Positions 1 to 64,000 of a DNA stretch of 64,000 nt are shown piece after piece. The stretch is taken from contig NZ_JACCCY010000002.1 of the NCBI RefSeq assembly GCF_013409575.1, positions 62,001 through 126,000 of the forward strand, written 5' to 3'. Made by a program: the position numbers and the translations under genes. Within the stretch, counting starts at the first letter, position 1. Each line of letters starts with the position of its first letter. Under the pieces are notes generated by a model. That model made no database searches, was not told the origin of the DNA, and worked only from the letters and a program-made list of their open reading frames with translations. The DNA is from Macellibacteroides fermentans. Its GTDB lineage: Bacteria > Bacteroidota > Bacteroidia > Bacteroidales > Tannerellaceae.

Positions 1-1411
1 AATCGATGTAGGCCGCAATCAAGGCAATATTTTCAGATTTTTCTTTGTTGATGCTTACGCCCTTAATTAAAAAGTCTGCGTTGGTCTCAATAAACTTGGT
101 ATCGTAGGTACCCTGTTCGAAGTCGGGCGTATCCAACAGATGACGCAGGTAGCTGATATTCGTCTTAATGCCCGTAATTTTATATTCGTGAAGCACACGC
201 TTCATCCGTTCGATGGCAAACTTACGTGAAGTAGCCCATACAATCAGTTTACCGATCATCGGGTCGTAATACACCGGAATTTCGTAACCCTCGTAGGCAT
301 AACTGTCAATCCGTACACCGATGCCCGTAGGCTCGGCAAGCTGACGAATAATTCCCGGCGAAGGCATAAAATTGTTTTCGGTATCTTCTGCACAAATACG
401 GCATTCGATGGCATGTCCGCGCTGCACGATATCTTCCTGCCGCAAATGCAAACGCTCTCCGTTAGCCACCCGTATCTGCTCCTTTACCAGATCTACACCC
501 AGCACCTCTTCGGTGATGGGATGTTCAACCTGCAGGCGCGTATTCATTTCAAGAAAATAGAAATTATATTCGTTATCGACCAGAAACTCGATTGTTCCCG
601 CATTTACATAGTTTACTGCTTTGGCAGCGGCTACGGCTTTTTTACCCATTTCATCGCGCAGGGCGGGAGTTATAAAAGGAGAGGGCGACTCTTCCACCAT
701 CTTCTGGTTTCGTCGCTGGATGGAACACTCACGTTCGCAAAGGTGTATAATGTTTCCGTAATTGTCTCCCAGAATCTGAAATTCAATGTGATGAGACTTT
801 TCAATGTATTTTTCTACATACACAATTTCGGAACCGAACGACGAAAGAGCTTCCGAACGGGCTGCCAGAAAGGCTTCGGCGGCTTCACTCTCTTCACGTA
901 TCAGCCGCATCCCTTTGCCACCGCCACCCATGGAGGCCTTCAATATAACCGGAAATCCAATCTCTTTACAGATACGGATGGCCTCTTCCGGACTGTCTAT
1001 CTGCCTTTCTATACCCGGAACAACCGGTACGCCGGCTTTAATCATTTGCTTTCGGGCCGATATCTTATCACCCATCGCTTCCATGGATTCGGGAGCCGGA
1101 CCGATAAAAATGATTCCGGATTCGCGTACTTTACGTGCAAACTCTGCATTTTCTGATAAAAAACCATATCCGGGATGGATGGCATCGGCACCACATTTAA
1201 GAGCAACCTCAATAATCTTAGGTATATTAAGGTAACTTTCCTGCGAAGCAGCCGGACCGATGGGATAGGCCTCGTCGGCATATAAAACATGTCTCGATGA
1301 ACGGTCGGCTTCCGAAAAAACAGCAACCGATTTAATATTCATCTCTCTGCAAGAGCGCATTATACGAATGGCAATCTCTCCACGATTGGCTATTAAAATC
1401 TTTTTTATCAT
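1..1411 (-). CDS. Biotin carboxylase subunit of an acyl-CoA carboxylase (3' end outside window)
   Basis: Catalyses ATP-dependent carboxylation of biotin on a carrier protein, the first half-reaction of acetyl- or propionyl-CoA carboxylase. The protein reads from MIKKILIANRGEIAIR at the start, followed by the ATP-grasp glycine-rich loop KASMGGGGKGMR, the ERECSIQRRNQK segment and EMNTRLQVEHPITE, all hallmarks of the family. About 470 residues are visible and the stop lies beyond position 1, so the gene is cut by the window edge. Which acyl-CoA is used cannot be told, because the carboxyltransferase and carrier genes would lie to the left, outside the window. Confidence 0.93.
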   Translation of the reverse strand, partial: MIKKILIANRGEIAIRIMRSCREMNIKSVAVFSEADRSSRHVLYADEAYPIGPAASQESYLNIPKIIEVALKCGADAIHPGYGFLSENAEFARKVRESGIIFIGPAPESMEAMGDKISARKQMIKAGVPVVPGIERQIDSPEEAIRICKEIGFPVILKASMGGGGKGMRLIREESEAAEAFLAARSEALSSFGSEIVYVEKYIEKSHHIEFQILGDNYGNIIHLCERECSIQRRNQKMVEESPSPFITPALRDEMGKKAVAAAKAVNYVNAGTIEFLVDNEYNFYFLEMNTRLQVEHPITEEVLGVDLVKEQIRVANGERLHLRQEDIVQRGHAIECRICAEDTENNFMPSPGIIRQLAEPTGIGVRIDSYAYEGYEIPVYYDPMIGKLIVWATSRKFAIERMKRVLHEYKITGIKTNISYLRHLLDTPDFEQGTYDTKFIETNADFLIKGVSINKEKSENIALIAAYID

Positions 1412-1550
1412 GTTCCTAACACTCTTTATTATTCAACCAACTAGTTGAATTCAGTTTGACATTACTATATATAACAAAGTATAGACGAAAATGGGTTAGA
1501 AGAAATTGAATTTTCATCCGTGCCGGCTATGAAACGAATTAAATGCAAAA

Positions 1551-1655
1551 ACATCTGTCATCTATCATTTTTTGGCTCAAAACCCTTTATTGAAGCGGAG
1601 TTTGAAAATGACAGATGCTTTTTTCATCTATCATTCATCTGTTATCTGTCATTCG
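1551..1655. repeat. Intergenic repeat with CATCTGTCAT motifs
   Basis: The motif CATCTGTCAT at 1552-1561 recurs inverted as ATGACAGATG at 1608-1617, so the block could fold into a large hairpin. Further variants (ATCTATCAT, ATCTGTTATCTGTCAT) follow up to 1653. A related block with the same motif and the same AAACCCTTTAYTG core lies at 40950-41035, so this is a dispersed intergenic repeat family. Function unknown. Confidence 0.6.
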
Positions 1656-1776
1656 CTGTAAATCGGCTTTTTATCTTTTAAAAATCAGATATAAATACAT
1701 GCAAATTTTTGATACGATAAAACAACTTTAAATATTAAGCCAAGATATTCAAAAACAACGATATACAATGATTTTT

Positions 1777-1915
1777 ACTTAAGTGAACTAATCGTTTGAC
1801 AATTGTCGAAATGCATTACGACAATTGTCAAAAACGATTACGACAATTGTCAAAATACATTCTGACAGCTGTCGAACGATTCCTTTACTTAAGTAATCAA
1901 ATTTAGTTCCTTAAG
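1777..1915. repeat. Array of seven palindromes at exact 22-bp pitch
   Basis: Seven perfect dyads have centres at 1780.5, 1802.5, 1824.5, 1846.5, 1868.5, 1890.5 and 1912.5, each exactly 22 bp from the next. Their cores are ACTTAAGT, then GACAATTGTC three times, GACAGCTGTC, ACTTAAGT and CTTAAG. Spacers are 12-15 nt and AT-rich and are not repeats of one another. A 22-bp pitch is about two helical turns, which would put bound dimers on nearly one face of the DNA. The array lies between the divergently placed biotin carboxylase gene and the RHS fragment. What binds it is unknown. Confidence 0.8.
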
Positions 1916-1984
1916 TAATAATTTTTTTTCCCTTATGGATGTAATAATGTACTTCGTTACCTAACATTCGCTCATATTGGGATT

Positions 1985-3391
1985 CAACTTAAGTACGTTA
2001 ATGATGCAGCAACAGATCCTCTTTACAGCGGAGCTTTTAACTTTGTGAATGGGGCATCAGGTACCGGGACAGAATATGTTTACGATGCAAACGGAAGTTT
2101 GGTTCAGGATTATAACAAGAAGATAGCTAAGATTCAGTATAATCTGCTAAATTTGCCATCAATGTTACAGTTCCAGAACGGCAATACAACCAGTTACCAA
2201 TATAGTAACGATGGAGTCAAGCGTAAAGTGACGCACCAGACAGCCATCGCGAATGTTGTTATTCCTATGGGAAGCATTCAACCTTTGTCTTCGGGACAGA
2301 TTGCTTATACTTCAACAACGGATTACTGTGGAAATGTAATTTACGAGGATGGCATATTAAGTAAGATCCTGACCAACGAGGGATATATAACATTAAGTGG
2401 CACTACCCCCACCTATCATTACTACCTGAAAGATCACTTAGGAAATAACCGGGTTGTAATTGATCAGAATGGTTCAGTCGAACAGGTAAATCATTACTAT
2501 CCGTTTGGAGGTCTTTTTGGAGAAGGTACCTCAAATACAAATCAAGCCTACAAATACAACGGCAAAGAGTTGGACCGCATGCACGGACTGGATTGGTACG
2601 ATTACGGCGCCAGAAATTATGATACAGCGTTACCCGTCTGGACTACTGTCGATCCATTGGCTGAGAAGTACTACAATAGTTCAACTTATGCATATTGTGC
2701 AAATAACCCGATTATTTATATTGACCCAGACGGTCGAGATTGGGTGAATAGTAAAAAAGATGGGTATATATGGATGGATAACGTAACTTCCCCAAAAAGC
2801 ACACCTAAGGGATATCGATATGTGGGTTCTGAAAACTCGTCAATACTTTCTGACCTAAATGTAAACTATTCTTTACCTGAGCAATCTTCAAATAGAATTG
2901 GATATGTTGCAGCAGATGCAGAAGAAGGTAAATATGCCGTAAGCCACATGACTAATGTTAAAGCAGAAAGTAATGTTGAAATAACAGCAAATGTTCGTTA
3001 TGATATAAAAAATGGCACAGAGAATAATCAACTTGGACGTAAATTTGAGGGGGTAAATGTTTCTGGAACTTTAATTACTTCAAATACAGCAGTTGATGGA
3101 GAGGCTAATGTAGGTGCCATGATGAAAGTAAATTATGGCGGACAAACTTATACATCAACCTTTGCTGAGCCTAATCAAACTTATGTAAAACAAACAGGAA
3201 CAGGAGTTGGGGTAGCTAATATTAATATCCCGGCTTCAATGTTAAGCTCAGTAACAAGTTTTATAGATGTAAGAGTTAGTGGAAGTTGGTGGGTTACGAA
3301 TTCCACAGGCTTAAAAACTCCTGTTGTTTACCATTCTCTTGCTCCGATTCCATTGAGTTTTAATCACAATTGGGTTTTTCCCAATAAATAA
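1985..3391 (+). pseudogene. RHS repeat-associated core protein, 5'-truncated, with variable C-terminal tip
   Basis: This is the C-terminal part of an RHS/YD-repeat protein. RHS-like reading begins near 1985 (KYVNDAATDPLYSGAFNF) and lacks the long N-terminal YD-repeat shell and any signal peptide, so it is a displaced end, not a whole gene. The first in-frame alternative start is GTG at 2045. The core hallmark YPFGGLFGEG through YNGKELDRMHGLDWYDYG to NNPIIYIDPDGRDW ends near residue 236. After it come about 210 residues of beta-rich, low-cysteine sequence with no toxin motif I recognise. In RHS proteins this position carries a polymorphic toxin, and the next gene 9 bp downstream is a candidate immunity gene. 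Core DNA around 2535-2607 is repeated at 31438-31510. Confidence 0.8.
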
Positions 3392-3400
3392 TTTAACACG

Positions 3401-3982
3401 ATGAGTAAGAATTTAATAATTGTAATATTCTGTTTTTTATTCCTTTGCTGTCGAGGTGAGTCTAATGATTGCAAAAATAGCTATCAAAAAGCAAAGATAA
3501 ACTTAAACAAATATTACGAAGATCGTTCGAGTAGTCATCTTGATTCAGCATTATATTATGCGAATCAGTTAAGTGCTTGTACTGAGTATAAAGTTCGTGC
3601 GGTGAATCTAAAAATTACCGTGTATACTCTTTTAAAGAAATATGAAATGGGCTGCAAGTATGTAGATTCTTTGAATGTGAACGATTTTAGTTTACCATAT
3701 CAAAAGACATTATATATGAAAACATTTGAAGGATTATCTTTTGAGCAGAGAGATGATTACACAAAAAGAGATGCTTGCTACAAAGAAATTGTCGCTGAGA
3801 TTGAAAGATATCTAAATACAAATCCTTTGGATAAAAATGCAATTGCTGACTTATTTTATACTAAGCTTAAATACGAAGAAAAAAAAGTTGTAATAAATGA
3901 AATCAATTTAATGCAATCTCAAAAAAAGAATGACAAAGAGTTTTTTGAAGCTTTAAAAGAAACAATTAATGCAATGGAATAA
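3401..3982 (+). CDS. Candidate RHS-immunity lipoprotein, 193 aa
   Basis: The protein starts MSKNLIIVIFCFLFLCCRGES, a signal peptide ending in a cysteine pair that would make it a lipoprotein. The rest is charged and helical with tetratricopeptide-like spacing (LDSALYYANQLSACTEYK). It follows the RHS tip by 9 bp in the same direction, the usual place for a cognate immunity protein. No family is recognised and the immunity role is inferred from position only. Confidence 0.6.
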   Translation: MSKNLIIVIFCFLFLCCRGESNDCKNSYQKAKINLNKYYEDRSSSHLDSALYYANQLSACTEYKVRAVNLKITVYTLLKKYEMGCKYVDSLNVNDFSLPYQKTLYMKTFEGLSFEQRDDYTKRDACYKEIVAEIERYLNTNPLDKNAIADLFYTKLKYEEKKVVINEINLMQSQKKNDKEFFEALKETINAME

Positions 3983-3986
3983 AAAG

Positions 3987-4016
3987 ATTCTATATCTCAT
4001 TAACCCAGATGGGTAT
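3987..4016 (+). pseudogene. RHS core remnant cut by insertion sequence
   Basis: The frame from 3987 reads ILYLINPDGY, matching the YIDPDGR-type motif that closes the RHS core. It has no upstream core, and the IS copy begins within its last codons, so another tip cassette appears to have been broken here. Short, so tentative. Confidence 0.4.
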
Positions 4017-4094
4017 AATACTCCCCAAAACCTGGACCACTTGTGAAGTCGAATAAAAAGGGTTTAATTTGAATCAAAAAAGAGTATTTTAGAG

Positions 4095-4394
4095 ATGGGG
4101 AAAAGAACACATTACACGGCCGAATTTAAGGCCAAGGTTGCTATTTCAGCCTTAAAGGAACAAGAAACGCTAAGTGAGTTGGTTCATCGCTTTGGAGTAA
4201 GTGCCATGACGATCAGTAAATGGAAACAAGAGTTTTTAAATGGCAGCAGCAAGGTTTTTGAGGGTGCTCGATCAGCTGAAAAAGAGGACAGTGAGGAGGA
4301 AATTCAAAAACTACATGCTACGATCGGCCGCCTGACCGTCGAACGGGATTTTTTAGCAGATGCCTGCAAGAGAGCCGGTCTAAAAAAGAAATGA
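4095..4394 (+). CDS. IS3-family transposase OrfA
   Basis: 99 residues with an N-terminal helix-turn-helix (ELVHRFGVSAMTISKWKQEF) that recognises the IS ends, then a leucine-heptad helix (EEIQKLHATIGRLTVERDFL). The last codons contain the slippery heptamer AAAAAAG at 4382-4388, in the correct X XXY YYZ phase. A -1 shift there would fuse OrfA to OrfB and give the active OrfAB transposase (4095-5212), as in other IS3 elements. The stop codon overlaps the orfB ATG. Confidence 0.9.
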   Translation: MGKRTHYTAEFKAKVAISALKEQETLSELVHRFGVSAMTISKWKQEFLNGSSKVFEGARSAEKEDSEEEIQKLHATIGRLTVERDFLADACKRAGLKKK

Positions 4395-5212
4395 GACAAC
4401 TTGTAAATCCCAGGCATAAAGAGCTCAGCGTTCGTTCACAAACGGAATTATTGGAAATACCAAGAAGTACACTGTATTACAAACCGATAGGAGAAAGTCC
4501 TGAAAATTTGGAAATAATGCAAAAGATGGATAAGCACCATATTGAACATCCCACTTGTGGCGTGTTGGGGATGCAGGATATGCTTCGTTTAAATGGATTT
4601 CAGATAAACCACAAACGAATCCGACGATTGATGCGCTTGATGAATATCCGGGTCAAATATCCTCAAAAAAGCTTGAGTAATCCGGGTGCCCGCAAGTACA
4701 TCCTCCCTTATCTGCTTCGGGGACTTGATATTGTAAAGACAAATCAGGTGTGGTCCATAGATATCAGTTACATTCCTATGAAACAGGGGTTTATGTATCT
4801 AACAGCCATCATGGATGTGCAAAGCCGCTACATTGTGGGCTGGAGCTTATCCAACACACTTGAGAAAAGTGTTTGCCTGGATCTGGTTGAAGAGTCGATC
4901 AGAAAGTATGGTGCACCGGAAATCATCAACTCCGACCAGGGTGTTCAATTTACCAATCCGTCTTGGATCGAAACGCTTAAAGAAAATGGTATTAAAATAA
5001 GCATGGATGGAAAAGGACGTGCCAAGGATAATATCTGGATTGAACGATTTTGGCGCACGATCAAACAAGAGTATGTATATTTGAATCCGTGTGATGACGG
5101 ACTGGAGCTTTATAAGGGAATCAGGAAATATATGCAATATTACAACTACAACCGGGCGCATCAGGGGATAGGAAGACAAATTCCCGGTGTGGTGTATAAA
5201 ACGGTTGCCTGA
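4391..5212 (+). CDS. IS3-family transposase OrfB (DDE integrase core)
   Basis: 273 residues. An HTH_21-like region (CGVLGMQDMLRLNGFQINHK) is followed by the retroviral-type integrase core. The catalytic acids can be placed at WSIDISYIP (first D), INSDQGVQFT (second D) and the E of the DNIWIERFWRTIKQEY segment. It is probably made mainly as part of an OrfAB frameshift product, although its own ATG overlaps the orfA stop. The protein is identical to the copy at 28866-29687, which indicates recent duplication. Confidence 0.92.
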   Translation: MRQLVNPRHKELSVRSQTELLEIPRSTLYYKPIGESPENLEIMQKMDKHHIEHPTCGVLGMQDMLRLNGFQINHKRIRRLMRLMNIRVKYPQKSLSNPGARKYILPYLLRGLDIVKTNQVWSIDISYIPMKQGFMYLTAIMDVQSRYIVGWSLSNTLEKSVCLDLVEESIRKYGAPEIINSDQGVQFTNPSWIETLKENGIKISMDGKGRAKDNIWIERFWRTIKQEYVYLNPCDDGLELYKGIRKYMQYYNYNRAHQGIGRQIPGVVYKTVA

Positions 5213-5421
5213 GCGTTCTTTTCTTTTAAATGCAAAGAAAAGGTATGCTCCGATTCTTGAAAGGCTAAAATGAACAACCCTTCGCTAAAGCTACGGGTTG
5301 GCCTTGCATGAATCTACTCATACCTTAAAAAAGCATTGAAAAGAAAAAAACGAATAAAAATATTAAAAGGCCTTCATATAGGTAAAAGGCTGATCAAGTG
5401 GTCGAAAAAGAGGGAGTACTA

Positions 5422-5490
5422 TATTTCTATTATTTCGTTGATGTCGATGATTTCAAGGTTCTCAATAATTTCGATGTTTACAGGGATTAA
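5422..5490 (+). pseudogene. C-terminal gene remnant after IS copy 1
   Basis: The frame leaving the IS right end reads YFYYFVDVDDFKVLNNFD and stops with TAA at 5488-5490. The composition looks coding. It is probably the tail of the gene into which IS copy 1 inserted, perhaps the RHS tip whose core remnant sits at 3987-4016. No product can be named. Confidence 0.35.
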
Positions 5491-5537
5491 GACCGGCATA
5501 GCTAGGGTGCAAGGTTACAATATATATTGTCGAAATA

Positions 5538-5567
5538 AAGTCCAATCACCCTATAACGTTTGGACTT
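5538..5567 (+). terminator. Hairpin terminator-like element
   Basis: AAGTCCAA (5538-5545) pairs with TTGGACTT (5560-5567), followed by an AT-rich stretch. It separates the IS and remnant region from the helicase module. Between the IS end (5423) and 5723 nothing else is seen except the short remnant. Confidence 0.5.
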
Positions 5568-5723
5568 ATTTATTATGATAGAGAAAAACACCTTCCTTTG
5601 CTATACGAAAACAATAAAAGAGTAGTACCGTATCATTCTTTGTTTATTCATTCAAAACAAAAATCGGGTATTTTTCTTCTGAGATTTAATGGTATAATGG
5701 TTCAAAACTTAAAAATAAAAATT

Positions 5724-6164
5724 ATGGCAAGTAATCTTACAATTCTAGTTGAGACAGCTCTTCCTGCTCTCTCTGGTTCTGCAGTAACATACAATGCAGC
5801 AAAGAACATTTACCTATCATCTGGTTATACTAGCGCTGCAGGGAATACCTATTTTCAAGGTATAAGACTCTCAGATCGTATCATAATCAACTATGATTTC
5901 GGTCAAGGTTATGCCTATCTCTTCCTGAATGGTATTAGAATCTATGGTTTTGATGGACGTGACAAGAAACTCATAGCCTCTCGCTCATACTGTTGTAAAG
6001 GACATTCTGAACAGTTTGCTAAGAGTGAATGCATCAGCATGATCCAAGAATACATGAAAGGCCAGATAAAGATGCTAAACGCATCCATCACCGAGAGTCA
6101 AATACAAGATTTTTCGGAAAAGTTGATTGTAGACACATTAAACAATAAGAAAATACTCGCTTAA
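5724..6164 (+). CDS. Uncharacterised protein, 146 aa, first of a three-gene module
   Basis: The start is placed at MASNLTILVE (5724) because upstream codons in the same frame look non-coding and the paralogous next gene starts MAQLTSISN. The middle carries YLSSGYTSAAGNTYFQGIRL, and the C-terminal helix has MIQEYMKGQIKM. The same landmarks occur in the downstream gene (FISSEYESAGGNRYYKGLRF, MVQEYMKGQLKI), so the two are tandem paralogs. There is no signal peptide, so it is cytoplasmic. The family is not recognised. Only 11 bp separate it from the next gene, so the two are surely co-transcribed. Confidence 0.75.
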   Translation: MASNLTILVETALPALSGSAVTYNAAKNIYLSSGYTSAAGNTYFQGIRLSDRIIINYDFGQGYAYLFLNGIRIYGFDGRDKKLIASRSYCCKGHSEQFAKSECISMIQEYMKGQIKMLNASITESQIQDFSEKLIVDTLNNKKILA

Positions 6165-6175
6165 TACTTAACATC

Positions 6176-6682
6176 ATGGCACAACTAACTAGTATATCAA
6201 ATTCATTATTCGACCAAATGCTTCCTACATTTGGGAATCCCGGCAACAATCTTCCTGTATGGAACGAGGGTCAGAAGATGTTCATTTCTTCGGAGTATGA
6301 GAGTGCAGGAGGGAACAGATATTATAAAGGCCTACGCTTTTGCGATCAGCTCGCTATCATTGAAACTTGGGGGACCTATCACACCTGGACATACATCAAT
6401 TCAGTCGAGATATATACCTTTGATGGTAATAAACCTAGACTTGCTGGTAAGAGAACATTTGATAAGCAATTCTATGATACAGCTTTCATCAAAGGCCTGA
6501 CTGAAGAGATGGTTCAAGAGTACATGAAGGGTCAATTGAAGATTCAGGATTTAAATCTCCCCGCAGTCCGTTTGCAAGAGCAAGCTAAGTCTATCGTGGA
6601 CAGAAGCTATAAGAGTTTCTTGGACGACGATTACATCTCCCGCATTCAGATGATTTTACAACTATTAACTACCAACAAGTAA
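6176..6682 (+). CDS. Uncharacterised protein, 168 aa, paralog of preceding gene
   Basis: It shares the FISSEYESAGGNRYYKGLRF block (about residues 37-56) and the EYMKGQLKIQ helix with the 146-aa protein upstream, and has a longer C-terminal helix. It is rich in aromatic residues (ETWGTYHTWTYINSVEIYTF) and predicted soluble. It ends 6 bp before the helicase gene. Tandem paralogs joined to a helicase suggest subunits that work together, but no function is known. Confidence 0.75.
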   Translation: MAQLTSISNSLFDQMLPTFGNPGNNLPVWNEGQKMFISSEYESAGGNRYYKGLRFCDQLAIIETWGTYHTWTYINSVEIYTFDGNKPRLAGKRTFDKQFYDTAFIKGLTEEMVQEYMKGQLKIQDLNLPAVRLQEQAKSIVDRSYKSFLDDDYISRIQMILQLLTTNK

Positions 6683-6688
6683 AAGACA

Positions 6689-8695
6689 ATGAATACAATA
6701 GAAATGACAAGCAAGCAACAACAGGCATATGACTTGATTGCTAAAACTAACACCAGCTTTTTCCTTACGGGTAAAGCCGGCTCAGGAAAGACATCATTCC
6801 TGAAAAAAGTACAAGAGGAAGTCAATAAAAACTTCATCATATTGGCTCCTACTGGAGTTGCTGCTATCATAGCAGGTGGAGAAACTATCCATTCTTTCTT
6901 CGGATTCCCTATGGAGGCTATGCCCATATTAAGTGTAGGCAGAATCAGTCAAGAGCGTTATTCTGTATTGCAGAATGTAAATACTATCATCATTGATGAA
7001 GTATCAATGGTTAGATGCGACCTGATTGATGCCATTGATGCCACTCTTAGAAGCTGTATGCACACCACAGCACCTTTTGGGGGGAAGCAGATGGTATTCG
7101 TTGGGGATCTGTTTCAGCTTGAGCCTATATTAGCATCAGCGACTGACAAGGAAATTATTAAGGAAGATTACAATACAGATAAGCCTTTCTTCTTCAAAGC
7201 AATAGTTTTCAATCGCCTCCAATTGCCTTCTATTGAGTTCAACAAAGTCTACAGACAAGATGATGAAACATTCTTGCGCATCTTAAACAATATACGTAAT
7301 GGCAATGTCGATTATAACGGCCTCGAGATTCTTAACCAAAGGACTAAAGTAGGCATCCCTGAAGACGAGATGGTTATTACACTAGCTTCTATCAACAAGG
7401 CTGCTAATCAAATCAACTCTTCTAAGTTGGACGCAATTCTAGAGGAAACCTTCTCGTTCGAGGCAACCATCCTAAAAAATTTCAAGAAGGATAAAGCGCC
7501 TGTCGAAGATGTGCTTACTCTTAAGAAGGGCGCTCAAGTAATGTTTTGCAGAAACGATCCTGCACGTCGATGGGTTAATGGCTCCATCGGAGTTGTTTCG
7601 AAGATTAACAAAGAATCCATCCATGTTACTCTGAAGGATGGCAATGAATATAAAATTGAGCCTGTTACTTGGGAGTCTAATAGCTACAAGTATGACAAGT
7701 CGAATAGAAAACTCGAGAAAACCGTAAATGGTTCATTTACTCAATACCCCTTGAAGCTCGCATGGGCAATCACTATCCACAAAAGTCAGGGCATGACCTT
7801 TGATAAGATGATTCTTGACTTGAGTAGAGGCATCTTCTCTGATGGCCAGCTTTATGTAGCACTTAGCCGTGTGAAGACTTTGAATGGCTTGTATTTAACC
7901 AGACCTATTCAGCCAAACTATGTAAGAGGCAGTAAAGAAGTGCAACGCTTTGCAAATCAATTCAACAATGAAGCTCTTATCCAGAATGAACTAGAAAAGG
8001 GTAAACAAATCTTCAAGTTTTTGTCAGAGCATGACTATGATTCTGTTGCTTTGGAATTACTCAACATGAGTCTCAACAAGGTTCGTGAAGGTAAGATTAA
8101 AGAAGCAATCTATCTCATTGGAGACATGTTTAACATCATGATTTCTGATGAGCATATGTTGAACATTCTTACCGATATTCCTTATCTGAAGGAAGATTGC
8201 ATCACCTGCAATATGCTCAATGCAGTGTTCTCACTCTACAGTGGCAACTACAATGATGGCATTAAGTATGCTGATCGAATCATCTCAATCCACCAGAGCA
8301 AAGAAATCATTTATGTCAAAGCTCGTTGTTTGGCTTTGCTTGGTAAGTATCAAGATGCTGATGTCATTCATATACAGCTAGGTGATATCATTGGCAAGGA
8401 TGTAGATCTGAAAGTGTATTATGCTATAGCTGTTGTTAATGAAGCTATTGGAGACCCAGGTCTTGGCATTATGCAAACAGTGTTCAAGGTTCAGCCTAAA
8501 TATTTGACCAGTCTGAAAACTCTACGTAAACTCATGAAGGACAAGAAGATAAATTTATTCTACAACAACACAAACGAATTAGTTGATCTATTTAACTCTG
8601 ATGTTTCAAAGAATGGTTTCATTGAAGCATATATCAAAAAGGACGATAAAGAGAAAAAAGAATTCAACAAAATTGTATTGAATCAGGCTTTCTAA
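6689..8695 (+). CDS. PIF1-like superfamily 1 helicase with long C-terminal helical extension, 668 aa
   Basis: Motifs of a PIF1/RecD-type 5'-3' DNA helicase are clear: Walker A TGKAGSGKTS near residue 28, APTGVAA, Walker B IIIDEVSMV, motif III VGDLFQLEPI, and the C-terminal motifs AWAITIHKSQGMTFD and YVALSRVKT, near residues 365 and 400. PIF1-like domains normally end near residue 430. Here about 230 more residues follow, helical with TPR-like spacing (ISIHQSKEIIYVKARCLALLGKYQDA). The start codon is 6 bp after the stop of the small paralog. The module lies between IS copy 1 and an IS21-like end remnant, which suggests acquisition. A defence or mobile-element role is possible but unproven. Confidence 0.85.
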   Translation: MNTIEMTSKQQQAYDLIAKTNTSFFLTGKAGSGKTSFLKKVQEEVNKNFIILAPTGVAAIIAGGETIHSFFGFPMEAMPILSVGRISQERYSVLQNVNTIIIDEVSMVRCDLIDAIDATLRSCMHTTAPFGGKQMVFVGDLFQLEPILASATDKEIIKEDYNTDKPFFFKAIVFNRLQLPSIEFNKVYRQDDETFLRILNNIRNGNVDYNGLEILNQRTKVGIPEDEMVITLASINKAANQINSSKLDAILEETFSFEATILKNFKKDKAPVEDVLTLKKGAQVMFCRNDPARRWVNGSIGVVSKINKESIHVTLKDGNEYKIEPVTWESNSYKYDKSNRKLEKTVNGSFTQYPLKLAWAITIHKSQGMTFDKMILDLSRGIFSDGQLYVALSRVKTLNGLYLTRPIQPNYVRGSKEVQRFANQFNNEALIQNELEKGKQIFKFLSEHDYDSVALELLNMSLNKVREGKIKEAIYLIGDMFNIMISDEHMLNILTDIPYLKEDCITCNMLNAVFSLYSGNYNDGIKYADRIISIHQSKEIIYVKARCLALLGKYQDADVIHIQLGDIIGKDVDLKVYYAIAVVNEAIGDPGLGIMQTVFKVQPKYLTSLKTLRKLMKDKKINLFYNNTNELVDLFNSDVSKNGFIEAYIKKDDKEKKEFNKIVLNQAF

Positions 8696-8907
8696 CGAAG
8701 ATATCCATTATTGATAGAATGAATTCCCTTCTCGATACTACTCTAAAATTTACACCACGGAACGCTGTCAAATATACAGTTTCAATCTGGTTGTATTCTT
8801 ATTGAAAATTAAGAGATTATTTTTCATATCTTAAAGGCTTTCTTTTTATGAGTCGCTTTCTAAGAAAAATAGAAAAATTAAAGAAAGAAAATATAAATTT
8901 GTAACCG

Positions 8908-8985
8908 AAAGTCATTTTGTAAGATCCCAGACTGGGTGGATATGACCGAAAGGGCTGGGTGGGTATCACCGAAATATGCATATTA
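8908..8985. repeat. Tandem ACCGAAA repeats, possible IS21-type end remnant
   Basis: Two 22-bp units (GACTGGGTGGATATGACCGAAA and the near-identical GGCTGGGTGGGTATCACCGAAA) lie side by side, preceded by a third, degenerate GTAACCGAAAG. Multiple short repeats at an end are typical of IS21-family elements, so this may be the stub of one. No istA/istB gene is left. The rest of the 8696-9039 gap is AT-rich and shows no gene. Confidence 0.4.
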
Positions 8986-9039
8986 ATTTTGCCTTTTCAA
9001 GAAAAAACACGTTCATAATACTATTTTCAACTCAATAAC

Positions 9040-11286
9040 ATGAAATCACTTGTTCGGCTATCTGTTGCAATTCTGCTTTTACTTTCTGTAACCAGTTTCT
9101 CTCAAGGCATGGGTCCGACGGATCATTCTCCCAATTCGGAACGGGCAAAGTTTGTGCTACTTGATGGACAAGTCGTAACAAAAGGAAACCGCGTTGGAGC
9201 CGATGGGAACATTCATCAAGTAAACGCTCCGTTGCTCCACTTGATGCGTACCCAGTCAAAAACGCCCAAAGGTACCGTCCTGTTATTGCCCGGAGGCGGA
9301 TATGAAGTATTACATGTAACGAATGAAGGCATGAAGACCGCCCGGGAACTGAATTCGGCACACTATGATGTTGCAATCCTCGAATATCGGGTGGCGGCAG
9401 GGATGCAATTCCGCGAAATGGCTTTGGTTGATGCGTTGAAGGCTTTCCGATTCCTGAAAAAGGAGCATTCCTCTCTTGGGGTGTGTGGCGATCGGTTGAA
9501 TATTGTGGGATTTTCATCCGGAGGCCATCTTGCCGCACGAACGGTTCAACGGCTCAATGAAGATGAGCAGCCAAGCGACCTGATCCTGATCTCTCCTTTG
9601 TACCTCAAAGAAACAGTGGCAGGAACTGTTTATCCTGCAGTACGGCCGCCCCTAACTCCTTCGGCCCGGCTTGTAACGCTCCTTTCGGGCAATGAAGATA
9701 AAGCGCAAATTGCCAGCAGCGAGGAGTACACCAAAACATGGAAAGGGTACGATGGAGAGGCGACTTTGCAAATTCTGACAGACAGCGCGGATGTGTCCGG
9801 CCATAAATCAAGTAAAAAAGGGAATCCATCGGATCATCCGGCGAAGCTATCCGGCATACTCGCAAAATTCCTGGAGAATCATACCGGGGTAAAGCCTCTT
9901 GAAATCAACCCGGCAACTGTTCCGGTTGCTGGCTATAGCCCGCAAAGGCATGCCGAGAAGCTGGCCCTCGTTGCCAAGGAGAAGTACAACTTGATTCTAC
10001 TGGGTAATTCCATAACAAATAACTTTGAAAAAACTGAATACCAGGCCGTATGGAATCAATTCTTCGCTCCCAGAAAAGCCTTGAACCTCGGGTTCAGTGG
10101 TTACCGAACCGAAAATATCCTTTGGAACATCCGGAACGGTGAGCTGGAAGGTCAGTCTCCCAAAGTTCTTGTCCTGGAGATCGGGACCAACAACGTTGAT
10201 GAAAAGAACTATCCCACACGCCATACGGCCGGTCAGTTGTCGGGAGGGATCGAAGCGATCGTTAAGCTTCTTCGCGAAAAGCTTCCTGAAACAAAAATCA
10301 TCCTGCTTAGGTGTTTCCCGGGCTGCTACGGCGGTCCGAATCCCACCTCGCACCGCTTGATCCTCGAACGGGCTTCCGATATCGCATCTAAACTTGCTGA
10401 TGGAAAGCATGTTTTCTATTGCGATGTGAATCATGTATTCCTTAACCTGGATGGATCTATCAATAACAAAATGATGAGCGACTGGCTGCATCCCACCCCC
10501 GCGGGCGCAAAAGCCTGGGCGCAGGCAATGGAGCCTTTGCTGTCCGAATTGATGGGCGACCAATCATTGGACACGGAGATTCCGTCCAATACGGCCCTTG
10601 TCCCGGTATCTAAATTGGAAAACGACAGCTACGACTGGTGGGAACGGCATTCGGAAGTGCTTCGGATAAAAGACTCTATCAATCCCGAGGTTGTACTGAT
10701 CGGCAATTCCATTACCCATTTCTGGGGAGGAGAGCCTCGGCGGAAAAGCCAGAATGGGACGCTCCAAACGCCCAATGGCCCGGAAACATGGAACGCTTTA
10801 TTTAAAGGCCATCGCGTCCTGAACCTTGGCTTTGGATGGGATCGTACACAAAACGTGCTCTGGCGACTTGACCATGGAGAATTAGACGGACTGCATCCCA
10901 AACAGGTCATTATTCACATTGGGACCAACAATACGAGCGAAACGAAAAATGCCCGGATGAATACGGCTCCCGAAATCGTGGAAGGGATCCGTGCCATCTG
11001 TTTGCGGGTCCGGTCGAAGGTTCCTGGTGCAAAAATCATACTGATGTCGGTCTTCCCCCGAGAAAAAGATCCGTTTCATCCGCGTAGAGTTTTGATAAAT
11101 GAGATAAACCAAGCCCTTGATGTATTTGCAAAAGAACAAAATATAACCTTGATAAACATCGGCCCCAAAATGCTGAATGCAGATGGAACAATGCCCAAAG
11201 AAATAGCCCCGGACTTCTGCCACCCGTCCGAAAAAGGGTACCAGATCTGGGCAGACGCCCTCCGGCCCTTCATTGAAGAGCCCTGA
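9040..11286 (+). CDS. Secreted three-domain esterase: alpha/beta hydrolase plus two SGNH hydrolase domains
   Basis: 748 residues with a signal peptide (LSVAILLLLSVTSFSQG). Domain 1 (about 30-300) is an alpha/beta hydrolase with the oxyanion segment LLLPGGGYEV and the nucleophile elbow GFSSGG. Domain 2 (about 315-520) is an SGNH/GDSL-type hydrolase with GNSITNNF, GTNNVDE and DWLHPTPAG. Domain 3 (about 545-745) repeats this with GNSITHFWGG, GTNNTSE and DFCHPSEKG. In both SGNH domains the D of GDS is replaced by N, as in PAF-acetylhydrolase-like members. It is probably periplasmic and removes acyl groups from glycans. It converges with the polysaccharide locus, with a shared terminator between. 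GC content is higher than in the helicase module. Confidence 0.85.
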   Translation: MKSLVRLSVAILLLLSVTSFSQGMGPTDHSPNSERAKFVLLDGQVVTKGNRVGADGNIHQVNAPLLHLMRTQSKTPKGTVLLLPGGGYEVLHVTNEGMKTARELNSAHYDVAILEYRVAAGMQFREMALVDALKAFRFLKKEHSSLGVCGDRLNIVGFSSGGHLAARTVQRLNEDEQPSDLILISPLYLKETVAGTVYPAVRPPLTPSARLVTLLSGNEDKAQIASSEEYTKTWKGYDGEATLQILTDSADVSGHKSSKKGNPSDHPAKLSGILAKFLENHTGVKPLEINPATVPVAGYSPQRHAEKLALVAKEKYNLILLGNSITNNFEKTEYQAVWNQFFAPRKALNLGFSGYRTENILWNIRNGELEGQSPKVLVLEIGTNNVDEKNYPTRHTAGQLSGGIEAIVKLLREKLPETKIILLRCFPGCYGGPNPTSHRLILERASDIASKLADGKHVFYCDVNHVFLNLDGSINNKMMSDWLHPTPAGAKAWAQAMEPLLSELMGDQSLDTEIPSNTALVPVSKLENDSYDWWERHSEVLRIKDSINPEVVLIGNSITHFWGGEPRRKSQNGTLQTPNGPETWNALFKGHRVLNLGFGWDRTQNVLWRLDHGELDGLHPKQVIIHIGTNNTSETKNARMNTAPEIVEGIRAICLRVRSKVPGAKIILMSVFPREKDPFHPRRVLINEINQALDVFAKEQNITLINIGPKMLNADGTMPKEIAPDFCHPSEKGYQIWADALRPFIEEP

Positions 11287-11396
11287 AATTTAGATCGGGA
11301 CATCAAGTTGCAAAATCAAGAATGTGAGGAGGCGTTATTTTCCAAATTGATCAATATACCCAAATTGAGTTTTTGTGATGAAAAGTAGTAAAAAAT

Positions 11397-11438
11397 GAAA
11401 GCAGTTAGAGTTGGCATCGCTCCACTCTAACCGCTTTC
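11397..11438. terminator. Bidirectional terminator between esterase and polysaccharide locus
   Basis: A long stem, GAAAGC plus GTTAGAGT on the left and ACTCTAAC plus GCTTTC on the right, with one bulge on each side, lies between two convergent transcription units. A-rich and T-rich tracts flank it. Confidence 0.7.
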
Positions 11439-11459
11439 AAATCATGACACTTTATAAAA

Positions 11460-11834
11460 TTAAGGCAACTTTTCTAACGTATAATCTTCTACAAACAAAG
11501 AGGTATTCGTTCGATCCCGATGCAAACTCAGGATGGTGGACGGTGATAGCTGCCGATAATAAAGGGAGTCGCGCCCCGTAAAGATAATGATCACCCCGTC
11601 AGAATAAGTCCAGTTGCCATGTTCGGTTAACGGTTCAACGTCGTCCATCTCTTGGCTGATAGAACCAATTCTTACCGTTCCGTCTTTCAGGAAAGTAACT
11701 TTTGACTTCAATCCATTACACGTAGAGCAATTTACCTCTCCCAAATAAGTTCCAATCACATCGGATTGTTTTCCTGCCTCACGGCAGGAAAACAATAAAA
11801 CCACAATAATGGAAACAATAAATCTACACATCAT
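11460..11834 (-). CDS. NlpE-like small lipoprotein, 124 aa
   Basis: The signal peptide ends in VVLLFSCREA (lipobox cysteine near residue 17). The mature part resembles the NlpE N-terminal fold: IGTYLGEVNCSTCNGLKSKV with a CxxC pair, then LKDGTVRIGS and HGNWTYSDGVIIIF. It is the last gene of the minus-strand polysaccharide locus, 9 bp after the preceding stop. Its role there is unknown; a surface or periplasmic sensor or carrier is possible. Confidence 0.6.
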   Translation of the reverse strand: MMCRFIVSIIVVLLFSCREAGKQSDVIGTYLGEVNCSTCNGLKSKVTFLKDGTVRIGSISQEMDDVEPLTEHGNWTYSDGVIIIFTGRDSLYYRQLSPSTILSLHRDRTNTSLFVEDYTLEKLP

Positions 11835-11843
11835 CTAATTTGC

Positions 11844-12860
11844 CTACTGAATTAATGCGACTTCGTTGATGTCGGTTGTATATTTTCCACTGAATTGTTT
11901 GATTTTGATCAGACGGATTTTAGTACACTCCACTGGTTTCTTGAATTTGACATAGCAAGCAAGAGACTTGGCGGAAATTTCAAACGCACCATTATTAACC
12001 CACTCGCCATTCTCTTCGACCAGTACATCACACCCTTTTAGGGCATAGCCTGAAGTTGTATGTAATAATAAGCCCTTGATTGAGGTCTTTTCTGGTATAA
12101 TGATATCCAAATAAGAGGCTTCTGTACTGGTATACCATTTATTAACAGTTAGATCTCCATCCTTTAATGACCCCAGTTTGTCCGGACGGATATTCGATTC
12201 GAAGGTCAAATTACTATTAAAGAGAGTTCCCTCAATTGGCATATTGCTTGAATCAACATTATCTAACTGGATTTCAACTCTCATTCTGACGAAATAGTTG
12301 ACGCGAGTTTTGGCTACTTGCAGATTTTGATGAGTTCCTTCGATCTGAAGCTTCAAGGCCATCACATACCCTTTGTTGTTGTTCAACTTATTCAGATTCT
12401 TGAAAGTAATTTTGAAAACAGCCTCCGTCTCTCCAGCTTTTACGATGGCTGGTTCAAGTGAATACGTATCTTCGGGAAAGATAGAAATGCCCTCCACTTT
12501 CTCAGGAAATTGAGACATAAGATTGTCGTCCTTCACCAAACTAACTGTAACGTTTTCTTTGTAAACGTTAGACAGCTTAACCTTTACCGAATACTCGGTT
12601 CCATTGGGAATCGTGGTATTACTTAAATCGTTCTTAGCATTTATTTGCAAGTAAGGAGAATCATAATATCCCAAATAAGCCAGATTCGTAAAAGGATCAA
12701 TACCTAATTGTTCGCGGATATCTTCTTCAATATACTTCCGATCCATCTGCCAACTTGTGTCTTGCTGTACGACCTCTACTTCGTTTGTATTACAGGCAGA
12801 GAATGAATAAAGGAAGCATGCTCCCAAAAGCACTTGAATTAATTGTTGTATTTTTCTCAT
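11844..12860 (-). CDS. DUF1735 surface lipoprotein with discoidin-like C-terminus, 338 aa
   Basis: The lipobox is FSACNTN (about residue 23). Residues 60-190 match the DUF1735 pattern of glycan-binding proteins in Bacteroidetes loci (VKLSNVYKENVTVSLVKDD, EDTYSLEPAIVKAGETEAVF). Residues 195-338 look like an F5/8 type C (discoidin) beta-sandwich (WVNNGAFEISAKSLACYVKF, TKIRLIKIKQF). It is likely a surface glycan-binding protein that feeds the SusC/SusD pair. It is co-directional with the locus, 18 bp after the upstream gene. Confidence 0.75.
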   Translation of the reverse strand: MRKIQQLIQVLLGACFLYSFSACNTNEVEVVQQDTSWQMDRKYIEEDIREQLGIDPFTNLAYLGYYDSPYLQINAKNDLSNTTIPNGTEYSVKVKLSNVYKENVTVSLVKDDNLMSQFPEKVEGISIFPEDTYSLEPAIVKAGETEAVFKITFKNLNKLNNNKGYVMALKLQIEGTHQNLQVAKTRVNYFVRMRVEIQLDNVDSSNMPIEGTLFNSNLTFESNIRPDKLGSLKDGDLTVNKWYTSTEASYLDIIIPEKTSIKGLLLHTTSGYALKGCDVLVEENGEWVNNGAFEISAKSLACYVKFKKPVECTKIRLIKIKQFSGKYTTDINEVALIQ

Positions 12861-12878
12861 GATAATTCGTTTTTATGA

Positions 12879-14090
12879 TTATTTGTCCGCTTCAACAATT
12901 ACTAATTCATCAGCGGGAAACTTCACATTTTCTATAAAAATAATTTTAGTTGGATTAGTTCGCTTCGGAATGTTAGAACCATCAGGCACTTTCAAATCGA
13001 TGGGATATTTGTACCCGTCAATCTCTTTGGATGCCTCTTTGGTGAAGGGAAGATATGAAATCAAATGAGGGGTATCCGGATTCATCGGCAAGTATAAACA
13101 ATCGATGATCTCAGCCTCGGTAAGCGCCTTATCCCACAACCGGACTTCACGGATGTAGTCATTGTTATAACTCGTGTTCCCAATGGTAAAGTGTGTATTC
13201 TCATTAAAACTTATGGTGCTGTTTTCAAATACTCTTTGAACTTTTCCATTGACGTAAACCGTTGTCTTTTTATCTTTATGAACAAAGCTAATATTCAACC
13301 ATTTGCCCGCTTGTAACGGAATCTGCGTCCAAGTATCCGCTCCATCGCGTCCATTTTTCACCTGAATACCTTGGGTCGCATCAATACGGGTGTAAAATTC
13401 GCCTTTAGCATCATTAAAATAGATGGTTGTCAGGTTACTTCTATTTAACGAAGAATAAATGGCGCTCAGCTGCAAGGTCCATTCCGGCTTATTGTGCATG
13501 CCAACAGGCTGCACGCGTACACCGTCTCCGCCTGTCATCTTCCCAACGGAGGTGACGATAGAGCGGTTGAGCAGCAAGATAGCAGAACACTGCGAAGGAA
13601 TGGTAGTGTACTTAGAGGCCGAAGTGATACTCAACGGAATAGCATATTTCCTGTTTGCAGGAAACTCCTCCGGATTAAGTTTGCCAACTGAAACCCCAAC
13701 GCGAGTTGAGAAGTCTCCCGAAGGCACCGTAATTGTGGCTGTACCATTGAACTCCTGACCTTCCCCGTTAAACAGCTTGAATGCAGTTTCAGGAAGTGGT
13801 TCGTATGCAGTTCCCGCTTCTCTGTTGTACTTTTCCAATGCCTGTTTATCATAACTAAGTTGGATATCTACCGGGACATTGGTAATATTGGCCAGACGTG
13901 GAGTTAAGGTGGTAGTTCCCCCCATTGATTCTAAGGTAAAACTAACAACGCCTTTATTTCCGGGGGTTTCTAAGTAAACGCCATTCTCTGAATCGTTGCC
14001 AACTCCGTCCGCATAATCACATGAAGCAATGGAGAATACAGTCATCCCGGCAACTGCAATGCAAAGTATATTATATAATGGATATTTCAT
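12879..14090 (-). CDS. DUF1735 plus LamG-domain surface lipoprotein, 403 aa
   Basis: The lipobox is FSIASCDYAD (cysteine near residue 24). An N-terminal DUF1735 domain (about 45-170: VSFTLESMGGTTTLTPRLAN, QALEKYNREAGTAYEPLPE) is followed by a concanavalin A/LamG-type domain (about 180-375) with KGEFYTRIDATQG, GKWLNISFVHKDKKTTVYVN and LWDKALTEAEI. Such proteins bind glycans at the cell surface beside a SusD. The pairing with a GH18 enzyme recalls N-glycan loci of Bacteroides. Confidence 0.8.
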   Translation of the reverse strand: MKYPLYNILCIAVAGMTVFSIASCDYADGVGNDSENGVYLETPGNKGVVSFTLESMGGTTTLTPRLANITNVPVDIQLSYDKQALEKYNREAGTAYEPLPETAFKLFNGEGQEFNGTATITVPSGDFSTRVGVSVGKLNPEEFPANRKYAIPLSITSASKYTTIPSQCSAILLLNRSIVTSVGKMTGGDGVRVQPVGMHNKPEWTLQLSAIYSSLNRSNLTTIYFNDAKGEFYTRIDATQGIQVKNGRDGADTWTQIPLQAGKWLNISFVHKDKKTTVYVNGKVQRVFENSTISFNENTHFTIGNTSYNNDYIREVRLWDKALTEAEIIDCLYLPMNPDTPHLISYLPFTKEASKEIDGYKYPIDLKVPDGSNIPKRTNPTKIIFIENVKFPADELVIVEADK

Positions 14091-14111
14091 AATTCATCTT
14101 TTTAAATATTA

Positions 14112-15191
14112 TTATCGAACTGATGGATTCATGATAGAAATCGCTTTTCTTACGTTTTGGTACGCATTATTTTCAAATGCGTCTTCGTTGATGTGAAACA
14201 CGCCGATGCCTCCGATGTTTCCTTGTCTAGAATTTACATAAGGAGCATAAACATCTGAGATTCTCTTGCGTGCACTAGCATTGTTCTGAAAACTTTCGGT
14301 CACAATGATTCGGTCTGGTTGTACATCGGGCAGACGACTTTGTGTTCGAGAAATCCAGCCGTCGAAAGTGCCTACCGTGCCATTGTAAGACTGAGCCACA
14401 AAATAATCAAAATACTTTGCTGCAGAGGGATCAAGCCAGTCGAGCGAACCGTTCAAATTGAAAATCATCTTCTTATTTTCTTTTACTCCGAGTTCGTCCA
14501 ATTTCTTTCGCATCTGTTGCATGAAATAGATTTCCTTTTCTTTCCCGCCGTCACGTAAGCAAGAAGTTAGGTCTCCGCAATGGTTGCCCGGTTTGAAAGG
14601 TGACTTGTAAGATGGTTCATAGTCATAATCGAAACCATCGTATCCATATTTTGCAATTGTATCCACGATGCTCTGAGCATAATTTTCAATTGCAATTTTG
14701 TCATCTACCGGCCACTGGTCGCGGCCCCACTTAATCTGATCGCCAATGTTTTCAATAATCCAACCAATAATCACCTTCGTGCCTTTAGCCTGCACGGAGC
14801 GCAATTCTTTGATTTTCTCGTCATTCAGCGAGTGCCAGTTACCCCAGATGGAAACAATGTCCATACTATCCGGAATTAAAGACAGCTTTGGATACTTTCC
14901 GGCTCCAGAGGGATCCCAGGCGTTAAACCAGCCGAACATAATCGGGTGCTTGGTTGCTTTGTAGGCACGTAGATTCTCAAGATACTTCTGATATGCAGCC
15001 TCATTCTCTTCATGTCTTTTATCTTCTTCGGCCCATTTGATCGAATCTCTTTTTGAATAGAGCTCTTTAAGGGCTGTAGGTTCAATATCCTCTCGCGAAG
15101 GCATATTCCAATCATCGCAAGAAACAATACACAACAGGATAATTGAGGTAATAAAGGTGAAAATACTATTTCTCATATTCATATTATTCAT
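14112..15191 (-). CDS. GH18 family endo-glycosidase lipoprotein, 359 aa
   Basis: The lipobox is LLCIVSCDDW (Cys25). The catalytic signature DGFDYDYE (185-192) is the GH18 DxxDxDxE motif, and Glu192 would be the acid. Further barrel features are MFGWFNAW, VIIGWIIENIG and FVAQSYNG. The closest functional types are endo-beta-N-acetylglucosaminidases of the EndoF/EndoBT class, which release N-glycans from glycoproteins; chitinase activity is less likely given the context. The gene lies between the SusD-like gene and the two surface-binding proteins, and is probably displayed at the outer membrane. Confidence 0.85.
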   Translation of the reverse strand: MNNMNMRNSIFTFITSIILLCIVSCDDWNMPSREDIEPTALKELYSKRDSIKWAEEDKRHEENEAAYQKYLENLRAYKATKHPIMFGWFNAWDPSGAGKYPKLSLIPDSMDIVSIWGNWHSLNDEKIKELRSVQAKGTKVIIGWIIENIGDQIKWGRDQWPVDDKIAIENYAQSIVDTIAKYGYDGFDYDYEPSYKSPFKPGNHCGDLTSCLRDGGKEKEIYFMQQMRKKLDELGVKENKKMIFNLNGSLDWLDPSAAKYFDYFVAQSYNGTVGTFDGWISRTQSRLPDVQPDRIIVTESFQNNASARKRISDVYAPYVNSRQGNIGGIGVFHINEDAFENNAYQNVRKAISIMNPSVR

Positions 15192-15200
15192 ATTAGCTGG

Positions 15201-16823
15201 TTACTTATTCTTTTTGTCCCACCATAGATTTACGGAAGCCTTGTCGAGTCCGCCAAGGTCTTTGTTTATGGCATTCTGCAGATTTTCTTTATTCTGCTCG
15301 TATTCCTTGAGTGGATAAGTCATTCGGCGTACTCCCCCCTGATCGAATCCGTTACCGATTAATGCCCCTGCATTAGTACGGTTTTCTACAATCACAATTT
15401 GTTTGGGGTAGCCTGTACGTCTCCATTCGGTCCACGCCTCGTGTCCATTCGGGAAAATAGCTAAATATTTCTGCGTAATGATGCGTTCCAATTTTTGCTC
15501 TTCATTGGCTGCATTATCCCATTTGATGGTAATGGAACTTGGGGCAGTGGCACTGAGAGAGCCATTAAATCCATCCGTGAAATTGGCGGGCTTATTAGCG
15601 ATGTTATTGAGATAGGTCTCTGCATTTGAAACGCCATTTTCCTTGAAAGACATTCGAATGCCTTCATTGTAAAATGTCTCGGCCGTTCCGCCCATCTCAA
15701 ATCCAGCTAACGCACCTTCCGCTTTCAAAAAACAGACCTCTGATGCTTTCATCCAATACAACGGATCTTCATCTTTCACCTTCGGTTTAGAGCAAGTTTC
15801 ATACCGGCTTCCCGAAGAGGCAATTCCGGAACGGATGGCCTTAAACTCTTCTCCTTTCTCAAAATAGACTTCTGCTCGAGGATCGTTATATCCAACCAAA
15901 TAAGAATAAATGGTAGCCCCCATACGGGTGTCGTTATACTCCTCTTTGATCATTTTCAACGGATTTCTCATTTGCAGACCTACGCCTTTACCCATCTTGG
16001 CTGCCTGGGCATCACTCTCTATTAGGCCCTTCTCGTGTTTAACGGCCTTTTCGGCATATGCTTTTGCCAAGGCCGAATCGGCATACCGCACACGGATGGA
16101 AAGCCTCAGCATAAGTGAATTGGCAAACCGAATCCATTTGTTTACATCCCCTTCATAAACAATATCAAAATTGGGAAGCAGCCTGTTGCTGATGTTGGAG
16201 TAAGCTGTCAACACAGTGATGGCCTCATCCAGTTCCTTCAAGAAAGAACGATAGACCGCTTCCTGCGAATCGTAAGCTACTTTAAAAGAGCCCTTACCTA
16301 CTTGAGAATAAGGAATCGGACCGAACATATCCGTGGTACGGTGCAGAGCCGCAATCTTGATTATTTGAGCCAGAGCGAAGATTTCGTCGTTCTTCACACC
16401 TTCATCTTGCGACATACGCTTGATCTGCATCCAGGGTGTGTACACATCAGTCACCATGAACCCATATACGTAGTTTACCCAGTTTTCGTACATAAAATAA
16501 GTGGTGAAGTTATTGCCTCCGTTGAACTTATTGTCCCGAGGTGACATATAGCCAGCCCAAGCATCGCCCGCCAAATTTACACCAATCTGATAACGGTTTA
16601 TTTGCTCTGTTCCTTCCGTAAGGCTGCCAATAGGAATTACACTCTTCTGCATACTGGGCAGATAAGAACCATATATTACCCCATCCCTCTTCTGATCTTC
16701 TTTTGTGGGAAGTAGAGGGTCTCGGTTGATGTCTTCGTCGATGCAAGAGCTAAACAGCGATACGCAAAGCGCACCTACCAGAAATAGCTGGTTTCCCATT
16801 TTTCCTAATATATTATTATACAT
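15201..16823 (-). CDS. SusD/RagB-type nutrient-binding outer membrane lipoprotein, 540 aa
   Basis: The lipobox is LFSSCIDEDIN. The protein has SusD-like features of the second SusD family: repeated helical pairs, WIRFANSLMLRLSIRVRYAD, DPLYWMKASEVCFLKAEGAL and AIFPNGHEAWTEWRRTGYP near the C-terminus. It caps the SusC pore and binds the oligosaccharide. It is the usual partner of the SusC gene directly upstream (23 bp). Confidence 0.92.
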   Translation of the reverse strand: MYNNILGKMGNQLFLVGALCVSLFSSCIDEDINRDPLLPTKEDQKRDGVIYGSYLPSMQKSVIPIGSLTEGTEQINRYQIGVNLAGDAWAGYMSPRDNKFNGGNNFTTYFMYENWVNYVYGFMVTDVYTPWMQIKRMSQDEGVKNDEIFALAQIIKIAALHRTTDMFGPIPYSQVGKGSFKVAYDSQEAVYRSFLKELDEAITVLTAYSNISNRLLPNFDIVYEGDVNKWIRFANSLMLRLSIRVRYADSALAKAYAEKAVKHEKGLIESDAQAAKMGKGVGLQMRNPLKMIKEEYNDTRMGATIYSYLVGYNDPRAEVYFEKGEEFKAIRSGIASSGSRYETCSKPKVKDEDPLYWMKASEVCFLKAEGALAGFEMGGTAETFYNEGIRMSFKENGVSNAETYLNNIANKPANFTDGFNGSLSATAPSSITIKWDNAANEEQKLERIITQKYLAIFPNGHEAWTEWRRTGYPKQIVIVENRTNAGALIGNGFDQGGVRRMTYPLKEYEQNKENLQNAINKDLGGLDKASVNLWWDKKNK

Positions 16824-16846
16824 AGCGTCTCTTTCTAATTTGAAGT

Positions 16847-19800
16847 TTATAATTCAATCTTAATACTAAATCCGATGTTCCGCAAACTGGGTGTCATAAA
16901 CGTATCACCTCGGCTGTAAGTACCCGTTGAAGAGGTCATTTCGGGATCGAATGGCGCCTTGTTGTATATCATCAAGAGGTTTCTGCCGATAGCCGAAACG
17001 CTCAGCTTGTTGATGTAGTTCCTAAACCATTTTTTAGGGAATGAATAGGTCAGATTGGCTTCCTGCAAACGGATATTGGTTGCGCTGTAGGTATAGTATG
17101 CCATAAGTTGTTCACCTCCGATGGTAGAATAGTACTTATGGGCGTCGTACAGATTCCCGTCTATCATAACACCTCCATTCTGACGGGCATCGTAGGTGTC
17201 TTTTGATACGCCATAGTCATCTAGAAAAGCTTGTGTAGTAGAAGTAACGATCCCTCCAAAACGTCCGTTAAAAACAACATCCAAAGAGAAGTTGTTCCAA
17301 TTGATATTGTGTCTCCAACCCATTGAGAAGTCGGGATTAACCGAACCAACCTTGATACGCTGTGAACGGTCCACCTGATAGCCAGACCCTTCTTCTATCA
17401 ACTTTCCATCTCTCCCGCGCGCCAAGATGCCTTTTACGTATACGTCGCCGATGGCGTCGCCTTCGCGCAAGTAAGCGCCCTTATCCTGCAAGGTGAGTTC
17501 GGTGATACTGAATAGTTCGCCATCAAAAGGATTTTGGTAATCATGAACCATCCTGATAATTTTATTCCGATTGGCTGTATACGTCAGACTGGATGAATAG
17601 CCGATAGGGCCTAATTTTTCGTTGTAAGATAAAGACAATTCAACACCCTTGTTGCGAACTTTACCGGCTTGTACGTAGAAGCCCGAGTACCCCGAAGCTG
17701 GCGACATTTCTGAAAGGAATGTCTGGTTGTACGTATCGGTAAGGTATAGGGTTGCATCCAGGTTAACCTTGTTGAAGAAGCGGATCTGCGTTCCCAACTC
17801 ATACGATTTTGTCTGTTCCGCCTTGAAGTTAGGAAAAGGATAGATGGAAATCGGATTGATGGTTCCTCCCTTCATGGGGTCGGTAATGGTGCCAGGTGTA
17901 AGGCCGGTGTAATTGATTGGAGCTCCAACCTTGGCATAAGATGTGCGCAGCTTCCAGAATGAGATAAATTCAGGAAGGGTAACCATCTCCGAAATGATGC
18001 CCGAGAGACCGGCGGATGGATAAAAATAGGTAGGCTGATCCGAGTTGACCAACTGAGAGGCCCACTCTTGACGGCCCGTAAGAGTCAAATAAAGCATGTT
18101 CTTGTACCCAAACTCCGCACTGCCAAAAATGGCATCGTTGCGAGTGTGTCTGTGCTGCTGCGAACCTGGTCCTGAAGAGGGATCAAAGTTGTTGGCAGAA
18201 AACAAGTTGGGTACAGTAAATAACTTACCCCCAATCCCCAAACCTGTGGTCAGGTGGTCTTCGTAGCTGAAACCGACATTACCGGTTAAATGCAAAGAAC
18301 CGAAATTCTTATTCACATTCACCATTACATCAGCATACGTTTGCTGATATTCTTCCGCGTTTCTGCTGTAAAAACCCTTGGGAGACTGAGCGAACAAAAG
18401 CAAAGTGGAGGCGTAAAACTTTTTCTGAGTGGTGGTGTTGGTGTTGTCCACACGGATACGGGCAGCCACATTCAACCAATTAAACACATCATACTTGGCG
18501 TTCGCATAGAACATATAACGCTTCTTATTTGAGGGAAACATTTCTCGATTAACGATCCAATATGGGTTCTCTAAACTTAAACCCTGATCACCATAAGGCC
18601 ACTCTTGTACGGCGAATTTACGCGTAGCATCGTAACGTTCAAAAATCTTGACAGCCTCGAAATCTTCTCCACGCGGAAACAAATACAACGGGACCAATGG
18701 ATTAAAATAACGTCCGGCCGAAAGCATATTCTGGTCTCCTTGAAGGATATAACTTGCACCTAAATCTAAATTCAACTTATTGTTCAACATGGATGCCGTG
18801 TTACGAACCGTGAAGTTATAACGATAATATTCGTTGTTTGGAATCACACCTTCTGAGTTGGTAGTAGCCACGGACACGAAAGTCTGGTTGTTTTTGTTCC
18901 CAACCGACAGGTTGGCCGCATTCATTATATTGGCACCTGTTTGGAAAAAATCCCGAGGGTTGAATTTGGCAGACTGCTCCATGAGTTCGCCCCAGCTCTT
19001 GAATGAACCCTTCACATTGCCATACTGATTCTGAAATTGGGGTAAAAGAGAGGGGGTCATAAACTCTGTGTTGTTGGTTATAGTCACCTTCAACTTACCC
19101 TCTTCACCTTTTTTCGTATTGATCAGGATGACTCCGTTGGCTGCAGACGAACCGTAAAGAGCTGCGGCTGCAGGACCAGTTAAAACCGATATGCTCTCGA
19201 TATCTTCCGGGTTGAAGTCGGAGATGCCTTCCCCTCCAGCTGGCGAACTATAGTCGCTGCCGATTTCTCCTTTCGATGAGTTGCCAATTGGCATACCATC
19301 AACCACATAAAGCACATTGTTGTTCCCAACAATGGATTTCGCTCCACGCATGATCACACGAGTGGCTCCTCCGATACCGGATGAACTGCGGTTAATCGTA
19401 ACACCAGCCACTTTTCCTGTAAGTCCGTTCACAAAGTTGGGATCTTTCACGGCATTAACAGCGTCGGACTTCACTTGTTGAACGTTATAACTCAAGGCCT
19501 TTTCAGAACGCTTAATACCCAGGGCCGTTACCACGACCTCATCCAACGCTTTTGCGTCTTCCTGTAACACAACGTGTATGGTCGCCCCATCTCCCACTGT
19601 AACGAACTTTGAAGCGAATCCAATATAAGAGAAATCAATAACCTCTCCTTTTGCAGCCTGCAAAGAAAATTCTCCGTCTATATTCGTTATCGTTCCAGAA
19701 GAAGATCCTTTTATAGAGACATTTACACCTATTAGAGGTTCTCCCTTCTCGTCCTTTACCATTCCTGTTATTTTTTTCTTTTCCGCTACGGGCTTGACCT

Positions 19801-20110
19801 GCGGAACAATCATGATATACTTATCTTTGATTTTGTAAGAAAATCCAGTACGAGCAAGGATGGTAGTCAAGGCTTTCTCTAAAAAGACCTTATTTAAATT
19901 CAAGTCAATTTGTTCTGTTTTCTCTAGTTTAGATTCGTTGAAAGCAACCATATAGCCAGATTGTTTTTCAACTTCCTGTAAAGCCTCTTGCAGTGTGATG
20001 TTTTTTTTATTGATAGTAATCTTCACTCCACTTTGGGCAAAAGCAACTGTTTGCAATAAAAAACAGCTAAAAATTATAAAAGAAATTGATTTTAATCGGT
20101 AAAAATTCAT
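16847..20110 (-). CDS. SusC/RagA TonB-dependent transporter with STN signalling domain, 1087 aa
   Basis: After the signal peptide (to AFAQ) come an STN domain (about 30-100: INKKNITLQEALQEVEKQSG), a carboxypeptidase-D-regulatory-like beta-sandwich (about 115-195: GVNVSIKGSSSGTITNIDG), the plug (LDEVVVTALGIKR, VLYVVDGMPI) and a long beta barrel ending SLRNIGFSIKIEL. The STN domain is the part that talks to a FecR-type anti-sigma factor, and such a pair is encoded immediately upstream. It imports glycan fragments across the outer membrane using TonB energy. A -7-like TACTTTTG lies at 20160-20153. Confidence 0.95.
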   Translation of the reverse strand: MNFYRLKSISFIIFSCFLLQTVAFAQSGVKITINKKNITLQEALQEVEKQSGYMVAFNESKLEKTEQIDLNLNKVFLEKALTTILARTGFSYKIKDKYIMIVPQVKPVAEKKKITGMVKDEKGEPLIGVNVSIKGSSSGTITNIDGEFSLQAAKGEVIDFSYIGFASKFVTVGDGATIHVVLQEDAKALDEVVVTALGIKRSEKALSYNVQQVKSDAVNAVKDPNFVNGLTGKVAGVTINRSSSGIGGATRVIMRGAKSIVGNNNVLYVVDGMPIGNSSKGEIGSDYSSPAGGEGISDFNPEDIESISVLTGPAAAALYGSSAANGVILINTKKGEEGKLKVTITNNTEFMTPSLLPQFQNQYGNVKGSFKSWGELMEQSAKFNPRDFFQTGANIMNAANLSVGNKNNQTFVSVATTNSEGVIPNNEYYRYNFTVRNTASMLNNKLNLDLGASYILQGDQNMLSAGRYFNPLVPLYLFPRGEDFEAVKIFERYDATRKFAVQEWPYGDQGLSLENPYWIVNREMFPSNKKRYMFYANAKYDVFNWLNVAARIRVDNTNTTTQKKFYASTLLLFAQSPKGFYSRNAEEYQQTYADVMVNVNKNFGSLHLTGNVGFSYEDHLTTGLGIGGKLFTVPNLFSANNFDPSSGPGSQQHRHTRNDAIFGSAEFGYKNMLYLTLTGRQEWASQLVNSDQPTYFYPSAGLSGIISEMVTLPEFISFWKLRTSYAKVGAPINYTGLTPGTITDPMKGGTINPISIYPFPNFKAEQTKSYELGTQIRFFNKVNLDATLYLTDTYNQTFLSEMSPASGYSGFYVQAGKVRNKGVELSLSYNEKLGPIGYSSSLTYTANRNKIIRMVHDYQNPFDGELFSITELTLQDKGAYLREGDAIGDVYVKGILARGRDGKLIEEGSGYQVDRSQRIKVGSVNPDFSMGWRHNINWNNFSLDVVFNGRFGGIVTSTTQAFLDDYGVSKDTYDARQNGGVMIDGNLYDAHKYYSTIGGEQLMAYYTYSATNIRLQEANLTYSFPKKWFRNYINKLSVSAIGRNLLMIYNKAPFDPEMTSSTGTYSRGDTFMTPSLRNIGFSIKIEL

Positions 20111-20282
20111 AGATTTGAACGATTTTTAGTGTTAGATCATAATTTTATTCTCAAAAGTAAAGCATCAACTTTAATGCTAAAAAGCTAGATTTCATATCCG
20201 GGATGAGGTGGCACCCTTGTTCCGGATACTTTTTGGCATAAGCATCTATATTTTAAGGTTAAACAAATTCTATTTTGAGCGA

Positions 20283-21284
20283 CTATTTTCGTTGCTTTTG
20301 AAGTCCTTTGATATAGCAAATATCACCATCCAAACGATAACTGAAAGTTCCCACAACTTCTTGCATGATTGTCATTATATCATTTATGCTTGATTTTTCA
20401 TGGAAACGAAAATTATACTTATCGTCATTGAACAAATTGGCGTTATACTGAAAAGTAACCGCATATCTGTGTTCCAAAGTAGCCAAAACGTCCTTGATCG
20501 TCACACCCTTGAACACAAAAAGACCTCTTTGCCAAGCCGTTACATCCTCAATATCAGCCTTAAGCAGTTGGACCGCAGATGTATTTCGCTGATAAACAAC
20601 CTGTTGCCCCGGATTCAATATAAAATTTTTCGAACCGCCCCCAAAATCAACTTTTACCTTCCCATGAATGAGTGTCGTAGTCATTTCTCCATTTCCGGGA
20701 TAGGCGTCTACATTAAATTCCGTACCTAATGCAGTTATAGACATATGGTCCGATTTTACAATAAAAGGTTGATCTGGATTTTTCTTTACCTTGAAGTTGG
20801 CTTCTCCCACCAGATATACGGTACGGGTGGCTCCGTTAAATACTTCTGGGTAAAAGAGCAATGTCTCAGAATTTGTCTGCACTTCACTCCCATCCGGAAG
20901 TTTAATCACAGCCATATCACCAGCAGATGTGAAGTGTTGCACCATAGCAACCTCCGACGAAGCGTGATGAGAGATGAAAAAGAAGGTTGCAGAAATAGAA
21001 ACAGCCAGGATTACTAATGCAGCAACTGAATACTTCCAAACAGATGACAGGAACAGTATTCCCCCTCGTTTGCTTTTACCGATCTTGTTATAGACCTTGT
21101 CAAGTGAGATCAATGTACTCATATCAACATTTCCATCCGTCTCTTTCCACAAGCTCTTCAATGCCGCTTCCTTTTCTTCTGCATGCTTTTCATCAACCAA
21201 CCATCGATACACTTCTTTGGTTAGGTCTTCACTTGGGCTCGAAGCCACAAATGCACTTATTATTCTTTGAATGTAATTCTTCAT
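20283..21284 (-). CDS. FecR-family anti-sigma factor, 333 aa
   Basis: It has a cytoplasmic N-terminal part (about 1-80), one membrane helix (SVAALVILAVSISATFFFIS) and a periplasmic FecR domain (MAVIKLPDGSEVQTNSET, DQPFIVKSDHMSITALGTEF). The C-terminal STN-interacting segment is AVTFQYNANLF. It holds the ECF sigma factor inactive until the SusC STN domain signals substrate. It lies 46 bp downstream of the sigma gene and is translated in the same direction. Confidence 0.93.
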   Translation of the reverse strand: MKNYIQRIISAFVASSPSEDLTKEVYRWLVDEKHAEEKEAALKSLWKETDGNVDMSTLISLDKVYNKIGKSKRGGILFLSSVWKYSVAALVILAVSISATFFFISHHASSEVAMVQHFTSAGDMAVIKLPDGSEVQTNSETLLFYPEVFNGATRTVYLVGEANFKVKKNPDQPFIVKSDHMSITALGTEFNVDAYPGNGEMTTTLIHGKVKVDFGGGSKNFILNPGQQVVYQRNTSAVQLLKADIEDVTAWQRGLFVFKGVTIKDVLATLEHRYAVTFQYNANLFNDDKYNFRFHEKSSINDIMTIMQEVVGTFSYRLDGDICYIKGLQKQRK

Positions 21285-21330
21285 CTTAAATTGCTCTATA
21301 TAATAGATACAACTTGCTAAAAGGAACTAC

Positions 21331-21873
21331 TCAATCGAAATAGAAAAAAAATGCGATTAAAATGATTTTTTTTAATTCTTGAAGCACCAGATAAATGTGG
21401 CGTTCCACAGTACGAATGGAAAGTTTAAGATTATCAGCTATTTCTTGATTACTCAGACCCATCTGCCGACTCATTATAAATACCTTTCTCCTCTGCGGGG
21501 GCATATTGTCTAAAGACAATTTAATTAAAAGTTGAAGTTCTTTAGCGTATAGTTTATCATGGATATCAAATTCAGATAGGGAAGAAAAATCTTCTTGAAC
21601 AAAGCTTTCCTGATAATTAAGCTCTATGGTTTTTCGTTTTAAGAAATTATACATTTGGTTACGCGCCATCGTGTAGATATAACTATCCCACGTTTCTTTA
21701 TCATTCCATATCTCCGGATTATCCCACAATTTAACAAATATATCTTGGGCTAGATCTTCAGAATCCTCCTCAGACTTCAAAATTTTCCATGCGAAAGCCT
21801 TTACCTTCGGATAAGTGGAGATAAAAAACAGCTCAAATTTTCGTCTTGTTTCCTGTTCATTTAAGTTTACCAT
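21331..21873 (-). CDS. ECF RNA polymerase sigma factor, 180 aa
   Basis: Sigma region 2 is seen at DLAQDIFVKLWDNPEIW, and region 4 at LSNQEIADNLKLSIRTVERH, a helix-turn-helix that contacts the -35-like element. It is of the FecI-like class paired with the FecR downstream. It presumably activates the SusC operon when the matching glycan is bound. A possible own promoter has TACTTTTG at 21972-21965. Confidence 0.93.
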   Translation of the reverse strand: MVNLNEQETRRKFELFFISTYPKVKAFAWKILKSEEDSEDLAQDIFVKLWDNPEIWNDKETWDSYIYTMARNQMYNFLKRKTIELNYQESFVQEDFSSLSEFDIHDKLYAKELQLLIKLSLDNMPPQRRKVFIMSRQMGLSNQEIADNLKLSIRTVERHIYLVLQELKKIILIAFFFYFD

Positions 21874-22086
21874 ATATATTCAATCCTTTAAAAATTGTGG
21901 TATTTGTATCATTTATGATTTATTAAGTAATACGATAGCAGTGGATCAACTAATTCTGAGGGTGCAAAAGTATAAATTAAAACAACATCCTAAATGATAA
22001 TTCGAATTATTGTTACCAACCAACAATTCTACAAAAATGCATTTACCTTAGCTGCGCTTGAGTTTCCATGAGATAGAAACAAGATA

Positions 22087-22131
22087 AAAGGCAGATGAAA
22101 ATAGGATATCCTATTCTCATCTGCCTTTTTT
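22087..22131. terminator. Strong hairpin terminator at left edge of phage fragment
   Basis: AAAAGGCAGATGA...ATAGGATATCCTAT...TCATCTGCCTTTTTT forms a nearly perfect stem with one mismatch, ending in a T run. It marks the boundary between the sigma factor promoter region and the truncated phage gene. Between 21874 and 22086 only the probable sigma promoter is seen. Confidence 0.75.
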
Positions 22132-22134
22132 ATA

Positions 22135-22284
22135 AGATTGTTGGTAAGCATCTTAGATCTCACCAAAACATACCAGATCGGTTTTGAAACAAGACCGGAT
22201 TATTGGGCCGGCTTGGGGGATTTGCGGTCGAAGAAGGGGTTCTTGGACGACGCACTGAGGTATGACGTTCCCGGCTCTCATTAA
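22135..22284 (+). pseudogene. 3' end of a truncated phage gene
   Basis: The frame reads SILDLTKTYQIGFETRPDYW then AGLGDLRSKKGFLDDALRYD and stops TAA at 22282-22284. It has no start, and the frame runs into the terminator hairpin, so the 5' part of the gene is missing. It overlaps the start of the next gene, as phage morphogenesis genes often do. Product unknown. Confidence 0.5.
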
Positions 22285-23302
22285 CGGTACTGATACAAAT
22301 TTAAATATAACTCCTCAGTCTCTGCCGGAGTTGGCTACATTCTTGTCAGCAAGTTCTTTGACTGGGACGAATTATTTGACGGCATTTACAAACGAGGTTT
22401 GGTCGTCTTCGGGCGGTCCTCAATACGGCGAAAAAACAAAGATAAGCCCTTCGTATCAAACTATCCCTGCTGGGGTTAATTCTCTCAAGTGGAATTCAAT
22501 TGCTATGACGGCTACATTTACTGTGCCATCTGGTGGGTCTGGGGATCCGGACAGAAAGGGCGGTTTGTGGATTTCGCTTTATGCTCACTTTTACAACGGC
22601 TCCACTTATCTAGGTCGGCAGTTTATGGGTACGGTTGGCGGTATGGGTACAACTCGAACTTACAACCTTAGCGGATCAATATCAGCAGGGCAATGCTCTG
22701 TGCCAACCAATGCAAATCGGGTGTACCTCTATGCGCAATTTGCTTGCGATGTGAGGTATACAACTCAAATAGCTCCGGATTGCACGCTTAATTTTACAGC
22801 ACTGCCCTCGTTGGCTTACTTTGCCAGCTCTACAGGGGTTTATAAGACTCAGGTCGCTCCCGATGGAGTTGCAGTAGCCCGTGATGCAAGCAATTACATC
22901 CACATTAAAGCTGGGAATAATAAGATGCTTTTGTCATTTATGGGCGATATAGACTCAAACAGTATTGCTCAGAAGCTTTTAACGATGAGTATAGCTGCCA
23001 GCGGACTGATCGTTAATAGCGGGGGTTACATGCGGATAGCGGGATTAGCCACAGGATTGTATGTTACAAAAGTGAGTACCGGCGTCTGGAAGATCACGCA
23101 TAATATTTACTCCAATTGGGGGTTGGGGCCATCCTCCTATACTGTACATCCTACGGTGGCAAATGCTGGATATAACATCCCTGCGTACATCTATCAGTCG
23201 GCTTCCGATACTGTGAGCTACAATTGGACGGAGATTCGTGCCATGAATCATCAGGGGGTATTAGTAGATACAGAATTTTATTTAACAATTATGAGGATAT
23301 GA
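22262..23302 (+). CDS. Phage tail or baseplate-type structural protein, 346 aa
   Basis: The protein is rich in Gly, Ser, Thr and Asn, beta-rich, without a signal peptide (TFTVPSGGSGDP, KGGLWISLYAHFYNGSTY, SGGYMRIAGLATGLYVTK). This is typical of virion tail or fibre proteins, although I recognise no named family. It starts inside the end of the truncated gene upstream, and its last bases (ATGA) overlap the next start, so the genes form a coupled string. Confidence 0.55.
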   Translation: MTFPALINGTDTNLNITPQSLPELATFLSASSLTGTNYLTAFTNEVWSSSGGPQYGEKTKISPSYQTIPAGVNSLKWNSIAMTATFTVPSGGSGDPDRKGGLWISLYAHFYNGSTYLGRQFMGTVGGMGTTRTYNLSGSISAGQCSVPTNANRVYLYAQFACDVRYTTQIAPDCTLNFTALPSLAYFASSTGVYKTQVAPDGVAVARDASNYIHIKAGNNKMLLSFMGDIDSNSIAQKLLTMSIAASGLIVNSGGYMRIAGLATGLYVTKVSTGVWKITHNIYSNWGLGPSSYTVHPTVANAGYNIPAYIYQSASDTVSYNWTEIRAMNHQGVLVDTEFYLTIMRI

Positions 23303-23511
23303 GAAAGCAGATAGGAAAATACGTGTACTGTCTTAAGGAGGATGGCAACATTGATGTGCTGTTTAACGAGGGAAGTGATGAACATTTGATTATGGTGTTT
23401 ATCAAGAGAGGGGCGCAAATTTACAGTCAAGGGGAAGTGACAAACCCCGACTATATTGAGATACAAACTAATGCAATATTAATATTCACCGGTCAAATAA
23501 CGATGGAATAA
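23299..23511 (+). CDS. Small phage protein, 70 aa
   Basis: The start is set at MRKQIGKYVYCLKEDG (23299), which overlaps the previous stop as ATGA and follows a GAGGAT purine tract. The more upstream in-frame ATG would overlap the preceding gene by 79 bp. It is small and acidic, with no recognisable domain, and its stop overlaps the next start (TAATG). Confidence 0.6.
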   Translation: MRKQIGKYVYCLKEDGNIDVLFNEGSDEHLIMVFIKRGAQIYSQGEVTNPDYIEIQTNAILIFTGQITME

Positions 23512-24608
23512 TGGCAGTAAAAGACTATACGGTAATAATACAATCGGCAGACGGGGTTATCTCCGAAACAGTTCTTAAGTCGATATCTCCTTCAAGGCTG
23601 GGTCAGATTCTTAAAGATCTTGCCGAAAAAGGTCAGGCGGTTGAATTGACTAAGGTTGATAAGATAGAAGGCAGCTCGCTTATGACACAGGCTCAAAAGG
23701 ATAAGCTTGAGGGCCTTGTTAACTACGTCCATCCGGCGAGTCATCCGGCTACGATGATTAGCCAGGATTCAAACAATCGTTTTGTGTCTGATGCTGAAAA
23801 GGCAACTTACTTGGATAAGTATACAAAGAATGAAGTCGACAACAAGCTGTCGACCCTTGTAACGGGGTTAGACTGGAAGGAAGCTGTAAATACATTTGCG
23901 GATCTTGCAACCACCTATCCTAATCCGGATGATGGATGGAGTGTGTATGTTAAATCGGAAGATATAACGTACACCTTTAACGGCACTGCGTGGGTTACAT
24001 CATCGCAGGGCGATATCCCATTGGCTACGACCACGACAGCCGGTAAAATGTCGGCCGCTGATAAAACGAAGCTTGACGGTATAGCTGCCGGCGCTACAGT
24101 TAACGATACGGACGGCAATTTGAAAAACCGCGCAAACCATACCGGAACACAGTTGGCTGAAACGATATCGGATTTCGCAGCAGCATCAAGGGGTGTTGTG
24201 TTGGCTGGTTTGTCTTTGCTTTCGTCGGCAGCAATTACAGCTTCAGATACGATCTTGTCAGCCCTGGGTAAGCTGCAAAAGCAAATAACCGACTTATCAG
24301 CTGTCGTAAATAGAGATAAGGGCGTCAGTAACGTGTCTACACTGGTTTCTATGCCTACGGCCAAACGTTTGGTTTATGCGACCGTAACAGCGGCGACAAC
24401 ATTGTCCTTGTCAGCCGATTTAGAAGTCGGAGACGAGCTTCATGTCGTCGTATACAACAACTCAGCTTCGGCTATCACTCAATCTCTTCCGAATTCGGGA
24501 AGCTTTATGTCCTTGTCTGGCGCTGCGATCAGCATCCCGGCATCGGGACGTGTAGAGATAAATGTCTTATGTGTTGCAGCAACAACCTACCTAATACGAG
24601 CACTGTAA
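23511..24608 (+). CDS. Phage tail-fibre-like protein, 365 aa
   Basis: It begins with a short phage-typical head domain, followed by repeats seen in fibre shafts: MTQAQKDKLEGL, KLDGIAAGATVNDTDG and HTGTQLAETISDF are classical tail-fibre phrases. The C-terminal part (about 290-365) looks like a small beta-sandwich (ATTLSLSADLEVGDELHVVV). It probably forms the stalk carrying the receptor-binding parts encoded downstream. Its stop overlaps the next start (TAATG at 24606-24610). Confidence 0.75.
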   Translation: MAVKDYTVIIQSADGVISETVLKSISPSRLGQILKDLAEKGQAVELTKVDKIEGSSLMTQAQKDKLEGLVNYVHPASHPATMISQDSNNRFVSDAEKATYLDKYTKNEVDNKLSTLVTGLDWKEAVNTFADLATTYPNPDDGWSVYVKSEDITYTFNGTAWVTSSQGDIPLATTTTAGKMSAADKTKLDGIAAGATVNDTDGNLKNRANHTGTQLAETISDFAAASRGVVLAGLSLLSSAAITASDTILSALGKLQKQITDLSAVVNRDKGVSNVSTLVSMPTAKRLVYATVTAATTLSLSADLEVGDELHVVVYNNSASAITQSLPNSGSFMSLSGAAISIPASGRVEINVLCVAATTYLIRAL

Positions 24609-25306
24609 TGTTAAGGCGTAGGACAATATTAAAAGCGGCTGAGACTCCAACGGGAGATTTAAACACAAAGTTGTTATTGCATTTTGATGGGTCTGTTGTA
24701 GACGCGTCTCCCTATTCGGTGCCCGTTTTGGCAGAAGCTGGAACATCCTTCGCTGCAGGAAAATTCGGGCAGGGGTTTATTGGTAAAAACATTTCCTCGG
24801 CCGCGGATCCGTCTCCGATAACTACTCCTGATGGGTATATAAGTGACATTATAAAAGGAGACTTTACGTTTGAATGTTGGTTTGAGGAGTCAACAATAAG
24901 TAACACCGCAGGAGCAAGTCTTATCACGACTGCTATTAATTCGGATGGAAGTAAGTTTGCTTTTGGAATCGGGGTTTCACCTAAATACAACATACCTCCT
25001 ATGAGTCGTGCGATAACTGTTACGGAAGGTTTCTCTGGGAGTTATTCTCCTATTGCTGGATCTGTTATTGATGCCTCTTATTTATCTGGGTGGTGCCATC
25101 TTGCCCTAACAAGACAGGGGTCTGTTTTGAGACTGTTTCTTAACGGTACTCTTGTAGGGGTTAATAATTCCTATACGTACGATGGAACAGGGAATGATGG
25201 CGTGAGGACGTATATCGGTATAGATACCACTTTGATAGACGAATTACGAATCTCAAATATAGCACGTTGGACGGCTAATTTTACACCACCGGCGGCACCT
25301 TATTAA
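24608..25306 (+). CDS. LamG/concanavalin A-like phage lectin protein, 232 aa
   Basis: The start at 24608 (MLRRRTILKAAETPTGD) is preferred over 24569 because it overlaps the upstream stop as TAATG, like its neighbours. From residue 20 on it shows a LamG fold: TKLLLHFDGSVVDAS, FTFECWFEESTISN, GWCHLALTRQGSVLRLFLNG and IDELRISNIARWTANFTPP. Such domains bind sugars and are common in fibres of Bacteroidetes phages. Confidence 0.8.
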   Translation: MLRRRTILKAAETPTGDLNTKLLLHFDGSVVDASPYSVPVLAEAGTSFAAGKFGQGFIGKNISSAADPSPITTPDGYISDIIKGDFTFECWFEESTISNTAGASLITTAINSDGSKFAFGIGVSPKYNIPPMSRAITVTEGFSGSYSPIAGSVIDASYLSGWCHLALTRQGSVLRLFLNGTLVGVNNSYTYDGTGNDGVRTYIGIDTTLIDELRISNIARWTANFTPPAAPY

Positions 25307-25332
25307 TATTAATCATTTAAATAAATAATAAA

Positions 25333-25623
25333 ATGGCAACACTTACAACATTAACATTTGCCGCCGACGGAGTTGGCCGCTTTGTTTCATCCGCAGTTCA
25401 ATTAAACAACCGTGTAGCATCCGTAGCAGTTGCTTTGTCAGCCGCCGGATCTATCTCTATTGAACGCAGCTTAGATAGTGTAAACTTTAGCACCGTGTCC
25501 GAATTTTCAAAATCACTTTCGGCTGCAGGTCGTTTAGAATTTGGTTTGTCAGATGCTCCGCAGGGTCAGTTTATTCGGATAGTTACAACCGTATTGCCAA
25601 CTTCAATCAAGGTGCTGTCATGA
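25333..25623 (+). CDS. Small phage protein upstream of retroelement target, 96 aa
   Basis: Ala-, Ser- and Val-rich beta-type protein (VASVAVALSAAGSISIERSL) with no cysteine and no signal. It ends in ATGA, overlapping the start of the diversified protein, so the two are translationally coupled. It could be a chaperone or an adaptor of the fibre tip. The family is not recognised. Confidence 0.6.
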   Translation: MATLTTLTFAADGVGRFVSSAVQLNNRVASVAVALSAAGSISIERSLDSVNFSTVSEFSKSLSAAGRLEFGLSDAPQGQFIRIVTTVLPTSIKVLS

Positions 25624-26798
25624 AACTAAGTAATTTCAGTTTGTCAGCATTTTCGTTGTCTAGCCGGATATCTACCCCCGGACTAGATAACGATACCCTG
25701 CACGGATTCGAATACACGCCCGGGCAAAATGATGACCGGGTAGACTTCATCGGAAACATGGCCTACAACGTCCAAAAGCCTATACAGTCCGCTATGCGCC
25801 CGTTTGAGGAGATTATCACCACTAAGCAGCGTTTTTATCAGCACGATAATGTAGCTTTTAGAATTGACGGTTCTGCCTCTCATTTGTTTGATCCGGCTTA
25901 TCTTCAAAAGGTGAGTATTCCGGAGTTTTGGTATGGAGCGCGTTTTGACTCAGTACGTAACAAAGTGCAAGTGTGGTTTAGTCTTGTGCCTGTGCCCGGG
26001 TTTATGCATATTGCTCAACAAGCGGTGTGTCGTTATCCTGGTTATATTGATGGTACTGGCAAGGCTTGTTCTCATTCTGGTTATAAATACCCGAATAATA
26101 AGAATCTGATTGAATTTACTACAGCGTGTCAATTAACGAGCGAGGACTTGTTTGTCCTGCCTTACTACACCTACAACGCTCTGTCGTTATTGCTGTTGCA
26201 TGATATCGGAAGGCGTAACGCTCAAGCGGTTTGGTCAGGCTTGCGGTCAGGATCTACCTATTCAAACATCACTTCTGGGAAAACAGACGTGCTGACGGCG
26301 CCTTCTGGCGAGGCTCCGGCGGATGCTGAAACGGCATCAAACAAGCCGTTCCGATGGCGATTTATAGAAAATATCTATGGTGATTGCTGGAAGATCTTGT
26401 CAGGTGTGTATTGCAATCAAGTAGGTGCGGATCGTCGTGTTATGGTGTGTCCGGATCCGTATAAAGCGAATACGAGTAGCGTTATATCGGCTGATTATGT
26501 TCAAGCTTGCATCATCGCTGCTGGCGAAGGATGGCTAAAGGATACTAATTTGCCGTGGATTAATGCGAAGGCTTACGGAGCTAGTTCGACTACAGGATAC
26601 TCCGATTATACATACAACAATACAGCGGATAAGACTATCCTGCTTGCTGGTGGGACCTCGGGCAGCGGTGCGAATGACGGTCCTTTCTACTTGTATTCGT
26701 ACGCCTCTGCTTCGTTCCGGTCCATCAACATTGGCGCGCTCTTTGCCTCGATTGACCGATTGCCCGCGGCGACGCAAGTCGTCGTTCCGGCTGTATAA
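25620..26798 (+). CDS. Diversified target protein of a retroelement, C-type-lectin-like phage receptor binder, 392 aa
   Basis: This is the variable protein of the diversity-generating retroelement. The C-terminal half carries features of the CLec/formylglycine-enzyme-like fold (PFRWRFIENIYGDCWKILSG), usual in such targets. Residues 341-376 are encoded by the variable repeat. Relative to the template, codons 342, 346, 348, 349, 359, 361, 362, 366, 368 and 375 differ in amino acid, and at nearly all of them the template has AAC or AAT. After the repeat only 16 residues remain. The context is a phage tail module, so the protein probably makes the host-contact surface and diversification changes receptor choice. 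Confidence 0.9.
   Translation: MKLSNFSLSAFSLSSRISTPGLDNDTLHGFEYTPGQNDDRVDFIGNMAYNVQKPIQSAMRPFEEIITTKQRFYQHDNVAFRIDGSASHLFDPAYLQKVSIPEFWYGARFDSVRNKVQVWFSLVPVPGFMHIAQQAVCRYPGYIDGTGKACSHSGYKYPNNKNLIEFTTACQLTSEDLFVLPYYTYNALSLLLLHDIGRRNAQAVWSGLRSGSTYSNITSGKTDVLTAPSGEAPADAETASNKPFRWRFIENIYGDCWKILSGVYCNQVGADRRVMVCPDPYKANTSSVISADYVQACIIAAGEGWLKDTNLPWINAKAYGASSTTGYSDYTYNNTADKTILLAGGTSGSGANDGPFYLYSYASASFRSINIGALFASIDRLPAATQVVVPAV
26640..26746 (+). repeat. Variable repeat (VR) of diversity-generating retroelement
   Basis: 107 bp aligned without gaps to the template at +181. There are sixteen mismatches, and fifteen lie where the template has A (26643, 26656, 26661, 26662, 26665, 26694, 26700, 26703, 26704, 26715, 26716, 26721, 26722, 26741, 26742). 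The single other change is a silent G to T at 26681. This adenine bias is the signature of mutagenic retrohoming. Confidence 0.95.
26770..26784 (+). other. Small hairpin downstream of variable repeat
   Basis: CGACG (26770-26774) and CGTCG (26780-26784) enclose a 5-nt loop, 24 bp beyond the variable repeat and still inside the target gene. A hairpin or cruciform at this place is known to aid retrohoming in the Bordetella phage element. The match here is by position and is short. Confidence 0.45.
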
Positions 26799-26820
26799 TA
26801 TATAAGGGTGTGGCGCTTTG

Positions 26821-26927
26821 CTGATTGCTGGTGGGAACTCGAACAACGGTGCGAATGACGGGCCTTTCTACTTGAATTCGAACAACTCTGCTTCGAACCG
26901 GAACATCAACATTGGCGCGCTAATTGC
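26821..26927 (+). repeat. Template repeat (TR) of diversity-generating retroelement
   Basis: Non-coding copy of the variable repeat, lying 22 bp after the target stop codon and 134 bp before the reverse transcriptase. It contains 27 adenines, grouped in AAC and AAT codons placed so that mutation cannot create ochre or amber stops at AAC. Fifteen of these adenines differ in the variable repeat. It is transcribed as the RNA template for error-prone cDNA synthesis. Confidence 0.95.
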
Positions 26928-27061
26928 TAATATTTTTTTTGCAAGCGCCACATCCAAGCACCGAAGGTAGTGCGATAATTTCTAATACTTCTTTAAAGGT
27001 GGGCTGGTAGCTTTGGCGAACGTCCGCCGGAAGTAGCAAAGATTAACTAAAATTTATTTCA
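26928..27061 (+). ncRNA. Spacer RNA between template repeat and reverse transcriptase
   Basis: Non-coding stretch of 134 nt. In the Bordetella element the corresponding spacer is part of the template RNA and is needed for priming and protein binding. A possible fold is CTTTG (27011-27015) with CAAAG (27037-27041), enclosing GCG/CGC (27016-27018, 27025-27027). That it acts as a structured RNA is inferred. Confidence 0.5.
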
Positions 27062-28198
27062 ATGAAACGAATAAGAATTGACTATGAAGATATGATACGT
27101 ATGGACAACCTGCTTGCGGCGGATATAGTTGTTAGGCAGGGAAAGAAATACACAAGGGATATGAGAAAGTGGGATGCCAATTGGCAAACCAATTTCCAGC
27201 TCTTGTATGATGATTTGATAAACGAAACGTATACGCCTCTTCCGTGTCGTGAAAGCGTCCGGATGACTGACGGAGGTAAGGTGAGAAACATTAAGGAGGC
27301 GATGCACCGGGATAAGATTGTGGCTGAAATGATTGTTCAGGCGCTTGATCCGATCTTCACCCCAACATTCATAAACAGGACGTATGGCAACATTAAGGGC
27401 AGGGGTCCATTAAAATGCCAGCATCAAGTCATTAAAGATTTGAATAAAATTGAGAATCCGTATTGCCTTAAAATTGATATTCGAAAGTATTATGAGTCGG
27501 TTGATCCTGATATTATGATGGATGTGATTAGCCGAAAGATCAAAGGCAGTCGCGTTCTTAGGCTTATATCTGTCGTCATGAACTCTCACGGACATCTTCC
27601 TATTGGCGGTAGGCATAGCCAGTTGTTTGGGAATATCTATTTAAGCGAATTGGATCATTATGTTGTTCAGGTGCTTGGTCTTAAATCTTACGAGCGATAC
27701 TGTGATGATGTGGTGATATTCGATAAGGATAAAAAGGTTTTACATACTGCTTTGAGGGATATCAGGGAATATCTTACAACAAAGCGAAAGCTGGATATAA
27801 AGCCCAACTGGCAGGTGTTTCTTGTTGATTCGCGAGGTGTTGACTTCTTAGGGTCTGTTTTCTATACGTACAAGATCGATTTAAGAACCAGAACGAAACA
27901 TCGGCACCGGGCAAAGCTGTCAAGGTTGAATAAAAGGCCTTCTGATCCCCTTTACGAGGATCTCTATATGGCTTCTTTAAATGGTATATTAAAGCACAGA
28001 GATACTGATAATTTGATTAAAATATGGAGGATAAAGTATGAAAGAGTATTTAAGAGACATGAGCAACGTGCGGCAGTCCGTGCTGCTTTTAATGAACACA
28101 AAAGAAGGGTTAAGGCATTGGAGGCTGAACTTCAATATTACGGAGATGTTGCCGACCGAATCAGGCGAAGAGAACACGAGTCAAGGAACGCAGTATGA
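27062..28198 (+). CDS. Reverse transcriptase of diversity-generating retroelement, 378 aa
   Basis: It copies the template repeat into mutated cDNA. The RT motifs are in order: KIDIRKYYESVDPD (motif A aspartate), PIGGRHSQLFGNIYLSELD (motif B with the GxxxSQ form typical of retroelement RTs), RYCDDVVIFDKD (catalytic DD, about residue 215), then LDIKPNWQVF and GVDFLGSVF. The length fits the family (about 300-400). No maturase or integrase domain follows; the C-terminus is basic and helical. A strong GGAGG lies within its 3' end, in front of an overlapping frame. The gene is intact, so the system may still work. Confidence 0.95.
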   Translation: MKRIRIDYEDMIRMDNLLAADIVVRQGKKYTRDMRKWDANWQTNFQLLYDDLINETYTPLPCRESVRMTDGGKVRNIKEAMHRDKIVAEMIVQALDPIFTPTFINRTYGNIKGRGPLKCQHQVIKDLNKIENPYCLKIDIRKYYESVDPDIMMDVISRKIKGSRVLRLISVVMNSHGHLPIGGRHSQLFGNIYLSELDHYVVQVLGLKSYERYCDDVVIFDKDKKVLHTALRDIREYLTTKRKLDIKPNWQVFLVDSRGVDFLGSVFYTYKIDLRTRTKHRHRAKLSRLNKRPSDPLYEDLYMASLNGILKHRDTDNLIKIWRIKYERVFKRHEQRAAVRAAFNEHKRRVKALEAELQYYGDVADRIRRREHESRNAV

Positions 28199-28361
28199 GT
28201 GTGACTTTGTTCCGGAAGAGGGCGGAATTGAGGGTAATCCTCCATTATTTGAAGAGTTTGAGGTGTTGCTATTGGACCGGGGATTGTCTATCGAAGAAAT
28301 TGAGCAAATAAAAGCGGACTATGATGGATTTGTGGACTCCAACAAAGAAGCGTTTCCTTAA
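28038..28361 (+). CDS. Overlapping small protein downstream of RT, 107 aa
   Basis: This frame starts inside the RT gene but has a GGAGG sequence 7 nt before ATG 28038, and about half of it lies beyond the RT stop. The part after 28198 has a coding composition (FEEFEVLLLDRGLSIEEIEQ). Start sites at 28092 or 28146 are possible if the 161-bp overlap is thought too long. It might take the place of an accessory variability protein, but no resemblance to the known Avd is seen. Confidence 0.5.
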   Translation: MKEYLRDMSNVRQSVLLLMNTKEGLRHWRLNFNITEMLPTESGEENTSQGTQYECDFVPEEGGIEGNPPLFEEFEVLLLDRGLSIEEIEQIKADYDGFVDSNKEAFP

Positions 28362-28665
28362 GAAGTCGTTTAAAGGCCGGAGGGTTTTTATAGGATCGGT
28401 ATTGCGAACCCCTTTAGTCGTCGCAGATTATGAGTTAACGTACTCACAAAAGAGTGAGGATAAAGAACTGCTCGTTTTGCAGCTCATTATAGGAGGTTCT
28501 TTAAGAATGTTATGGACGGAAGCATATAAGTTGATTAATACGATCAAAGAGGCTGAGAAGGCGAATAGAGCACCTCCGTTTTATACAAAGATTATTCAAT
28601 CTAAAGGCTATTATGAGTTTGCAAAACTAACCAAGTCAGAGAAGGATAGTCTTAATTTTAAATAA
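28321..28665 (+). CDS. Small phage protein, 114 aa
   Basis: Basic protein with a predicted helical C-terminal half (LLVLQLIIGGSLRMLWTEAY, KLINTIKEAEKANRAPPFYT). It overlaps the previous frame by 41 bp, so the true start may be later. No family is recognised. It is the last gene before a terminator and the end of the phage fragment, and is another candidate for a retroelement accessory factor. Confidence 0.5.
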   Translation: MMDLWTPTKKRFLKKSFKGRRVFIGSVLRTPLVVADYELTYSQKSEDKELLVLQLIIGGSLRMLWTEAYKLINTIKEAEKANRAPPFYTKIIQSKGYYEFAKLTKSEKDSLNFK

Positions 28666-28670
28666 GATTT

Positions 28671-28712
28671 AAATACAGGTTAAATGAGATTGAAAATCAT
28701 TGACCTGTATTT
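28671..28712 (+). terminator. Terminator at end of retroelement module
   Basis: AAATACAGGT (28671-28680) pairs with ACCTGTATTT (28703-28712), a 10-bp stem, followed by GTTTT. Confidence 0.75.
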
Positions 28713-28720
28713 GTTTTAAC

Positions 28721-28764
28721 ACATTTCGTTTCAAAAAGCGTTACATTTCGTTTTGCCGATTATA
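28721..28764 (+). repeat. Two 11-bp repeats at 22-bp pitch, possible transposable-phage right end
   Basis: ACATTTCGTTT occurs at 28721-28731 and again at 28743-28753, directly before the junction with IS sequence at 28765. Mu-like phages carry transposase-binding sites of about 22 bp at their ends, so this may be a phage terminus. Only two units are visible, so this remains an inference. Confidence 0.4.
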
Positions 28765-28869
28765 AGTGAGGAGGAAATTCAAAAACTACATGCTACGATC
28801 GGCCGCCTAACCGTCGAACGGGATTTTTTAGCAGATGCCTGCAAGAGAGCCGGTCTAAAAAAGAAATGA
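28765..28869 (+). pseudogene. OrfA remnant of IS copy 2
   Basis: Only the last third of orfA remains (EEIQKLHATIGRLTVERDFL to the stop), including the AAAAAAG slippery site. The DNA-binding helix-turn-helix is lost, so no OrfAB fusion can be made and this copy should not move without help in trans. Confidence 0.85.
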
Positions 28870-29687
28870 GACAACTTGTAAATCCCAGGCATAAAGAGCT
28901 CAGCGTTCGTTCACAAACGGAATTATTGGAAATACCAAGAAGTACACTGTATTACAAACCGATAGGAGAAAGTCCTGAAAATTTGGAAATAATGCAAAAG
29001 ATGGATAAGCACCATATTGAACATCCCACTTGTGGCGTGTTGGGGATGCAGGATATGCTTCGTTTAAATGGATTTCAGATAAACCACAAACGAATCCGAC
29101 GATTGATGCGCTTGATGAATATCCGGGTCAAATATCCTCAAAAAAGCTTGAGTAATCCGGGTGCCCGCAAGTACATCCTCCCTTATCTGCTTCGGGGACT
29201 TGATATTGTAAAGACAAATCAGGTGTGGTCCATAGATATCAGTTACATTCCTATGAAACAGGGGTTTATGTATCTAACAGCCATCATGGATGTGCAAAGC
29301 CGCTACATTGTGGGCTGGAGCTTATCCAACACACTTGAGAAAAGTGTTTGCCTGGATCTGGTTGAAGAGTCGATCAGAAAGTATGGTGCACCGGAAATCA
29401 TCAACTCCGACCAGGGTGTTCAATTTACCAATCCGTCTTGGATCGAAACGCTTAAAGAAAATGGTATTAAAATAAGCATGGATGGAAAAGGACGTGCCAA
29501 GGATAATATCTGGATTGAACGATTTTGGCGCACGATCAAACAAGAGTATGTATATTTGAATCCGTGTGATGACGGACTGGAGCTTTATAAGGGAATCAGG
29601 AAATATATGCAATATTACAACTACAACCGGGCGCATCAGGGGATAGGAAGACAAATTCCCGGTGTGGTGTATAAAACGGTTGCCTGA
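28866..29687 (+). CDS. IS3-family transposase OrfB, copy 2
   Basis: 273 residues, identical in sequence to the copy 1 protein, with all three catalytic acidic residues present. Without orfA it is probably not functional by itself; OrfB alone is inactive or inhibitory in known IS3 elements. Confidence 0.9.
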   Translation: MRQLVNPRHKELSVRSQTELLEIPRSTLYYKPIGESPENLEIMQKMDKHHIEHPTCGVLGMQDMLRLNGFQINHKRIRRLMRLMNIRVKYPQKSLSNPGARKYILPYLLRGLDIVKTNQVWSIDISYIPMKQGFMYLTAIMDVQSRYIVGWSLSNTLEKSVCLDLVEESIRKYGAPEIINSDQGVQFTNPSWIETLKENGIKISMDGKGRAKDNIWIERFWRTIKQEYVYLNPCDDGLELYKGIRKYMQYYNYNRAHQGIGRQIPGVVYKTVA

Positions 29688-29898
29688 GCGTTCTTTTCTT
29701 TTAAATGCAAAGAAAAGGTATGCTCCGATTCTTGAAAGGCTAAAATGAACAACCCTTCGCTAAAGCTACGGGTTGGCCTTGCATGAATCTACTCATACCT
29801 TAAAAAAGCATTGAAAAGAAAAAAACGAATAAAAATATTAAAAGGCCTTCATATAGGTAAAAGGCTGATCAAGTGGTCGAAAAAGAGGGAGTACTATA

Positions 29899-29924
29899 CA
29901 CTTCAAAAGAGAGATATTAGTGTT
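29899..29924 (+). pseudogene. Stub resembling the 3' end of the 30504 gene
   Basis: The sequence just after the IS end, with TTCAAAAGAGAGATA followed by GTGTTTAA, closely matches the end of the lipoprotein gene at 31139-31170. IS copy 2 therefore seems to have replaced the body of a paralogous cassette. From here to 30072 nothing else is seen. Confidence 0.35.
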
Positions 29925-30072
29925 TAATGTCATTTCGTTGATAATAACTATTGATTGGAATAATTTAATACGTTAATTAATAGATAGCATTGAATATGGG
30001 AGATTTTGGGGAATTATCGTATAAAAACAACAATAACACCGTAAAGGTTACTACATAAAGTAATAAAAGCTT

Positions 30073-30285
30073 ATGGTAAATAAAGTTATTTTAGCATTAG
30101 TGCTTTTTTTTGTCTCATGTATTTTACAAGCTCAAACAATTATTAGCGTTGATCGTTACTGTTTAAGAAAAAATGTGGCGACATTATCACAAGCCTTGAT
30201 TGATTTAAAAGGGAAAGAGTTCGTCACTAATTTGTTGAATGATAATGTTAGTTTTTCCATGATTTGTGCTGTTGACAATGAGTAA
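30073..30285 (+). CDS. Short exported protein, 70 aa, possibly a gene fragment
   Basis: A clear signal peptide (KVILALVLFFVSCILQAQT) is followed by only about 50 residues. It may be the front end of a broken immunity or secreted protein gene in the RHS field. No family is recognised. Confidence 0.45.
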   Translation: MVNKVILALVLFFVSCILQAQTIISVDRYCLRKNVATLSQALIDLKGKEFVTNLLNDNVSFSMICAVDNE

Positions 30286-30334
30286 TTTATAAATTGAACA
30301 GCCCGGATTTGCCGATCCGTTTTCATATAATGCT

Positions 30335-30434
30335 GCAATTGATTTTAATCGTTTGATATAATAGTTATAAAATAGCATTGGAAGTAATATAAACGTAATT
30401 AACAGTTATTTAAAGTAATTAGTTATATTTGCCT
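30335..30434 (+). repeat. Promoter-containing repeat module, copy A
   Basis: About 100 bp (GCAATTGATTTT...AGTTATTTAAAGTAATTAG) nearly the same as 32927-33025. It ends in the -7-type hexamer region TATATTTG (30424-30431) and is followed by a lipoprotein gene. It looks like a mobile or duplicated promoter segment of the RHS cassettes. Confidence 0.65.
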
Positions 30435-30503
30435 TAATGATTCAGATTACATACACCATACACTGAATTGAAGATGAAGGGAATGCAAATATACACTAGA
30501 TAT

Positions 30504-31160
30504 ATGAATAGAAAAGTTGCCATTATTGTTTTTAGCTTTTGTGTAAGTATTGTATATTTTGGATGCATTCCTGCAAAAAAGTACACGGAAGCCTTTCGAT
30601 TCAATAATAAATGCCAATGTGACTCCATATTGATAGAAAGCAATCAATTTTTAATTGATAATGATAGTTCATTATATAGTATATTTAAAAAAGCTCCATT
30701 CGATTACAGTTTATTTATTGATACGGGATTTGTAACAATTAATAATAGAAAGTACTATTATTTAATGGCCGGATTAGATATCGACACAATTGGGTTATTA
30801 AACATTTCGAACGATAAATATTTATATAAGAGAAATCGTAATGAAGCAGGTGTGTTGTTATTTGATTTTAATTCAAAAATTGGTAATAGTTGGATGATAA
30901 ACCGTGAAGGCTTCTTTAAAAGCTATAATATTGTGTTAAATGAAATAAAGTATAACTCTTATATTGGAGATAGCGTTTATTGCTTTACTCTAGACTATAA
31001 AGGGCCTAAATTTTCTAATGGTTACTATTTTGTTCGGTTTGAGGTTTCCAAATATTATGGAATTACAAGCTTCAGTTTTGATAATGGAATTGATTGTTTA
31101 TATTCGTTACCCCAAAGAATGTCTAGTGTTCAAACTCTTTCACATTCAAAAGAGAGATAG
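30504..31160 (+). CDS. Candidate RHS-immunity lipoprotein, 218 aa
   Basis: The start at 30504 (MNRKVAIIVFSFCVSIVYFG) gives a proper lipoprotein signal ending at Cys20 of YFGCIPAKK; the earlier in-frame starts at 30468 add a non-signal leader. The mature part is mixed alpha/beta and AT-rich in codon use (YYYLMAGLDIDTIGLLNISN). It stands in a field of RHS tip fragments, so an immunity role is plausible but based only on location. Confidence 0.6.
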   Translation: MNRKVAIIVFSFCVSIVYFGCIPAKKYTEAFRFNNKCQCDSILIESNQFLIDNDSSLYSIFKKAPFDYSLFIDTGFVTINNRKYYYLMAGLDIDTIGLLNISNDKYLYKRNRNEAGVLLFDFNSKIGNSWMINREGFFKSYNIVLNEIKYNSYIGDSVYCFTLDYKGPKFSNGYYFVRFEVSKYYGITSFSFDNGIDCLYSLPQRMSSVQTLSHSKER

Positions 31161-31346
31161 TCGTGTTTAACCAAGTTAGATGGATATTTATAGTTTAAGA
31201 ATTAATGCTCTTACATAGATTTAAAGCTTCACAGATTTTAAAAAACATCCGATGTCTGGAGAATGCGGTTTTTATGCTTGTTATCCAATTTTTAATTTTC
31301 ATTTAATCGTTTAAGGATTACTGGGTCTTTATTCATAGTAATCAAT

Positions 31347-31354
31347 TATATTTG
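31347..31354 (+). promoter_or_regulatory. Promoter -7 element of orphan RHS tip
   Basis: TATATTTG fits the Bacteroidetes -7 consensus TAnnTTTG and lies 27 bp before the ATG at 31382. The same element and the same downstream leader recur at 33015-33022. Confidence 0.55.
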
Positions 31355-31381
31355 CCTTGACGTTACAAATTAGAAAAGAAA

Positions 31382-31747
31382 ATGCCACAAGAAAACAGTT
31401 ATTCCTCGTTTGGAGGTCTTTTTGAAGAAGATAACTCAAATACAAATCAAGCCTACAAATACAACGGCAAAGAGTTGGACCGCATGCACGGACTGGATTG
31501 GTACGATTACGGCTCAAGAAATTATGATGCAGCGTTACCCGTCTGGACTACAGTGGACCCGTTAGCCGACCGCCCAAAACAGGCTGGAATGTCGCCTTAC
31601 TCAGCTTTCGCCAACAATCCAATTAGATATGTTAACTCAACTGTAATATGGGGAGACGCTAACCAAGCGGAAAGATTGAATAAGTCCATAATTAAAAGAA
31701 TCGAAAGCATAGATAAGAATAGTGAGAAAATTCAAGCTAAAATATGA
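31382..31747 (+). pseudogene. Orphan RHS core tip with its own start, 121 aa
   Basis: It starts MPQENSYSSFGGLFEE, then the RHS core YNGKELDRMHGLDWYDYG, ALPVWTTVDPLADRP and FANNPIRYVN. It lacks the DPDG motif that should follow and ends after about 35 further residues. The whole repeat shell is absent, so it cannot be exported like a full RHS protein. The DNA at 31438-31510 is identical to 2535-2607. Its stop overlaps the next ATG (ATATGA). Confidence 0.75.
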
Positions 31748-32694
31748 AAAGATATTTGATTTTTATCCTGTTCTGTTTAATAAATACTGCATGTGTTTAT
31801 TCTCAATTAAATAAGAAGCCTCATATAGAGTCTGGAATCTTTGTTTGTAGAGCTAATCAATATATAATCTATATGGAAAATGAACAATTAGATTCTGAGA
31901 TGCCAACCTATGCAATTAAAGCTATAAATTTAAAAAGCAATGAAAGGATAGTGCTTGACAGACAAATAAGTAACAAGTGTGTTAGTATGTCTGATACGGC
32001 AATATTGTATATAAAGGGTTCTGATCTAATGCTTTGGGACTTTGAATTGAAAAGAAAGACTGTATACTATAAGGCTAACAAAGACATGAATATTATTGGG
32101 GTTAGTTACAATAGAAATACTTCAAGTTTGCTATTAATACAGATTAACTTTAAAACAAATGAGCTGTTTGTTAAGATATTAAATAGCGGAAAACAAATTG
32201 TCTTTTGTCAGAAGGTTAAATTCAACGAAATGGAAGGTGTAACTCCTATTTTGAACACTTCGAATAATTTCTTTGTTTTTTCTGTTCAAGATAAATTGTA
32301 TACTATTGATAGTAAGAATTTGGAATTAAAATTTGTTTCAAATAAATGTGATAGTTACGCCCTAAATAGTGAAAAAGTAATATACTATAGGTTTGTTACA
32401 GATGAAAAAACCGAAGGCTATTCTATTGATCTATCAACCAGAGAGAGTAAGAAAATAGACAATTCATTGAATGAGAAAATATATAATTGTGAAAAGTCTT
32501 TTTTATTTACAGCTAATATTGATAACAGTTTTACCCCTACATATACTATCTGCAATAAAACTTATTTGTGGGTAAATATTAAGTGGGAAATTACGTCAGA
32601 GGCTTTTGTTTATAGAGATAATAAACTAATCGTAAAAATGCCTTTTGAAGGGGGAATAATCAAGGATGATCATTTTCAATGGGAGTTCCGATAA
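31744..32694 (+). CDS. Secreted beta-propeller-like protein, candidate RHS partner, 316 aa
   Basis: Signal peptide (YLIFILFCLINTACVYSQ) with a cysteine that could be lipidated. The mature chain has repeating beta strands (AIKAINLKSNERIVLDRQIS, NFFVFSVQDKLYTIDSKNLE) like a propeller. It is coupled to the orphan RHS tip by an ATGA overlap, as an immunity gene would be. No family is identified. Confidence 0.6.
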   Translation: MKRYLIFILFCLINTACVYSQLNKKPHIESGIFVCRANQYIIYMENEQLDSEMPTYAIKAINLKSNERIVLDRQISNKCVSMSDTAILYIKGSDLMLWDFELKRKTVYYKANKDMNIIGVSYNRNTSSLLLIQINFKTNELFVKILNSGKQIVFCQKVKFNEMEGVTPILNTSNNFFVFSVQDKLYTIDSKNLELKFVSNKCDSYALNSEKVIYYRFVTDEKTEGYSIDLSTRESKKIDNSLNEKIYNCEKSFLFTANIDNSFTPTYTICNKTYLWVNIKWEITSEAFVYRDNKLIVKMPFEGGIIKDDHFQWEFR

Positions 32695-32788
32695 TAATTT
32701 ATATTCCTCAAAACAAGCTCACTCCGAGTTTTTATATGTGGTTTTTGTTACAATAAAGCAAAATTGAGTTTAAGCGCAAAAAAACAAA

Positions 32789-32899
32789 TCAATAGTTCAC
32801 TTCCTGTTCGGTTTCGTCTATTTGGTAGCCAACCGTAGTGCTCAGAATCTTCGCGATTTTCCTTGCAACCTCAATCTCTTTAGAAACTTCGCATTTCAT
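32789..32899 (-). pseudogene. Remnant of an XRE-type regulator
   Basis: The minus frame reads MKCEVSKEIEVARKIAKILS then TTVGYQIDETEQEV and stops. It corresponds to the C-terminal half of a helix-turn-helix regulator (compare IEIATKIADVLDASLDYLVG in the gene at 33963-34265). The DNA-recognition helix is lost. Confidence 0.5.
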
Positions 32900-32926
32900 A
32901 TGTAGAATGCCACTCGTTTATTGCAG

Positions 32927-33025
32927 CAATTGATTTTGATCGTTTAAGACAATAGTTATTAGATGGCATTGGAAGTAATATAAACATAAATAACAGTTAT
33001 TTAAAGTAATTAGTTATATTTGCCT
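32927..33025 (+). repeat. Promoter-containing repeat module, copy B
   Basis: Near-identical to 30335-30434. Its TATATTTG at 33015-33022 serves the RHS stub at 33050. Between 32695 and 33049 the only other content seen is the regulator remnant. Confidence 0.65.
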
Positions 33026-33049
33026 TGACGTTACAAATTAGAAAAGAAA

Positions 33050-33172
33050 ATGCCACAAGAAAACAGTTATTCCTCGTTTGGAGGTCTTTTGGGAGAAGGT
33101 ACCTCAAATACAAATCAAGCCTGCAAATACAACGGCAAAGAGTTGGATCGCATGCACGTTAATGCAGATTAA
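33050..33172 (+). pseudogene. RHS tip stub, 40 aa
   Basis: It starts MPQENSYSSFGGLLGEG, like the module at 31382, keeps YNGKELDRMH and then runs into unrelated sequence and a stop (VNAD). A second copy of the promoter-plus-RHS-start segment joined to another downstream gene. Confidence 0.7.
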
Positions 33173-33220
33173 AACCGCAGATAGTAGTGTGGTTTATGAA
33201 AAGCTAAAAGATAAAAAGAA

Positions 33221-33934
33221 ATGAAAAAAGCATTAGTTATATTGATAGTATCATTTCAACTTATAGGATGCTCTTCGGCAAAAGGTCAAAAAACAAATAC
33301 TCAATTTTCAGGAGTGTATGAGAGGGAAGAAAGTTCAGAGAAGTTAGAATTAAAATCCGATGGGACATATACGCTCTGGAATCCTGAAATCACATTTACC
33401 CCTGTAATAGAACAATGCGATTATGCCTCGACAGGTAAATGGACGATTTTAGCTGATAATGTAATAGAGATTACGAGTGAGAATTATTATACAGAGCAGA
33501 AAGGGTTTGGATATGACCTTAAAAAAGAGAATAAATTATCTCAAGATAGCCTGTATATCCAAGTAGTTTTTCCAACGGATTTTCATCCTGTAAACTTAAA
33601 TTTTACGTTTAATCATAAAAACAACAAATCTATTACTACAGATAAGACTTACATTGTTTTGCCAAAATCTAAATATTTATGGAACAGAAGAACTGCAACA
33701 AACCAAATTAGTTTCAATCTAAATGCTGACGTATCGGGAACAGAGATTTATAAAGGCAGAATATTATTTAAAATTTTTGAAGAAAGCATCGATACGGAGA
33801 AACATAATTATCTTACAATCACTCTTCCCAGTTTTGATAGATGTTTTTTTGAATTTGAACCTTTTTATCAGGACTTGATTTTAATTAAAAACAAGACTAC
33901 AATAATATGGCAGGGAGATACTTGGAGTAAATAA
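33221..33934 (+). CDS. Candidate RHS-immunity lipoprotein, 237 aa
   Basis: Lipobox FQLIGCSSAKG (Cys17). The N-terminal part recalls lipocalin-like domains (FSGVYEREESSEKLELKSDG, GKWTILADNVIEI). It follows the RHS stub by about 50 bp. An immunity role is inferred from context. It ends just before a terminator. Confidence 0.6.
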   Translation: MKKALVILIVSFQLIGCSSAKGQKTNTQFSGVYEREESSEKLELKSDGTYTLWNPEITFTPVIEQCDYASTGKWTILADNVIEITSENYYTEQKGFGYDLKKENKLSQDSLYIQVVFPTDFHPVNLNFTFNHKNNKSITTDKTYIVLPKSKYLWNRRTATNQISFNLNADVSGTEIYKGRILFKIFEESIDTEKHNYLTITLPSFDRCFFEFEPFYQDLILIKNKTTIIWQGDTWSK

Positions 33935-33937
33935 CTT

Positions 33938-33958
33938 AAAGCCCGCTTTTCGGGCTTT
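33938..33958. terminator. Bidirectional terminator
   Basis: AAAGCCCG (33938-33945) and CGGGCTTT (33951-33958) flank a 5-nt loop between two convergent genes. Confidence 0.8.
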
Positions 33959-33962
33959 ATCA

Positions 33963-34265
33963 TTACATAATACTTTGCAATTTAGTTTGTTTAAGGAAGG
34001 AATCGAGCAGTTCCATTACCACGTTTCTTTTATCGTCCGGGAGTTTTTGGATGTCGGCAATTTTCTTTAGCAAATCCTTTTCTAAAACGGTATCGGTTTT
34101 GCCAACGAGATAATCCAAAGACGCATCCAACACATCTGCAATTTTGGTTGCAATCTCAATGGAGGGTTTAATCTCGTTACGTTCATATCTTCCAATGGTA
34201 ACGGCAATCGTTCCCACTTCTTTGGCTAACTCAGATTTGATATACTGTTTGTGCAATACAGGCAT
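33963..34265 (-). CDS. XRE-family transcriptional regulator, 100 aa
   Basis: Helix-turn-helix of the Cro/CI type: SELAKEVGTIAVTIGRYERN then PSIEIATKIADVLDASLDYL. The usual N-terminal residues before the first helix are short, and an in-frame stop lies just upstream of ATG. A frameshift near 34280 could have shortened the original gene. It probably represses a nearby promoter, but the target is not known. Confidence 0.8.
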   Translation of the reverse strand: MPVLHKQYIKSELAKEVGTIAVTIGRYERNEIKPSIEIATKIADVLDASLDYLVGKTDTVLEKDLLKKIADIQKLPDDKRNVVMELLDSFLKQTKLQSIM

Positions 34266-34338
34266 ACTCTTCTCCTTAAGTTTTCATATTAGGAGTTGTA
34301 GTCTGGCTAGTCTTTTAGCCTTCTATTGAGCAAAATAA

Positions 34339-34360
34339 AAAGCCCAGAATTGCTGGGTTT
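34339..34360. terminator. Hairpin terminator
   Basis: AAGCCCAG and CTGGGTTT pair around a 5-nt loop, followed by a T run. The remaining 34361-34655 is AT-rich with no gene; a weak -7-like TATTTTTG at 34601-34608 may serve the next gene. Confidence 0.65.
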
Positions 34361-34655
34361 TTTGCTTTATAGCGTAGCAACATTCTTTTGCAGATAGTTT
34401 TTAAATGTTTATACGGGGATGTACGCTAAAATGTGTCAGTGCGAATTTTTATAGAATACTCGTAGCATTTATTCCATTGATAAGCATCCAATCAGTAACT
34501 TTACTAAAATGCCAGAGATGTTCTTGAACATAATTGAATCTAAATAGTATGATTTAGTTGTGTACCTCCTATTTATTCAGTTAATTAGAGGGATTTTCTA
34601 TATTTTTGATTAATTTCATAGAGATTAAATTGATATACAACCTTTTTCGAAAATT

Positions 34656-35825
34656 ATGAGAAACATGAAAAAAACGAATTTATTTTCAGCAATTACATTC
34701 TTATTCATAATGGTTGCATGTGTTGGTACAAAAGATCAATTAGAATATGATTTGATTACAGTAGATGTAAACGCAAAATATCCTAAAAAGGAACTTATTC
34801 TTCAAGATTTTATGGACGTGGAATACAGAGCTTTAGAATCTTCCGATGAATATATTACTCAAGGCGTAATTAAAGCGGTAGGTGAAAAAATTATAATAGT
34901 AAGTAACCGAAGCGTAGATGGGAATATATTTATTTTTGACCGAAAGAATGGAAAGGGTCTGAGAAAAATAAACAGATTAGGCCAAGGTCCTGAGGAGTAT
35001 TCACAATTTACAGATATAATCTTAGATGAAGACAATGACGAAATGTTTGTAATAGCATATAGTTCAAGAAAAATATTGGTGTATGATCTTTATGGAAATT
35101 TTAAAAGAAAGTTCAAGTTTGTAAACGAAATGGAATTTTATAATTACACATTTAATTACGATAATGAGTTCTTGATTTGCCACAAGGGTTACTCTCCTGG
35201 AGTTGAAACGGAACGTTCTTCACATATACTTATTTCCAAACAGAATGGGCAAATCAAAAGAGAAATTGAATTGCCATATAGTGGAGTAATTAAAACTCCA
35301 GTTATAATAGAAGGAGAGGGAAGTATTACACCTGATTTTTACTTAACTATTCCAAATCAAAAAGATTGGGTAATTATGAGGACATCATCTGATACAATTT
35401 ATAACTATTCAGCTGATAAAATATTAACTCCTCTCATCGTAAGGACTCCTTCAATTCAAACGATGAACCCTGAAGTTTATTTATTTCCTACCGTTATTAC
35501 AGATCGTTATTATTTTATGAGAACAATGAAGAAGGAAATAGATTTTACCACCTTTAAAGGATTTCCCGGAACTGATTTAATGTTCGACAAGCAGGCAAAA
35601 TCTATTTTTGAATATGTTGTGTTTAATAATGATTTTTCACCCAAACGAGAAATTTCGTTAGGTAAGAAACCCAATAGCACTATGGCTACATGTCTGACCT
35701 TAAATGCATCTGACCTTGTAGATGCGCTTGAGAAAAACGAATTGAAAGGCGAATTAAAAGAAATTGCCCAAGAGCTAAATGAAGAATCCAATCCCATAAT
35801 TATGTTAGTAAAACATAGAAATTAA
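34656..35825 (+). CDS. Six-bladed beta-propeller lipoprotein (BF3164-like), 389 aa
   Basis: Signal with lipobox IMVACVGTK (Cys about 24). Propeller phrases follow: KIIIVSNRSVDGNIFIFDRK, INRLGQGPEEYSQFTDIILD and KILVYDLYGNFKRKFKF, matching the BF3164-like family, common and uncharacterised in Bacteroidetes. Probably outer-membrane attached. The start may be at the ATG three codons later (34665). Confidence 0.75.
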   Translation: MRNMKKTNLFSAITFLFIMVACVGTKDQLEYDLITVDVNAKYPKKELILQDFMDVEYRALESSDEYITQGVIKAVGEKIIIVSNRSVDGNIFIFDRKNGKGLRKINRLGQGPEEYSQFTDIILDEDNDEMFVIAYSSRKILVYDLYGNFKRKFKFVNEMEFYNYTFNYDNEFLICHKGYSPGVETERSSHILISKQNGQIKREIELPYSGVIKTPVIIEGEGSITPDFYLTIPNQKDWVIMRTSSDTIYNYSADKILTPLIVRTPSIQTMNPEVYLFPTVITDRYYFMRTMKKEIDFTTFKGFPGTDLMFDKQAKSIFEYVVFNNDFSPKREISLGKKPNSTMATCLTLNASDLVDALEKNELKGELKEIAQELNEESNPIIMLVKHRN

Positions 35826-35894
35826 GTCAAGGTTGTATGTAGAAGGTGGAATTAATGAGTGTTTATTGTATTAACAATTGAATCTCGATGACAG

Positions 35895-37613
35895 ATGAAA
35901 AAAATAGTTAAGCTAGTTGCAATTCTCTCCATTATTATATTTTGTAAAATAAATAACATATATGGGCAGACTTATGAAGAGACATATAATCTCAATTTCA
36001 AAATTGTCGATAATGTTTTTCGCGGATGGATCGCTGATGTAAATGATTCCTATATCAGTTATGTAACTGATACTACTGATCTGAGCGGACCTATCAAATT
36101 TTTCCAAAAAGAAAGATGGGGTTTCAGAGAAAAAATGAATTTGAATACGTACAGTTCGGTGATTTTACTTCCACCGCTCTCCGATGACATTTTAAAAGTA
36201 GAAATATCCTATAAAAGTAAAAATCTGAAGACCGGCAGATTGTTTGTTTATTCAATGAATCAAAAAATGGATATATTCAAAACGGACAGTATTCTCCTGC
36301 AGAACAATGACAAATTTGAAGAAGACTTTGTTGAAATAAACACCAAAGATTTGTGCTTTTTATTTTTCAAACTGCGAGCGGTTGGAAAAGACAGCACCTA
36401 TACTAATAATTTTAGTTCAGTCAAGACATCCATCCCTCAAGAAATATCAATTAATCGGATAGAGTTGCTGAATGGCAATATGAACATCAACACTCTTCCG
36501 TTTCAAGATATTAAGGCATCAACTTTAGATAAATCCAAAGTCCTACCTTTATCATCGGACACTTTGCTGACAGAAAAACAACTTTCTCACATTTCCAAAA
36601 GAATTACTGCACTCGGCGAAACGGTGCATGGAAGTGGTAAAATTGGTTGGGCTAGCAGCGAATATATAAAATCGAGCGTACTGAATAATCAGACAAATCT
36701 AATTTTGCTAGAACATCCAACATTGATGATGCTTTTTTTCAACAAATATATTCAAGGCAGTAATTCTATTGATGAAGATAAACTAAAAGAAGTTATAAAA
36801 ATGAATATTAGAGAAGCTGAACCTATGATAGAATTATCAAGATGGCTTAGGAATTATAATAAAACGGCTGTTGAAAAAGTAAATTACTTGGGTATTGACT
36901 GTCAATATGAAAATAATGAATTGGATTTTTTCCTAAAAGATTATTTGCTAACACTCAATAAAGAAGCACGTTCATCAGCAGTGGATTCAATAGTGTCCGT
37001 TTTGCAAATAAGAGATGTCGAAAAAATAAAGGATATGGCAGTAACAACACTTCATATCATCGAAAATAACGAAAAAGAACTAAGTAGCGCTATAGGAAAA
37101 GATCTTGCAATCATTACTTTCTACTTGAAAAGTCTAATAGAAACTGAAATAAAAAATGAAAACAGTTACTACGAAAGAGACTACCGAATGTTCAAAAACG
37201 TCTCTTTTTTTATAGATAATCTTTGTAAACCTAATCAAACGATTGTTGTTGACTGCCATCTTGGCCACGCAAATTACATGAATATCATCAACATTCCGTA
37301 TCATAAATCATTTGGATATTATATGAAAAAAACTTACAAAGATGAGTATGCCTGCATTGCACAAACAGTATATCAAGATACAGTAAAAGCATTTTTTGGT
37401 CATGAGCTTGAAAGAAGAGAGCTTCTGTTACCTTCTCAAACCAGTTTGGAGGCTGTTTTTTCAAAATCGGGTATAAAATATGGTTATATTGATGCAAAAG
37501 AATTGGATGATATTGTCAAAATACGCATGCAAGGAGCGGGCCATAATCAGTCAATAAACGAAGATTACATCAAACCCAAGGATCAGATACAGGGTGTGTT
37601 GTTTATAAATTGA
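35895..37613 (+). CDS. Erythromycin-esterase-like protein with extra N-terminal domain, 572 aa
   Basis: Signal peptide (VAILSIIIFCKINNIYGQ). Residues about 200-560 match the EreA/ChaN-like fold: ALGETVHGSGKIGWASSEYI, NLILLEHPTLM, NYLGIDCQYENNELDF and VVDCHLGHANYMN, with the conserved E and H residues present. The first 170 residues form a separate beta-rich domain. Many members of this family do not act on macrolides, so antibiotic resistance should not be assumed. It probably works in the periplasm. Confidence 0.75.
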   Translation: MKKIVKLVAILSIIIFCKINNIYGQTYEETYNLNFKIVDNVFRGWIADVNDSYISYVTDTTDLSGPIKFFQKERWGFREKMNLNTYSSVILLPPLSDDILKVEISYKSKNLKTGRLFVYSMNQKMDIFKTDSILLQNNDKFEEDFVEINTKDLCFLFFKLRAVGKDSTYTNNFSSVKTSIPQEISINRIELLNGNMNINTLPFQDIKASTLDKSKVLPLSSDTLLTEKQLSHISKRITALGETVHGSGKIGWASSEYIKSSVLNNQTNLILLEHPTLMMLFFNKYIQGSNSIDEDKLKEVIKMNIREAEPMIELSRWLRNYNKTAVEKVNYLGIDCQYENNELDFFLKDYLLTLNKEARSSAVDSIVSVLQIRDVEKIKDMAVTTLHIIENNEKELSSAIGKDLAIITFYLKSLIETEIKNENSYYERDYRMFKNVSFFIDNLCKPNQTIVVDCHLGHANYMNIINIPYHKSFGYYMKKTYKDEYACIAQTVYQDTVKAFFGHELERRELLLPSQTSLEAVFSKSGIKYGYIDAKELDDIVKIRMQGAGHNQSINEDYIKPKDQIQGVLFIN

Positions 37614-37629
37614 TTCTTACAATATAACA

Positions 37630-37715
37630 GCAAAAGTTGAACCGTATGCACGGCCTGTATTGGTATTATAATTATGGTGTCAGATATAAGGGTGCGGTGA
37701 AATCAGAGAGGACTT
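37630..37715 (+). pseudogene. Degenerate RHS core remnant
   Basis: The frame reads KLNRMHGLYWYYNYGVRYKG, recognisably KELDRMHGLDWYDYGARNYD with several changes. It has no start and no core around it, so it is the oldest-looking RHS scrap in the window. Confidence 0.55.
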
Positions 37716-37776
37716 CTATTCTTATTTTTAAGGGTGGATAGAGTCTTTTGAGTCTTATATATAAAGTAATATTATT

Positions 37777-38817
37777 ATGAAGAAGATATTTGTTTATTGT
37801 GGGATGGCTTTATCTCTATTTTGTATGGATGTTTCGGGAGTTGGTGTGGCAGAAGATAAGCCAACAGTACGTAAAGCGGCTGCTCCGCTCTATCGCGACC
37901 CGATAACAGACGGTGCTGCAGACCCTGTGTTGATATGGAACAGACAGGAGAAAACATGGTGGATGCTCTACACGCAGCGCAGAGCGAATCAGGAAACAGC
38001 GGATGTAGCTTACTGCTACGGCAACGGAATAGGCATTGCTGAGTCTGCCGACAATGGCAAGACTTGGGTATATCGCGGCACCCTCGACTTGAATCTTGAA
38101 CGTGGTCATAATACATTTTGGGCTCCCGATGTGGTATATCACGACGGCAAATATCATCTTTTCGTGTCTTACATAAAAGGTGTGCGCAATCATTGGGGAG
38201 GACAGGCTCATATCGTGCACTTTGTAAGTGACAACCTGTGGGACTGGGAGTATAAAGGCAGTCCTAAACTGTCGTCGGACAAGGTGATCGATTGCACGCT
38301 GATGAAAGGCGACGACAATGTGTGGCGTATGTGGTATAAAGACGAGATGGCTGGTGCCCACACTATGCTCTCGGAAAGTAAAGACCTCGACAACTGGTCG
38401 CCGGCCAGAGAGGCTATTGGCGGAGGTGCGCATGAAGGTCCGAAAGCTTTCAAGTATGCAGGATATTATTGGATGGTGACAGACGAATGGCATGGCATGA
38501 GAGTGTATAAATCGTCGGATCTGGAGAAATGGGAAAAGCAAGGATTGATTCTCGACAAGCCTTCGCAGAGAAAAGATGATACCCCCAGCGGTGCGCATGG
38601 TGATGTGGTGGTGCTTGGAGATAAGGCGTATGTGTTCTATTTTACTCATCCGGGCAGAAAGTCTCATACCCAGGATGCGCACGACGAAAACGGAAACGTG
38701 CCCTACGAGCTGCGCCGTTCATCTATTCAGGTGGCTCCTTTGGAGTACATAAACGACACATTGGTGAGTAACCGCGATATAGACTTCTACTTCTATCTTC
38801 CCGAAATGGCAGATTAA
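37777..38817 (+). CDS. Secreted glycoside-hydrolase-like protein (GH43/GH117-type propeller), 346 aa
   Basis: The N-terminal segment is signal-like. The chain shows five-bladed propeller features of clan F or J enzymes: DPITDGAADPVLIWNRQEKT, WAPDVVYHDGKYHLFVSYIK, DCTLMKGDDNVWRMWYKDEM, HEGPKAFKYAGYYWMVTDEW and GAHGDVVVLGDKAYVFYFTH. The acidic residues in these blades are in the places used by such enzymes. The substrate is unknown. It precedes a large secreted protein by 43 bp, so the two probably act together. Confidence 0.7.
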   Translation: MKKIFVYCGMALSLFCMDVSGVGVAEDKPTVRKAAAPLYRDPITDGAADPVLIWNRQEKTWWMLYTQRRANQETADVAYCYGNGIGIAESADNGKTWVYRGTLDLNLERGHNTFWAPDVVYHDGKYHLFVSYIKGVRNHWGGQAHIVHFVSDNLWDWEYKGSPKLSSDKVIDCTLMKGDDNVWRMWYKDEMAGAHTMLSESKDLDNWSPAREAIGGGAHEGPKAFKYAGYYWMVTDEWHGMRVYKSSDLEKWEKQGLILDKPSQRKDDTPSGAHGDVVVLGDKAYVFYFTHPGRKSHTQDAHDENGNVPYELRRSSIQVAPLEYINDTLVSNRDIDFYFYLPEMAD

Positions 38818-38860
38818 AAGTTAAAATCACATTTATGCAAAATAAATTAAACAATAGAAA

Positions 38861-40885
38861 ATGCGTAAACTATTATTACTGACATCTCTGCTTATGGTGG
38901 GAATATCATTCAGCATGGCTAAAAAGAATGAAAAAATAAATCCGCCCTCTTTCCCTATCTCGTCCAACAAAACACTCGTTCCTCAGCCAGAGGGACTGTG
39001 GGCTATTGCTACCGGATGGCAAGACGACTGGATGACGGGATGGAAGTATGCCAACCCAACTTCGGAAGAACAAAGCGGCGATTGGCACATATTGAAAGGT
39101 TCTATTGTGCTTCCGCAGGGCGAAATGAAGCTGAGGGATGCTTACAAAGAGCTGAAACCGGGTTTGATTAAGTATGTGCGAAGATATGAATGGACTGGCA
39201 AGGAGCCGCTCACTCATGCCACTCTTTCTGTGAGATGGCGCATGGAGGGGGAGAATCTTTCCCTTTTTATGCCGGGTATATTGTATTATGGAAATAAGAA
39301 TGGTGCTGCCGTAAATTCAAATATTATTCCGGTGTATGAAGGTAAAGAGGGCGAATTTGCTATTTTTGAGGATCATCGCTTTCCGATGCCTTTCGTTATG
39401 CTTGAAGATGGTGCAGCTAAGAATGCCGCTGCCATTCACACTACCCCGAGTCCGGTTAGAGGAGCCGTGTTGGCAGACCAGTGGTGGTCGATGGGTGTGG
39501 AGGCAGGTAAAGGTTACACCGACTTTGTGCTTTATAGCGGACCTATCGGATACAACAAGCAGCACAGCGTTGCAAAGGCTCTGCAGCAACGACCGATGAG
39601 ATATTCAGACACTTATATCACTATGGAACCGGGAAAGGTGATTGAAAAAGAGTTTTATATAGAAACATATGCCATTTCTCGCCCAGGTACTGGCTTCCAA
39701 AAACCGGTTTACACGTCGATAGACATACATAAACCGTATGATGTTGACAAATTTGCCGACTTCCAATCCATTATTGAGAGCAAGTACAGATTTGCGCTGG
39801 ACCGTTGGTTTGGGTTCGATTCCGAAAAGCAAGGCTTCTGCATGTACGACCTCTCAATGAGAAAGGATATTGTGATGGGGTGGTGCGGTCAGGCTGATTC
39901 GCCCGGCTATGCTTTGCAGGTTCTTGGTTCAATAATTGGCGACGGCTCGATTCCTGAGAAAATACAAAAGTCTATGGACTACCTGTCAACTTTCCCGGTG
40001 GATGAGACTACGGGTGTTTTCCCTGTAGGATTCAACGGAGAGAAATATCATGGAGGAGATCATGTATCGTGCGGACAGGCAATGTATAATTTCTCGAAAG
40101 CAATAGAGTCCGCACGCAAAAGCAAAAAATACAACACCGCAAAATGGGAAGCATTTCTGAAGAAGAGTGCCGAGGGGCAGAGTATACGTATTCTCGACCC
40201 GGGCTGGAATCCGGTTTCCACTGCCGAAGGTTTCTATATAGCTCCTCTTATCCGCGCCTCTAAACTGTTTAAGAACAAGAAATATGAGCAGGCAGCCGTT
40301 AAAGCCGCTCAGGTGTTTGCCGACCGGCATTTGCAGATGAACGGATGTTATTGGGGTGGTACGCTTGATGCAACCTGTGAAGACAAGGAGGGTTCGTGGG
40401 CGGCATTTCAAGGGTTTCTCGAACTTTACGAGCAATTGGGCGAGAAGAAATATTTGGATTGGGCAAAGCACGCTATGGATGTGTGTCTCAGCTATACAGT
40501 TGTGTGGGACATCCCTCTTCCTGCAGGCAGAATGGCCGACTATAATTTCAAGACAACCGGATGGACAGTCGTTTCACCGCAGAATCAACACATCGACGTG
40601 TATGGTGTTATTTTCACTCCTGAGATTTATAAGATGGGCACATACCTTAAGGATAAACGCTTGCAGGATCTTGCCAAAGTGATGTTTCGCTCGTGCTATC
40701 AGCTGACCAACATTTATGGTTCGCAGGGGGAACAGCTTCAGCAGACCAATTTCGCACAGCACGGAGATATGAGTAATGTGTATAAACTGCGTGGCGGATA
40801 TTCGGAAGGGTGGACCGTGTTCTGGATTACAGCCCACTTCCTAAATGCCGGCGCACGATTCATGGAAATGAATGTCATCCCATGA
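38861..40885 (+). CDS. Secreted (alpha/alpha)6-barrel-like glycan-degrading protein, 674 aa
   Basis: Signal peptide (LLLLTSLLMVGISFSMAKK). The first 300 residues are beta-rich; the second half has the helical-toroid pattern of polysaccharide lyases and unsaturated glucuronyl hydrolases (WCGQADSPGYALQVLGSIIG, EGSWAAFQGFLELYEQLGEK, YLDWAKHAMDVCLSYTVVWD). No exact family is assigned. It is co-directional with the propeller enzyme upstream and likely degrades the same glycan. GC is higher than in the RHS field. Confidence 0.65.
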   Translation: MRKLLLLTSLLMVGISFSMAKKNEKINPPSFPISSNKTLVPQPEGLWAIATGWQDDWMTGWKYANPTSEEQSGDWHILKGSIVLPQGEMKLRDAYKELKPGLIKYVRRYEWTGKEPLTHATLSVRWRMEGENLSLFMPGILYYGNKNGAAVNSNIIPVYEGKEGEFAIFEDHRFPMPFVMLEDGAAKNAAAIHTTPSPVRGAVLADQWWSMGVEAGKGYTDFVLYSGPIGYNKQHSVAKALQQRPMRYSDTYITMEPGKVIEKEFYIETYAISRPGTGFQKPVYTSIDIHKPYDVDKFADFQSIIESKYRFALDRWFGFDSEKQGFCMYDLSMRKDIVMGWCGQADSPGYALQVLGSIIGDGSIPEKIQKSMDYLSTFPVDETTGVFPVGFNGEKYHGGDHVSCGQAMYNFSKAIESARKSKKYNTAKWEAFLKKSAEGQSIRILDPGWNPVSTAEGFYIAPLIRASKLFKNKKYEQAAVKAAQVFADRHLQMNGCYWGGTLDATCEDKEGSWAAFQGFLELYEQLGEKKYLDWAKHAMDVCLSYTVVWDIPLPAGRMADYNFKTTGWTVVSPQNQHIDVYGVIFTPEIYKMGTYLKDKRLQDLAKVMFRSCYQLTNIYGSQGEQLQQTNFAQHGDMSNVYKLRGGYSEGWTVFWITAHFLNAGARFMEMNVIP

Positions 40886-40948
40886 TATTAGTCCATTTAA
40901 TAATATGTTGTAATACAGTAAGTTGTTGATTTGTATAGATTGCAGATG

Positions 40949-41010
40949 ACAAATGAAAAGCATCTGTCATTTGCATCTGTCATTCTTGAAACCCTTTACT
41001 GGAGAGGGTT
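40949..41010. repeat. Second copy of CATCTGTCAT intergenic repeat
   Basis: AGATGAC, GCATCTGTCATTTG and GCATCTGTCATTC lie together, followed by AACCCT...AGGGTT (40990-41010), which can form a hairpin. The same elements occur at 1551-1655. The 40886-41161 gap holds nothing else. Confidence 0.55.
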
Positions 41011-41161
41011 CTGAACTGAAAAATGATACATGAGAGATACTTTTGCATTTAATTCGTGCTGCAGAATTGCAGCATGAAATTCTTTAAATTTGGTGCTTAA
41101 AATAATTTGAAAGAGGCGATTGTATTATACTTATAAGTTCGGAAAAGTATGGAGGTTGTAA

Positions 41162-41473
41162 TTACTTGTCCTTTACCACTTCCTGCTTTAATGCTAATTC
41201 TCTATGCCATCTCTCTAATGTATTATTTTTGAAAATGAACATATAGAATTCATCGTCCTTGTAAAAGTCTCTGTAGGATAATACCTCCACTTGTACTCCA
41301 TTTTCTATTTTCTTTTCAGCAATAGTGTAATTGCTGCCTAAGATCTCTGTAACTTGCTGTTTGGACATTCCTAATTCAAGTTTATTCATCTTTTCGCTTG
41401 TCATATTTACTACAGATGAACAGGCGGTTGTTATAAGTACTAAGATAAATAGTATACAGATTCTTGTTTTCAT
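41162..41473 (-). CDS. Small SmpA/BamE-like lipoprotein, 103 aa
   Basis: Lipobox LITTACSSVV (Cys18). The mature part resembles the SmpA/OmlA fold: KLELGMSKQQVTEILGSNYT, then FYMFIFKNNTLERWHREL. Probably an envelope lipoprotein of unknown task. A single-gene unit. Confidence 0.65.
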   Translation of the reverse strand: MKTRICILFILVLITTACSSVVNMTSEKMNKLELGMSKQQVTEILGSNYTIAEKKIENGVQVEVLSYRDFYKDDEFYMFIFKNNTLERWHRELALKQEVVKDK

Positions 41474-41588
41474 ATTTTAATACGTATAGATTGTATTATA
41501 AATATAATTAATGTATTTGACAAATGTTTAATTTGATTTATTGATTTTAATTCGTTTTGCTTTTTAGTTCCAAGGTGTGGTAAAATAC

Positions 41589-41623
41589 AAAAGAGCAACT
41601 GCTTTTGTTGCAGTTGCTCTTTT
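41589..41623 (-). terminator. Terminator downstream of tRNA-Thr
   Basis: AAAAGAGCAACTG and CAGTTGCTCTTTT flank a 9-nt loop, directly after the 3' end of the tRNA on the minus strand. Confidence 0.8.
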
Positions 41624-41627
41624 GTAG

Positions 41628-41700
41628 AGCCGAAAGCCGGACTCGAACCGGCGACCTATTCATTACGAATGAATTGCTCTACCAACTGAGCTATTTCGGC
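41628..41700 (-). tRNA. tRNA-Thr (anticodon CGT)
   Basis: The cloverleaf can be drawn: acceptor GCCGAAA/TTTCGGC, D arm with AGCTCAGTTGGTAGAGC, anticodon stem ATTCA/TGAAT around loop TTCGTAA, and T arm GGTTCGAGTCC. A -7-type TACATTTG lies upstream at 41729-41722. Confidence 0.95.
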
Positions 41701-41735
41701 GTCTTTTTTTATTTTCGGGTGCAAATGTAATCAGT

Positions 41736-42197
41736 CTAATCGATATCTGAAAGAAGTTTTGTTAAAAATTCGTCCAATTCAGTGTCCAAATCTTTTAACA
41801 AAGGATCGTCTGCACGTAGCATATCATCGTCAACAAACAGAAGTTCCTCTATCTCAACAAAATCATCGTCCGTAAGAGTTACAGATAATGGTTTCATAAA
41901 ATAGTCGCGGTCAAACACTCCTTTGTTTGCCAGAGAGGTGAGGGCTGCCTTGCTGGATTCGGCCACCCGTTTGTTAAATGCATCTTCGTCGTCGCTGTTG
42001 TTTATCCAATCGAATATAATGACCTTATCCAGCAACTTTTCATTGTCGTCGTATATCTGTAATTCGCCGCTTTCCTGGTCTGCTTGCAGAAATAAGTCGC
42101 TGATAAAGCCGGCGGACTCATTCTTTGCCACTTTATCGATAGCCGACAAAATTGCAGTTTCGATTACAGCTTGTACCTTTGCATTATTTGTGCTCAT
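41736..42197 (-). CDS. Uncharacterised acidic protein, 153 aa
   Basis: No signal peptide. Very acidic (FVEIEELLFVDDDMLRADDP, DLDTELDEFLTKLLSDID). It begins with a helix containing IETAILSAIDKVAKNE. It sits next to the tRNA-Thr promoter. The family is not recognised. Confidence 0.7.
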   Translation of the reverse strand: MSTNNAKVQAVIETAILSAIDKVAKNESAGFISDLFLQADQESGELQIYDDNEKLLDKVIIFDWINNSDDEDAFNKRVAESSKAALTSLANKGVFDRDYFMKPLSVTLTDDDFVEIEELLFVDDDMLRADDPLLKDLDTELDEFLTKLLSDID

Positions 42198-42263
42198 ATA
42201 ATATCGTGTTAATTCTTGTTCGTATAATTTGCCAAAAGTAATAAAAAAATAGCAAACAAGGTG

Positions 42264-43307
42264 TTATTCCTTTCCAAATTGCATGTTAAGTTTGTTGTTG
42301 GCTTGTATACGGGAGGTGATTACCTGCTCATAGAGTGTGAGTAGTGCCACATTGCTGTCTTTTTCGTCGCTTGTCTGTTCTTTGAATAGTGCCAACGATT
42401 TTTTTGCCCAATCGAGTGCTTCATTAAACTTCCCGACCATTTCGTATCCTACGGCTATATTGGCGGCTGCTTCGGCTTTTGATTTCTTGTTTGTCTGCGC
42501 TTCGTAAATGGATTGCCAGATGGTTAAGGCTTCTTCCCATTTCTCTTTGGCTGCAAAGGCTGATGCCTGTTTCCATCGGGTGCCCGAATTGGTGTAATAC
42601 CAGCGTTGTGCCTGTTCCCAGTGCGGAACAAAGTTTCTGTAGGCTCCGGAAGTCAGGTAGGCTGCTGTTTCTCGTAATGCAACTTCTGGTTTGGGGAGGT
42701 AGCTGTCGAGGGTTCTCAGGTTGCTGGCTCCTTCCGACCAAAACAAACTGTCTGTAAGATAGATGGTTGCCATGGAGTTGTTTCTCCCCGGCATATAGGC
42801 TCTCAATACGGCGGTTGACTGTACCTTGATGGTGCCTGCCATAACTTCTCCAAAGGGGAATACGTCTTTTTCCATGTTGAACAACAAACGGTCCAGAGAG
42901 ATTATCGCTTCGGCTCCACTTTCGTCGCAGATCGTTTCTACCTGATCGGGAGTAAGTTTGGTATCCTGGAAGAAAAATTCGTCCTGGCGCACGGCATCGT
43001 TGTACAAACGTACGTCTTTAAAAAAAGGCTGATCGGCAATGGCTTCACCCAAGGCCTTGCAGGCATCATACAGGGCGCTGTCGGCCACCATGTGGGTGGT
43101 ATCTTGTTCTACTCCCATTATTGTATACTTGTACCCCGGTTTTTTAGGCTGAGGTACGGCATTATTCACAATAACAACCGTTTCGACCGTCTCCGGGAAT
43201 GTAATTTCGGCCGGAGTAAAGGTTTCAATACCAAAGTATTTAACCGAACCGCAGGAGGTTAAAATTCCTGCCAGCAGAATTAAAGCTATGAATATCGTAT
43301 TTTTCAT
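42264..43307 (-). CDS. DUF6340-like lipoprotein with TPR region, 347 aa
   Basis: Lipobox AGILTSCGSVK (Cys19). N-terminal part: TPAEITFPETVETVVIVNNA and ALGEAIADQPFFKDVRLYND. The C-terminal part carries tetratricopeptide-like helices (WEEALTIWQSIYEAQ, VGYEMVGKFNEALDWAKKSL). This fits a Bacteroidales-specific lipoprotein family of unknown role. Confidence 0.65.
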   Translation of the reverse strand: MKNTIFIALILLAGILTSCGSVKYFGIETFTPAEITFPETVETVVIVNNAVPQPKKPGYKYTIMGVEQDTTHMVADSALYDACKALGEAIADQPFFKDVRLYNDAVRQDEFFFQDTKLTPDQVETICDESGAEAIISLDRLLFNMEKDVFPFGEVMAGTIKVQSTAVLRAYMPGRNNSMATIYLTDSLFWSEGASNLRTLDSYLPKPEVALRETAAYLTSGAYRNFVPHWEQAQRWYYTNSGTRWKQASAFAAKEKWEEALTIWQSIYEAQTNKKSKAEAAANIAVGYEMVGKFNEALDWAKKSLALFKEQTSDEKDSNVALLTLYEQVITSRIQANNKLNMQFGKE

Positions 43308-43359
43308 TTGATCAATTATTATTATGGGACAATGGGAGTAGAAAGGATGCCTTGATCCG

Positions 43360-44211
43360 TCAGGCTATATCGCTTACTGCTTTGAAATATCCGATTGATT
43401 CGGCAATGCCGAGGAAGGGATCTTTCATGTCTTTTTCGTATTCCAGACTACATACGCCGGTATAATTTACTTCGCGCAGCATGCGTATCAATGCCGGAAA
43501 ATCAATTTTGCCTCGTCCTATCTCAATTCCTTTACCTGCTTTGGATGCTTCTGTTACATCTTTGATGTGTACATCGAATACGCGGGTATGGTATTTCTTG
43601 AGGTCGGCCACGGGATCGCAACCGTTGCGCAGATCGTGACCCACATCCAGGCACATGCCGATACGCGGATCGAGCATATGGGTATGATTCCATACGTCTG
43701 TAGCGTCGGGATAGGTGGCGATGTCTGGTCCATGCAGGTGGATTGCATAATTAAAGTTGTATTCCTTAACCTTCTTGTCTACATAGGGGAGTAGCTCGTA
43801 GTTAGGAACGCCTACAATTGTTTTAACACCTACTCTTTTAGCATAGGCAAAGGCGTTGTCTATTTCTGCTTCACTTTTCATGTAGATGGGGCCAACGGCA
43901 TAGCCCGTTACCTTTTTGGCAGCGAGTTTGGCATGGAAGGCGGCTATCTGTTCGTCTGTACTTGTAAAAGGTAAATGGAAATCCTTTATGCACAGGTAAT
44001 GTACATCCAGCTTTTCCATGATATCCAATGTTTTGTCGATATCAAAGTTTACAAAGGTATACCCAGCCATACCCAACCGGAATGGGTTGGTGGCTTTGGG
44101 TGCTTTGGGTTTAACCGGGTCGGTTATTCCAGCTCTTGCAAAGGAGGCCGTGCCCACTAAAAGTGCGCCGGCTAATCCTTGCTTGAAAAATTTTCTTCTG
44201 GTGTTATTCAT
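43360..44211 (-). CDS. Tat-exported sugar phosphate isomerase/epimerase-like TIM barrel, 283 aa
   Basis: A twin-arginine signal (TRRKFFKQGLAGALLVGTAS) directs export. The xylose-isomerase-like barrel shows IGMCLDVGHDLRNGCDP, VFDVHIKDVTEASKAGKG, EIGRGKIDFPALIRML and CSLEYEKDMKDP, with metal-binding E, D, H and E residues. Substrate unknown; relatives act on sugars or inositols. It is located just downstream of valS. Confidence 0.8.
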   Translation of the reverse strand: MNNTRRKFFKQGLAGALLVGTASFARAGITDPVKPKAPKATNPFRLGMAGYTFVNFDIDKTLDIMEKLDVHYLCIKDFHLPFTSTDEQIAAFHAKLAAKKVTGYAVGPIYMKSEAEIDNAFAYAKRVGVKTIVGVPNYELLPYVDKKVKEYNFNYAIHLHGPDIATYPDATDVWNHTHMLDPRIGMCLDVGHDLRNGCDPVADLKKYHTRVFDVHIKDVTEASKAGKGIEIGRGKIDFPALIRMLREVNYTGVCSLEYEKDMKDPFLGIAESIGYFKAVSDIA

Positions 44212-44231
44212 GGTTTTTCAAATATAGGAAT

Positions 44232-46853
44232 TTATTTTAAGGCTGCGATACTTTCCTGCAAGCTGTTGATCTTGCTTTCGGCATCGGCCAGTTTCTTACG
44301 TTCCATCTCAATAACTTTGGCCGGAGCTTTGCCCACGAAGCTTTCGTTGCTCAGTTTTTTTAGTACCGATTCGCGGAAACCCTGCAGGTATACCAGCTCT
44401 TCGTTTAGTTTGGCAAGTTCTTCCTCAACATTCAACAATGAACCCAATGGTACTGCGTATTCGGTGGTGCGGACCAGGAACGAGCCTGCTCCGGCTGTTT
44501 TTTCGGCAACGCGGGTAATTTGGGTAAGGTTGCACATTTTGGTTATAACGGCATTGAAGCTGTCGTCGTGTTCTCCTACTATTTCAAGCGTAAGGGCATC
44601 TTTGTTAGGGATGTTCTTCTGCAAGCGTACCGAACGGACGCCGGCAATGATTTCCTTAACGATTTCGAATGCTCCGAGGAAGTTATTGTCTACCTGAGCC
44701 AACTGAGGCATCTGTTGCATCATGATGCTTTCGCCGTCGTTGCGGTTGTTGGTTGCCTGCCACAGCTCTTCCGTGATGAACGGCATAAAAGGATGTAGCA
44801 ATTTAAGCAGGTCATCGAAGAATCCCAGGGTGGCGTTGTAGGTCTGCTTGTCGATTGGCTGCTGATATCCCGGTTTTACCAACTCCAGGTACCAGGATGA
44901 AAACTCGTCCCAGAAGAGTTTGTATACTGCCATCATCGCTTCACTTAGTCGGTATTTGATGAATGAATCGTCTACTTCGGCAATGGTTTTGGCCAGCTGC
45001 ATCTGGAACCAGCGGATGGCTGTTGCAGAGGCTTCAGGTTGTTCGATGGTTTCGTCTACCGTCCATCCCTTAACCAAACGGAAGGCATTCCATATTTTGT
45101 TGTTGAAGTTACGTCCCTGTTCGCACAATGAATCATCAAACAGCACGTCGTTACCTGCAGGTGCTGCCATCATGAGTCCCATACGTACACCATCGGCTCC
45201 GTATTGTTCCATCAGGGTAATAGGATCTGGCGAGTTTCCGAGCGACTTGGACATTTTACGTCCCAGCTTGTCGCGTACAATACCTGTAAGGTATACATTA
45301 CGGAAAGGCATATCTCCCTTGTATTCGTAACCGGCAATGATCATACGTGCTACCCAGAAGAATAAGATATCCGGACCGGTTACCAGGTCGTTGGTGGGGT
45401 AGTAGTAATTGAGCTCTTCGTTGTTTTTGTCCATCACATTGCCGAATACCGACATAGGCCATAACCAGGAGGAGAACCAGGTGTCGAGGCAGTCGGAATC
45501 CTGACGCAGGTCTTCTGCCGTAAGCGATTGGTTTCCTGTTTTTTCCTTAGCCAGTTTAAGCGCTTCTTCCACAGTGGAGGCAACTACGTATCCTCCTTCG
45601 GGTAAGAAGTAGGCCGGAATGCGGTGTCCCCACCATAGCTGACGCGAAATACACCAGTCCTTTACATTCTCCATCCAGTGGCGGTAGGTGTTTTTGAATT
45701 TGGCAGGATGAAGCTTGATATCATCATTCATCACAGCATCCAGTGCCGGTTTGGCCAGATCGGTCATCTTCAGGAACCACTGCATGGATAATTTAGGTTC
45801 GATGGGTACATCGGTACGTTCGGAGTATCCAACTTTATTGTCGTAATCTTCCACCTTTTCCATCAAACCGGCTGCCAGCAGGTCTTTCTCAATCTTTTCG
45901 CGAACATCGAAACGATCCATACCGGCATACATTTCGCCATGTTGGTTCAGCGTTCCGTTGTCGTTGAATATATCTATGGTCTGCAAGTTGTACTTTTCGC
46001 CCAACATGTAGTCGTTCACATCGTGTGCAGGTGTAACCTTAAGGCATCCGGTACCGAATTCCATATCCACATAGTCGTCCATTATGATTGGTACGGCACG
46101 GTTGATTATGGGAACAAGCACTTTCTTCCCTTTAAGGAATTCAAAACGGGGATCGTTGGGATTCACACAAACGGCGGTATCACCTAAGATAGTCTCCGGA
46201 CGGGTTGTGGCAACTACAATGTACTTGCCTTCGCCTCCTTCAATCATATACCGGAGGTAATAGAGTTTACTGTGAACTTCTTTGTACACAACCTCTTCGT
46301 CCGAAAGGGCTGTAAGTGCCTTGGGGTCCCAGTTTACCATTCGTACACCGCGGTATATCAATCCTTTGTTGTACAGGTCGATAAATACATCGATTACACT
46401 TTCCGAACGAACATCGTCCATGGTGAAGGCGGTACGGTCCCAGTCGCAGGAAGCGCCCAGCTTTTTAAGCTGTTCCAGGATGATGCCCCCGTGCTTGTCT
46501 GTCCACTCCCAGGCATGCTTAAGGAAGTCTTCGCGGCTGAGGTCTGTTTTCTTAATGCCTTCCTGAGCCAGTTTATTAACCACTTTGGCTTCGGTGGCGA
46601 TAGAGGCATGGTCGGTACCCGGAACCCAGCAGGCGTTTTTGCCCATCATGCGGGCACGGCGCACCAGGATATCTTGTATCGTATTGTTAAGCATATGTCC
46701 CATGTGGAGTACACCGGTCACATTGGGTGGAGGAATTACAATTGTATAAGGTTCTCTGTCGTCTGGTTTCGACTTGAAGAACCCGTTGTCCAACCAATAC
46801 TTATACCATTTGTCTTCTACTTCCGCAGGATTATACTTACTTGCAATTTCCAT
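44232..46853 (-). CDS. valS: Valyl-tRNA synthetase
   Basis: Class I synthetase that charges tRNA-Val. It has the HIGH-type motif [13 protein letters not shown], the editing (CP1) domain ([16 protein letters not shown]), the KMSKS loop [11 protein letters not shown], the anticodon-binding domain and a C-terminal coiled coil ([20 protein letters not shown]). The start is set at [17 protein letters not shown] (46853); a longer frame to 46910 adds residues with no family match. At 873 residues the length is normal. A -7-like TACTTTTG lies at 46926-46919. Confidence 0.96.
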
Positions 46854-46997
46854 GATCCTATCTAATTCTTTATTTATTATACAATGTATATCGGGTACCT
46901 GAATGCCCAATTAATTTGCAAAAGTAAAAATAATATTTAAACGAATCTTTACGTGATGTATAACTTCTATTAATAAATCCTTAATTCCATCGTTTTA

Positions 46998-47028
46998 TTT
47001 GAGTTTTAACTGAATCATCGTACCTTTG
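46998..47028 (+). promoter_or_regulatory. Bacteroidetes-type promoter of the pseudouridine synthase gene
   Basis: -33 TTTG (46998-47001) and -7 TACCTTTG (47021-47028) are 19 bp apart, an exact fit to the consensus, 18 bp before the ATG. Confidence 0.75.
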
Positions 47029-47046
47029 TAAGCTATTAAACTGAAT

Positions 47047-47964
47047 ATGAAACAAAGACGTTACACGGCGAAAGCTAAATCTCGTTCGGCCTCTTCGAAA
47101 GGAAGGCTTGTTACGGTAAATGAAGATACAACCTTGCTGCCTTTTCTATTTGAGTTGTTGAAAGAGCAGAGTAAAAGTTCTGTTAAAAGTATATTGGCCA
47201 ACCGCCAGATTTCCGTAAACGGAAGAACAACTACGCAATTTGATACCCCGCTTAGATCGGGCGATGAAGTGAGAATCAGCTTTCAACGGGGCAGGGAGGA
47301 TTTCCGTCACCCGATGCTAAGGCTGGTATGGGAAGACGATTCCCTGATTGTTGTTGATAAGCGGAACGGTCTTTTGTCTATGGCAACAGATAAGATAAAA
47401 GAAAAAACAGCTTATCATCTGTTGAGTGATTATGTAAAAAAGCTTGATCCGGCCAACAAAATATTTATCTTACATCGCCTGGACCGTGATACTTCGGGCT
47501 TGATGATGTTTGCCAAAACCAGGAAAGCCCAGCAGATATTGCAGTCTAACTGGAATGAAATGATTACGGAAAGAAGTTATGTGGCCGTTGTAGAAGGAAA
47601 GCCAGCCAAGGAAATGGATTTGCTTACCTCTTTTTTAGTCGAGAATTCAGCCATGAAGGTCTATGTAAGTACACAAGGTGACGGTCAGGAGGCTATCACC
47701 CGCTATAAAGTACTTAAAAGTACGAACCAGTATTCTTTGTTGCAACTTGACCTGGAAACCGGACGAAAGAATCAGATCCGTGCACAGTTGGAGTCGATAG
47801 GTCACCCCATAGCTGGAGATGAAAAGTACGGAGCGGCTTCGAATCCGGCCGGACGATTGGCATTGCACGCGCGCAAACTGTGTTTTATTCATCCAGAAAC
47901 AGGTGAAGAGTTGCGTTTTGAAACAGCTATACCGTCCATTTTCAATGCGATAGTTAAACAATAA
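47047..47964 (+). CDS. RluA-family RNA pseudouridine synthase, 305 aa
   Basis: An S4 RNA-binding domain (about 40-90: QSKSSVKSILANRQISVNGR) precedes the catalytic domain with HRLDRDTSGLMMF, whose aspartate is the family's catalytic residue, and RKNQIRAQLESIGHPIAGDE. It modifies uridines in rRNA or tRNA; the exact site cannot be predicted. It is divergent from valS with its own promoter. Confidence 0.93.
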   Translation: MKQRRYTAKAKSRSASSKGRLVTVNEDTTLLPFLFELLKEQSKSSVKSILANRQISVNGRTTTQFDTPLRSGDEVRISFQRGREDFRHPMLRLVWEDDSLIVVDKRNGLLSMATDKIKEKTAYHLLSDYVKKLDPANKIFILHRLDRDTSGLMMFAKTRKAQQILQSNWNEMITERSYVAVVEGKPAKEMDLLTSFLVENSAMKVYVSTQGDGQEAITRYKVLKSTNQYSLLQLDLETGRKNQIRAQLESIGHPIAGDEKYGAASNPAGRLALHARKLCFIHPETGEELRFETAIPSIFNAIVKQ

Positions 47965-48001
47965 ACAGTTCCATTTGTTTTTTACGAATAAATAAGACCC
48001 T

Positions 48002-50056
48002 ATGAAGAGAGTATTTAGTACATTGTTGATGAGTTTTATGTTTCTGGCTGTGCAAGCTCAGATTCACACTCCTGTTAAATGGAAAATTAAACTGGAGGAT
48101 TCCGGTAAACCAGAAAAAGAGATTGTGTTTACTGCTGTGGCCGATAAAGGATGGCATCTGTATGACATGAATCTTCCGGCTGGAGGACCTGTATCTACAT
48201 CCATTACGTACGAAACAATGAAAGGTGCCGAGTTGGTTGGAAAGGCCGTATCTTCTGTAGCTCCCACTTCTGTATACGACGAATTGTTTGCAATGAATCT
48301 TCGCTGGTATAGCGGTACGGTTACGTTTACACAAAAAATTAAAGTGACGGATGCCAAGGCTTTCAAGCTTGCCGGCGAACTTGAATTTATGGCTTGTAAC
48401 GACGAAACATGTCTGCCTCCCGAACGGGTGGAATTTTCGTTTAACCGTAAAAATATAACCATGACGGATGCACCTGTTGTAGCTGTTGAAAGTAATGATC
48501 AGGCTGCCGCGGACAGTCTTGCAATTGCGCAGGGTGCCGATTCTTTATCGGTTACGGCTGACGGAGAGAATGCGGGACAGCTGGTGAATCCAACTAAAAT
48601 AGCCGAGGCTTTGTCTGACAACGTGGATCTGTGGACTCCGGTGATAGATGAGCTGAAGGCTTTTGGTGAGAGCCCGCTGGACGGCACGGATTCGAGTCTG
48701 CTTTTCATTTTTCTTGCCGGTTTTGCCGGTGGATTCATTGCGCTGCTGACGCCTTGCGTGTGGCCAATGATTCCGATGACTGTAAGCTTTTTCCTGAAGA
48801 GGACCAAAAATAAGAAGAAGGCTATCAAGGATGCGGTGATGTACGGGGTTTCCATCATTGTAATCTATCTGGTGTTGGGATTACTGATCACTGGTATTTT
48901 CGGTGCCAGTGCGTTGAACGACCTTTCTACAAATGCCGTATTCAATTTGCTTTTCTTTGCCTTGCTGGTGTTGTTTGCTGTTTCATTCTTTGGTGCTTTC
49001 GAGATGGTTTTGCCTTCGTCGTGGACCAATAAACTGGATGCTAAAGCGGATTCCACTTCCGGAATTTTGAGTATATTCTTCATGGCCTTTACCTTGGCTT
49101 TGGTTTCGTTCTCTTGTACCGGACCGATTATCGGTACGTTGCTGGTACAGGCGGCATCTATGGGATCTATTGTTGCTCCGGCTGTAGGAATGTTTGGTTT
49201 CGCCTTTGCGCTGGCTATTCCTTTCAGTGTTTTTGCCATCTTCCCCAATATGCTTCAGAGTATGCCTAAATCCGGTGGTTGGCTTAATTCTGTAAAGGTG
49301 GTGTTGGGCTTCCTGGAGCTTGCGTTGGCATTGAAGTTCTTCTCGGTGGCCGACCTTGCTTATGGATGGCGTATCCTGGACCGCGAAACGTTCCTTGTCT
49401 TGTGGATTGTTATTTTTGCTATGCTGGGCTTTTACCTGTTGGGTAAGATTCGTTTTAGTCACGATAGCGAATTAAAATATGTTTCTGTTCCGCGTCTCTT
49501 TATGGCAATTATCTCGTTGGCTTTTGCTGTTTATATGGTACCGGGACTTTGGGGTGCTCCTCTTAAATCGATCAGTGCTTTTGCTCCTCCTTTGTATACG
49601 CAGGATTTCAATTTATACGAAGACGAGGTTCATGCTCAGTTTGACGATTACGAAGCTGGTATGGCTTATGCCAAAAAGAATAATAAACCGGTAATGATCG
49701 ATTTCTCTGGTTATGGTTGTGTAAATTGCCGTAAGATGGAGGCTTCGGTTTGGACTAATCCGGGCGTGAAGCAAATTATTGAGAATGATTATGTGCTTAT
49801 TACGCTGTTTGTAGATGATAAAACGAAGTTACCGGAAGTTATCGAGATAGAGGAACATGGTAAAACAAGAAAACTGAAAACAGTAGGGGATAAGTGGAGC
49901 TACTTGCAGCGTAGCAAGTTTGGCGCCAATGCACAACCTTTCTATGTATTGCTTGATAACAACGGAAAGCCGTTGTCTCATTCTTATGCTTACGATGAAG
50001 ATGTAAATAAGTATATTCAATTTTTACAGGGCGGATTAAAGAATTACAAGAAGTAA
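48002..50056 (+). CDS. dsbD: Thiol:disulfide interchange protein DsbD
   Basis: 684 residues carrying reducing power from cytoplasmic thioredoxin to the periplasm. Signal peptide (FMFLAVQAQ), N-terminal periplasmic domain with a Cys pair (ACNDETCLPPE), then about eight membrane helices beginning LFIFLAGFAGGFIALLTPCV, with the second cysteine in SFSCTGPIIG. The C-terminal thioredoxin domain has GYGCVNCRKME. Two bases separate it from mazG, so they may be co-transcribed. Confidence 0.93.
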   Translation: MKRVFSTLLMSFMFLAVQAQIHTPVKWKIKLEDSGKPEKEIVFTAVADKGWHLYDMNLPAGGPVSTSITYETMKGAELVGKAVSSVAPTSVYDELFAMNLRWYSGTVTFTQKIKVTDAKAFKLAGELEFMACNDETCLPPERVEFSFNRKNITMTDAPVVAVESNDQAAADSLAIAQGADSLSVTADGENAGQLVNPTKIAEALSDNVDLWTPVIDELKAFGESPLDGTDSSLLFIFLAGFAGGFIALLTPCVWPMIPMTVSFFLKRTKNKKKAIKDAVMYGVSIIVIYLVLGLLITGIFGASALNDLSTNAVFNLLFFALLVLFAVSFFGAFEMVLPSSWTNKLDAKADSTSGILSIFFMAFTLALVSFSCTGPIIGTLLVQAASMGSIVAPAVGMFGFAFALAIPFSVFAIFPNMLQSMPKSGGWLNSVKVVLGFLELALALKFFSVADLAYGWRILDRETFLVLWIVIFAMLGFYLLGKIRFSHDSELKYVSVPRLFMAIISLAFAVYMVPGLWGAPLKSISAFAPPLYTQDFNLYEDEVHAQFDDYEAGMAYAKKNNKPVMIDFSGYGCVNCRKMEASVWTNPGVKQIIENDYVLITLFVDDKTKLPEVIEIEEHGKTRKLKTVGDKWSYLQRSKFGANAQPFYVLLDNNGKPLSHSYAYDEDVNKYIQFLQGGLKNYKK

Positions 50057-50057
50057 G

Positions 50058-50843
50058 ATGAGTACAAGAGAGGAAAAAATGGAGGCTTTTGGCCGCTTGT
50101 TGGATATTATGGATGAACTTAGGGAGAAATGTCCCTGGGACCGCAAGCAGACGAATGAGAGTCTGCGTACCAACACCATCGAAGAGACTTACGAATTGTG
50201 CGACGCGATTATCAGGGACGACAATACCGAAATAAAGAAGGAGTTGGGCGACTTGTTACTGCATATCGTCTTTTATGCCAAGATTGCTGAAGAGAAAGAG
50301 GCATTTGATATAAAAGGGGTATGCGATAGTTTGTGCAAAAAACTTATCTACCGTCACCCACATGTGTTTGGCGATGCTCAGGCAGATACAGCCAAGAAGG
50401 TTGAGCAGAGCTGGGAGCAGCTTAAATTGAAGGAAAAAGGAGGGAATAAAACGGTTCTTGAAGGTGTTCCTGCTTCGCTTCCTTCAGTGGTGAAGGCTCA
50501 TCGTATGCAGGATAAGGCACGTAATGTGGGTTTCGACTGGGAGCAACGTGAACAGGTCTGGGACAAGGTTCTGGAAGAGTTTACGGAGTTGAAGGACGAA
50601 ATAAAAAAGATGGACGCAGATAAGATGGAAAACGAATTCGGAGATCTTTTCTTTAGTCTCATCAATGCGGCCCGTTTGTATAAGATTAATCCGGATAATG
50701 CGTTGGAACGAACCAATCAGAAGTTTTTACGCCGGTTTAATTATCTCGAATCTCAAACCATTCAACAGGGGCGTTCATTAAAGGATATGTCTTTGGAAGA
50801 TATGGATAAAATCTGGGATGAGGCCAAGGCAATGGGTATGTAA
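50058..50843 (+). CDS. mazG: Nucleoside triphosphate pyrophosphohydrolase MazG
   Basis: 261 residues with two MazG domains. The first has REKCPWDRKQTNESLRTNTI and EETYELCDAI with ELGDLLLHIVFYA; the second has EFTELKDEIK and NEFGDLFFSLINAARLY. The Glu/Asp residues bind magnesium. It hydrolyses non-canonical or excess NTPs to NMP and pyrophosphate. Confidence 0.93.
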   Translation: MSTREEKMEAFGRLLDIMDELREKCPWDRKQTNESLRTNTIEETYELCDAIIRDDNTEIKKELGDLLLHIVFYAKIAEEKEAFDIKGVCDSLCKKLIYRHPHVFGDAQADTAKKVEQSWEQLKLKEKGGNKTVLEGVPASLPSVVKAHRMQDKARNVGFDWEQREQVWDKVLEEFTELKDEIKKMDADKMENEFGDLFFSLINAARLYKINPDNALERTNQKFLRRFNYLESQTIQQGRSLKDMSLEDMDKIWDEAKAMGM

Positions 50844-50863
50844 TTTTCGATTATAGTATAGAT

Positions 50864-50896
50864 AAACGGGTTGTCGCCAAGAGTGATAACCCGTTT
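50864..50896 (+). terminator. Terminator after mazG
   Basis: AAACGGGTT and AACCCGTTT with a 15-nt loop, followed by a T run. Confidence 0.8.
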
Positions 50897-51039
50897 TTTT
50901 ATGCGCTGGAATAGGTTGTCTTATTTATTATCTTTTTTCTATGAAATTAAATGTTTATTAATGGATAATGTATATGAAAAAGATTACATTTGTTGTCAAT
51001 ACTTGACTAATGATTTACCTCACCCTAATTCGGAAAATT

Positions 51040-52386
51040 ATGAATAAAAGAGCTTTGTATTGTACAGTGATTTGTTTGTACCTTTCTTTTTCTGGCTTTG
51101 CTCAGGTTTATGAGGACTTTAATCTGAGCGAATATGTAACCCCTGATATCGTAAGATCTCAATTGGATTTCTCTTTAAGGACTGCCGGTTCTTTTACTGA
51201 TAACGAAACATCAAAAAATGATTTGTTTAGAATTAATGGCGATCTAAATACAGCCTTTGATAAATATAAGAATACACGACCTTATTGGAATAGGCAAATG
51301 CTTGTTGTTGGTATGTCCGGCAATTATAGAAATGAGTTGAAAGAGAAAAACAGTGACTACGGACTTACATTTAATTATCAGAACGTAAACCGGTTTTATA
51401 CGAGCGACATGCGTTTCTTTGAAGTATCTCCTTCCGTAGATGTTCAGTTGCTTGGCTATAAAACAGGCGGTTTGTTGGTTGATGTTAAGACTCATAACAA
51501 TAGTTATTACGCAAATATCCCAATGTCGGTGGGAAAAGGCAGGATTGAGCAGGTGGAGGATGCCCGTCAGGCGATTTACATCCTGGAGAATCTGGATAAA
51601 CAGGGTGTGCTGAACCGGAAACTGACCACAGAAGAGATTCATGCATTTGCTCAAACCATTTCAACTGTCAAAAATAAACGTTTTCTGGATGCCCGGTTGC
51701 GTATGATTGATGAGATTACGACCGTTGATTCAGTTCTAGTAAATATGGGTGTGCTTTCGTCCGGTGGAGCTCCTTACTTTACTACCTTATATGATTATTG
51801 GATGTACGGAGATCTTTTCAGCCGGGGATCGGGTACGGTTTACAAAGTGGGATTAACTCCGTTTATTAATCATCGCAACTATAATAATGTATCCGATCTT
51901 CAATCCGTAAAATTAACAGGTACAGGTGTTACTGCGAAACTCTCGTACGAAAATGAAAAACCTTTGAATTTATATTGGCAGCAGAGTATATGGGCAGAAG
52001 CTTCCGGAAGTTATTGGCATAGTAAAATAAATTTACCTTCTGATAACACCTCCCATATGGTGGATATGGGACTCAATGGAAGATACACTTTAGGGTATTA
52101 CCCCACATCGCGGACCAATGTGAATTTTGGATTTGATGAGAGTCTTTATTGGGGTCAAAGAACCTATAAAGATACACCTGAACCCAACGATAAGTATACC
52201 TTTCTGACATCGTATACAGGTGCGTTTGTTGATTTATATTATTATATTTCTCCCCAATTCAGATTTGCACTGAATGCCAATCTCGGTTTAAGATATACAG
52301 ATAATATCAAACCAAAACAAGATGATCCAAAGAATCTGATGTGGACCGGCAACTTTGTGGCAAAGCTTACCTATTCGCTGTTTTGA
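51040..52386 (+). CDS. Outer membrane beta-barrel protein, 448 aa
   Basis: The start at 51040 (MNKRALYCTVICLYLSF) gives a normal signal peptide; the longer frame begins at 51010. The body is rich in alternating aromatic strands (DYGLTFNYQNVNRFYTSDMR, LRYTDNIKPKQ) and ends in FVAKLTYSLF, a typical barrel-closing C-terminus with a terminal phenylalanine. Function unknown. Confidence 0.7.
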   Translation: MNKRALYCTVICLYLSFSGFAQVYEDFNLSEYVTPDIVRSQLDFSLRTAGSFTDNETSKNDLFRINGDLNTAFDKYKNTRPYWNRQMLVVGMSGNYRNELKEKNSDYGLTFNYQNVNRFYTSDMRFFEVSPSVDVQLLGYKTGGLLVDVKTHNNSYYANIPMSVGKGRIEQVEDARQAIYILENLDKQGVLNRKLTTEEIHAFAQTISTVKNKRFLDARLRMIDEITTVDSVLVNMGVLSSGGAPYFTTLYDYWMYGDLFSRGSGTVYKVGLTPFINHRNYNNVSDLQSVKLTGTGVTAKLSYENEKPLNLYWQQSIWAEASGSYWHSKINLPSDNTSHMVDMGLNGRYTLGYYPTSRTNVNFGFDESLYWGQRTYKDTPEPNDKYTFLTSYTGAFVDLYYYISPQFRFALNANLGLRYTDNIKPKQDDPKNLMWTGNFVAKLTYSLF

Positions 52387-52455
52387 GTGGGTACTGAAAA
52401 ATTGGTTTATACTTTGTATTTGTTGGTTTGATAGTTATAATCTTGTTATTAATGA

Positions 52456-52489
52456 AAAATCCCTGAAAGTTTTATCTTTCAGGGATTTT
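52456..52489. terminator. Terminator between barrel gene and tRNA-Phe
   Basis: AAAATCCCTGAAAG (52456-52469) pairs with CTTTCAGGGATTTT (52476-52489) around a 6-nt loop. It serves both directions. Confidence 0.85.
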
Positions 52490-52506
52490 ATCTTATTCTT
52501 TGCATG

Positions 52507-52579
52507 TGGTGCCACCAGGAATCGAACCGGGGACACAAGGATTTTCAGTCCTTTGCTCTACCAACTGAGCTATGGCACC
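52507..52579 (-). tRNA. tRNA-Phe (anticodon GAA)
   Basis: Cloverleaf with acceptor GGTGCCA/TGGCACC, D arm AGCTCAGTTGGTAGAGC, anticodon stem AAGGA/TCCTT around CTGAAAA, and T arm GGTTCGATTCC. The promoter -7 element TATCTTTG is at 52606-52599. Confidence 0.96.
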
Positions 52580-52646
52580 ATCGTTTTCATTACGGGTGCA
52601 AAGATAGGGAGATTTTTTAATTCTGCAATAGTTTCATTAAAATTAT

Positions 52647-53678
52647 TTACTCTTTTAAGGAGTTCCATCCCTGTGCAATTAACTCAATTTCGTTTCCATC
52701 GCGTGTTACCATGTAATTTCCCAGAGAAGCGTTGGTCACATGTCCGATTACTTTAACACCTTTCATCTCTGAAACCTTGTCGTGACAGGTAAGGGGTACT
52801 GTAAACAGCAACTCATAGTCTTCACCTCCGTTCAAAGCAGTTGTTACAAGATTCATGTTAAACTGTTCCGCCATAGCTGCTGTCTGATAATCAATCGGAA
52901 TGCGCTCTTCGTAAATACGGCAGCCTGTATTACTTTGTTTTGAGATGTGAAGCAATTCTGACGATAAACCGTCGGAAACGTCAATCATAGCTGTAGGCAC
53001 AATTCCGGCCAGCGCAAGTTGTTCAACTATATCTTTGCGGGCTTCGGGTTTAAGTTGGCGCTCCAGTATATATTCCTTGCCGGAAAAGTCTGGAGTGAAT
53101 TCTTTTTCACCCTTGAACAATTGTCTTTCTCTTTCAAGCAATTGTAATCCCATATAAGCTGCTCCAAGATCGCCGGAAACACATATAAGATCTGTTTCTT
53201 TTGCGCCGCTTCTATAGACTACCTTTTCCTTTTCTGCTTCACCAATACAAGTGATGCTGATTGCCATTCCGGTAAGAGAGGCGGATGTGTCTCCCCCTAC
53301 GATATCTACACCGTATATATCGCATGCAAGCTGAAGACCGTCATAAAAAGATTCCAGGTCTTCCACGCTGAACCGTTTGGATATACCCAGGGATACAGTA
53401 ATCTGTTTAGGGGTTCCGTTCATGGCGTAAATGTCTGAGAAGTTTACAACTGCAGCTTTGTATCCAAGATGTTTCAGCGGACAATACATCAAATTGAAAT
53501 GAATACCTTCAAGCAACAAATCGGTTGTAACAAGAGTCTGCTTGTCTTTGTAATCAAGTACTGCGGCATCGTCTCCCACACCTTTTATACTGGTAGCATT
53601 TTTTAGTTGTATTCTTTGTGTAAGATGGTCGATAAGGCCGAATTCTCCTAAAGTTGCTATTTCTGTTCTTTTGCTCAT
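52647..53678 (-). CDS. thiL: Thiamine-monophosphate kinase
   Basis: 343 residues. It phosphorylates thiamine monophosphate to the diphosphate cofactor. The N-terminal start SKRTEIATLGEFGLIDHLT is typical, followed by GVGDDAAVLDYKDKQTLVTT (metal-binding aspartates), IYAMNGTPKQITVSLGI and GGDTSASLTGMAISITCIGE. First of a minus-strand region also containing lpxK and sppA; 4 bp separate it from lpxK, which lies upstream in transcription. Confidence 0.93.
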   Translation of the reverse strand: MSKRTEIATLGEFGLIDHLTQRIQLKNATSIKGVGDDAAVLDYKDKQTLVTTDLLLEGIHFNLMYCPLKHLGYKAAVVNFSDIYAMNGTPKQITVSLGISKRFSVEDLESFYDGLQLACDIYGVDIVGGDTSASLTGMAISITCIGEAEKEKVVYRSGAKETDLICVSGDLGAAYMGLQLLERERQLFKGEKEFTPDFSGKEYILERQLKPEARKDIVEQLALAGIVPTAMIDVSDGLSSELLHISKQSNTGCRIYEERIPIDYQTAAMAEQFNMNLVTTALNGGEDYELLFTVPLTCHDKVSEMKGVKVIGHVTNASLGNYMVTRDGNEIELIAQGWNSLKE

Positions 53679-53682
53679 TTGC

Positions 53683-54789
53683 TTAACGGTAAATATTGTT
53701 TTTGTAAAATGTAGTAATATGTTTTAATATCATATCATCAAATTCGTCTCCTTTATCCAAATCAAACTTAATCCTGATGGGAAGATAAAAGAGATTGTCT
53801 TTCCACTCCTCCGGAACCAATTTGTTGTCCACCAGTCTGGCTGCATCTTTCTCTGTTACAATCAGGAACTTGCGTTCAGTCTTTATCAGGTCTAGTGTAG
53901 TCTTGATTTTTTTTACATCCTGCAGCGAGAAGTCGTGATGATCTGGGAACTGTATTGAGAGTACTTTACCCGGATACTTCCTTATCTCGTCGTAGAAACT
54001 GCCAGGAGAGGCAATTCCTGATACAACAACGCATGTATCATTTGCCCGTATATCCGAAAGGTGCATTCTATTCTTGTGATTTCCAAATACAGGAATAAGC
54101 TCGTCGTAGCTTATTTCGGTGAAAAACACTTTTTGATGGGCCACCAGATGCATATCTTCCTCTATGATACGGTATTCGATTGGCTTTAAATCGGGCTTGC
54201 ATTTGGTGACTATCACAACGTCGGCCCGTCGTTTTCCTGAAATTGGTTCGCGCAATAATCCCACAGGGAGTAACTTATCCCAACGAAAAAGACGGTCGTA
54301 CGCTGTAAGCAAAATACTGAATGACGGTGTAACATACCGGTGTTGAAATGCATCATCCAACAAAATGACTTCGGGCCTTTCCTTTTCAGGGAGAGCCAGA
54401 AGCCTCTTGATTCCATTACGCCTGTCGGCATCAACAGCTACGGTAACCATCGGAAATTTTCGTTTCATTTGTAAAGGCTCGTCCCCTATCTGCCAGCTTG
54501 TACTATGTTCGTCTGCCAGAATAAAGCCTTTGGTTTTTCGTTTATACCCCCTGCTGAGTACTGCAATACGGTATGCAGGTTGCAACAACCTGATGAGATA
54601 CTCGGTATGAGGCGTTTTTCCTGTTCCTCCAACTGTTAAGTTGCCGATACATAGAACAGGAACAGGGAATTGTTCCGTTGGTAACAATCCCCAGTCAAAT
54701 AATTGATTCCTGCATCTTACCCCTAATCCATATAGGAATGAAAAAGGAGCTAATAAATGGTTGATTTTTCTTGTGTTGTCTGTCGGCAT
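53683..54789 (-). CDS. lpxK: Tetraacyldisaccharide 4'-kinase
   Basis: 368 residues. It adds the 4' phosphate in lipid A synthesis at the inner membrane. The Walker A loop is CIGNLTVGGTGKTPHTEYLI, and the substrate segment LSRGYKRKTKGF and LLDDAFQHRYV are characteristic. It lies 5 bp from sppA and 4 bp from thiL, so the three genes form one operon. Confidence 0.95.
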   Translation of the reverse strand: MPTDNTRKINHLLAPFSFLYGLGVRCRNQLFDWGLLPTEQFPVPVLCIGNLTVGGTGKTPHTEYLIRLLQPAYRIAVLSRGYKRKTKGFILADEHSTSWQIGDEPLQMKRKFPMVTVAVDADRRNGIKRLLALPEKERPEVILLDDAFQHRYVTPSFSILLTAYDRLFRWDKLLPVGLLREPISGKRRADVVIVTKCKPDLKPIEYRIIEEDMHLVAHQKVFFTEISYDELIPVFGNHKNRMHLSDIRANDTCVVVSGIASPGSFYDEIRKYPGKVLSIQFPDHHDFSLQDVKKIKTTLDLIKTERKFLIVTEKDAARLVDNKLVPEEWKDNLFYLPIRIKFDLDKGDEFDDMILKHITTFYKNNIYR

Positions 54790-54794
54790 GTCTT

Positions 54795-56558
54795 TTATAA
54801 AGGTTGCACATCATAGGGTAACCGAGTCTGGATGGCCGGAGCCGACTTGATTAAATTAAGAGTTTTGAAGTATTCAAAATCTTCACCCATAAGTTGTTTC
54901 ACCACATTCAATTTTACTTCGTCAAGTTGTTTTTCGAATAGATCTTTCAGGAAGTCCTTGCTTCCGGAAACTTCTACCAGATTGTAGTCTTTCAGGTCGG
55001 CCAGCTTGGCTGCAACGGCAATTGCTTTTTCGATGCCTCCCAATTCATCCACAAGACCCTTTTCAATAGCTTGTTCGCCAGTCCATACGCGACCCTGACC
55101 AATTGAATCGATCGCAGCTTTAGTCATACCCCTTCCGTCGGCGCAGCGTGTGATGAAGGTATCGTATCCAGATTCAATACGGCCCTGGATCAGCGCTTTT
55201 TCGTCTTCACGCATGGGACGGCTTACATCACCAAGGTCTGCATAGGTGTTTGTCTTTACCACATCGGTGGTAAGCGCTACTTTGTTAAAGAGTCCGGTCA
55301 TATTCGGAAACATCCCGAATATACCGATGGATCCTGTTAGCGTATTAGGCTCTGCAACAATCTTATTGGCTGCACATGAAATGTAATATCCGCCCGAAGC
55401 GGCAACATCTCCCATGGAAACAACAATCGGTTTTACCTTTTTCAATTCAAGGACCTGTTTCCATATCTGTTCGGAGGTAAAGGCACTTCCACCGGGTGAG
55501 TTAACCCTGAGTACGACAGCCTTTATTGATTCATCCTCTTTTAGTTTGATAAGCTCTTTGGCTACCTTTTCAGTGATAGATTTATCCATACTGTAAGGAG
55601 AAGTAACCGCTTCGGTAATCTCTCCTTCGGCATATAGAACGGCAATTTTATTTTTGCTTTTACCTTCTTTGGATTTAATGTTCCGTACCTTGTCCACGCC
55701 AACAGTCTTTAGTTTCTTGTCGGTTTGTCCGGCAAGGTCCTTAACATACTCTTCCGCTTCAGGTTTGTATTTAAGTTCGTCAACAAGTCCGCATTCCAAA
55801 GCCTTTTCGGGTAATGCAATCGCAAATCCCTGATCAGCGTAATGATTTACATCTTCGACGGTTATTTTTCTTGATTTGGCAATGTCGGCTGTTATATTGT
55901 CCCAGATGCCATTCATGTAAGAACTTATCTGCTCACGGTTGGCATCGCTCAGTTTGTCAAGCATAAAAGGTTCTACAGCCCCTTTATAGGTTCCTACTTT
56001 AAAAATAAGCATTTCCACACCAAGTTTATTTAGCAAACCCTTATAGAACATCGTTTGTGAAGACATACCTGTGAGTAACAGCGCTCCCTGCGGGTTGATG
56101 TATACTTTATCGGCAACACTGGCAAGGTAATAGCTTCCCTGGGTATATTGATCTCCGTAGGCAACAACAAATTTACCGCTTTCCTTAAAATCGGTTATTG
56201 CACGACGTATTGCATCAATACTGGAAGAACCTGCCGAAAAGTTTCCGGCTTCAATATATATACCCTTAATATTATCGGAGTTTTTAGCCTCTTTAATAGC
56301 TTTCAAGATATCTGTAAGAGATAATTCGGTATCCTCTTCGCCCAAAAGCATTGCATACGGATTGTCCGTTTTTTGATCACTCAATGCTCCGTTCAGCGCA
56401 ATCTTGAGCACCGAATTAGAAGACGGAGAGAAGGCGGTAGGCTGACTCATACTGGCAGAAATGCCAATCAATAGGAAAATTGAAAGTGTAATAAGCAATC
56501 CGGCAGCAAGGATGGCACCTAAAGCCGAAGCAAACATCATTTTGAAAAATTGTTTCAT
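54795..56558 (-). CDS. sppA: Signal peptide peptidase SppA (67-kDa type)
   Basis: 587 residues with one N-terminal membrane helix (ALGAILAAGLLITLSIFLLI) and a duplicated ClpP-like fold. The first half contains a conserved lysine region (LLTGMSSQTMFYKGLLNKLG), the second half the serine nucleophile VNSPGGSAFTSEQ and VSMGDVAASGGYY. It degrades signal peptide remnants in the membrane. First gene of the sppA-lpxK-thiL operon. Confidence 0.94.
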   Translation of the reverse strand: MKQFFKMMFASALGAILAAGLLITLSIFLLIGISASMSQPTAFSPSSNSVLKIALNGALSDQKTDNPYAMLLGEEDTELSLTDILKAIKEAKNSDNIKGIYIEAGNFSAGSSSIDAIRRAITDFKESGKFVVAYGDQYTQGSYYLASVADKVYINPQGALLLTGMSSQTMFYKGLLNKLGVEMLIFKVGTYKGAVEPFMLDKLSDANREQISSYMNGIWDNITADIAKSRKITVEDVNHYADQGFAIALPEKALECGLVDELKYKPEAEEYVKDLAGQTDKKLKTVGVDKVRNIKSKEGKSKNKIAVLYAEGEITEAVTSPYSMDKSITEKVAKELIKLKEDESIKAVVLRVNSPGGSAFTSEQIWKQVLELKKVKPIVVSMGDVAASGGYYISCAANKIVAEPNTLTGSIGIFGMFPNMTGLFNKVALTTDVVKTNTYADLGDVSRPMREDEKALIQGRIESGYDTFITRCADGRGMTKAAIDSIGQGRVWTGEQAIEKGLVDELGGIEKAIAVAAKLADLKDYNLVEVSGSKDFLKDLFEKQLDEVKLNVVKQLMGEDFEYFKTLNLIKSAPAIQTRLPYDVQPL

Positions 56559-56635
56559 ATCTCTTATCCGGTTGTAAAGGTTTATTGAACAGCAAATATA
56601 ACGAACATATTTGGAGAAGCCCTACTTTTTAATCC

Positions 56636-57604
56636 TTATTTACTAGAAAGATGTTGGATGGAGCGACATACATCCGCGAATAAGTCGTCCGAAAGGAAAA
56701 GCTGACTGTACATCTCCGAAAGCAAAGCTGGCGTTATTTTATCAAAATCCGCTTCGTTTTTGGTAATAATCAGTCCCCCTGCGTGAACAGCTCCCGGATT
56801 AATAGACAGCTTTACTTTAGCTGGGTTCTCCTCTCCCCAAAAGTAGGGGTGTCTTGGAAATACTACAACGGTCCACGTTCCATCTTCGTAACTACTGATG
56901 ATATTCATCATAGGTTCCGGTTCCCCATCTGATTCGGGTAATGCCTGGTAGATAAGTCCGAATAGCTTTCGGGCAGCGGTTAATGTTCGGGCCTTGAGTA
57001 TAAAACAATTCCTTTTTACCGTATCTGAAAGGGCAAACAAGGTAGCGGTAGGTTCGGTGATAATACTTTTACCGTGTTTGTGGAGTAATGTGTCCACTTC
57101 ATTCATAAAGGGAAGCACTCCTTTGGTGCCTGCCTGGAAATGTGCATGACCAGGTATGGAGGTGCCACACGAGGGTCCGCTGTAATATAAAATAAACCGC
57201 TCCAGCCGGATACTTAATTCTAGCATGTCTCCAAATCTGGAAAGAATACGCTGAGGCGAATGTACCCTTGATGGTATGGTGAAATGGTTCGGGAAGATTG
57301 GATTTGGATTGCACAGCACGATGTAATCACGACCAAAAACCAATCTTTCTTGCAGGATAGGGAGGTTGTTTACACAAAGCGGGCATCCATTGGCATAGGG
57401 AATCCCTGCATTATGCTCCGGCCGCAGCATGATTGTACGTGCCGGATTAAACTGAACTTTAATACTAAAATCATCGAAAGAATAACATTTCTCTTTTACC
57501 TTATCCAACGTCTGATAGTTGGTGGCAAAAAAAGGCCAGGTGGCAAACTGTTTGCATAGCAATTCATTTGCCTGTGCGGAACTTATCGTAAAATTAGGTT
57601 TCAT
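56636..57604 (-). CDS. DUF4922 / HIT-like nucleotidyltransferase-type protein, 322 aa
   Basis: The start at MKPNFTISSAQANELLC (57604) is preferred; the longer frame to 57682 adds hydrophobic non-family residues. Landmarks are NGCPLCVNNLPILQERL and NPNPIFPNHFTIPSRVHSPQ, with the HIT-like active site GTSIPGHAHFQAG (H-x-H). This resembles the GDP-hexose phosphorylase or Ap4A-phosphorylase branch of the HIT superfamily, but the substrate is not known. A Bacteroidales-typical gene. Confidence 0.75.
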   Translation of the reverse strand: MKPNFTISSAQANELLCKQFATWPFFATNYQTLDKVKEKCYSFDDFSIKVQFNPARTIMLRPEHNAGIPYANGCPLCVNNLPILQERLVFGRDYIVLCNPNPIFPNHFTIPSRVHSPQRILSRFGDMLELSIRLERFILYYSGPSCGTSIPGHAHFQAGTKGVLPFMNEVDTLLHKHGKSIITEPTATLFALSDTVKRNCFILKARTLTAARKLFGLIYQALPESDGEPEPMMNIISSYEDGTWTVVVFPRHPYFWGEENPAKVKLSINPGAVHAGGLIITKNEADFDKITPALLSEMYSQLFLSDDLFADVCRSIQHLSSK

Positions 57605-57871
57605 AGGCTTCGTATACAAGTATACAAATATAATAAAAGTTAATGAATATAAATCAACTTGACCTAAAAAACCATCATACAAAATAGACGAAAGATGCCT
57701 GTCAGATTCAAATGAATATTACCCGTTTGAGAATAATATTCTTTTACCTTGCAAGTGGAGTAATTACTGCAGATCTTATCGGATGCTAGTCATTCATAAC
57801 ACCCATTTAGAATTCCTGACCCATGAATGGTTTAATTGAAACGGAAAGACCCTTGCTAATTAGCAGTAGCG

Positions 57872-58354
57872 TCAAAACTCCTTTTTTAGCCGTTCCAGCA
57901 AATTGAATACTGCCGGACAAGTTGCTGCATTTTTTATGGTTAGCGCATGGATCTGATAGAATTTCTTACGGTCGGTATGAGGATATTCCCTGCAGGCTTT
58001 GGGGCGATCTTCATAGATACTGCAATAATTATCGGCACCCAGAAACGGACAGGGCATGGTTTTAAATACGTAATCGTTGTCTTCGTCTATTCTTAAGTAT
58101 GTAGATACCACTTCGTGCTGCTTCATTCGGGTGGCCGACGCTATCCTTTCAATATCCTTGTCCGTAATACGTGGTCCGAGTGAACGGCAACAATTGGCGC
58201 ACTCCAGGCAATCGATCTCTTCAAAGACCTCTTCGTGAAGGTAGTGGACCATGTCGTCCAGTTCCCGCATTCTGTTTTTCTTTATATTTTTAAAAAAAGA
58301 CTTTGTTTCTTTTTCTACTTTTTTGGCTCTCTCGTTCAATGAGTCAATATCCAT
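57872..58354 (-). CDS. YkgJ-family cysteine cluster protein, 160 aa
   Basis: Cysteines in the family order are ECANCCRSLGPRIT and MPCPFLGADNYCSIYEDRP, then KACREYPH. They probably bind a zinc or iron-sulphur centre. Cellular role unknown. The stretch 57605-57871 between this gene and DUF4922 shows nothing more. Confidence 0.85.
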   Translation of the reverse strand: MDIDSLNERAKKVEKETKSFFKNIKKNRMRELDDMVHYLHEEVFEEIDCLECANCCRSLGPRITDKDIERIASATRMKQHEVVSTYLRIDEDNDYVFKTMPCPFLGADNYCSIYEDRPKACREYPHTDRKKFYQIHALTIKNAATCPAVFNLLERLKKEF

Positions 58355-58563
58355 ATACTTCTGCTTATGATATTCAATTACGCGTACAAAAGTAATCTAT
58401 ATTTTAAACAAGAACGGCACCTTCTTTAAACTTGTGATTGTTTTCTATATATAAAATATGCTGAACAGCAGCCTTAAAAACAGATAAAAGAACGAATCAG
58501 AATAAATAAAGCGATATATATTATAAACCGTAAGAAAAATATTGATAAAAATATCGAATTATA

Positions 58564-58594
58564 TTTGCATGTTACAAAAAAGGCTCTATCTTTG
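58564..58594 (+). promoter_or_regulatory. Promoter of the leu/ile operon
   Basis: -33 TTTG (58564-58567), 19-bp spacer, -7 TATCTTTG (58587-58594), an exact match to the Bacteroidetes consensus. Transcription would start near 58600, about 17 nt before the leader peptide ATG. The 58355-58563 stretch upstream is AT-rich with no gene. Confidence 0.75.
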
Positions 58595-58616
58595 CAACGT
58601 TAAAAATAGAAGACAA

Positions 58617-58694
58617 ATGATACAGTATTCAGCAAACAGCATTATTATTATTTCTCTAATTGATATTCTACTCTGGGAACGGACTAGGAAGTGA
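58617..58694 (+). CDS. Ile/Leu-rich attenuator leader peptide, 25 aa
   Basis: MIQYSANSIIIISLIDILLW followed by ERTRK and TGA. Seven isoleucine and three leucine codons, four isoleucines in a row, in 25 residues is the hallmark of a regulatory leader peptide for branched-chain amino acids. Stalling at the last LeuLeu codons (58668-58673) would leave the region from about 58687 free, exactly where the antiterminator half begins. Too short for normal gene finders. Confidence 0.85.
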   Translation: MIQYSANSIIIISLIDILLWERTRK

Positions 58695-58767
58695 GACTGC
58701 TGTGCTTTTCTGAGCATTTGTAAACAAAGAAAGAGCCTTTCTCACTTCCATGTGAGAAAGGCTCTTT
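58687..58767 (+). promoter_or_regulatory. Transcription attenuator with alternative hairpins
   Basis: Terminator: AAAGAGCCTTTCTCAC (58730-58745) pairs perfectly with GTGAGAAAGGCTCTTT (58752-58767), then TTGG. Antiterminator: GGAAGTGAG (58687-58695, spanning the leader stop codon) pairs perfectly with CTCACTTCC (58741-58749), which uses part of the left terminator arm. A ribosome reaching the stop hides the first strand and allows termination; a stalled ribosome favours read-through into leuA. Confidence 0.85.
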
Positions 58768-58803
58768 TGGTATAGTTAATTCAAACAAATAAAAAATAGG
58801 ATT

Positions 58804-60300
58804 ATGTCAGACAAATTGTTTATTTTCGACACCACATTGAGAGATGGTGAACAGGTGCCTGGTTGTCAGTTAAACACCCTTGAAAAGATTCAGGTTGCCA
58901 AAGCATTGGAAGAATTAGGCGTCGATATAATCGAAGCCGGCTTTCCGGTGTCAAGTCCGGGTGACTTCAAAAGTGTAGTGGAGATTTCCAAGGCCGTAAC
59001 CTGGCCAACCATTTGTGCACTCACCCGCGCTGTTGAGAAAGATATTGAAGTGGCTGCCCAAGCATTGAAGTTTGCCAAACGCGGACGTATCCATACGGGA
59101 ATCGGTACATCTGATTATCATATACGTTACAAGTTTAATTCCAATCAGGATGATATACTTGAACGAGCCAAGGCCTGTGTGAAATATGCCAAAAGATTTG
59201 TCGAGGACGTAGAGTTTTATGCAGAAGATGCCGGACGTACCAACAACGAATACCTGGCAAGGGTCGTGGAAGCGGTTATTAAAGCTGGAGCAACCGTGGT
59301 TAATATTCCCGATACGACTGGTTACTGTATGCCCGACGAATATGGTGCAAAGATTCGTTACCTGATGGAACATGTGGATGGTATTCATAATGCAATAATA
59401 TCCACTCACTGTCACAACGACCTGGGAATGGCAACAGCCAACTCAATTCAGGGAGTAATGAATGGTGCACGTCAGGTTGAAGTAACGGTAAATGGTATAG
59501 GTGAGCGTGCCGGAAATACAGCTTTGGAAGAAATTGCCATGATTTTCCGTAGCCATAAAGAGACGGGAATTGTTACTAATATAAACAGTACGAAAATTTA
59601 TTCCACCAGCCGTATGGTTTCGAGCCTGATGAATATGCCGGTTCAGCCAAACAAAGCCATCGTAGGAAGGAATGCATTTGCGCACTCATCGGGGATTCAC
59701 CAGGACGGAGTTCTTAAGAATCGGGAAAGTTACGAGATTATCGATCCTAAAGATGTGGGAATAGACGACAATGCCATTGTTCTTACAGCCCGTAGCGGAC
59801 GTGCTGCATTAAAACACAGACTGAATATATTGGGCGTGGATCTTGATCAGGAGAAGCTGGACAAAGTGTACGAAGAGTTTCTTAAGCTGGCAGACCGGAA
59901 AAAGGATATCAACGACGACGACGTTTTGATGCTTGCCGGTAAAGACCGCACAGCTATGCACCGGATTAAACTGGAGTATCTGCAGGTTACATCGGGAGTA
60001 GGTGTACAATCGGTTGCCAGTATCTGTCTGAATATCGCAGGAGAGAAGTTTGAAGCGGCCGCATCCGGAAACGGACCGGTAGATGCAGCTATTCAAGCGG
60101 TTAAATCAATCATCCATCGTACCATGACGATTCAGGAGTTTCTTATCCAGGCTATCAATAAGGGAAGCGATGATGTAGGTAAGGTTCACATGCAGGTGGA
60201 ATACGATGGAAATAATTATTATGGTTTTTCGGCTAACACGGATATCATTGCAGCGTCCGTTGAAGCCTTTATCGATGCAATTAATAAATTTGTAAAATAA
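58804..60300 (+). CDS. leuA: 2-isopropylmalate synthase
   Basis: 498 residues. It condenses acetyl-CoA with 2-oxoisovalerate, the first step of leucine synthesis. Signature [17 protein letters not shown] at the N-terminus, metal site [49 protein letters not shown] and a complete C-terminal regulatory (LeuA allosteric) domain from about residue 370. First gene behind the attenuator. Confidence 0.97.
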
Positions 60301-60310
60301 GATAAAACGT

Positions 60311-61702
60311 ATGAATACTCTTTTTGAAAAAATATGGGATAAGCACGTGGTGGATACCTTGGCAGATGGCACCATCCAATTGTATATAGACAGACATTTC
60401 TGCCACGAAGTAACAAGTCCCCAAGCCTTTGGAGGTTTACGTGCCCGCGGATTAAAGGTGTTCCGTCCGGAACAGACCCTTTGTATGCCCGATCACAACG
60501 TACCTACCCTGAAGCAGGAATTCCCGATTGAAGATCCGATTTCAAAGAATCAGGTCGATACCCTGGCAAGCAATGCTCAGGAATTTGGTATCACCTATTA
60601 CGGCATCGGAAACAATAAGAATGGAATTATCCACGTGGTTGGTCCGGAAAACGGATATACACAACCGGGTATGACTATTGTTTGTGGAGACTCACACACT
60701 TCTACGCATGGTGCCATGGGAGCTATTGCTTTCGGTATCGGTACCAGTGAGGTGGAAATGACTCTTGCTACTCAATGTATATTCCAGCGTAAGCCTAAGA
60801 CAATGCGTATCACGGTAGACGGAAAGCGCAAACCGGGTGTAACAGCCAAGGATATTGCCTTGTATATTATTTCGCAGATGACAACCGGTGGTGCAACCGG
60901 CTATTTTGTAGAATATGCAGGCGAAGCGATCCGGGCTACTTCCATGGAAGAACGCCTTACCATCTGTAACCTGAGTATTGAAATGGGTGCCCGAGGTGGT
61001 ATGGTTGCTCCGGACGAAACAACATTCGAATACCTGAAAGGACGTGAATTCGCTCCGAAGGGAGAAGAGTGGGAGAAGGCTTTGGCCTATTGGAAGACAT
61101 TGAAGAGCGATGAGGATGCTGTTTTCGACAAAGAAATTGTTTATCATGCCGAAGATATCGAACCGATGGTTACCTATGGAACAAATCCGGGTATGGGTAT
61201 GGGCATCAGCGGAACAATTCCTTCCTTGGAAAGCGTGGACGAGGCAAGCCGTATCTCCTACAAGAAAGCATTGGATTATATGGGATTCCAGCCGGGTGAA
61301 CCTATTCAGGGTAAATCTATCGATTACGTATTCCTGGGTAGCTGTACCAACGGACGTATCGAAGACTTCCGTGCTTTTGCCCACTTTGTGAAGGGGAAGA
61401 AGAAGGCTGATAATGTAATTGCCTGGTTGGTTCCGGGTTCATGGAATGTAGCTCGTCAGATTAAAGAGGAGGGACTGGATGTAATTCTTACCGAGGCAGG
61501 CTTTTCTTTACGTCAGCCCGGTTGTTCGGCCTGTCTTGCCATGAACGACGATAAAGTACCTGCCGGCAAGTATGCTGTAAGTACAAGCAACCGTAACTTT
61601 GAAGGTCGTCAGGGTCCGGGTGCACGCACCATCTTAGCAGGCCCATTAGTAGCAGCCGCAGCCGCCGTAACCGGAAAAATAACAGATCCAAGAACATTAT
61701 AA
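60311..61702 (+). CDS. leuC: 3-isopropylmalate dehydratase large subunit
   Basis: 463 residues. Aconitase-type enzyme with a 4Fe-4S cluster; cysteines are in [15 protein letters not shown] (approximate region), [14 protein letters not shown] and [11 protein letters not shown]. It works as a heterodimer with LeuD, encoded 13 bp downstream, isomerising 2- to 3-isopropylmalate. Confidence 0.97.
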
Positions 61703-61715
61703 GCATCAGATAAAA

Positions 61716-62303
61716 ATGGAAAAATTTGTAACATTGACATCAACGGTAGTTCCTCTTCCAATTGAAAATGTGGATACCGATCAAATTATACCTGCCCGTT
61801 TCTTAAAAGCAACAACCCGCGAAGGATTTGGCGATAATTTGTTCCGCGACTGGAGGTACGACAAAGAGAACAATCCGGTTCCATCGTTCGTATTGAATCA
61901 GGATACCTATTCGGGTCAGATTCTTGTGGCCGGAAAGAACTTTGGTAGCGGATCGAGCCGCGAACACGCCGCATGGGCAATTTCCGGATATGGATTCCGT
62001 GTGGTGGTAAGCAGTTTCTTTGCCGACATCTTCAAGGGTAACTCCCTTAACAACGGATTGCTTCCGGTTGTGGTATCACCCGAATTTCTTGCGGAGATAT
62101 TTGAAACAGTAACATCCGATCCGAAGACTACCTTAACTGTAGATCTTCAGAATCAGAAAATTACCAACAATGCGACCGGAAAAAGCGAAAACTTTGAAAT
62201 CAATGCCTATAAGAAAGACTGCCTGTTGAATGGACTGGACGACATCGATTACCTGTTGTCCAACAAAACAAAAATCGAGGCTTATGAGGCTGCCAGGAAA
62301 TAA
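61716..62303 (+). CDS. leuD: 3-isopropylmalate dehydratase small subunit
   Basis: 195 residues with the swivelling-domain signature [13 protein letters not shown] and [19 protein letters not shown]. Partner of LeuC. The last 20 bp overlap the next gene, if that gene begins at 62284. Confidence 0.96.
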
Positions 62304-63810
62304 ACTGATAGAGATAATGGATACAACCCTGAGGGATGGCGAACAGACCTCGGGCGTATCTTTCTCTGCACACGAGAAAGTCAGCATAGCCCGTCAGCTT
62401 CTGTCGGATCTGGGCGTAAACCGTATCGAAATCGCCTCGGCCAGGGTGTCTGAGGGCGAATACGACGCGGTAAAGCTTACCGTACGCTGGGCTGAGCGTG
62501 CAGGCTACCTTTCGCGTTTGGAAGTATTGGGTTTTGTAGACGGCGAGACATCGCTTAACTGGATAAAATCTGCCGGATGTAAGGTTATGAACCTGCTTTG
62601 CAAAGGCTCGTTCAAGCATGTAACCGAGCAGCTCCGTAAAACCCCCGAGCAACATATCGCAGATATTACGGAGGTGGTAAATAAGGCGCAGGAGATGGGG
62701 ATTGAAGTTAATGTTTACCTCGAAGACTGGTCCAACGGTATGCTTCACTCGCCGGAATATGTCTATCAGTTGATGGACGGATTGAAAGACCTTCCTATCA
62801 AGCGTTTCATGCTGCCCGATACATTGGGTATTCTCAATCCACGCAACACCTACTTCTTCTGTAAGGAGATGCTCACCCGTTGGCCGAAACTCCATTTCGA
62901 CTTTCATGCGCACAATGATTACGACCTGGCGGTGGCCAATGTATATTCAGCAATAGTAGCCGGAGTAAAAGGTGTGCATACAACCGTAAACGGATTGGGC
63001 GAGCGTGCCGGAAATCCCCCTTTAAGCAGTGTGTTGGCTGTAATACATGATCAGCTTAAATTAAAGACGAGTCTGAATGAAAAGAAGATCAATCAGGTAA
63101 GTAAGCTGGTAGAAACCTACTCGGGTATCCATATCTCAACCAATAAACCCATCGTAGGTGAACATGTGTTTACCCAATGTGCCGGAATTCATGCCGATGG
63201 AGATGCCAAGAACAACCTCTATTTCAACGACCTGTTACCCGAACGCTTCGGGCGAACAAGAGAGTATGCGCTGGGAAAAACCTCCGGCAGGGCCAACATC
63301 CGTAAAAACCTGGAATCGCTGGGTATTGAGATGGACGAAGAATCCATGCGCAAAGTGACCGAACGAATCATCGAACTGGGTGATAAGAAAGAGGCGGTTA
63401 CAAAAGAGGATCTACCCTATATCATTACCGATGTGCTTCGTCACGATGCCATCGAGAATAAGATAAAGTTATTAAACTATTCACTATCTTTGACGCAAGG
63501 TCTGAAGCCGGTAGCTTCGCTCAAGATTGAAATTGAGGGCAAAGCGTATGAAGAAACGGCCTCGGGCGACGGACAGTACGATGCGTTTGTGAGGGCACTT
63601 CGCAAGATTTACAAATCCTTGTCGAAACCCTTCCCTATGCTTACAAACTATTCCGTCTCCATCCCTCCAGGCGGACGTACCGATGCTTTCGTTCAAACGG
63701 TAATCAGCTGGAATCACGAGGGTGTCGACTTTAAAACCCGTGGACTGGACGCCGACCAGACGGAGGCGGCCATCAAGGCTACGGTGAAAATGCTGAATAA
63801 GATTGCATAG
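62284..63810 (+). CDS. Second isopropylmalate synthase-like enzyme, probable citramalate synthase
   Basis: 508 residues from [20 protein letters not shown] (62284). The longer frame from 62230 lies mostly inside leuD and is rejected. It has the DRE-TIM signature [16 protein letters not shown], metal site [31 protein letters not shown] and [14 protein letters not shown], plus a C-terminal regulatory domain ([16 protein letters not shown]). The sequence differs markedly from the true leuA upstream. The best guess is a citramalate synthase supplying 2-oxobutyrate for isoleucine, which would fit the Ile-rich leader; another acyl-acceptor specificity is possible. Confidence 0.8.
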
Positions 63811-63832
63811 TTTATAAATAATACATCGGATA

Positions 63833-64000
63833 ATGAAAAAACAATTGACGATTGCGCTTGTTGCGCATGATAACCGTAAAGCGGATATGGTTGAGTGGGC
63901 TGTTCACAATGCAGACATGCTATCCATTCATAAACTGGTATGTACTGGAACTACAGGTAGTCTGATCAGAAAAGCCTTTCAGGAAAAGGGTATTGAGGCA
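63833..64000 (+). CDS. mgsA: Methylglyoxal synthase, 5' part (gene runs beyond window)
   Basis: The visible 56 residues read MKKQLTIALVAHDNRKADMV, then WAVHNADMLSIHKLVCTGTT and GSLIRKAF. These are the N-terminal signatures of methylglyoxal synthase (ALVAHDxxK and the TGTTG phosphate-binding loop). It turns dihydroxyacetone phosphate into methylglyoxal. It lies 22 bp after the isopropylmalate-synthase-like gene in the same direction. Confidence 0.9.
   Translation, partial: MKKQLTIALVAHDNRKADMVEWAVHNADMLSIHKLVCTGTTGSLIRKAFQEKGIEA

Follow-up and report, generated by a model that had tools for sequence, protein, structure and literature searches.

The locus at positions 1777-1915 of the window (by which we mean the whole 64 kb stretch of DNA analysed) raises the question of why palindromes of differing sequence should stand at one exact distance from each other. 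The seven perfect palindromes described in the initial annotation are confirmed, with their centres at 1780.5 + 22k (1780.5 to 1912.5) and every step exactly 22 bp. Four of them, of the form GACANNTGTC, make up the core of the element: GACAATTGTC at 1798-1807, 1820-1829 and 1842-1851 (core dyads 1 to 3, centres 1802.5, 1824.5 and 1846.5) and GACAGCTGTC at 1864-1873 (core dyad 4, centre 1868.5). The CTTAAG dyads flank this core and keep its phase: ACTTAAGT at 1777-1784 (index -1, centre 1780.5) and at 1887-1894 (index 4, centre 1890.5), and CTTAAG itself at 1910-1915 (index 5, centre 1912.5). Among the compared copies of the same sequence type (type A), CTTAAG-like dyads recur at index -1 in loci L040-L043, while CTTAAG at index 5 is unique to the window copy; L040 has TATAGCTATA there, and in the other copies the next CTTAAG-like dyad is found at index 6. 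Weaker dyads lie half-way between those of the window, in type A within the stretch holding the three 12-bp spacers (1808-1863), and give a pitch of 11 bp. The core span with its inverted end motif (AATCGTTTG ... CGAACGATT) covers 1782-1889, and the left outer flank (1755-1776) is common to the type-A copies L042 and L043 by alignment. None of these features is assigned to a strand.

The array sits in a 633-bp gap between genes that point apart, a biotin carboxylase subunit (2..1411, minus strand), divergent from the array, and a C-terminal RHS core fragment (2045..3391, plus strand). The latter has no N-terminal part upstream, is followed by a small ORF (3401-3982) and resembles a displaced RHS tip. 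The suspected association with RHS genes is not supported, as none of the 10 flanking proteins scanned at other arrays matched an RHS model and RHS stands beside the window copy only. A second dispersed repeat, with CATCTGTCAT/ATGACAGATG arms, adjoins several arrays (window 1543-1655; L043:3811-3914) and is matched at many places in G001 and G002, two other species of the genus of the window's own genome, G000 (L-numbers designate loci).

Analysis of spacing independent of sequence points to the same pitch. When the window was scanned for four 10-bp dyads regardless of their sequence (at least 18 of 20 pairs, pitches 12-59), only the array gave matches, four at pitch 22 and two at twice that value, 44; its pair score reaches 20/20. 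When dyads of any sequence at pitches 8-80 (73 pitches) were sought in 60 stretches of 20 kb from G000 (1.2 Mb), five matches with at least 17 of 20 pairs were obtained at pitch 22 and at most one at any other pitch; all five belong to array types D and E, with dyads unlike those of the window. Ten Markov shuffles of this sample (12 Mb) contained three pitch-22 matches at the threshold of 17/20 and none at 18 or above, and 17 stretches sampled from relatives contained two, one of them resembling a terminator hairpin. From 45 arrays located by a two-dyad pattern, 57 steps were followed outward; 35.5 of these measure exactly 22 bp and none 19, 20, 21 or 23, compared with 1.5% at 22 in a random-place control. 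A pitch of 22 bp kept across unrelated dyad sequences is supported by these data.

The genome-wide pattern search that had been proposed established that the array is not unique: with three mismatches allowed, the two-dyad pattern has 33 matches in G000 versus two for the reversed control pattern, and with two mismatches it matches in 31 of 99 relatives. G000 carries at least 34 array copies, which were assigned by eye to five types: type A, that of the window (GACANNTGTC; six arrays), type B (directional spacers with ACTTTGCGTT; ten), type C (GACNNNNGTC alternating with CANNTG; six, two of which have one common flank), type D (GGACCWWGGTCC; ten) and type E (AAATAAGCTTATTT; at least two). Array copies are framed by inverted end motifs and common flanks. 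In types A and B, CTTAAG-like dyads follow one unit beyond the core, and the flanks of types B and D show autocorrelation at 22 or 44, as does, at lag 44, the right flank alone in type A. Four is also the predominant dyad number in the arrays of G013, G020 and G009, some having five or six by a loose count. About 450 bp from one type-D array lies an open frame (L130:18544) that may encode a Cas9-type protein, judging by its start.

Relatives carry their own versions of the arrays, and a triple-dyad pattern recovered 30 stretches from a collection of 84,980 species. Single metagenome-assembled genomes (MAGs) of Prevotella, Tannerellaceae, Bacteroidaceae and Parabacteroides account for 10, 8, 5 and 2 of these, respectively, three Pedobacter species for 3, and a proteobacterial and a verrucomicrobial MAG for 1 each. 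In the Prevotella MAG (L059, L068, L076) GTGACAATTGTCAC and GTGACGGTCGTCAC array types occur side by side. The three Pedobacter species (L060, L079, L080) each have two three-dyad arrays with small genes around them, separated by about 870 bp; these may represent an ordinary operator of identical pitch. Given this neighbourhood, a CRP/FNR-type site (TTGAC-N4-GTCAA) was considered as a candidate and rejected, since the dyad shoulders are asymmetric and the Pedobacter 227-aa protein gave no NCBIfam family.

Orthologous copies reveal what is kept when the sequence changes. Three species of the genus carry an array next to an HU-like gene, and between G000 and G002 (L044 versus L165) the core of this array is identical at 60 of 98 positions with no gap columns, all four dyads and the pitch being kept; the flanks are identical at 90 of 114 and 138 of 210 positions, with 12 gap columns in the right one. 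In a second orthologous pair from another genus (L038 versus L039) the core is likewise free of gaps. For the arrays at L042, L043, L049 and L041, the counterpart places in G001 and G002 have differing neighbouring sequence or are without an array of that type. The selection for phasing suggested in the initial annotation is supported both by the constant pitch of unrelated dyads and by the gapless orthologous cores. Two observations named there as speaking against it, a spacing lost from homologous regions and an array that is unique and not conserved, are contradicted by the orthologous copy, which keeps the pitch, and by the dispersed copies and orthologues. Dyad sequences can also change in concert: the type-D half-site GTTGGACC occurs 46 times in the ten G000 arrays of this type and is absent from the six of G001, whereas ATCGGACC is absent from the former and occurs 27 times in the latter. 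Both co-evolution with a protein and gene conversion could account for such a change.

Symmetry under substitution was assessed for 66 elements in nine sets, using 500 shuffles with partners dealt anew within each set. The sets included six of 10 G009 loci plus L018, 12 of 14 G020 loci, and 8 of 10 G000 and 3 of 6 G001 type-D arrays; types C and E were left out, as was one of the 16 G013 loci (L196), whose phase is unanchored at its end. Partners inside the 10-bp dyads are complementary at a frequency of 0.845 versus 0.779 expected, a value reached by none of the 500 shuffles. This compensation survives the omission of any one set, with the central and third pairs contributing most; the related sequences compared are not independent, but kinship should raise the other pair classes too. 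For long-hairpin pairing there is no excess of complementarity in the 66 elements (0.683 versus 0.708 expected; 498 of 500 shuffles reach the observed value), and the sixth pair (radius 5) is below the expected symmetry (0.318 versus 0.421; 500 of 500), its shoulders being mostly T..G and C..A. In type A and in G013, such shoulders end the palindrome at 10 bp and give the dyads a direction. Types B and C keep their dyads less strictly (type B scores 13-16/20), and the global symmetry of type-A arrays of G001 and G002 exceeds the local one in three of four. Compensation within dyads without compensation across the hairpin fits protein sites in duplex DNA better than RNA or a cruciform. Of the cooperative dimer binding put forward in the initial annotation, the part that stands is that single dyads carry compensated substitutions, as dimer sites would; a candidate protein that binds the dyads was not found in this analysis.

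Insertion sequences (IS) also land at the arrays. There are seven copies of an ISAs1-family element (NCBIfam NF033564) in G000, and seven copies of an ISAs1 transposase 93% identical to it in G001. Eleven of these 14 copies lie beside arrays (seven by automatic score, four by eye); the distance to the last dyad centre is 28-29 bp for ten of them and 51 bp (29+22) for the eleventh. In G000, six of the seven stand at 29 bp from an array, two of the six on one array flank. At L247, L248, L250 and L251 the nearest dyad centre is exactly 29 bp away (scores 15-19) and the 10-bp target duplications are each different, and for L249 and L246 the 29 bp are measured to the final dyad of one type-C array, which has a low scan score. 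The G001 distances are 28 bp for L266 and L274 and 29 bp for L270 by score (15-17), and 28 bp for L272 and 51 bp for L276 by eye from CATATG-type dyads; the arrays at L246, L249, L272 and L276 were assigned by type resemblance and counting by eye, not by score. In the remaining three cases, no array adjoins the G000 copy L252, L261 of G001 is inside coding-like sequence and not at an array, and L268 of G001 has neither duplication nor array. L246 and L249 (G000:C3) are identical copies with a common left flank, the right side of one resembling the flank of another array; as L246 lacks a target duplication, it is probably rearranged, the probable cause being recombination between IS copies.

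The target duplications of ISAs1 measure 9-10 bp, vary in sequence and fall outside the dyads, at arrays of types B, C and D. Since 9-bp duplications go with a distance of 28 bp and 10-bp duplications with 29 bp, the last dyad centre and the near edge of the duplication are 19 bp apart (41 bp in L276). For a single insertion, the probability of hitting a position of this kind is about 68 in 3.9 million (34 arrays x two sides x one position). Another element, IS66-like by weak Pfam and NCBIfam matches to TnpB that fall below the curated cut-offs, has four copies at three places, each of which is an array. One copy is 30 bp away from a type-D array, two in tandem are at the same distance from a type-A array, and the fourth is at dyad 2 of a type-B array, with the duplication GTCAACAG. 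In four of 16 G013 loci, another repeat that is presumably an IS ends 29 or 30 bp away from the outer dyad. An IS target element is recognized by separate insertions at one fixed position, and ISAs1 shows this at the arrays. The shoulder ACGAnTA is common to array flanks, and the ISAs1 transposase could read this shared shoulder rather than the array. The recombination site considered in the initial annotation has a counterpart in the arrays in an unexpected sense, that of IS landing sites.

Taken together, we favour, with a probability of roughly 0.6, an interpretation of the array as a putative series of cooperative dimer-binding sites, dispersed over the chromosome and doubling as a landing pad for IS elements. 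The dyad symmetry of the sequence would suit a dimer-bound operator array. Each dyad would be occupied by a symmetric protein dimer, and four or more dimers would cooperate, lined up along a single face of the duplex with two helical turns from one to the next. The protein and its dyads may co-evolve, the array copies staying in place long enough for that, which would explain the species-specific versions. The resulting nucleoprotein array, or its shared flank, may mark a safe intergenic target for transposases, and candidate benefits to the host are the regulation of neighbours and chromosome architecture. A broader interpretation, to which we give slightly less than even odds, is that phase-locked palindrome arrays are a class defined by dyad number and pitch and not by sequence, distributed in numerous genera of a single Bacteroidales family as well as outside it, with putative fast-evolving dimers stacking at 22 bp, and that they provide safe harbours for several unrelated IS by distance from the array; the four sites would perhaps be bent into about one superhelical turn.

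The alternatives account for parts of these data. An unlikely one is a non-autonomous, MITE-like selfish element, its dyads being sites of a lost or unseen transposase and having no host function. It agrees with the dispersed copies and their conserved flanks, with two type-E copies whose dyad-specific letters match in the same order, and with BrickBuilt (PMC4596501), whose 23-nt repeat lies within a Porphyromonas gingivalis MITE. On the other hand, no target duplication, empty site or constant terminal repeat with duplication was found for the arrays themselves, the copy beside the HU-like gene is in place in three species, and symmetry is kept under in-place substitution, which a dead copy would not need. 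The core autocorrelation at 22 and 44 could reflect tandem duplication of a palindromic unit with the array as its functionless by-product, and we give this next to no credence, because the units differ in sequence yet stay symmetric, the orthologous cores have no gaps and the copy number is mostly four.

A structured nucleic acid, either a long RNA hairpin, a three-way junction or a DNA cruciform, is improbable in our judgement. The arrays are extragenic with predicted folds (-43 kcal/mol predicted for the window copy versus -15 for shuffles) and form an overall inverted repeat, and in type B spacers 2 and 3 change complementarily around dyad 3 (z 2.6 for that class), as they also would in a folded strand; yet per-element covariation across the hairpin is absent. 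The asymmetry of the dyads at radius 5 shortens the possible stems, and nine loci have no match above the gathering score in Rfam 15, the window (1400-2300) having matches far below that score only, mostly to hairpin miRNA models. A global hairpin or three-way junction, attractive because of the folding and a strand bias in types A and B, was rejected since this bias is strand-inconsistent, the type-B wobble bias indicating one strand in the outer stem and the other in the inner hairpin, and covariation of the arms is absent. Even less probable is an ordinary operator, with a single regulator at multiple sites upstream of its own genes. The paired arrays beside small genes in the three Pedobacter species would suit it, but 13 arrays of G000 are in gaps of mixed orientation (6 divergent, 2 convergent and 5 co-directional, with genes called mechanically and a low-score match overlapping a coding frame, L046:1806, left out) and beside unrelated genes.

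Interspersed palindromes are usually classed by sequence. Here the conserved trait is geometry, and repeat finders that rely on sequence would therefore break up the class or overlook it. With its fixed value, the landing distance is a direct handle on the choice of safe sites by transposases, which is of use in engineering the genomes of gut commensals. From the concerted change between species a fast-evolving DNA-binding protein is predicted, and a 120-bp probe could retrieve it.

Among known systems, the met boxes of MetJ are tandem palindromes bound cooperatively by dimers side by side, with a pitch of 8 bp and at few promoters. The arrays are similar in having phased dyads of one length, and differ in their pitch of 22 bp and their more than 30 dispersed copies. 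REP/BIME elements with their RAYT transposases are extragenic palindromes in many species-specific copies with a regular arrangement (PMC2817692), and the arrays share all of these properties. In contrast to them, the arrays consist of four dyads at 22 bp, have many unrelated sequences, and are symmetric in 10-bp dyads, not in hairpins. A profile search for Y1_Tnp/RAYT (PF01797) gave no matches in G000, G001 and G002 and any at all in two of the eight genomes searched. The entry of IS elements into extragenic palindromes at a constant position also has a parallel in the IS described by Tobes and Pareja, which break the REP at one sequence position and produce duplications of up to 6 bp (PMC1525189). 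Unlike these, ISAs1 lands outside the dyads of three array types, with duplications of 9-10 bp that begin at 19 bp. Taxonomically the nearest system is BrickBuilt, also dispersed and intergenic in Bacteroidales, with short tandem units between a leader and a tail: its 23-nt direct repeats occur in 1 to 22.8 copies inside a MITE with IS5-type terminal repeats, and dyads are not described in the passages covered (PMC4596501). The arrays have a pitch of exactly 22, and in the flanks compared by eye GAGACC-type terminal repeats are absent. No exact triple-dyad match was found in viral contigs, and none for window positions 1740-1960 among plasmids and phages; in the PMC literature searched, no account of palindromes phased at 22 bp in Bacteroidales was found, and the BrickBuilt and REP papers come nearest. 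The missing RAYT partner, a unit different from that of REP/BIME and the lack of Rfam, plasmid and phage matches suggest a distinct variant of extragenic palindromic elements, and there is a real chance that the arrays deserve a class of their own.

What the first reader, a model, noticed from the sequence alone, without database searches (positions are those of the whole stretch)
26640..28198. Diversity-generating retroelement with intact RT and adenine-specific VR/TR mismatches
The two 107-bp repeats align without gaps at an offset of 181 bp. There are 16 mismatches, and 15 of them lie on template adenines (27 adenines in all, 80 other bases with one silent change). The affected codons of the target protein are AAC, AAT or ATT in the template. 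The RT next door has all catalytic motifs. The system is very likely to have been active recently, diversifying a lectin-like phage tip protein.
Basis: partly seen in the sequence, partly recalled or inferred. Interest (0 to 1): 0.9.

Follow-up and report, generated by a model that had tools for sequence, protein, structure and literature searches.

The report
Phage mutation cassette in prophage remnant
This is a genuine, structurally complete diversity-generating retroelement (a cassette that rewrites part of a phage tail protein by error-prone copying of adenines), stranded in a bacterial chromosome after most of its phage was lost; it is a new member of a well-known kind, with two less-studied parts (an RT-linked OB-fold-like protein and a structured RNA) that deserve a test.

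Summary
In detail: VR 26640-26746 and TR 26821-26927 align without gaps at offset 181, with 16 mismatches, 15 on the 27 TR adenines (P about 3e-10). The RT is intact. This is a diversity-generating retroelement (DGR): the target's predicted fold matches TaqVP and Mtd, the RT has the SQ motif, and the order is target(VR)-TR-RNA-RT. The closest relative, a 48.6-kb IMG/VR contig with an integrase beside tRNA-Cys, has the same cassette (RT 90%). Four non-adenine differences between the two TRs are each mirrored in their own VR, so TR-to-VR copying happened after the lineages split.

'Diversifying a phage tip' is only partly supported. The cassette lies in a 6.6-kb tail-gene remnant between host genes and a truncated IS3; no terminase or tape-measure gene was found in the genome. 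Activity after phage loss is unproven.

Beyond the finding: the second small ORF after RT belongs to a family found beside or fused to the RT in 65 of 80 related loci, with a predicted OB-like fold; the TR-RT spacer is a divergent member of a covarying RNA element that matches Rfam RT-17 in relatives. I found no described DGR function for either.

The parts
25620..26798 (+). Target gene, 392 aa, phage tail protein with C-type-lectin-like C-terminal region
   Evidence: phrog_5302 1.1e-32; fold matches TaqVP E 1e-5, Mtd next; 84% to L010 target
26640..26746 (+). Variable repeat (VR)
26767..26784 (+). Possible hairpin 20 bp after VR: CGGCGAC-GCAA-GTCGTCG, 7 bp with one G.T (perfect 7 bp in L010)
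   Evidence: not conserved in the clade
26821..26927 (+). Template repeat (TR); 17 codon-equivalents hold its 27 adenines
26948..27043 (+). Structured RNA element between TR and RT, divergent relative of Rfam RT-17
   Evidence: held-out covariance model R1, 19.7 bits, E 0.005, best hit in the window; covariation in relatives; RT-17 in two relatives at the same place
27062..28198 (+). DGR reverse transcriptase, 378 aa
   Evidence: RVT_1 1.7e-13, phrog_1423 1e-82, SQ and YCDD, 90% to L010
28038..28361 (+). acc1, 107 aa, overlaps the 3' end of RT; function unknown, conserved in L010 (76%, dN/dS 0.18)
28321..28665 (+). acc2, 114 aa, member of an RT-linked family with predicted OB-like fold
   Evidence: held-out HMM 5e-11; neighbours; model pLDDT 88; fold matches
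22150..28764 (+). Prophage remnant: tail genes 22262-23302, 23511-24608, 24569-25306, 25333-25623 plus the DGR (left edge approximate)
28765..29898 (+). IS3-family copy truncated on its left side, right border of the remnant

Best explanation
It is a complete DGR of a phage lineage without a recognised avd, left in a chromosome as part of a tail-module remnant of a lost prophage. Inferred mechanism, by analogy with BPP-1: TR and its 3' spacer are transcribed; the structured spacer RNA and the RT form a complex, perhaps with the OB-like acc2 protein; the RT copies TR with errors at adenines; the cDNA replaces VR from its GC-rich 3' end, changing some of the 17 adenine-bearing codons (mostly Asn) of a C-type-lectin-like tail protein. 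Shown by sequence: parts, order, adenine bias, past TR-to-VR transfer. Inferred: the RNA-protein complex, the role of acc2, ligand binding. Not shown: any activity since the phage was lost.
For: Adenine-specific mismatches, P 3e-10; L010 pair 14 of 14 mismatches on A; four non-A TR-TR differences all mirrored by the own VR; VR dN/dS 1.85 against 0.035 for the rest of the target and 0.05 for RT; DGR-type RT related to those of p00 and crAss-like phages; 61 of 80 related loci have adenine-biased VR then TR, commonly 181-184 bp apart; target fold TaqVP/Mtd; RNA element. Remnant.
Against: The hairpin required in BPP-1 (PMC3240598) is imperfect here, its loop GCAA departs from the GRNA rule, and it is not conserved in the clade. 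The silent non-A change in VR shows no rewriting of that site since it arose, unless it was an RT error. The target model is of modest confidence (pLDDT 66).
Confidence: 0.9

Rival explanations
1. The cassette is dead: it was active in the phage but has been silent since the prophage decayed, and its intact reading frames only show that decay is recent.
For: No phage body in the genome; truncated IS one base different in 1134 from other copies, so the rearrangement is young; one non-A substitution in VR not present in TR or L010.
Against: RT, TR, VR, acc1 and acc2 are all intact. This is compatible with the best explanation, which leaves present activity open.
Confidence: 0.6
2. The DGR and its target were retained by the host (domesticated) to diversify a bacterial surface or secreted protein.
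For: Intact cassette without a phage body.
Against: Target belongs to a phage tail family and lies among tail genes; no congener or other relative searched carries it; boundaries are those of random decay.
Confidence: 0.05
3. The repeat is a chance or ordinary tandem duplication that has diverged.
For: None found.
Against: Adenine bias P 3e-10, same layout and bias in 61 of 80 relatives, mirrored TR changes.
Confidence: 0.01

Closest known systems
IMG/VR contig IMGVR_UViG_3300017589_000093 (L010)
   Same: Homologous 3-kb block 25695-28738, 80% DNA identity; RT 90%, target 84%, acc1 and acc2 76%; same 181-bp offset
   Different: 48.6-kb contig with tail tape-measure and other phage genes and an integrase beside tRNA-Cys; upstream tail genes unrelated
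Hankyphage p00 DGR (PMC6199706)
   Same: Bacteroides phage; RT groups with the window RT (support 0.84); acc2-like domain present
   Different: acc2-like domain is fused to the RT C terminus; target is a much larger ORF (PMC6199706)
crAss-like phage DGRs (cr55_1, cr52_1; LMMB in PMC7290462)
   Same: Layout target(VR)-TR-RT, no avd reported for LMMB; 33-37% RT identity; RNA element just before RT; tail target of the same family
   Different: Crassvirales phages of about 100 kb; LMMB RT was assigned to lineage 3, which I could not test for this RT
Bordetella phage BPP-1 DGR
   Same: VR-TR-RT logic, SQ motif, lectin-fold target
   Different: 28% RT identity; BPP-1 has Avd and a perfect 8-bp hairpin (PMC3240598); no match to RNA model R1

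Membership tests
Diversity-generating retroelement | TR/VR repeat pair with mismatches confined to template adenines | tested here: met
   15 of 16, P 3e-10
Diversity-generating retroelement | RT of the DGR type (motif 4 SQ, YxDD) close to TR | tested here: met
   SQ, YCDD; 134 bp between TR and RT; groups with DGR RTs. The outgroup of the tree was a wrong frame, so only unrooted grouping is used
Diversity-generating retroelement | VR in a target with a ligand-binding (usually C-type lectin) fold | tested here: met
   Top fold matches TaqVP and Mtd, model pLDDT 66
Diversity-generating retroelement | Transfer of sequence from TR to VR | tested here: met
   Four of four non-A TR differences mirrored in own VR
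Diversity-generating retroelement | Accessory protein Avd (present in most, not all) | tested here: inconclusive
   No Avd-like match among the window's small ORFs; the PF05635 search also missed BPP-1 and so shows nothing
Diversity-generating retroelement | Hairpin/cruciform 3' of VR, 7-10 bp stem, loop GRNA | tested here: inconclusive
   7 bp with one G.T, loop GCAA; not conserved in the clade
Diversity-generating retroelement | Mutagenic retrohoming observed | not testable with these tools
   Needs reads or an assay
Rfam RF03020 RT-17 RNA | Covariance-model match at or above gathering score | tested here: not met
   No Rfam match in 26750-27100 even at E 1; relatives L062 and L043 match at the same place; own model R1 links the window at E 0.005
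phrog_19665 (RT-linked small protein) | Direct profile match | tested here: not met
   acc2 itself has no PHROG hit; relatives hit at 9e-33 and 5e-12; an iterated held-out HMM reaches acc2 at 5e-11

The most novel reading that the evidence does not exclude
In this DGR lineage, which seems to lack Avd, an OB-fold protein encoded beside or fused to the RT takes the place of Avd, binding template RNA or cDNA together with a structured RT-17-type spacer RNA; acc2 and 26948-27043 are divergent members of that machinery.
Probability: 0.3. Interest if true: 0.55.

Novelty: new member of a known kind. Interest (0 to 1): 0.33.

Why it matters
As a DGR it adds one more clear case, with a pair of related cassettes showing TR-to-VR transfer after divergence. 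It matters more as a pointer: DGRs without Avd lack a described partner for their RT, and the RT-linked OB-like family and the covarying spacer RNA are testable candidates for the protein and the RNA part of that complex. It also shows that an intact DGR can outlive its phage, so an intact cassette in a genome is not evidence of an active phage.

Tried and rejected
Chance repeat: rejected by P value and relatives. BPP-1-type hairpin as a conserved element: 5 of 59 loci, rejected for the clade. acc1 as a relative of the proteins that follow the RT in Hankyphage and BS-TP4: no support. bbp4 of BPP-1 as an acc2 relative: no support. Avd by PF05635: uninformative because BPP-1 was missed too; BPP-1 Avd by phmmer found only itself. 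Left tail protein 22262-23302: no relatives in viral contigs; the ORF fragment left of it: no phage match, so the left border is inferred. Empty-site comparison with two congeners failed because the flank is not conserved. Foldseek on acc2 gave no E below 0.09; the OB reading rests on topology and Z of about 5, which may reflect a common arrangement only. The single-sequence RNA fold of the window spacer is not better than shuffles; the case rests on the alignment. The intended group II outgroup in the RT tree was the wrong frame, so the root is not used.

Full report
Observation. A recount gives a 107-bp ungapped alignment at offset 181, 16 mismatches, 15 on the 27 template adenines, P = 3.2e-10, and the repeat finder gives the same pair. 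The single exception is a silent G>T at 26681. The affected codons are AAC, AAT, ATT and one CTA. No VR adenine is a mismatch, so 26821-26927 is the template. A genome-wide search with TR finds only these two copies.

Identity. The RT (27062-28198) matches RVT_1 and a phage RT family at 1e-82, has the DGR-type SQ in motif 4 and YCDD, and is 28% identical to BPP-1 Brt and 34-37% to RTs of crAss-like, Psychrobacillus and Bacteroides phages. The target matches a phage tail family; its AlphaFold2 model, of moderate confidence, finds the DGR variable protein TaqVP first (E 1e-5) and Mtd next. Automatic scanning found adenine-biased VR/TR pairs in 61 of 80 related IMG/VR loci, always with TR downstream, commonly 181-184 bp away. 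These 80 were the closest hits only, so the fractions are not a survey.

Relative and history. L010, from a 48.6-kb IMG/VR contig, shares a 3-kb block (25695-28738, 80% DNA identity): RT 90%, target 84%, both small ORFs 76%. The block starts inside the target gene and the tail genes upstream are unrelated, which suggests that cassette and target C-terminal part move as a module (inference). L010 has 14 mismatches between its TR and VR, all on A. The two TRs differ at four sites, none of them an adenine in either TR; at each, the VR agrees with its own TR. This is the signature of TR-to-VR copying after the lineages split. Synonymous divergence is near saturation in RT (1.26) and target (2.5) but 0.15 in VR, while VR dN/dS is 1.85 against 0.035-0.05 elsewhere (approximate values).

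Context. The window lies in a 3.94-Mb bacterial genome. SusC, FecR and sigma-factor genes lie to the left, and an ORF fragment ahead of the first tail gene suggests that the left edge of the phage DNA is near 22150 (no database match for the fragment). On the right, homology to L010 stops at 28738, just before L010 continues into its integrase, and a truncated IS3 begins at 28765. Seven other copies of that IS match this same stretch; those compared extend further left, and the truncated copy differs by one base in 1134 from two of them. The terminase of L010, the tape-measure family phrog_28 and the terminase family PF03237 have no match in the genome; the last two rang in control genomes. 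So this is a prophage remnant of tail genes plus DGR, and its formation looks recent. Whether VR was rewritten after the loss cannot be told; intact ORFs are expected after recent loss.

Additional anatomy: the RT-linked protein. ORF 28321-28665 has no Pfam or PHROG match. A profile seeded from the C-terminal domains of the RTs of Hankyphage p00, BS-TP4, L009 and L115, iterated over relatives with the window and L010 held out, reaches it at 5e-11. The family stands immediately after the RT, most often overlapping its end by 13-16 bases, or is fused to it, in 65 of 80 loci; its core matches phrog_19665, function unknown. The model (pLDDT 88) has the b-b-b-a-b-b order of an OB fold, and the structural second look is filled with OB folds including SSB and PriB, but at Z about 5. 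A nucleic-acid-binding helper of RT is the natural guess and is untested. A review names Avd, HRDC and MSL as known DGR accessories and mentions one further suggested protein without a Pfam (PMC10053308); I could not check whether that is this family.

Additional anatomy: the RNA. Between TR and RT, 45 relatives share an element with one short hairpin and a two-part stem around conserved GGTA and GAA segments. Standard pairs occupy 81.5% of cells against 35-49% in slid controls, with changes on both sides at 14 of 15 pairs. The sequences were cut around a GGTA anchor and the structure was drawn on their alignment, so the percentage leans upward; the both-sides changes do so less. A covariance model from these, without the window or L010, finds the window spacer as its best hit in 64 kb (19.7 bits, E 0.005), L010 at 0.009, and held-out phage loci L020-L023 and L009 at 3e-4 to 2e-11, always just before RT. 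Two relatives match Rfam RT-17 there, the window does not. The window version keeps the main stem; its first hairpin is diverged.

Verdict. The finding is real and correctly named; present-day diversification is not established, and the phage context is a remnant. Filed as a new member of a known kind.

Noticed in passing
28321-28665 and relatives L033-L112: RT-linked small protein family (phrog_19665 type) with predicted OB-like fold, beside or fused to DGR RTs.
   Followed up: partly
26948-27043 and relatives: Covarying RNA element between TR and RT; Rfam RT-17 in two relatives.
   Followed up: partly
L009 (G014:C6, same family as the host): Another DGR-type RT (430 aa) with the acc2-like domain fused at its C terminus and a target-like gene upstream; TR/VR not found by the automatic scan.
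   Followed up: partly
31360-33170: Two repeated RHS-like C-terminal fragments (KYNGKELDRMHG) in a low-GC stretch right of the IS.
   Followed up: no
window about 4290-5423 and 28765-29898; G000 C1, C3, C4, C8, C9: Eight near-identical IS3-family copies in the genome (97-100%), the one beside the DGR truncated on its left.
   Followed up: partly
G000 C1, C2, C3 (L002-L008): Several near-identical copies of a group II intron-like RT, each match reading through one TGA.
   Followed up: no
L021 3501-4526 (phage cr52_1): The RT gene of crAss-like phage cr52_1 has several in-frame stops under table 11, which may mean stop-codon recoding.
   Followed up: no
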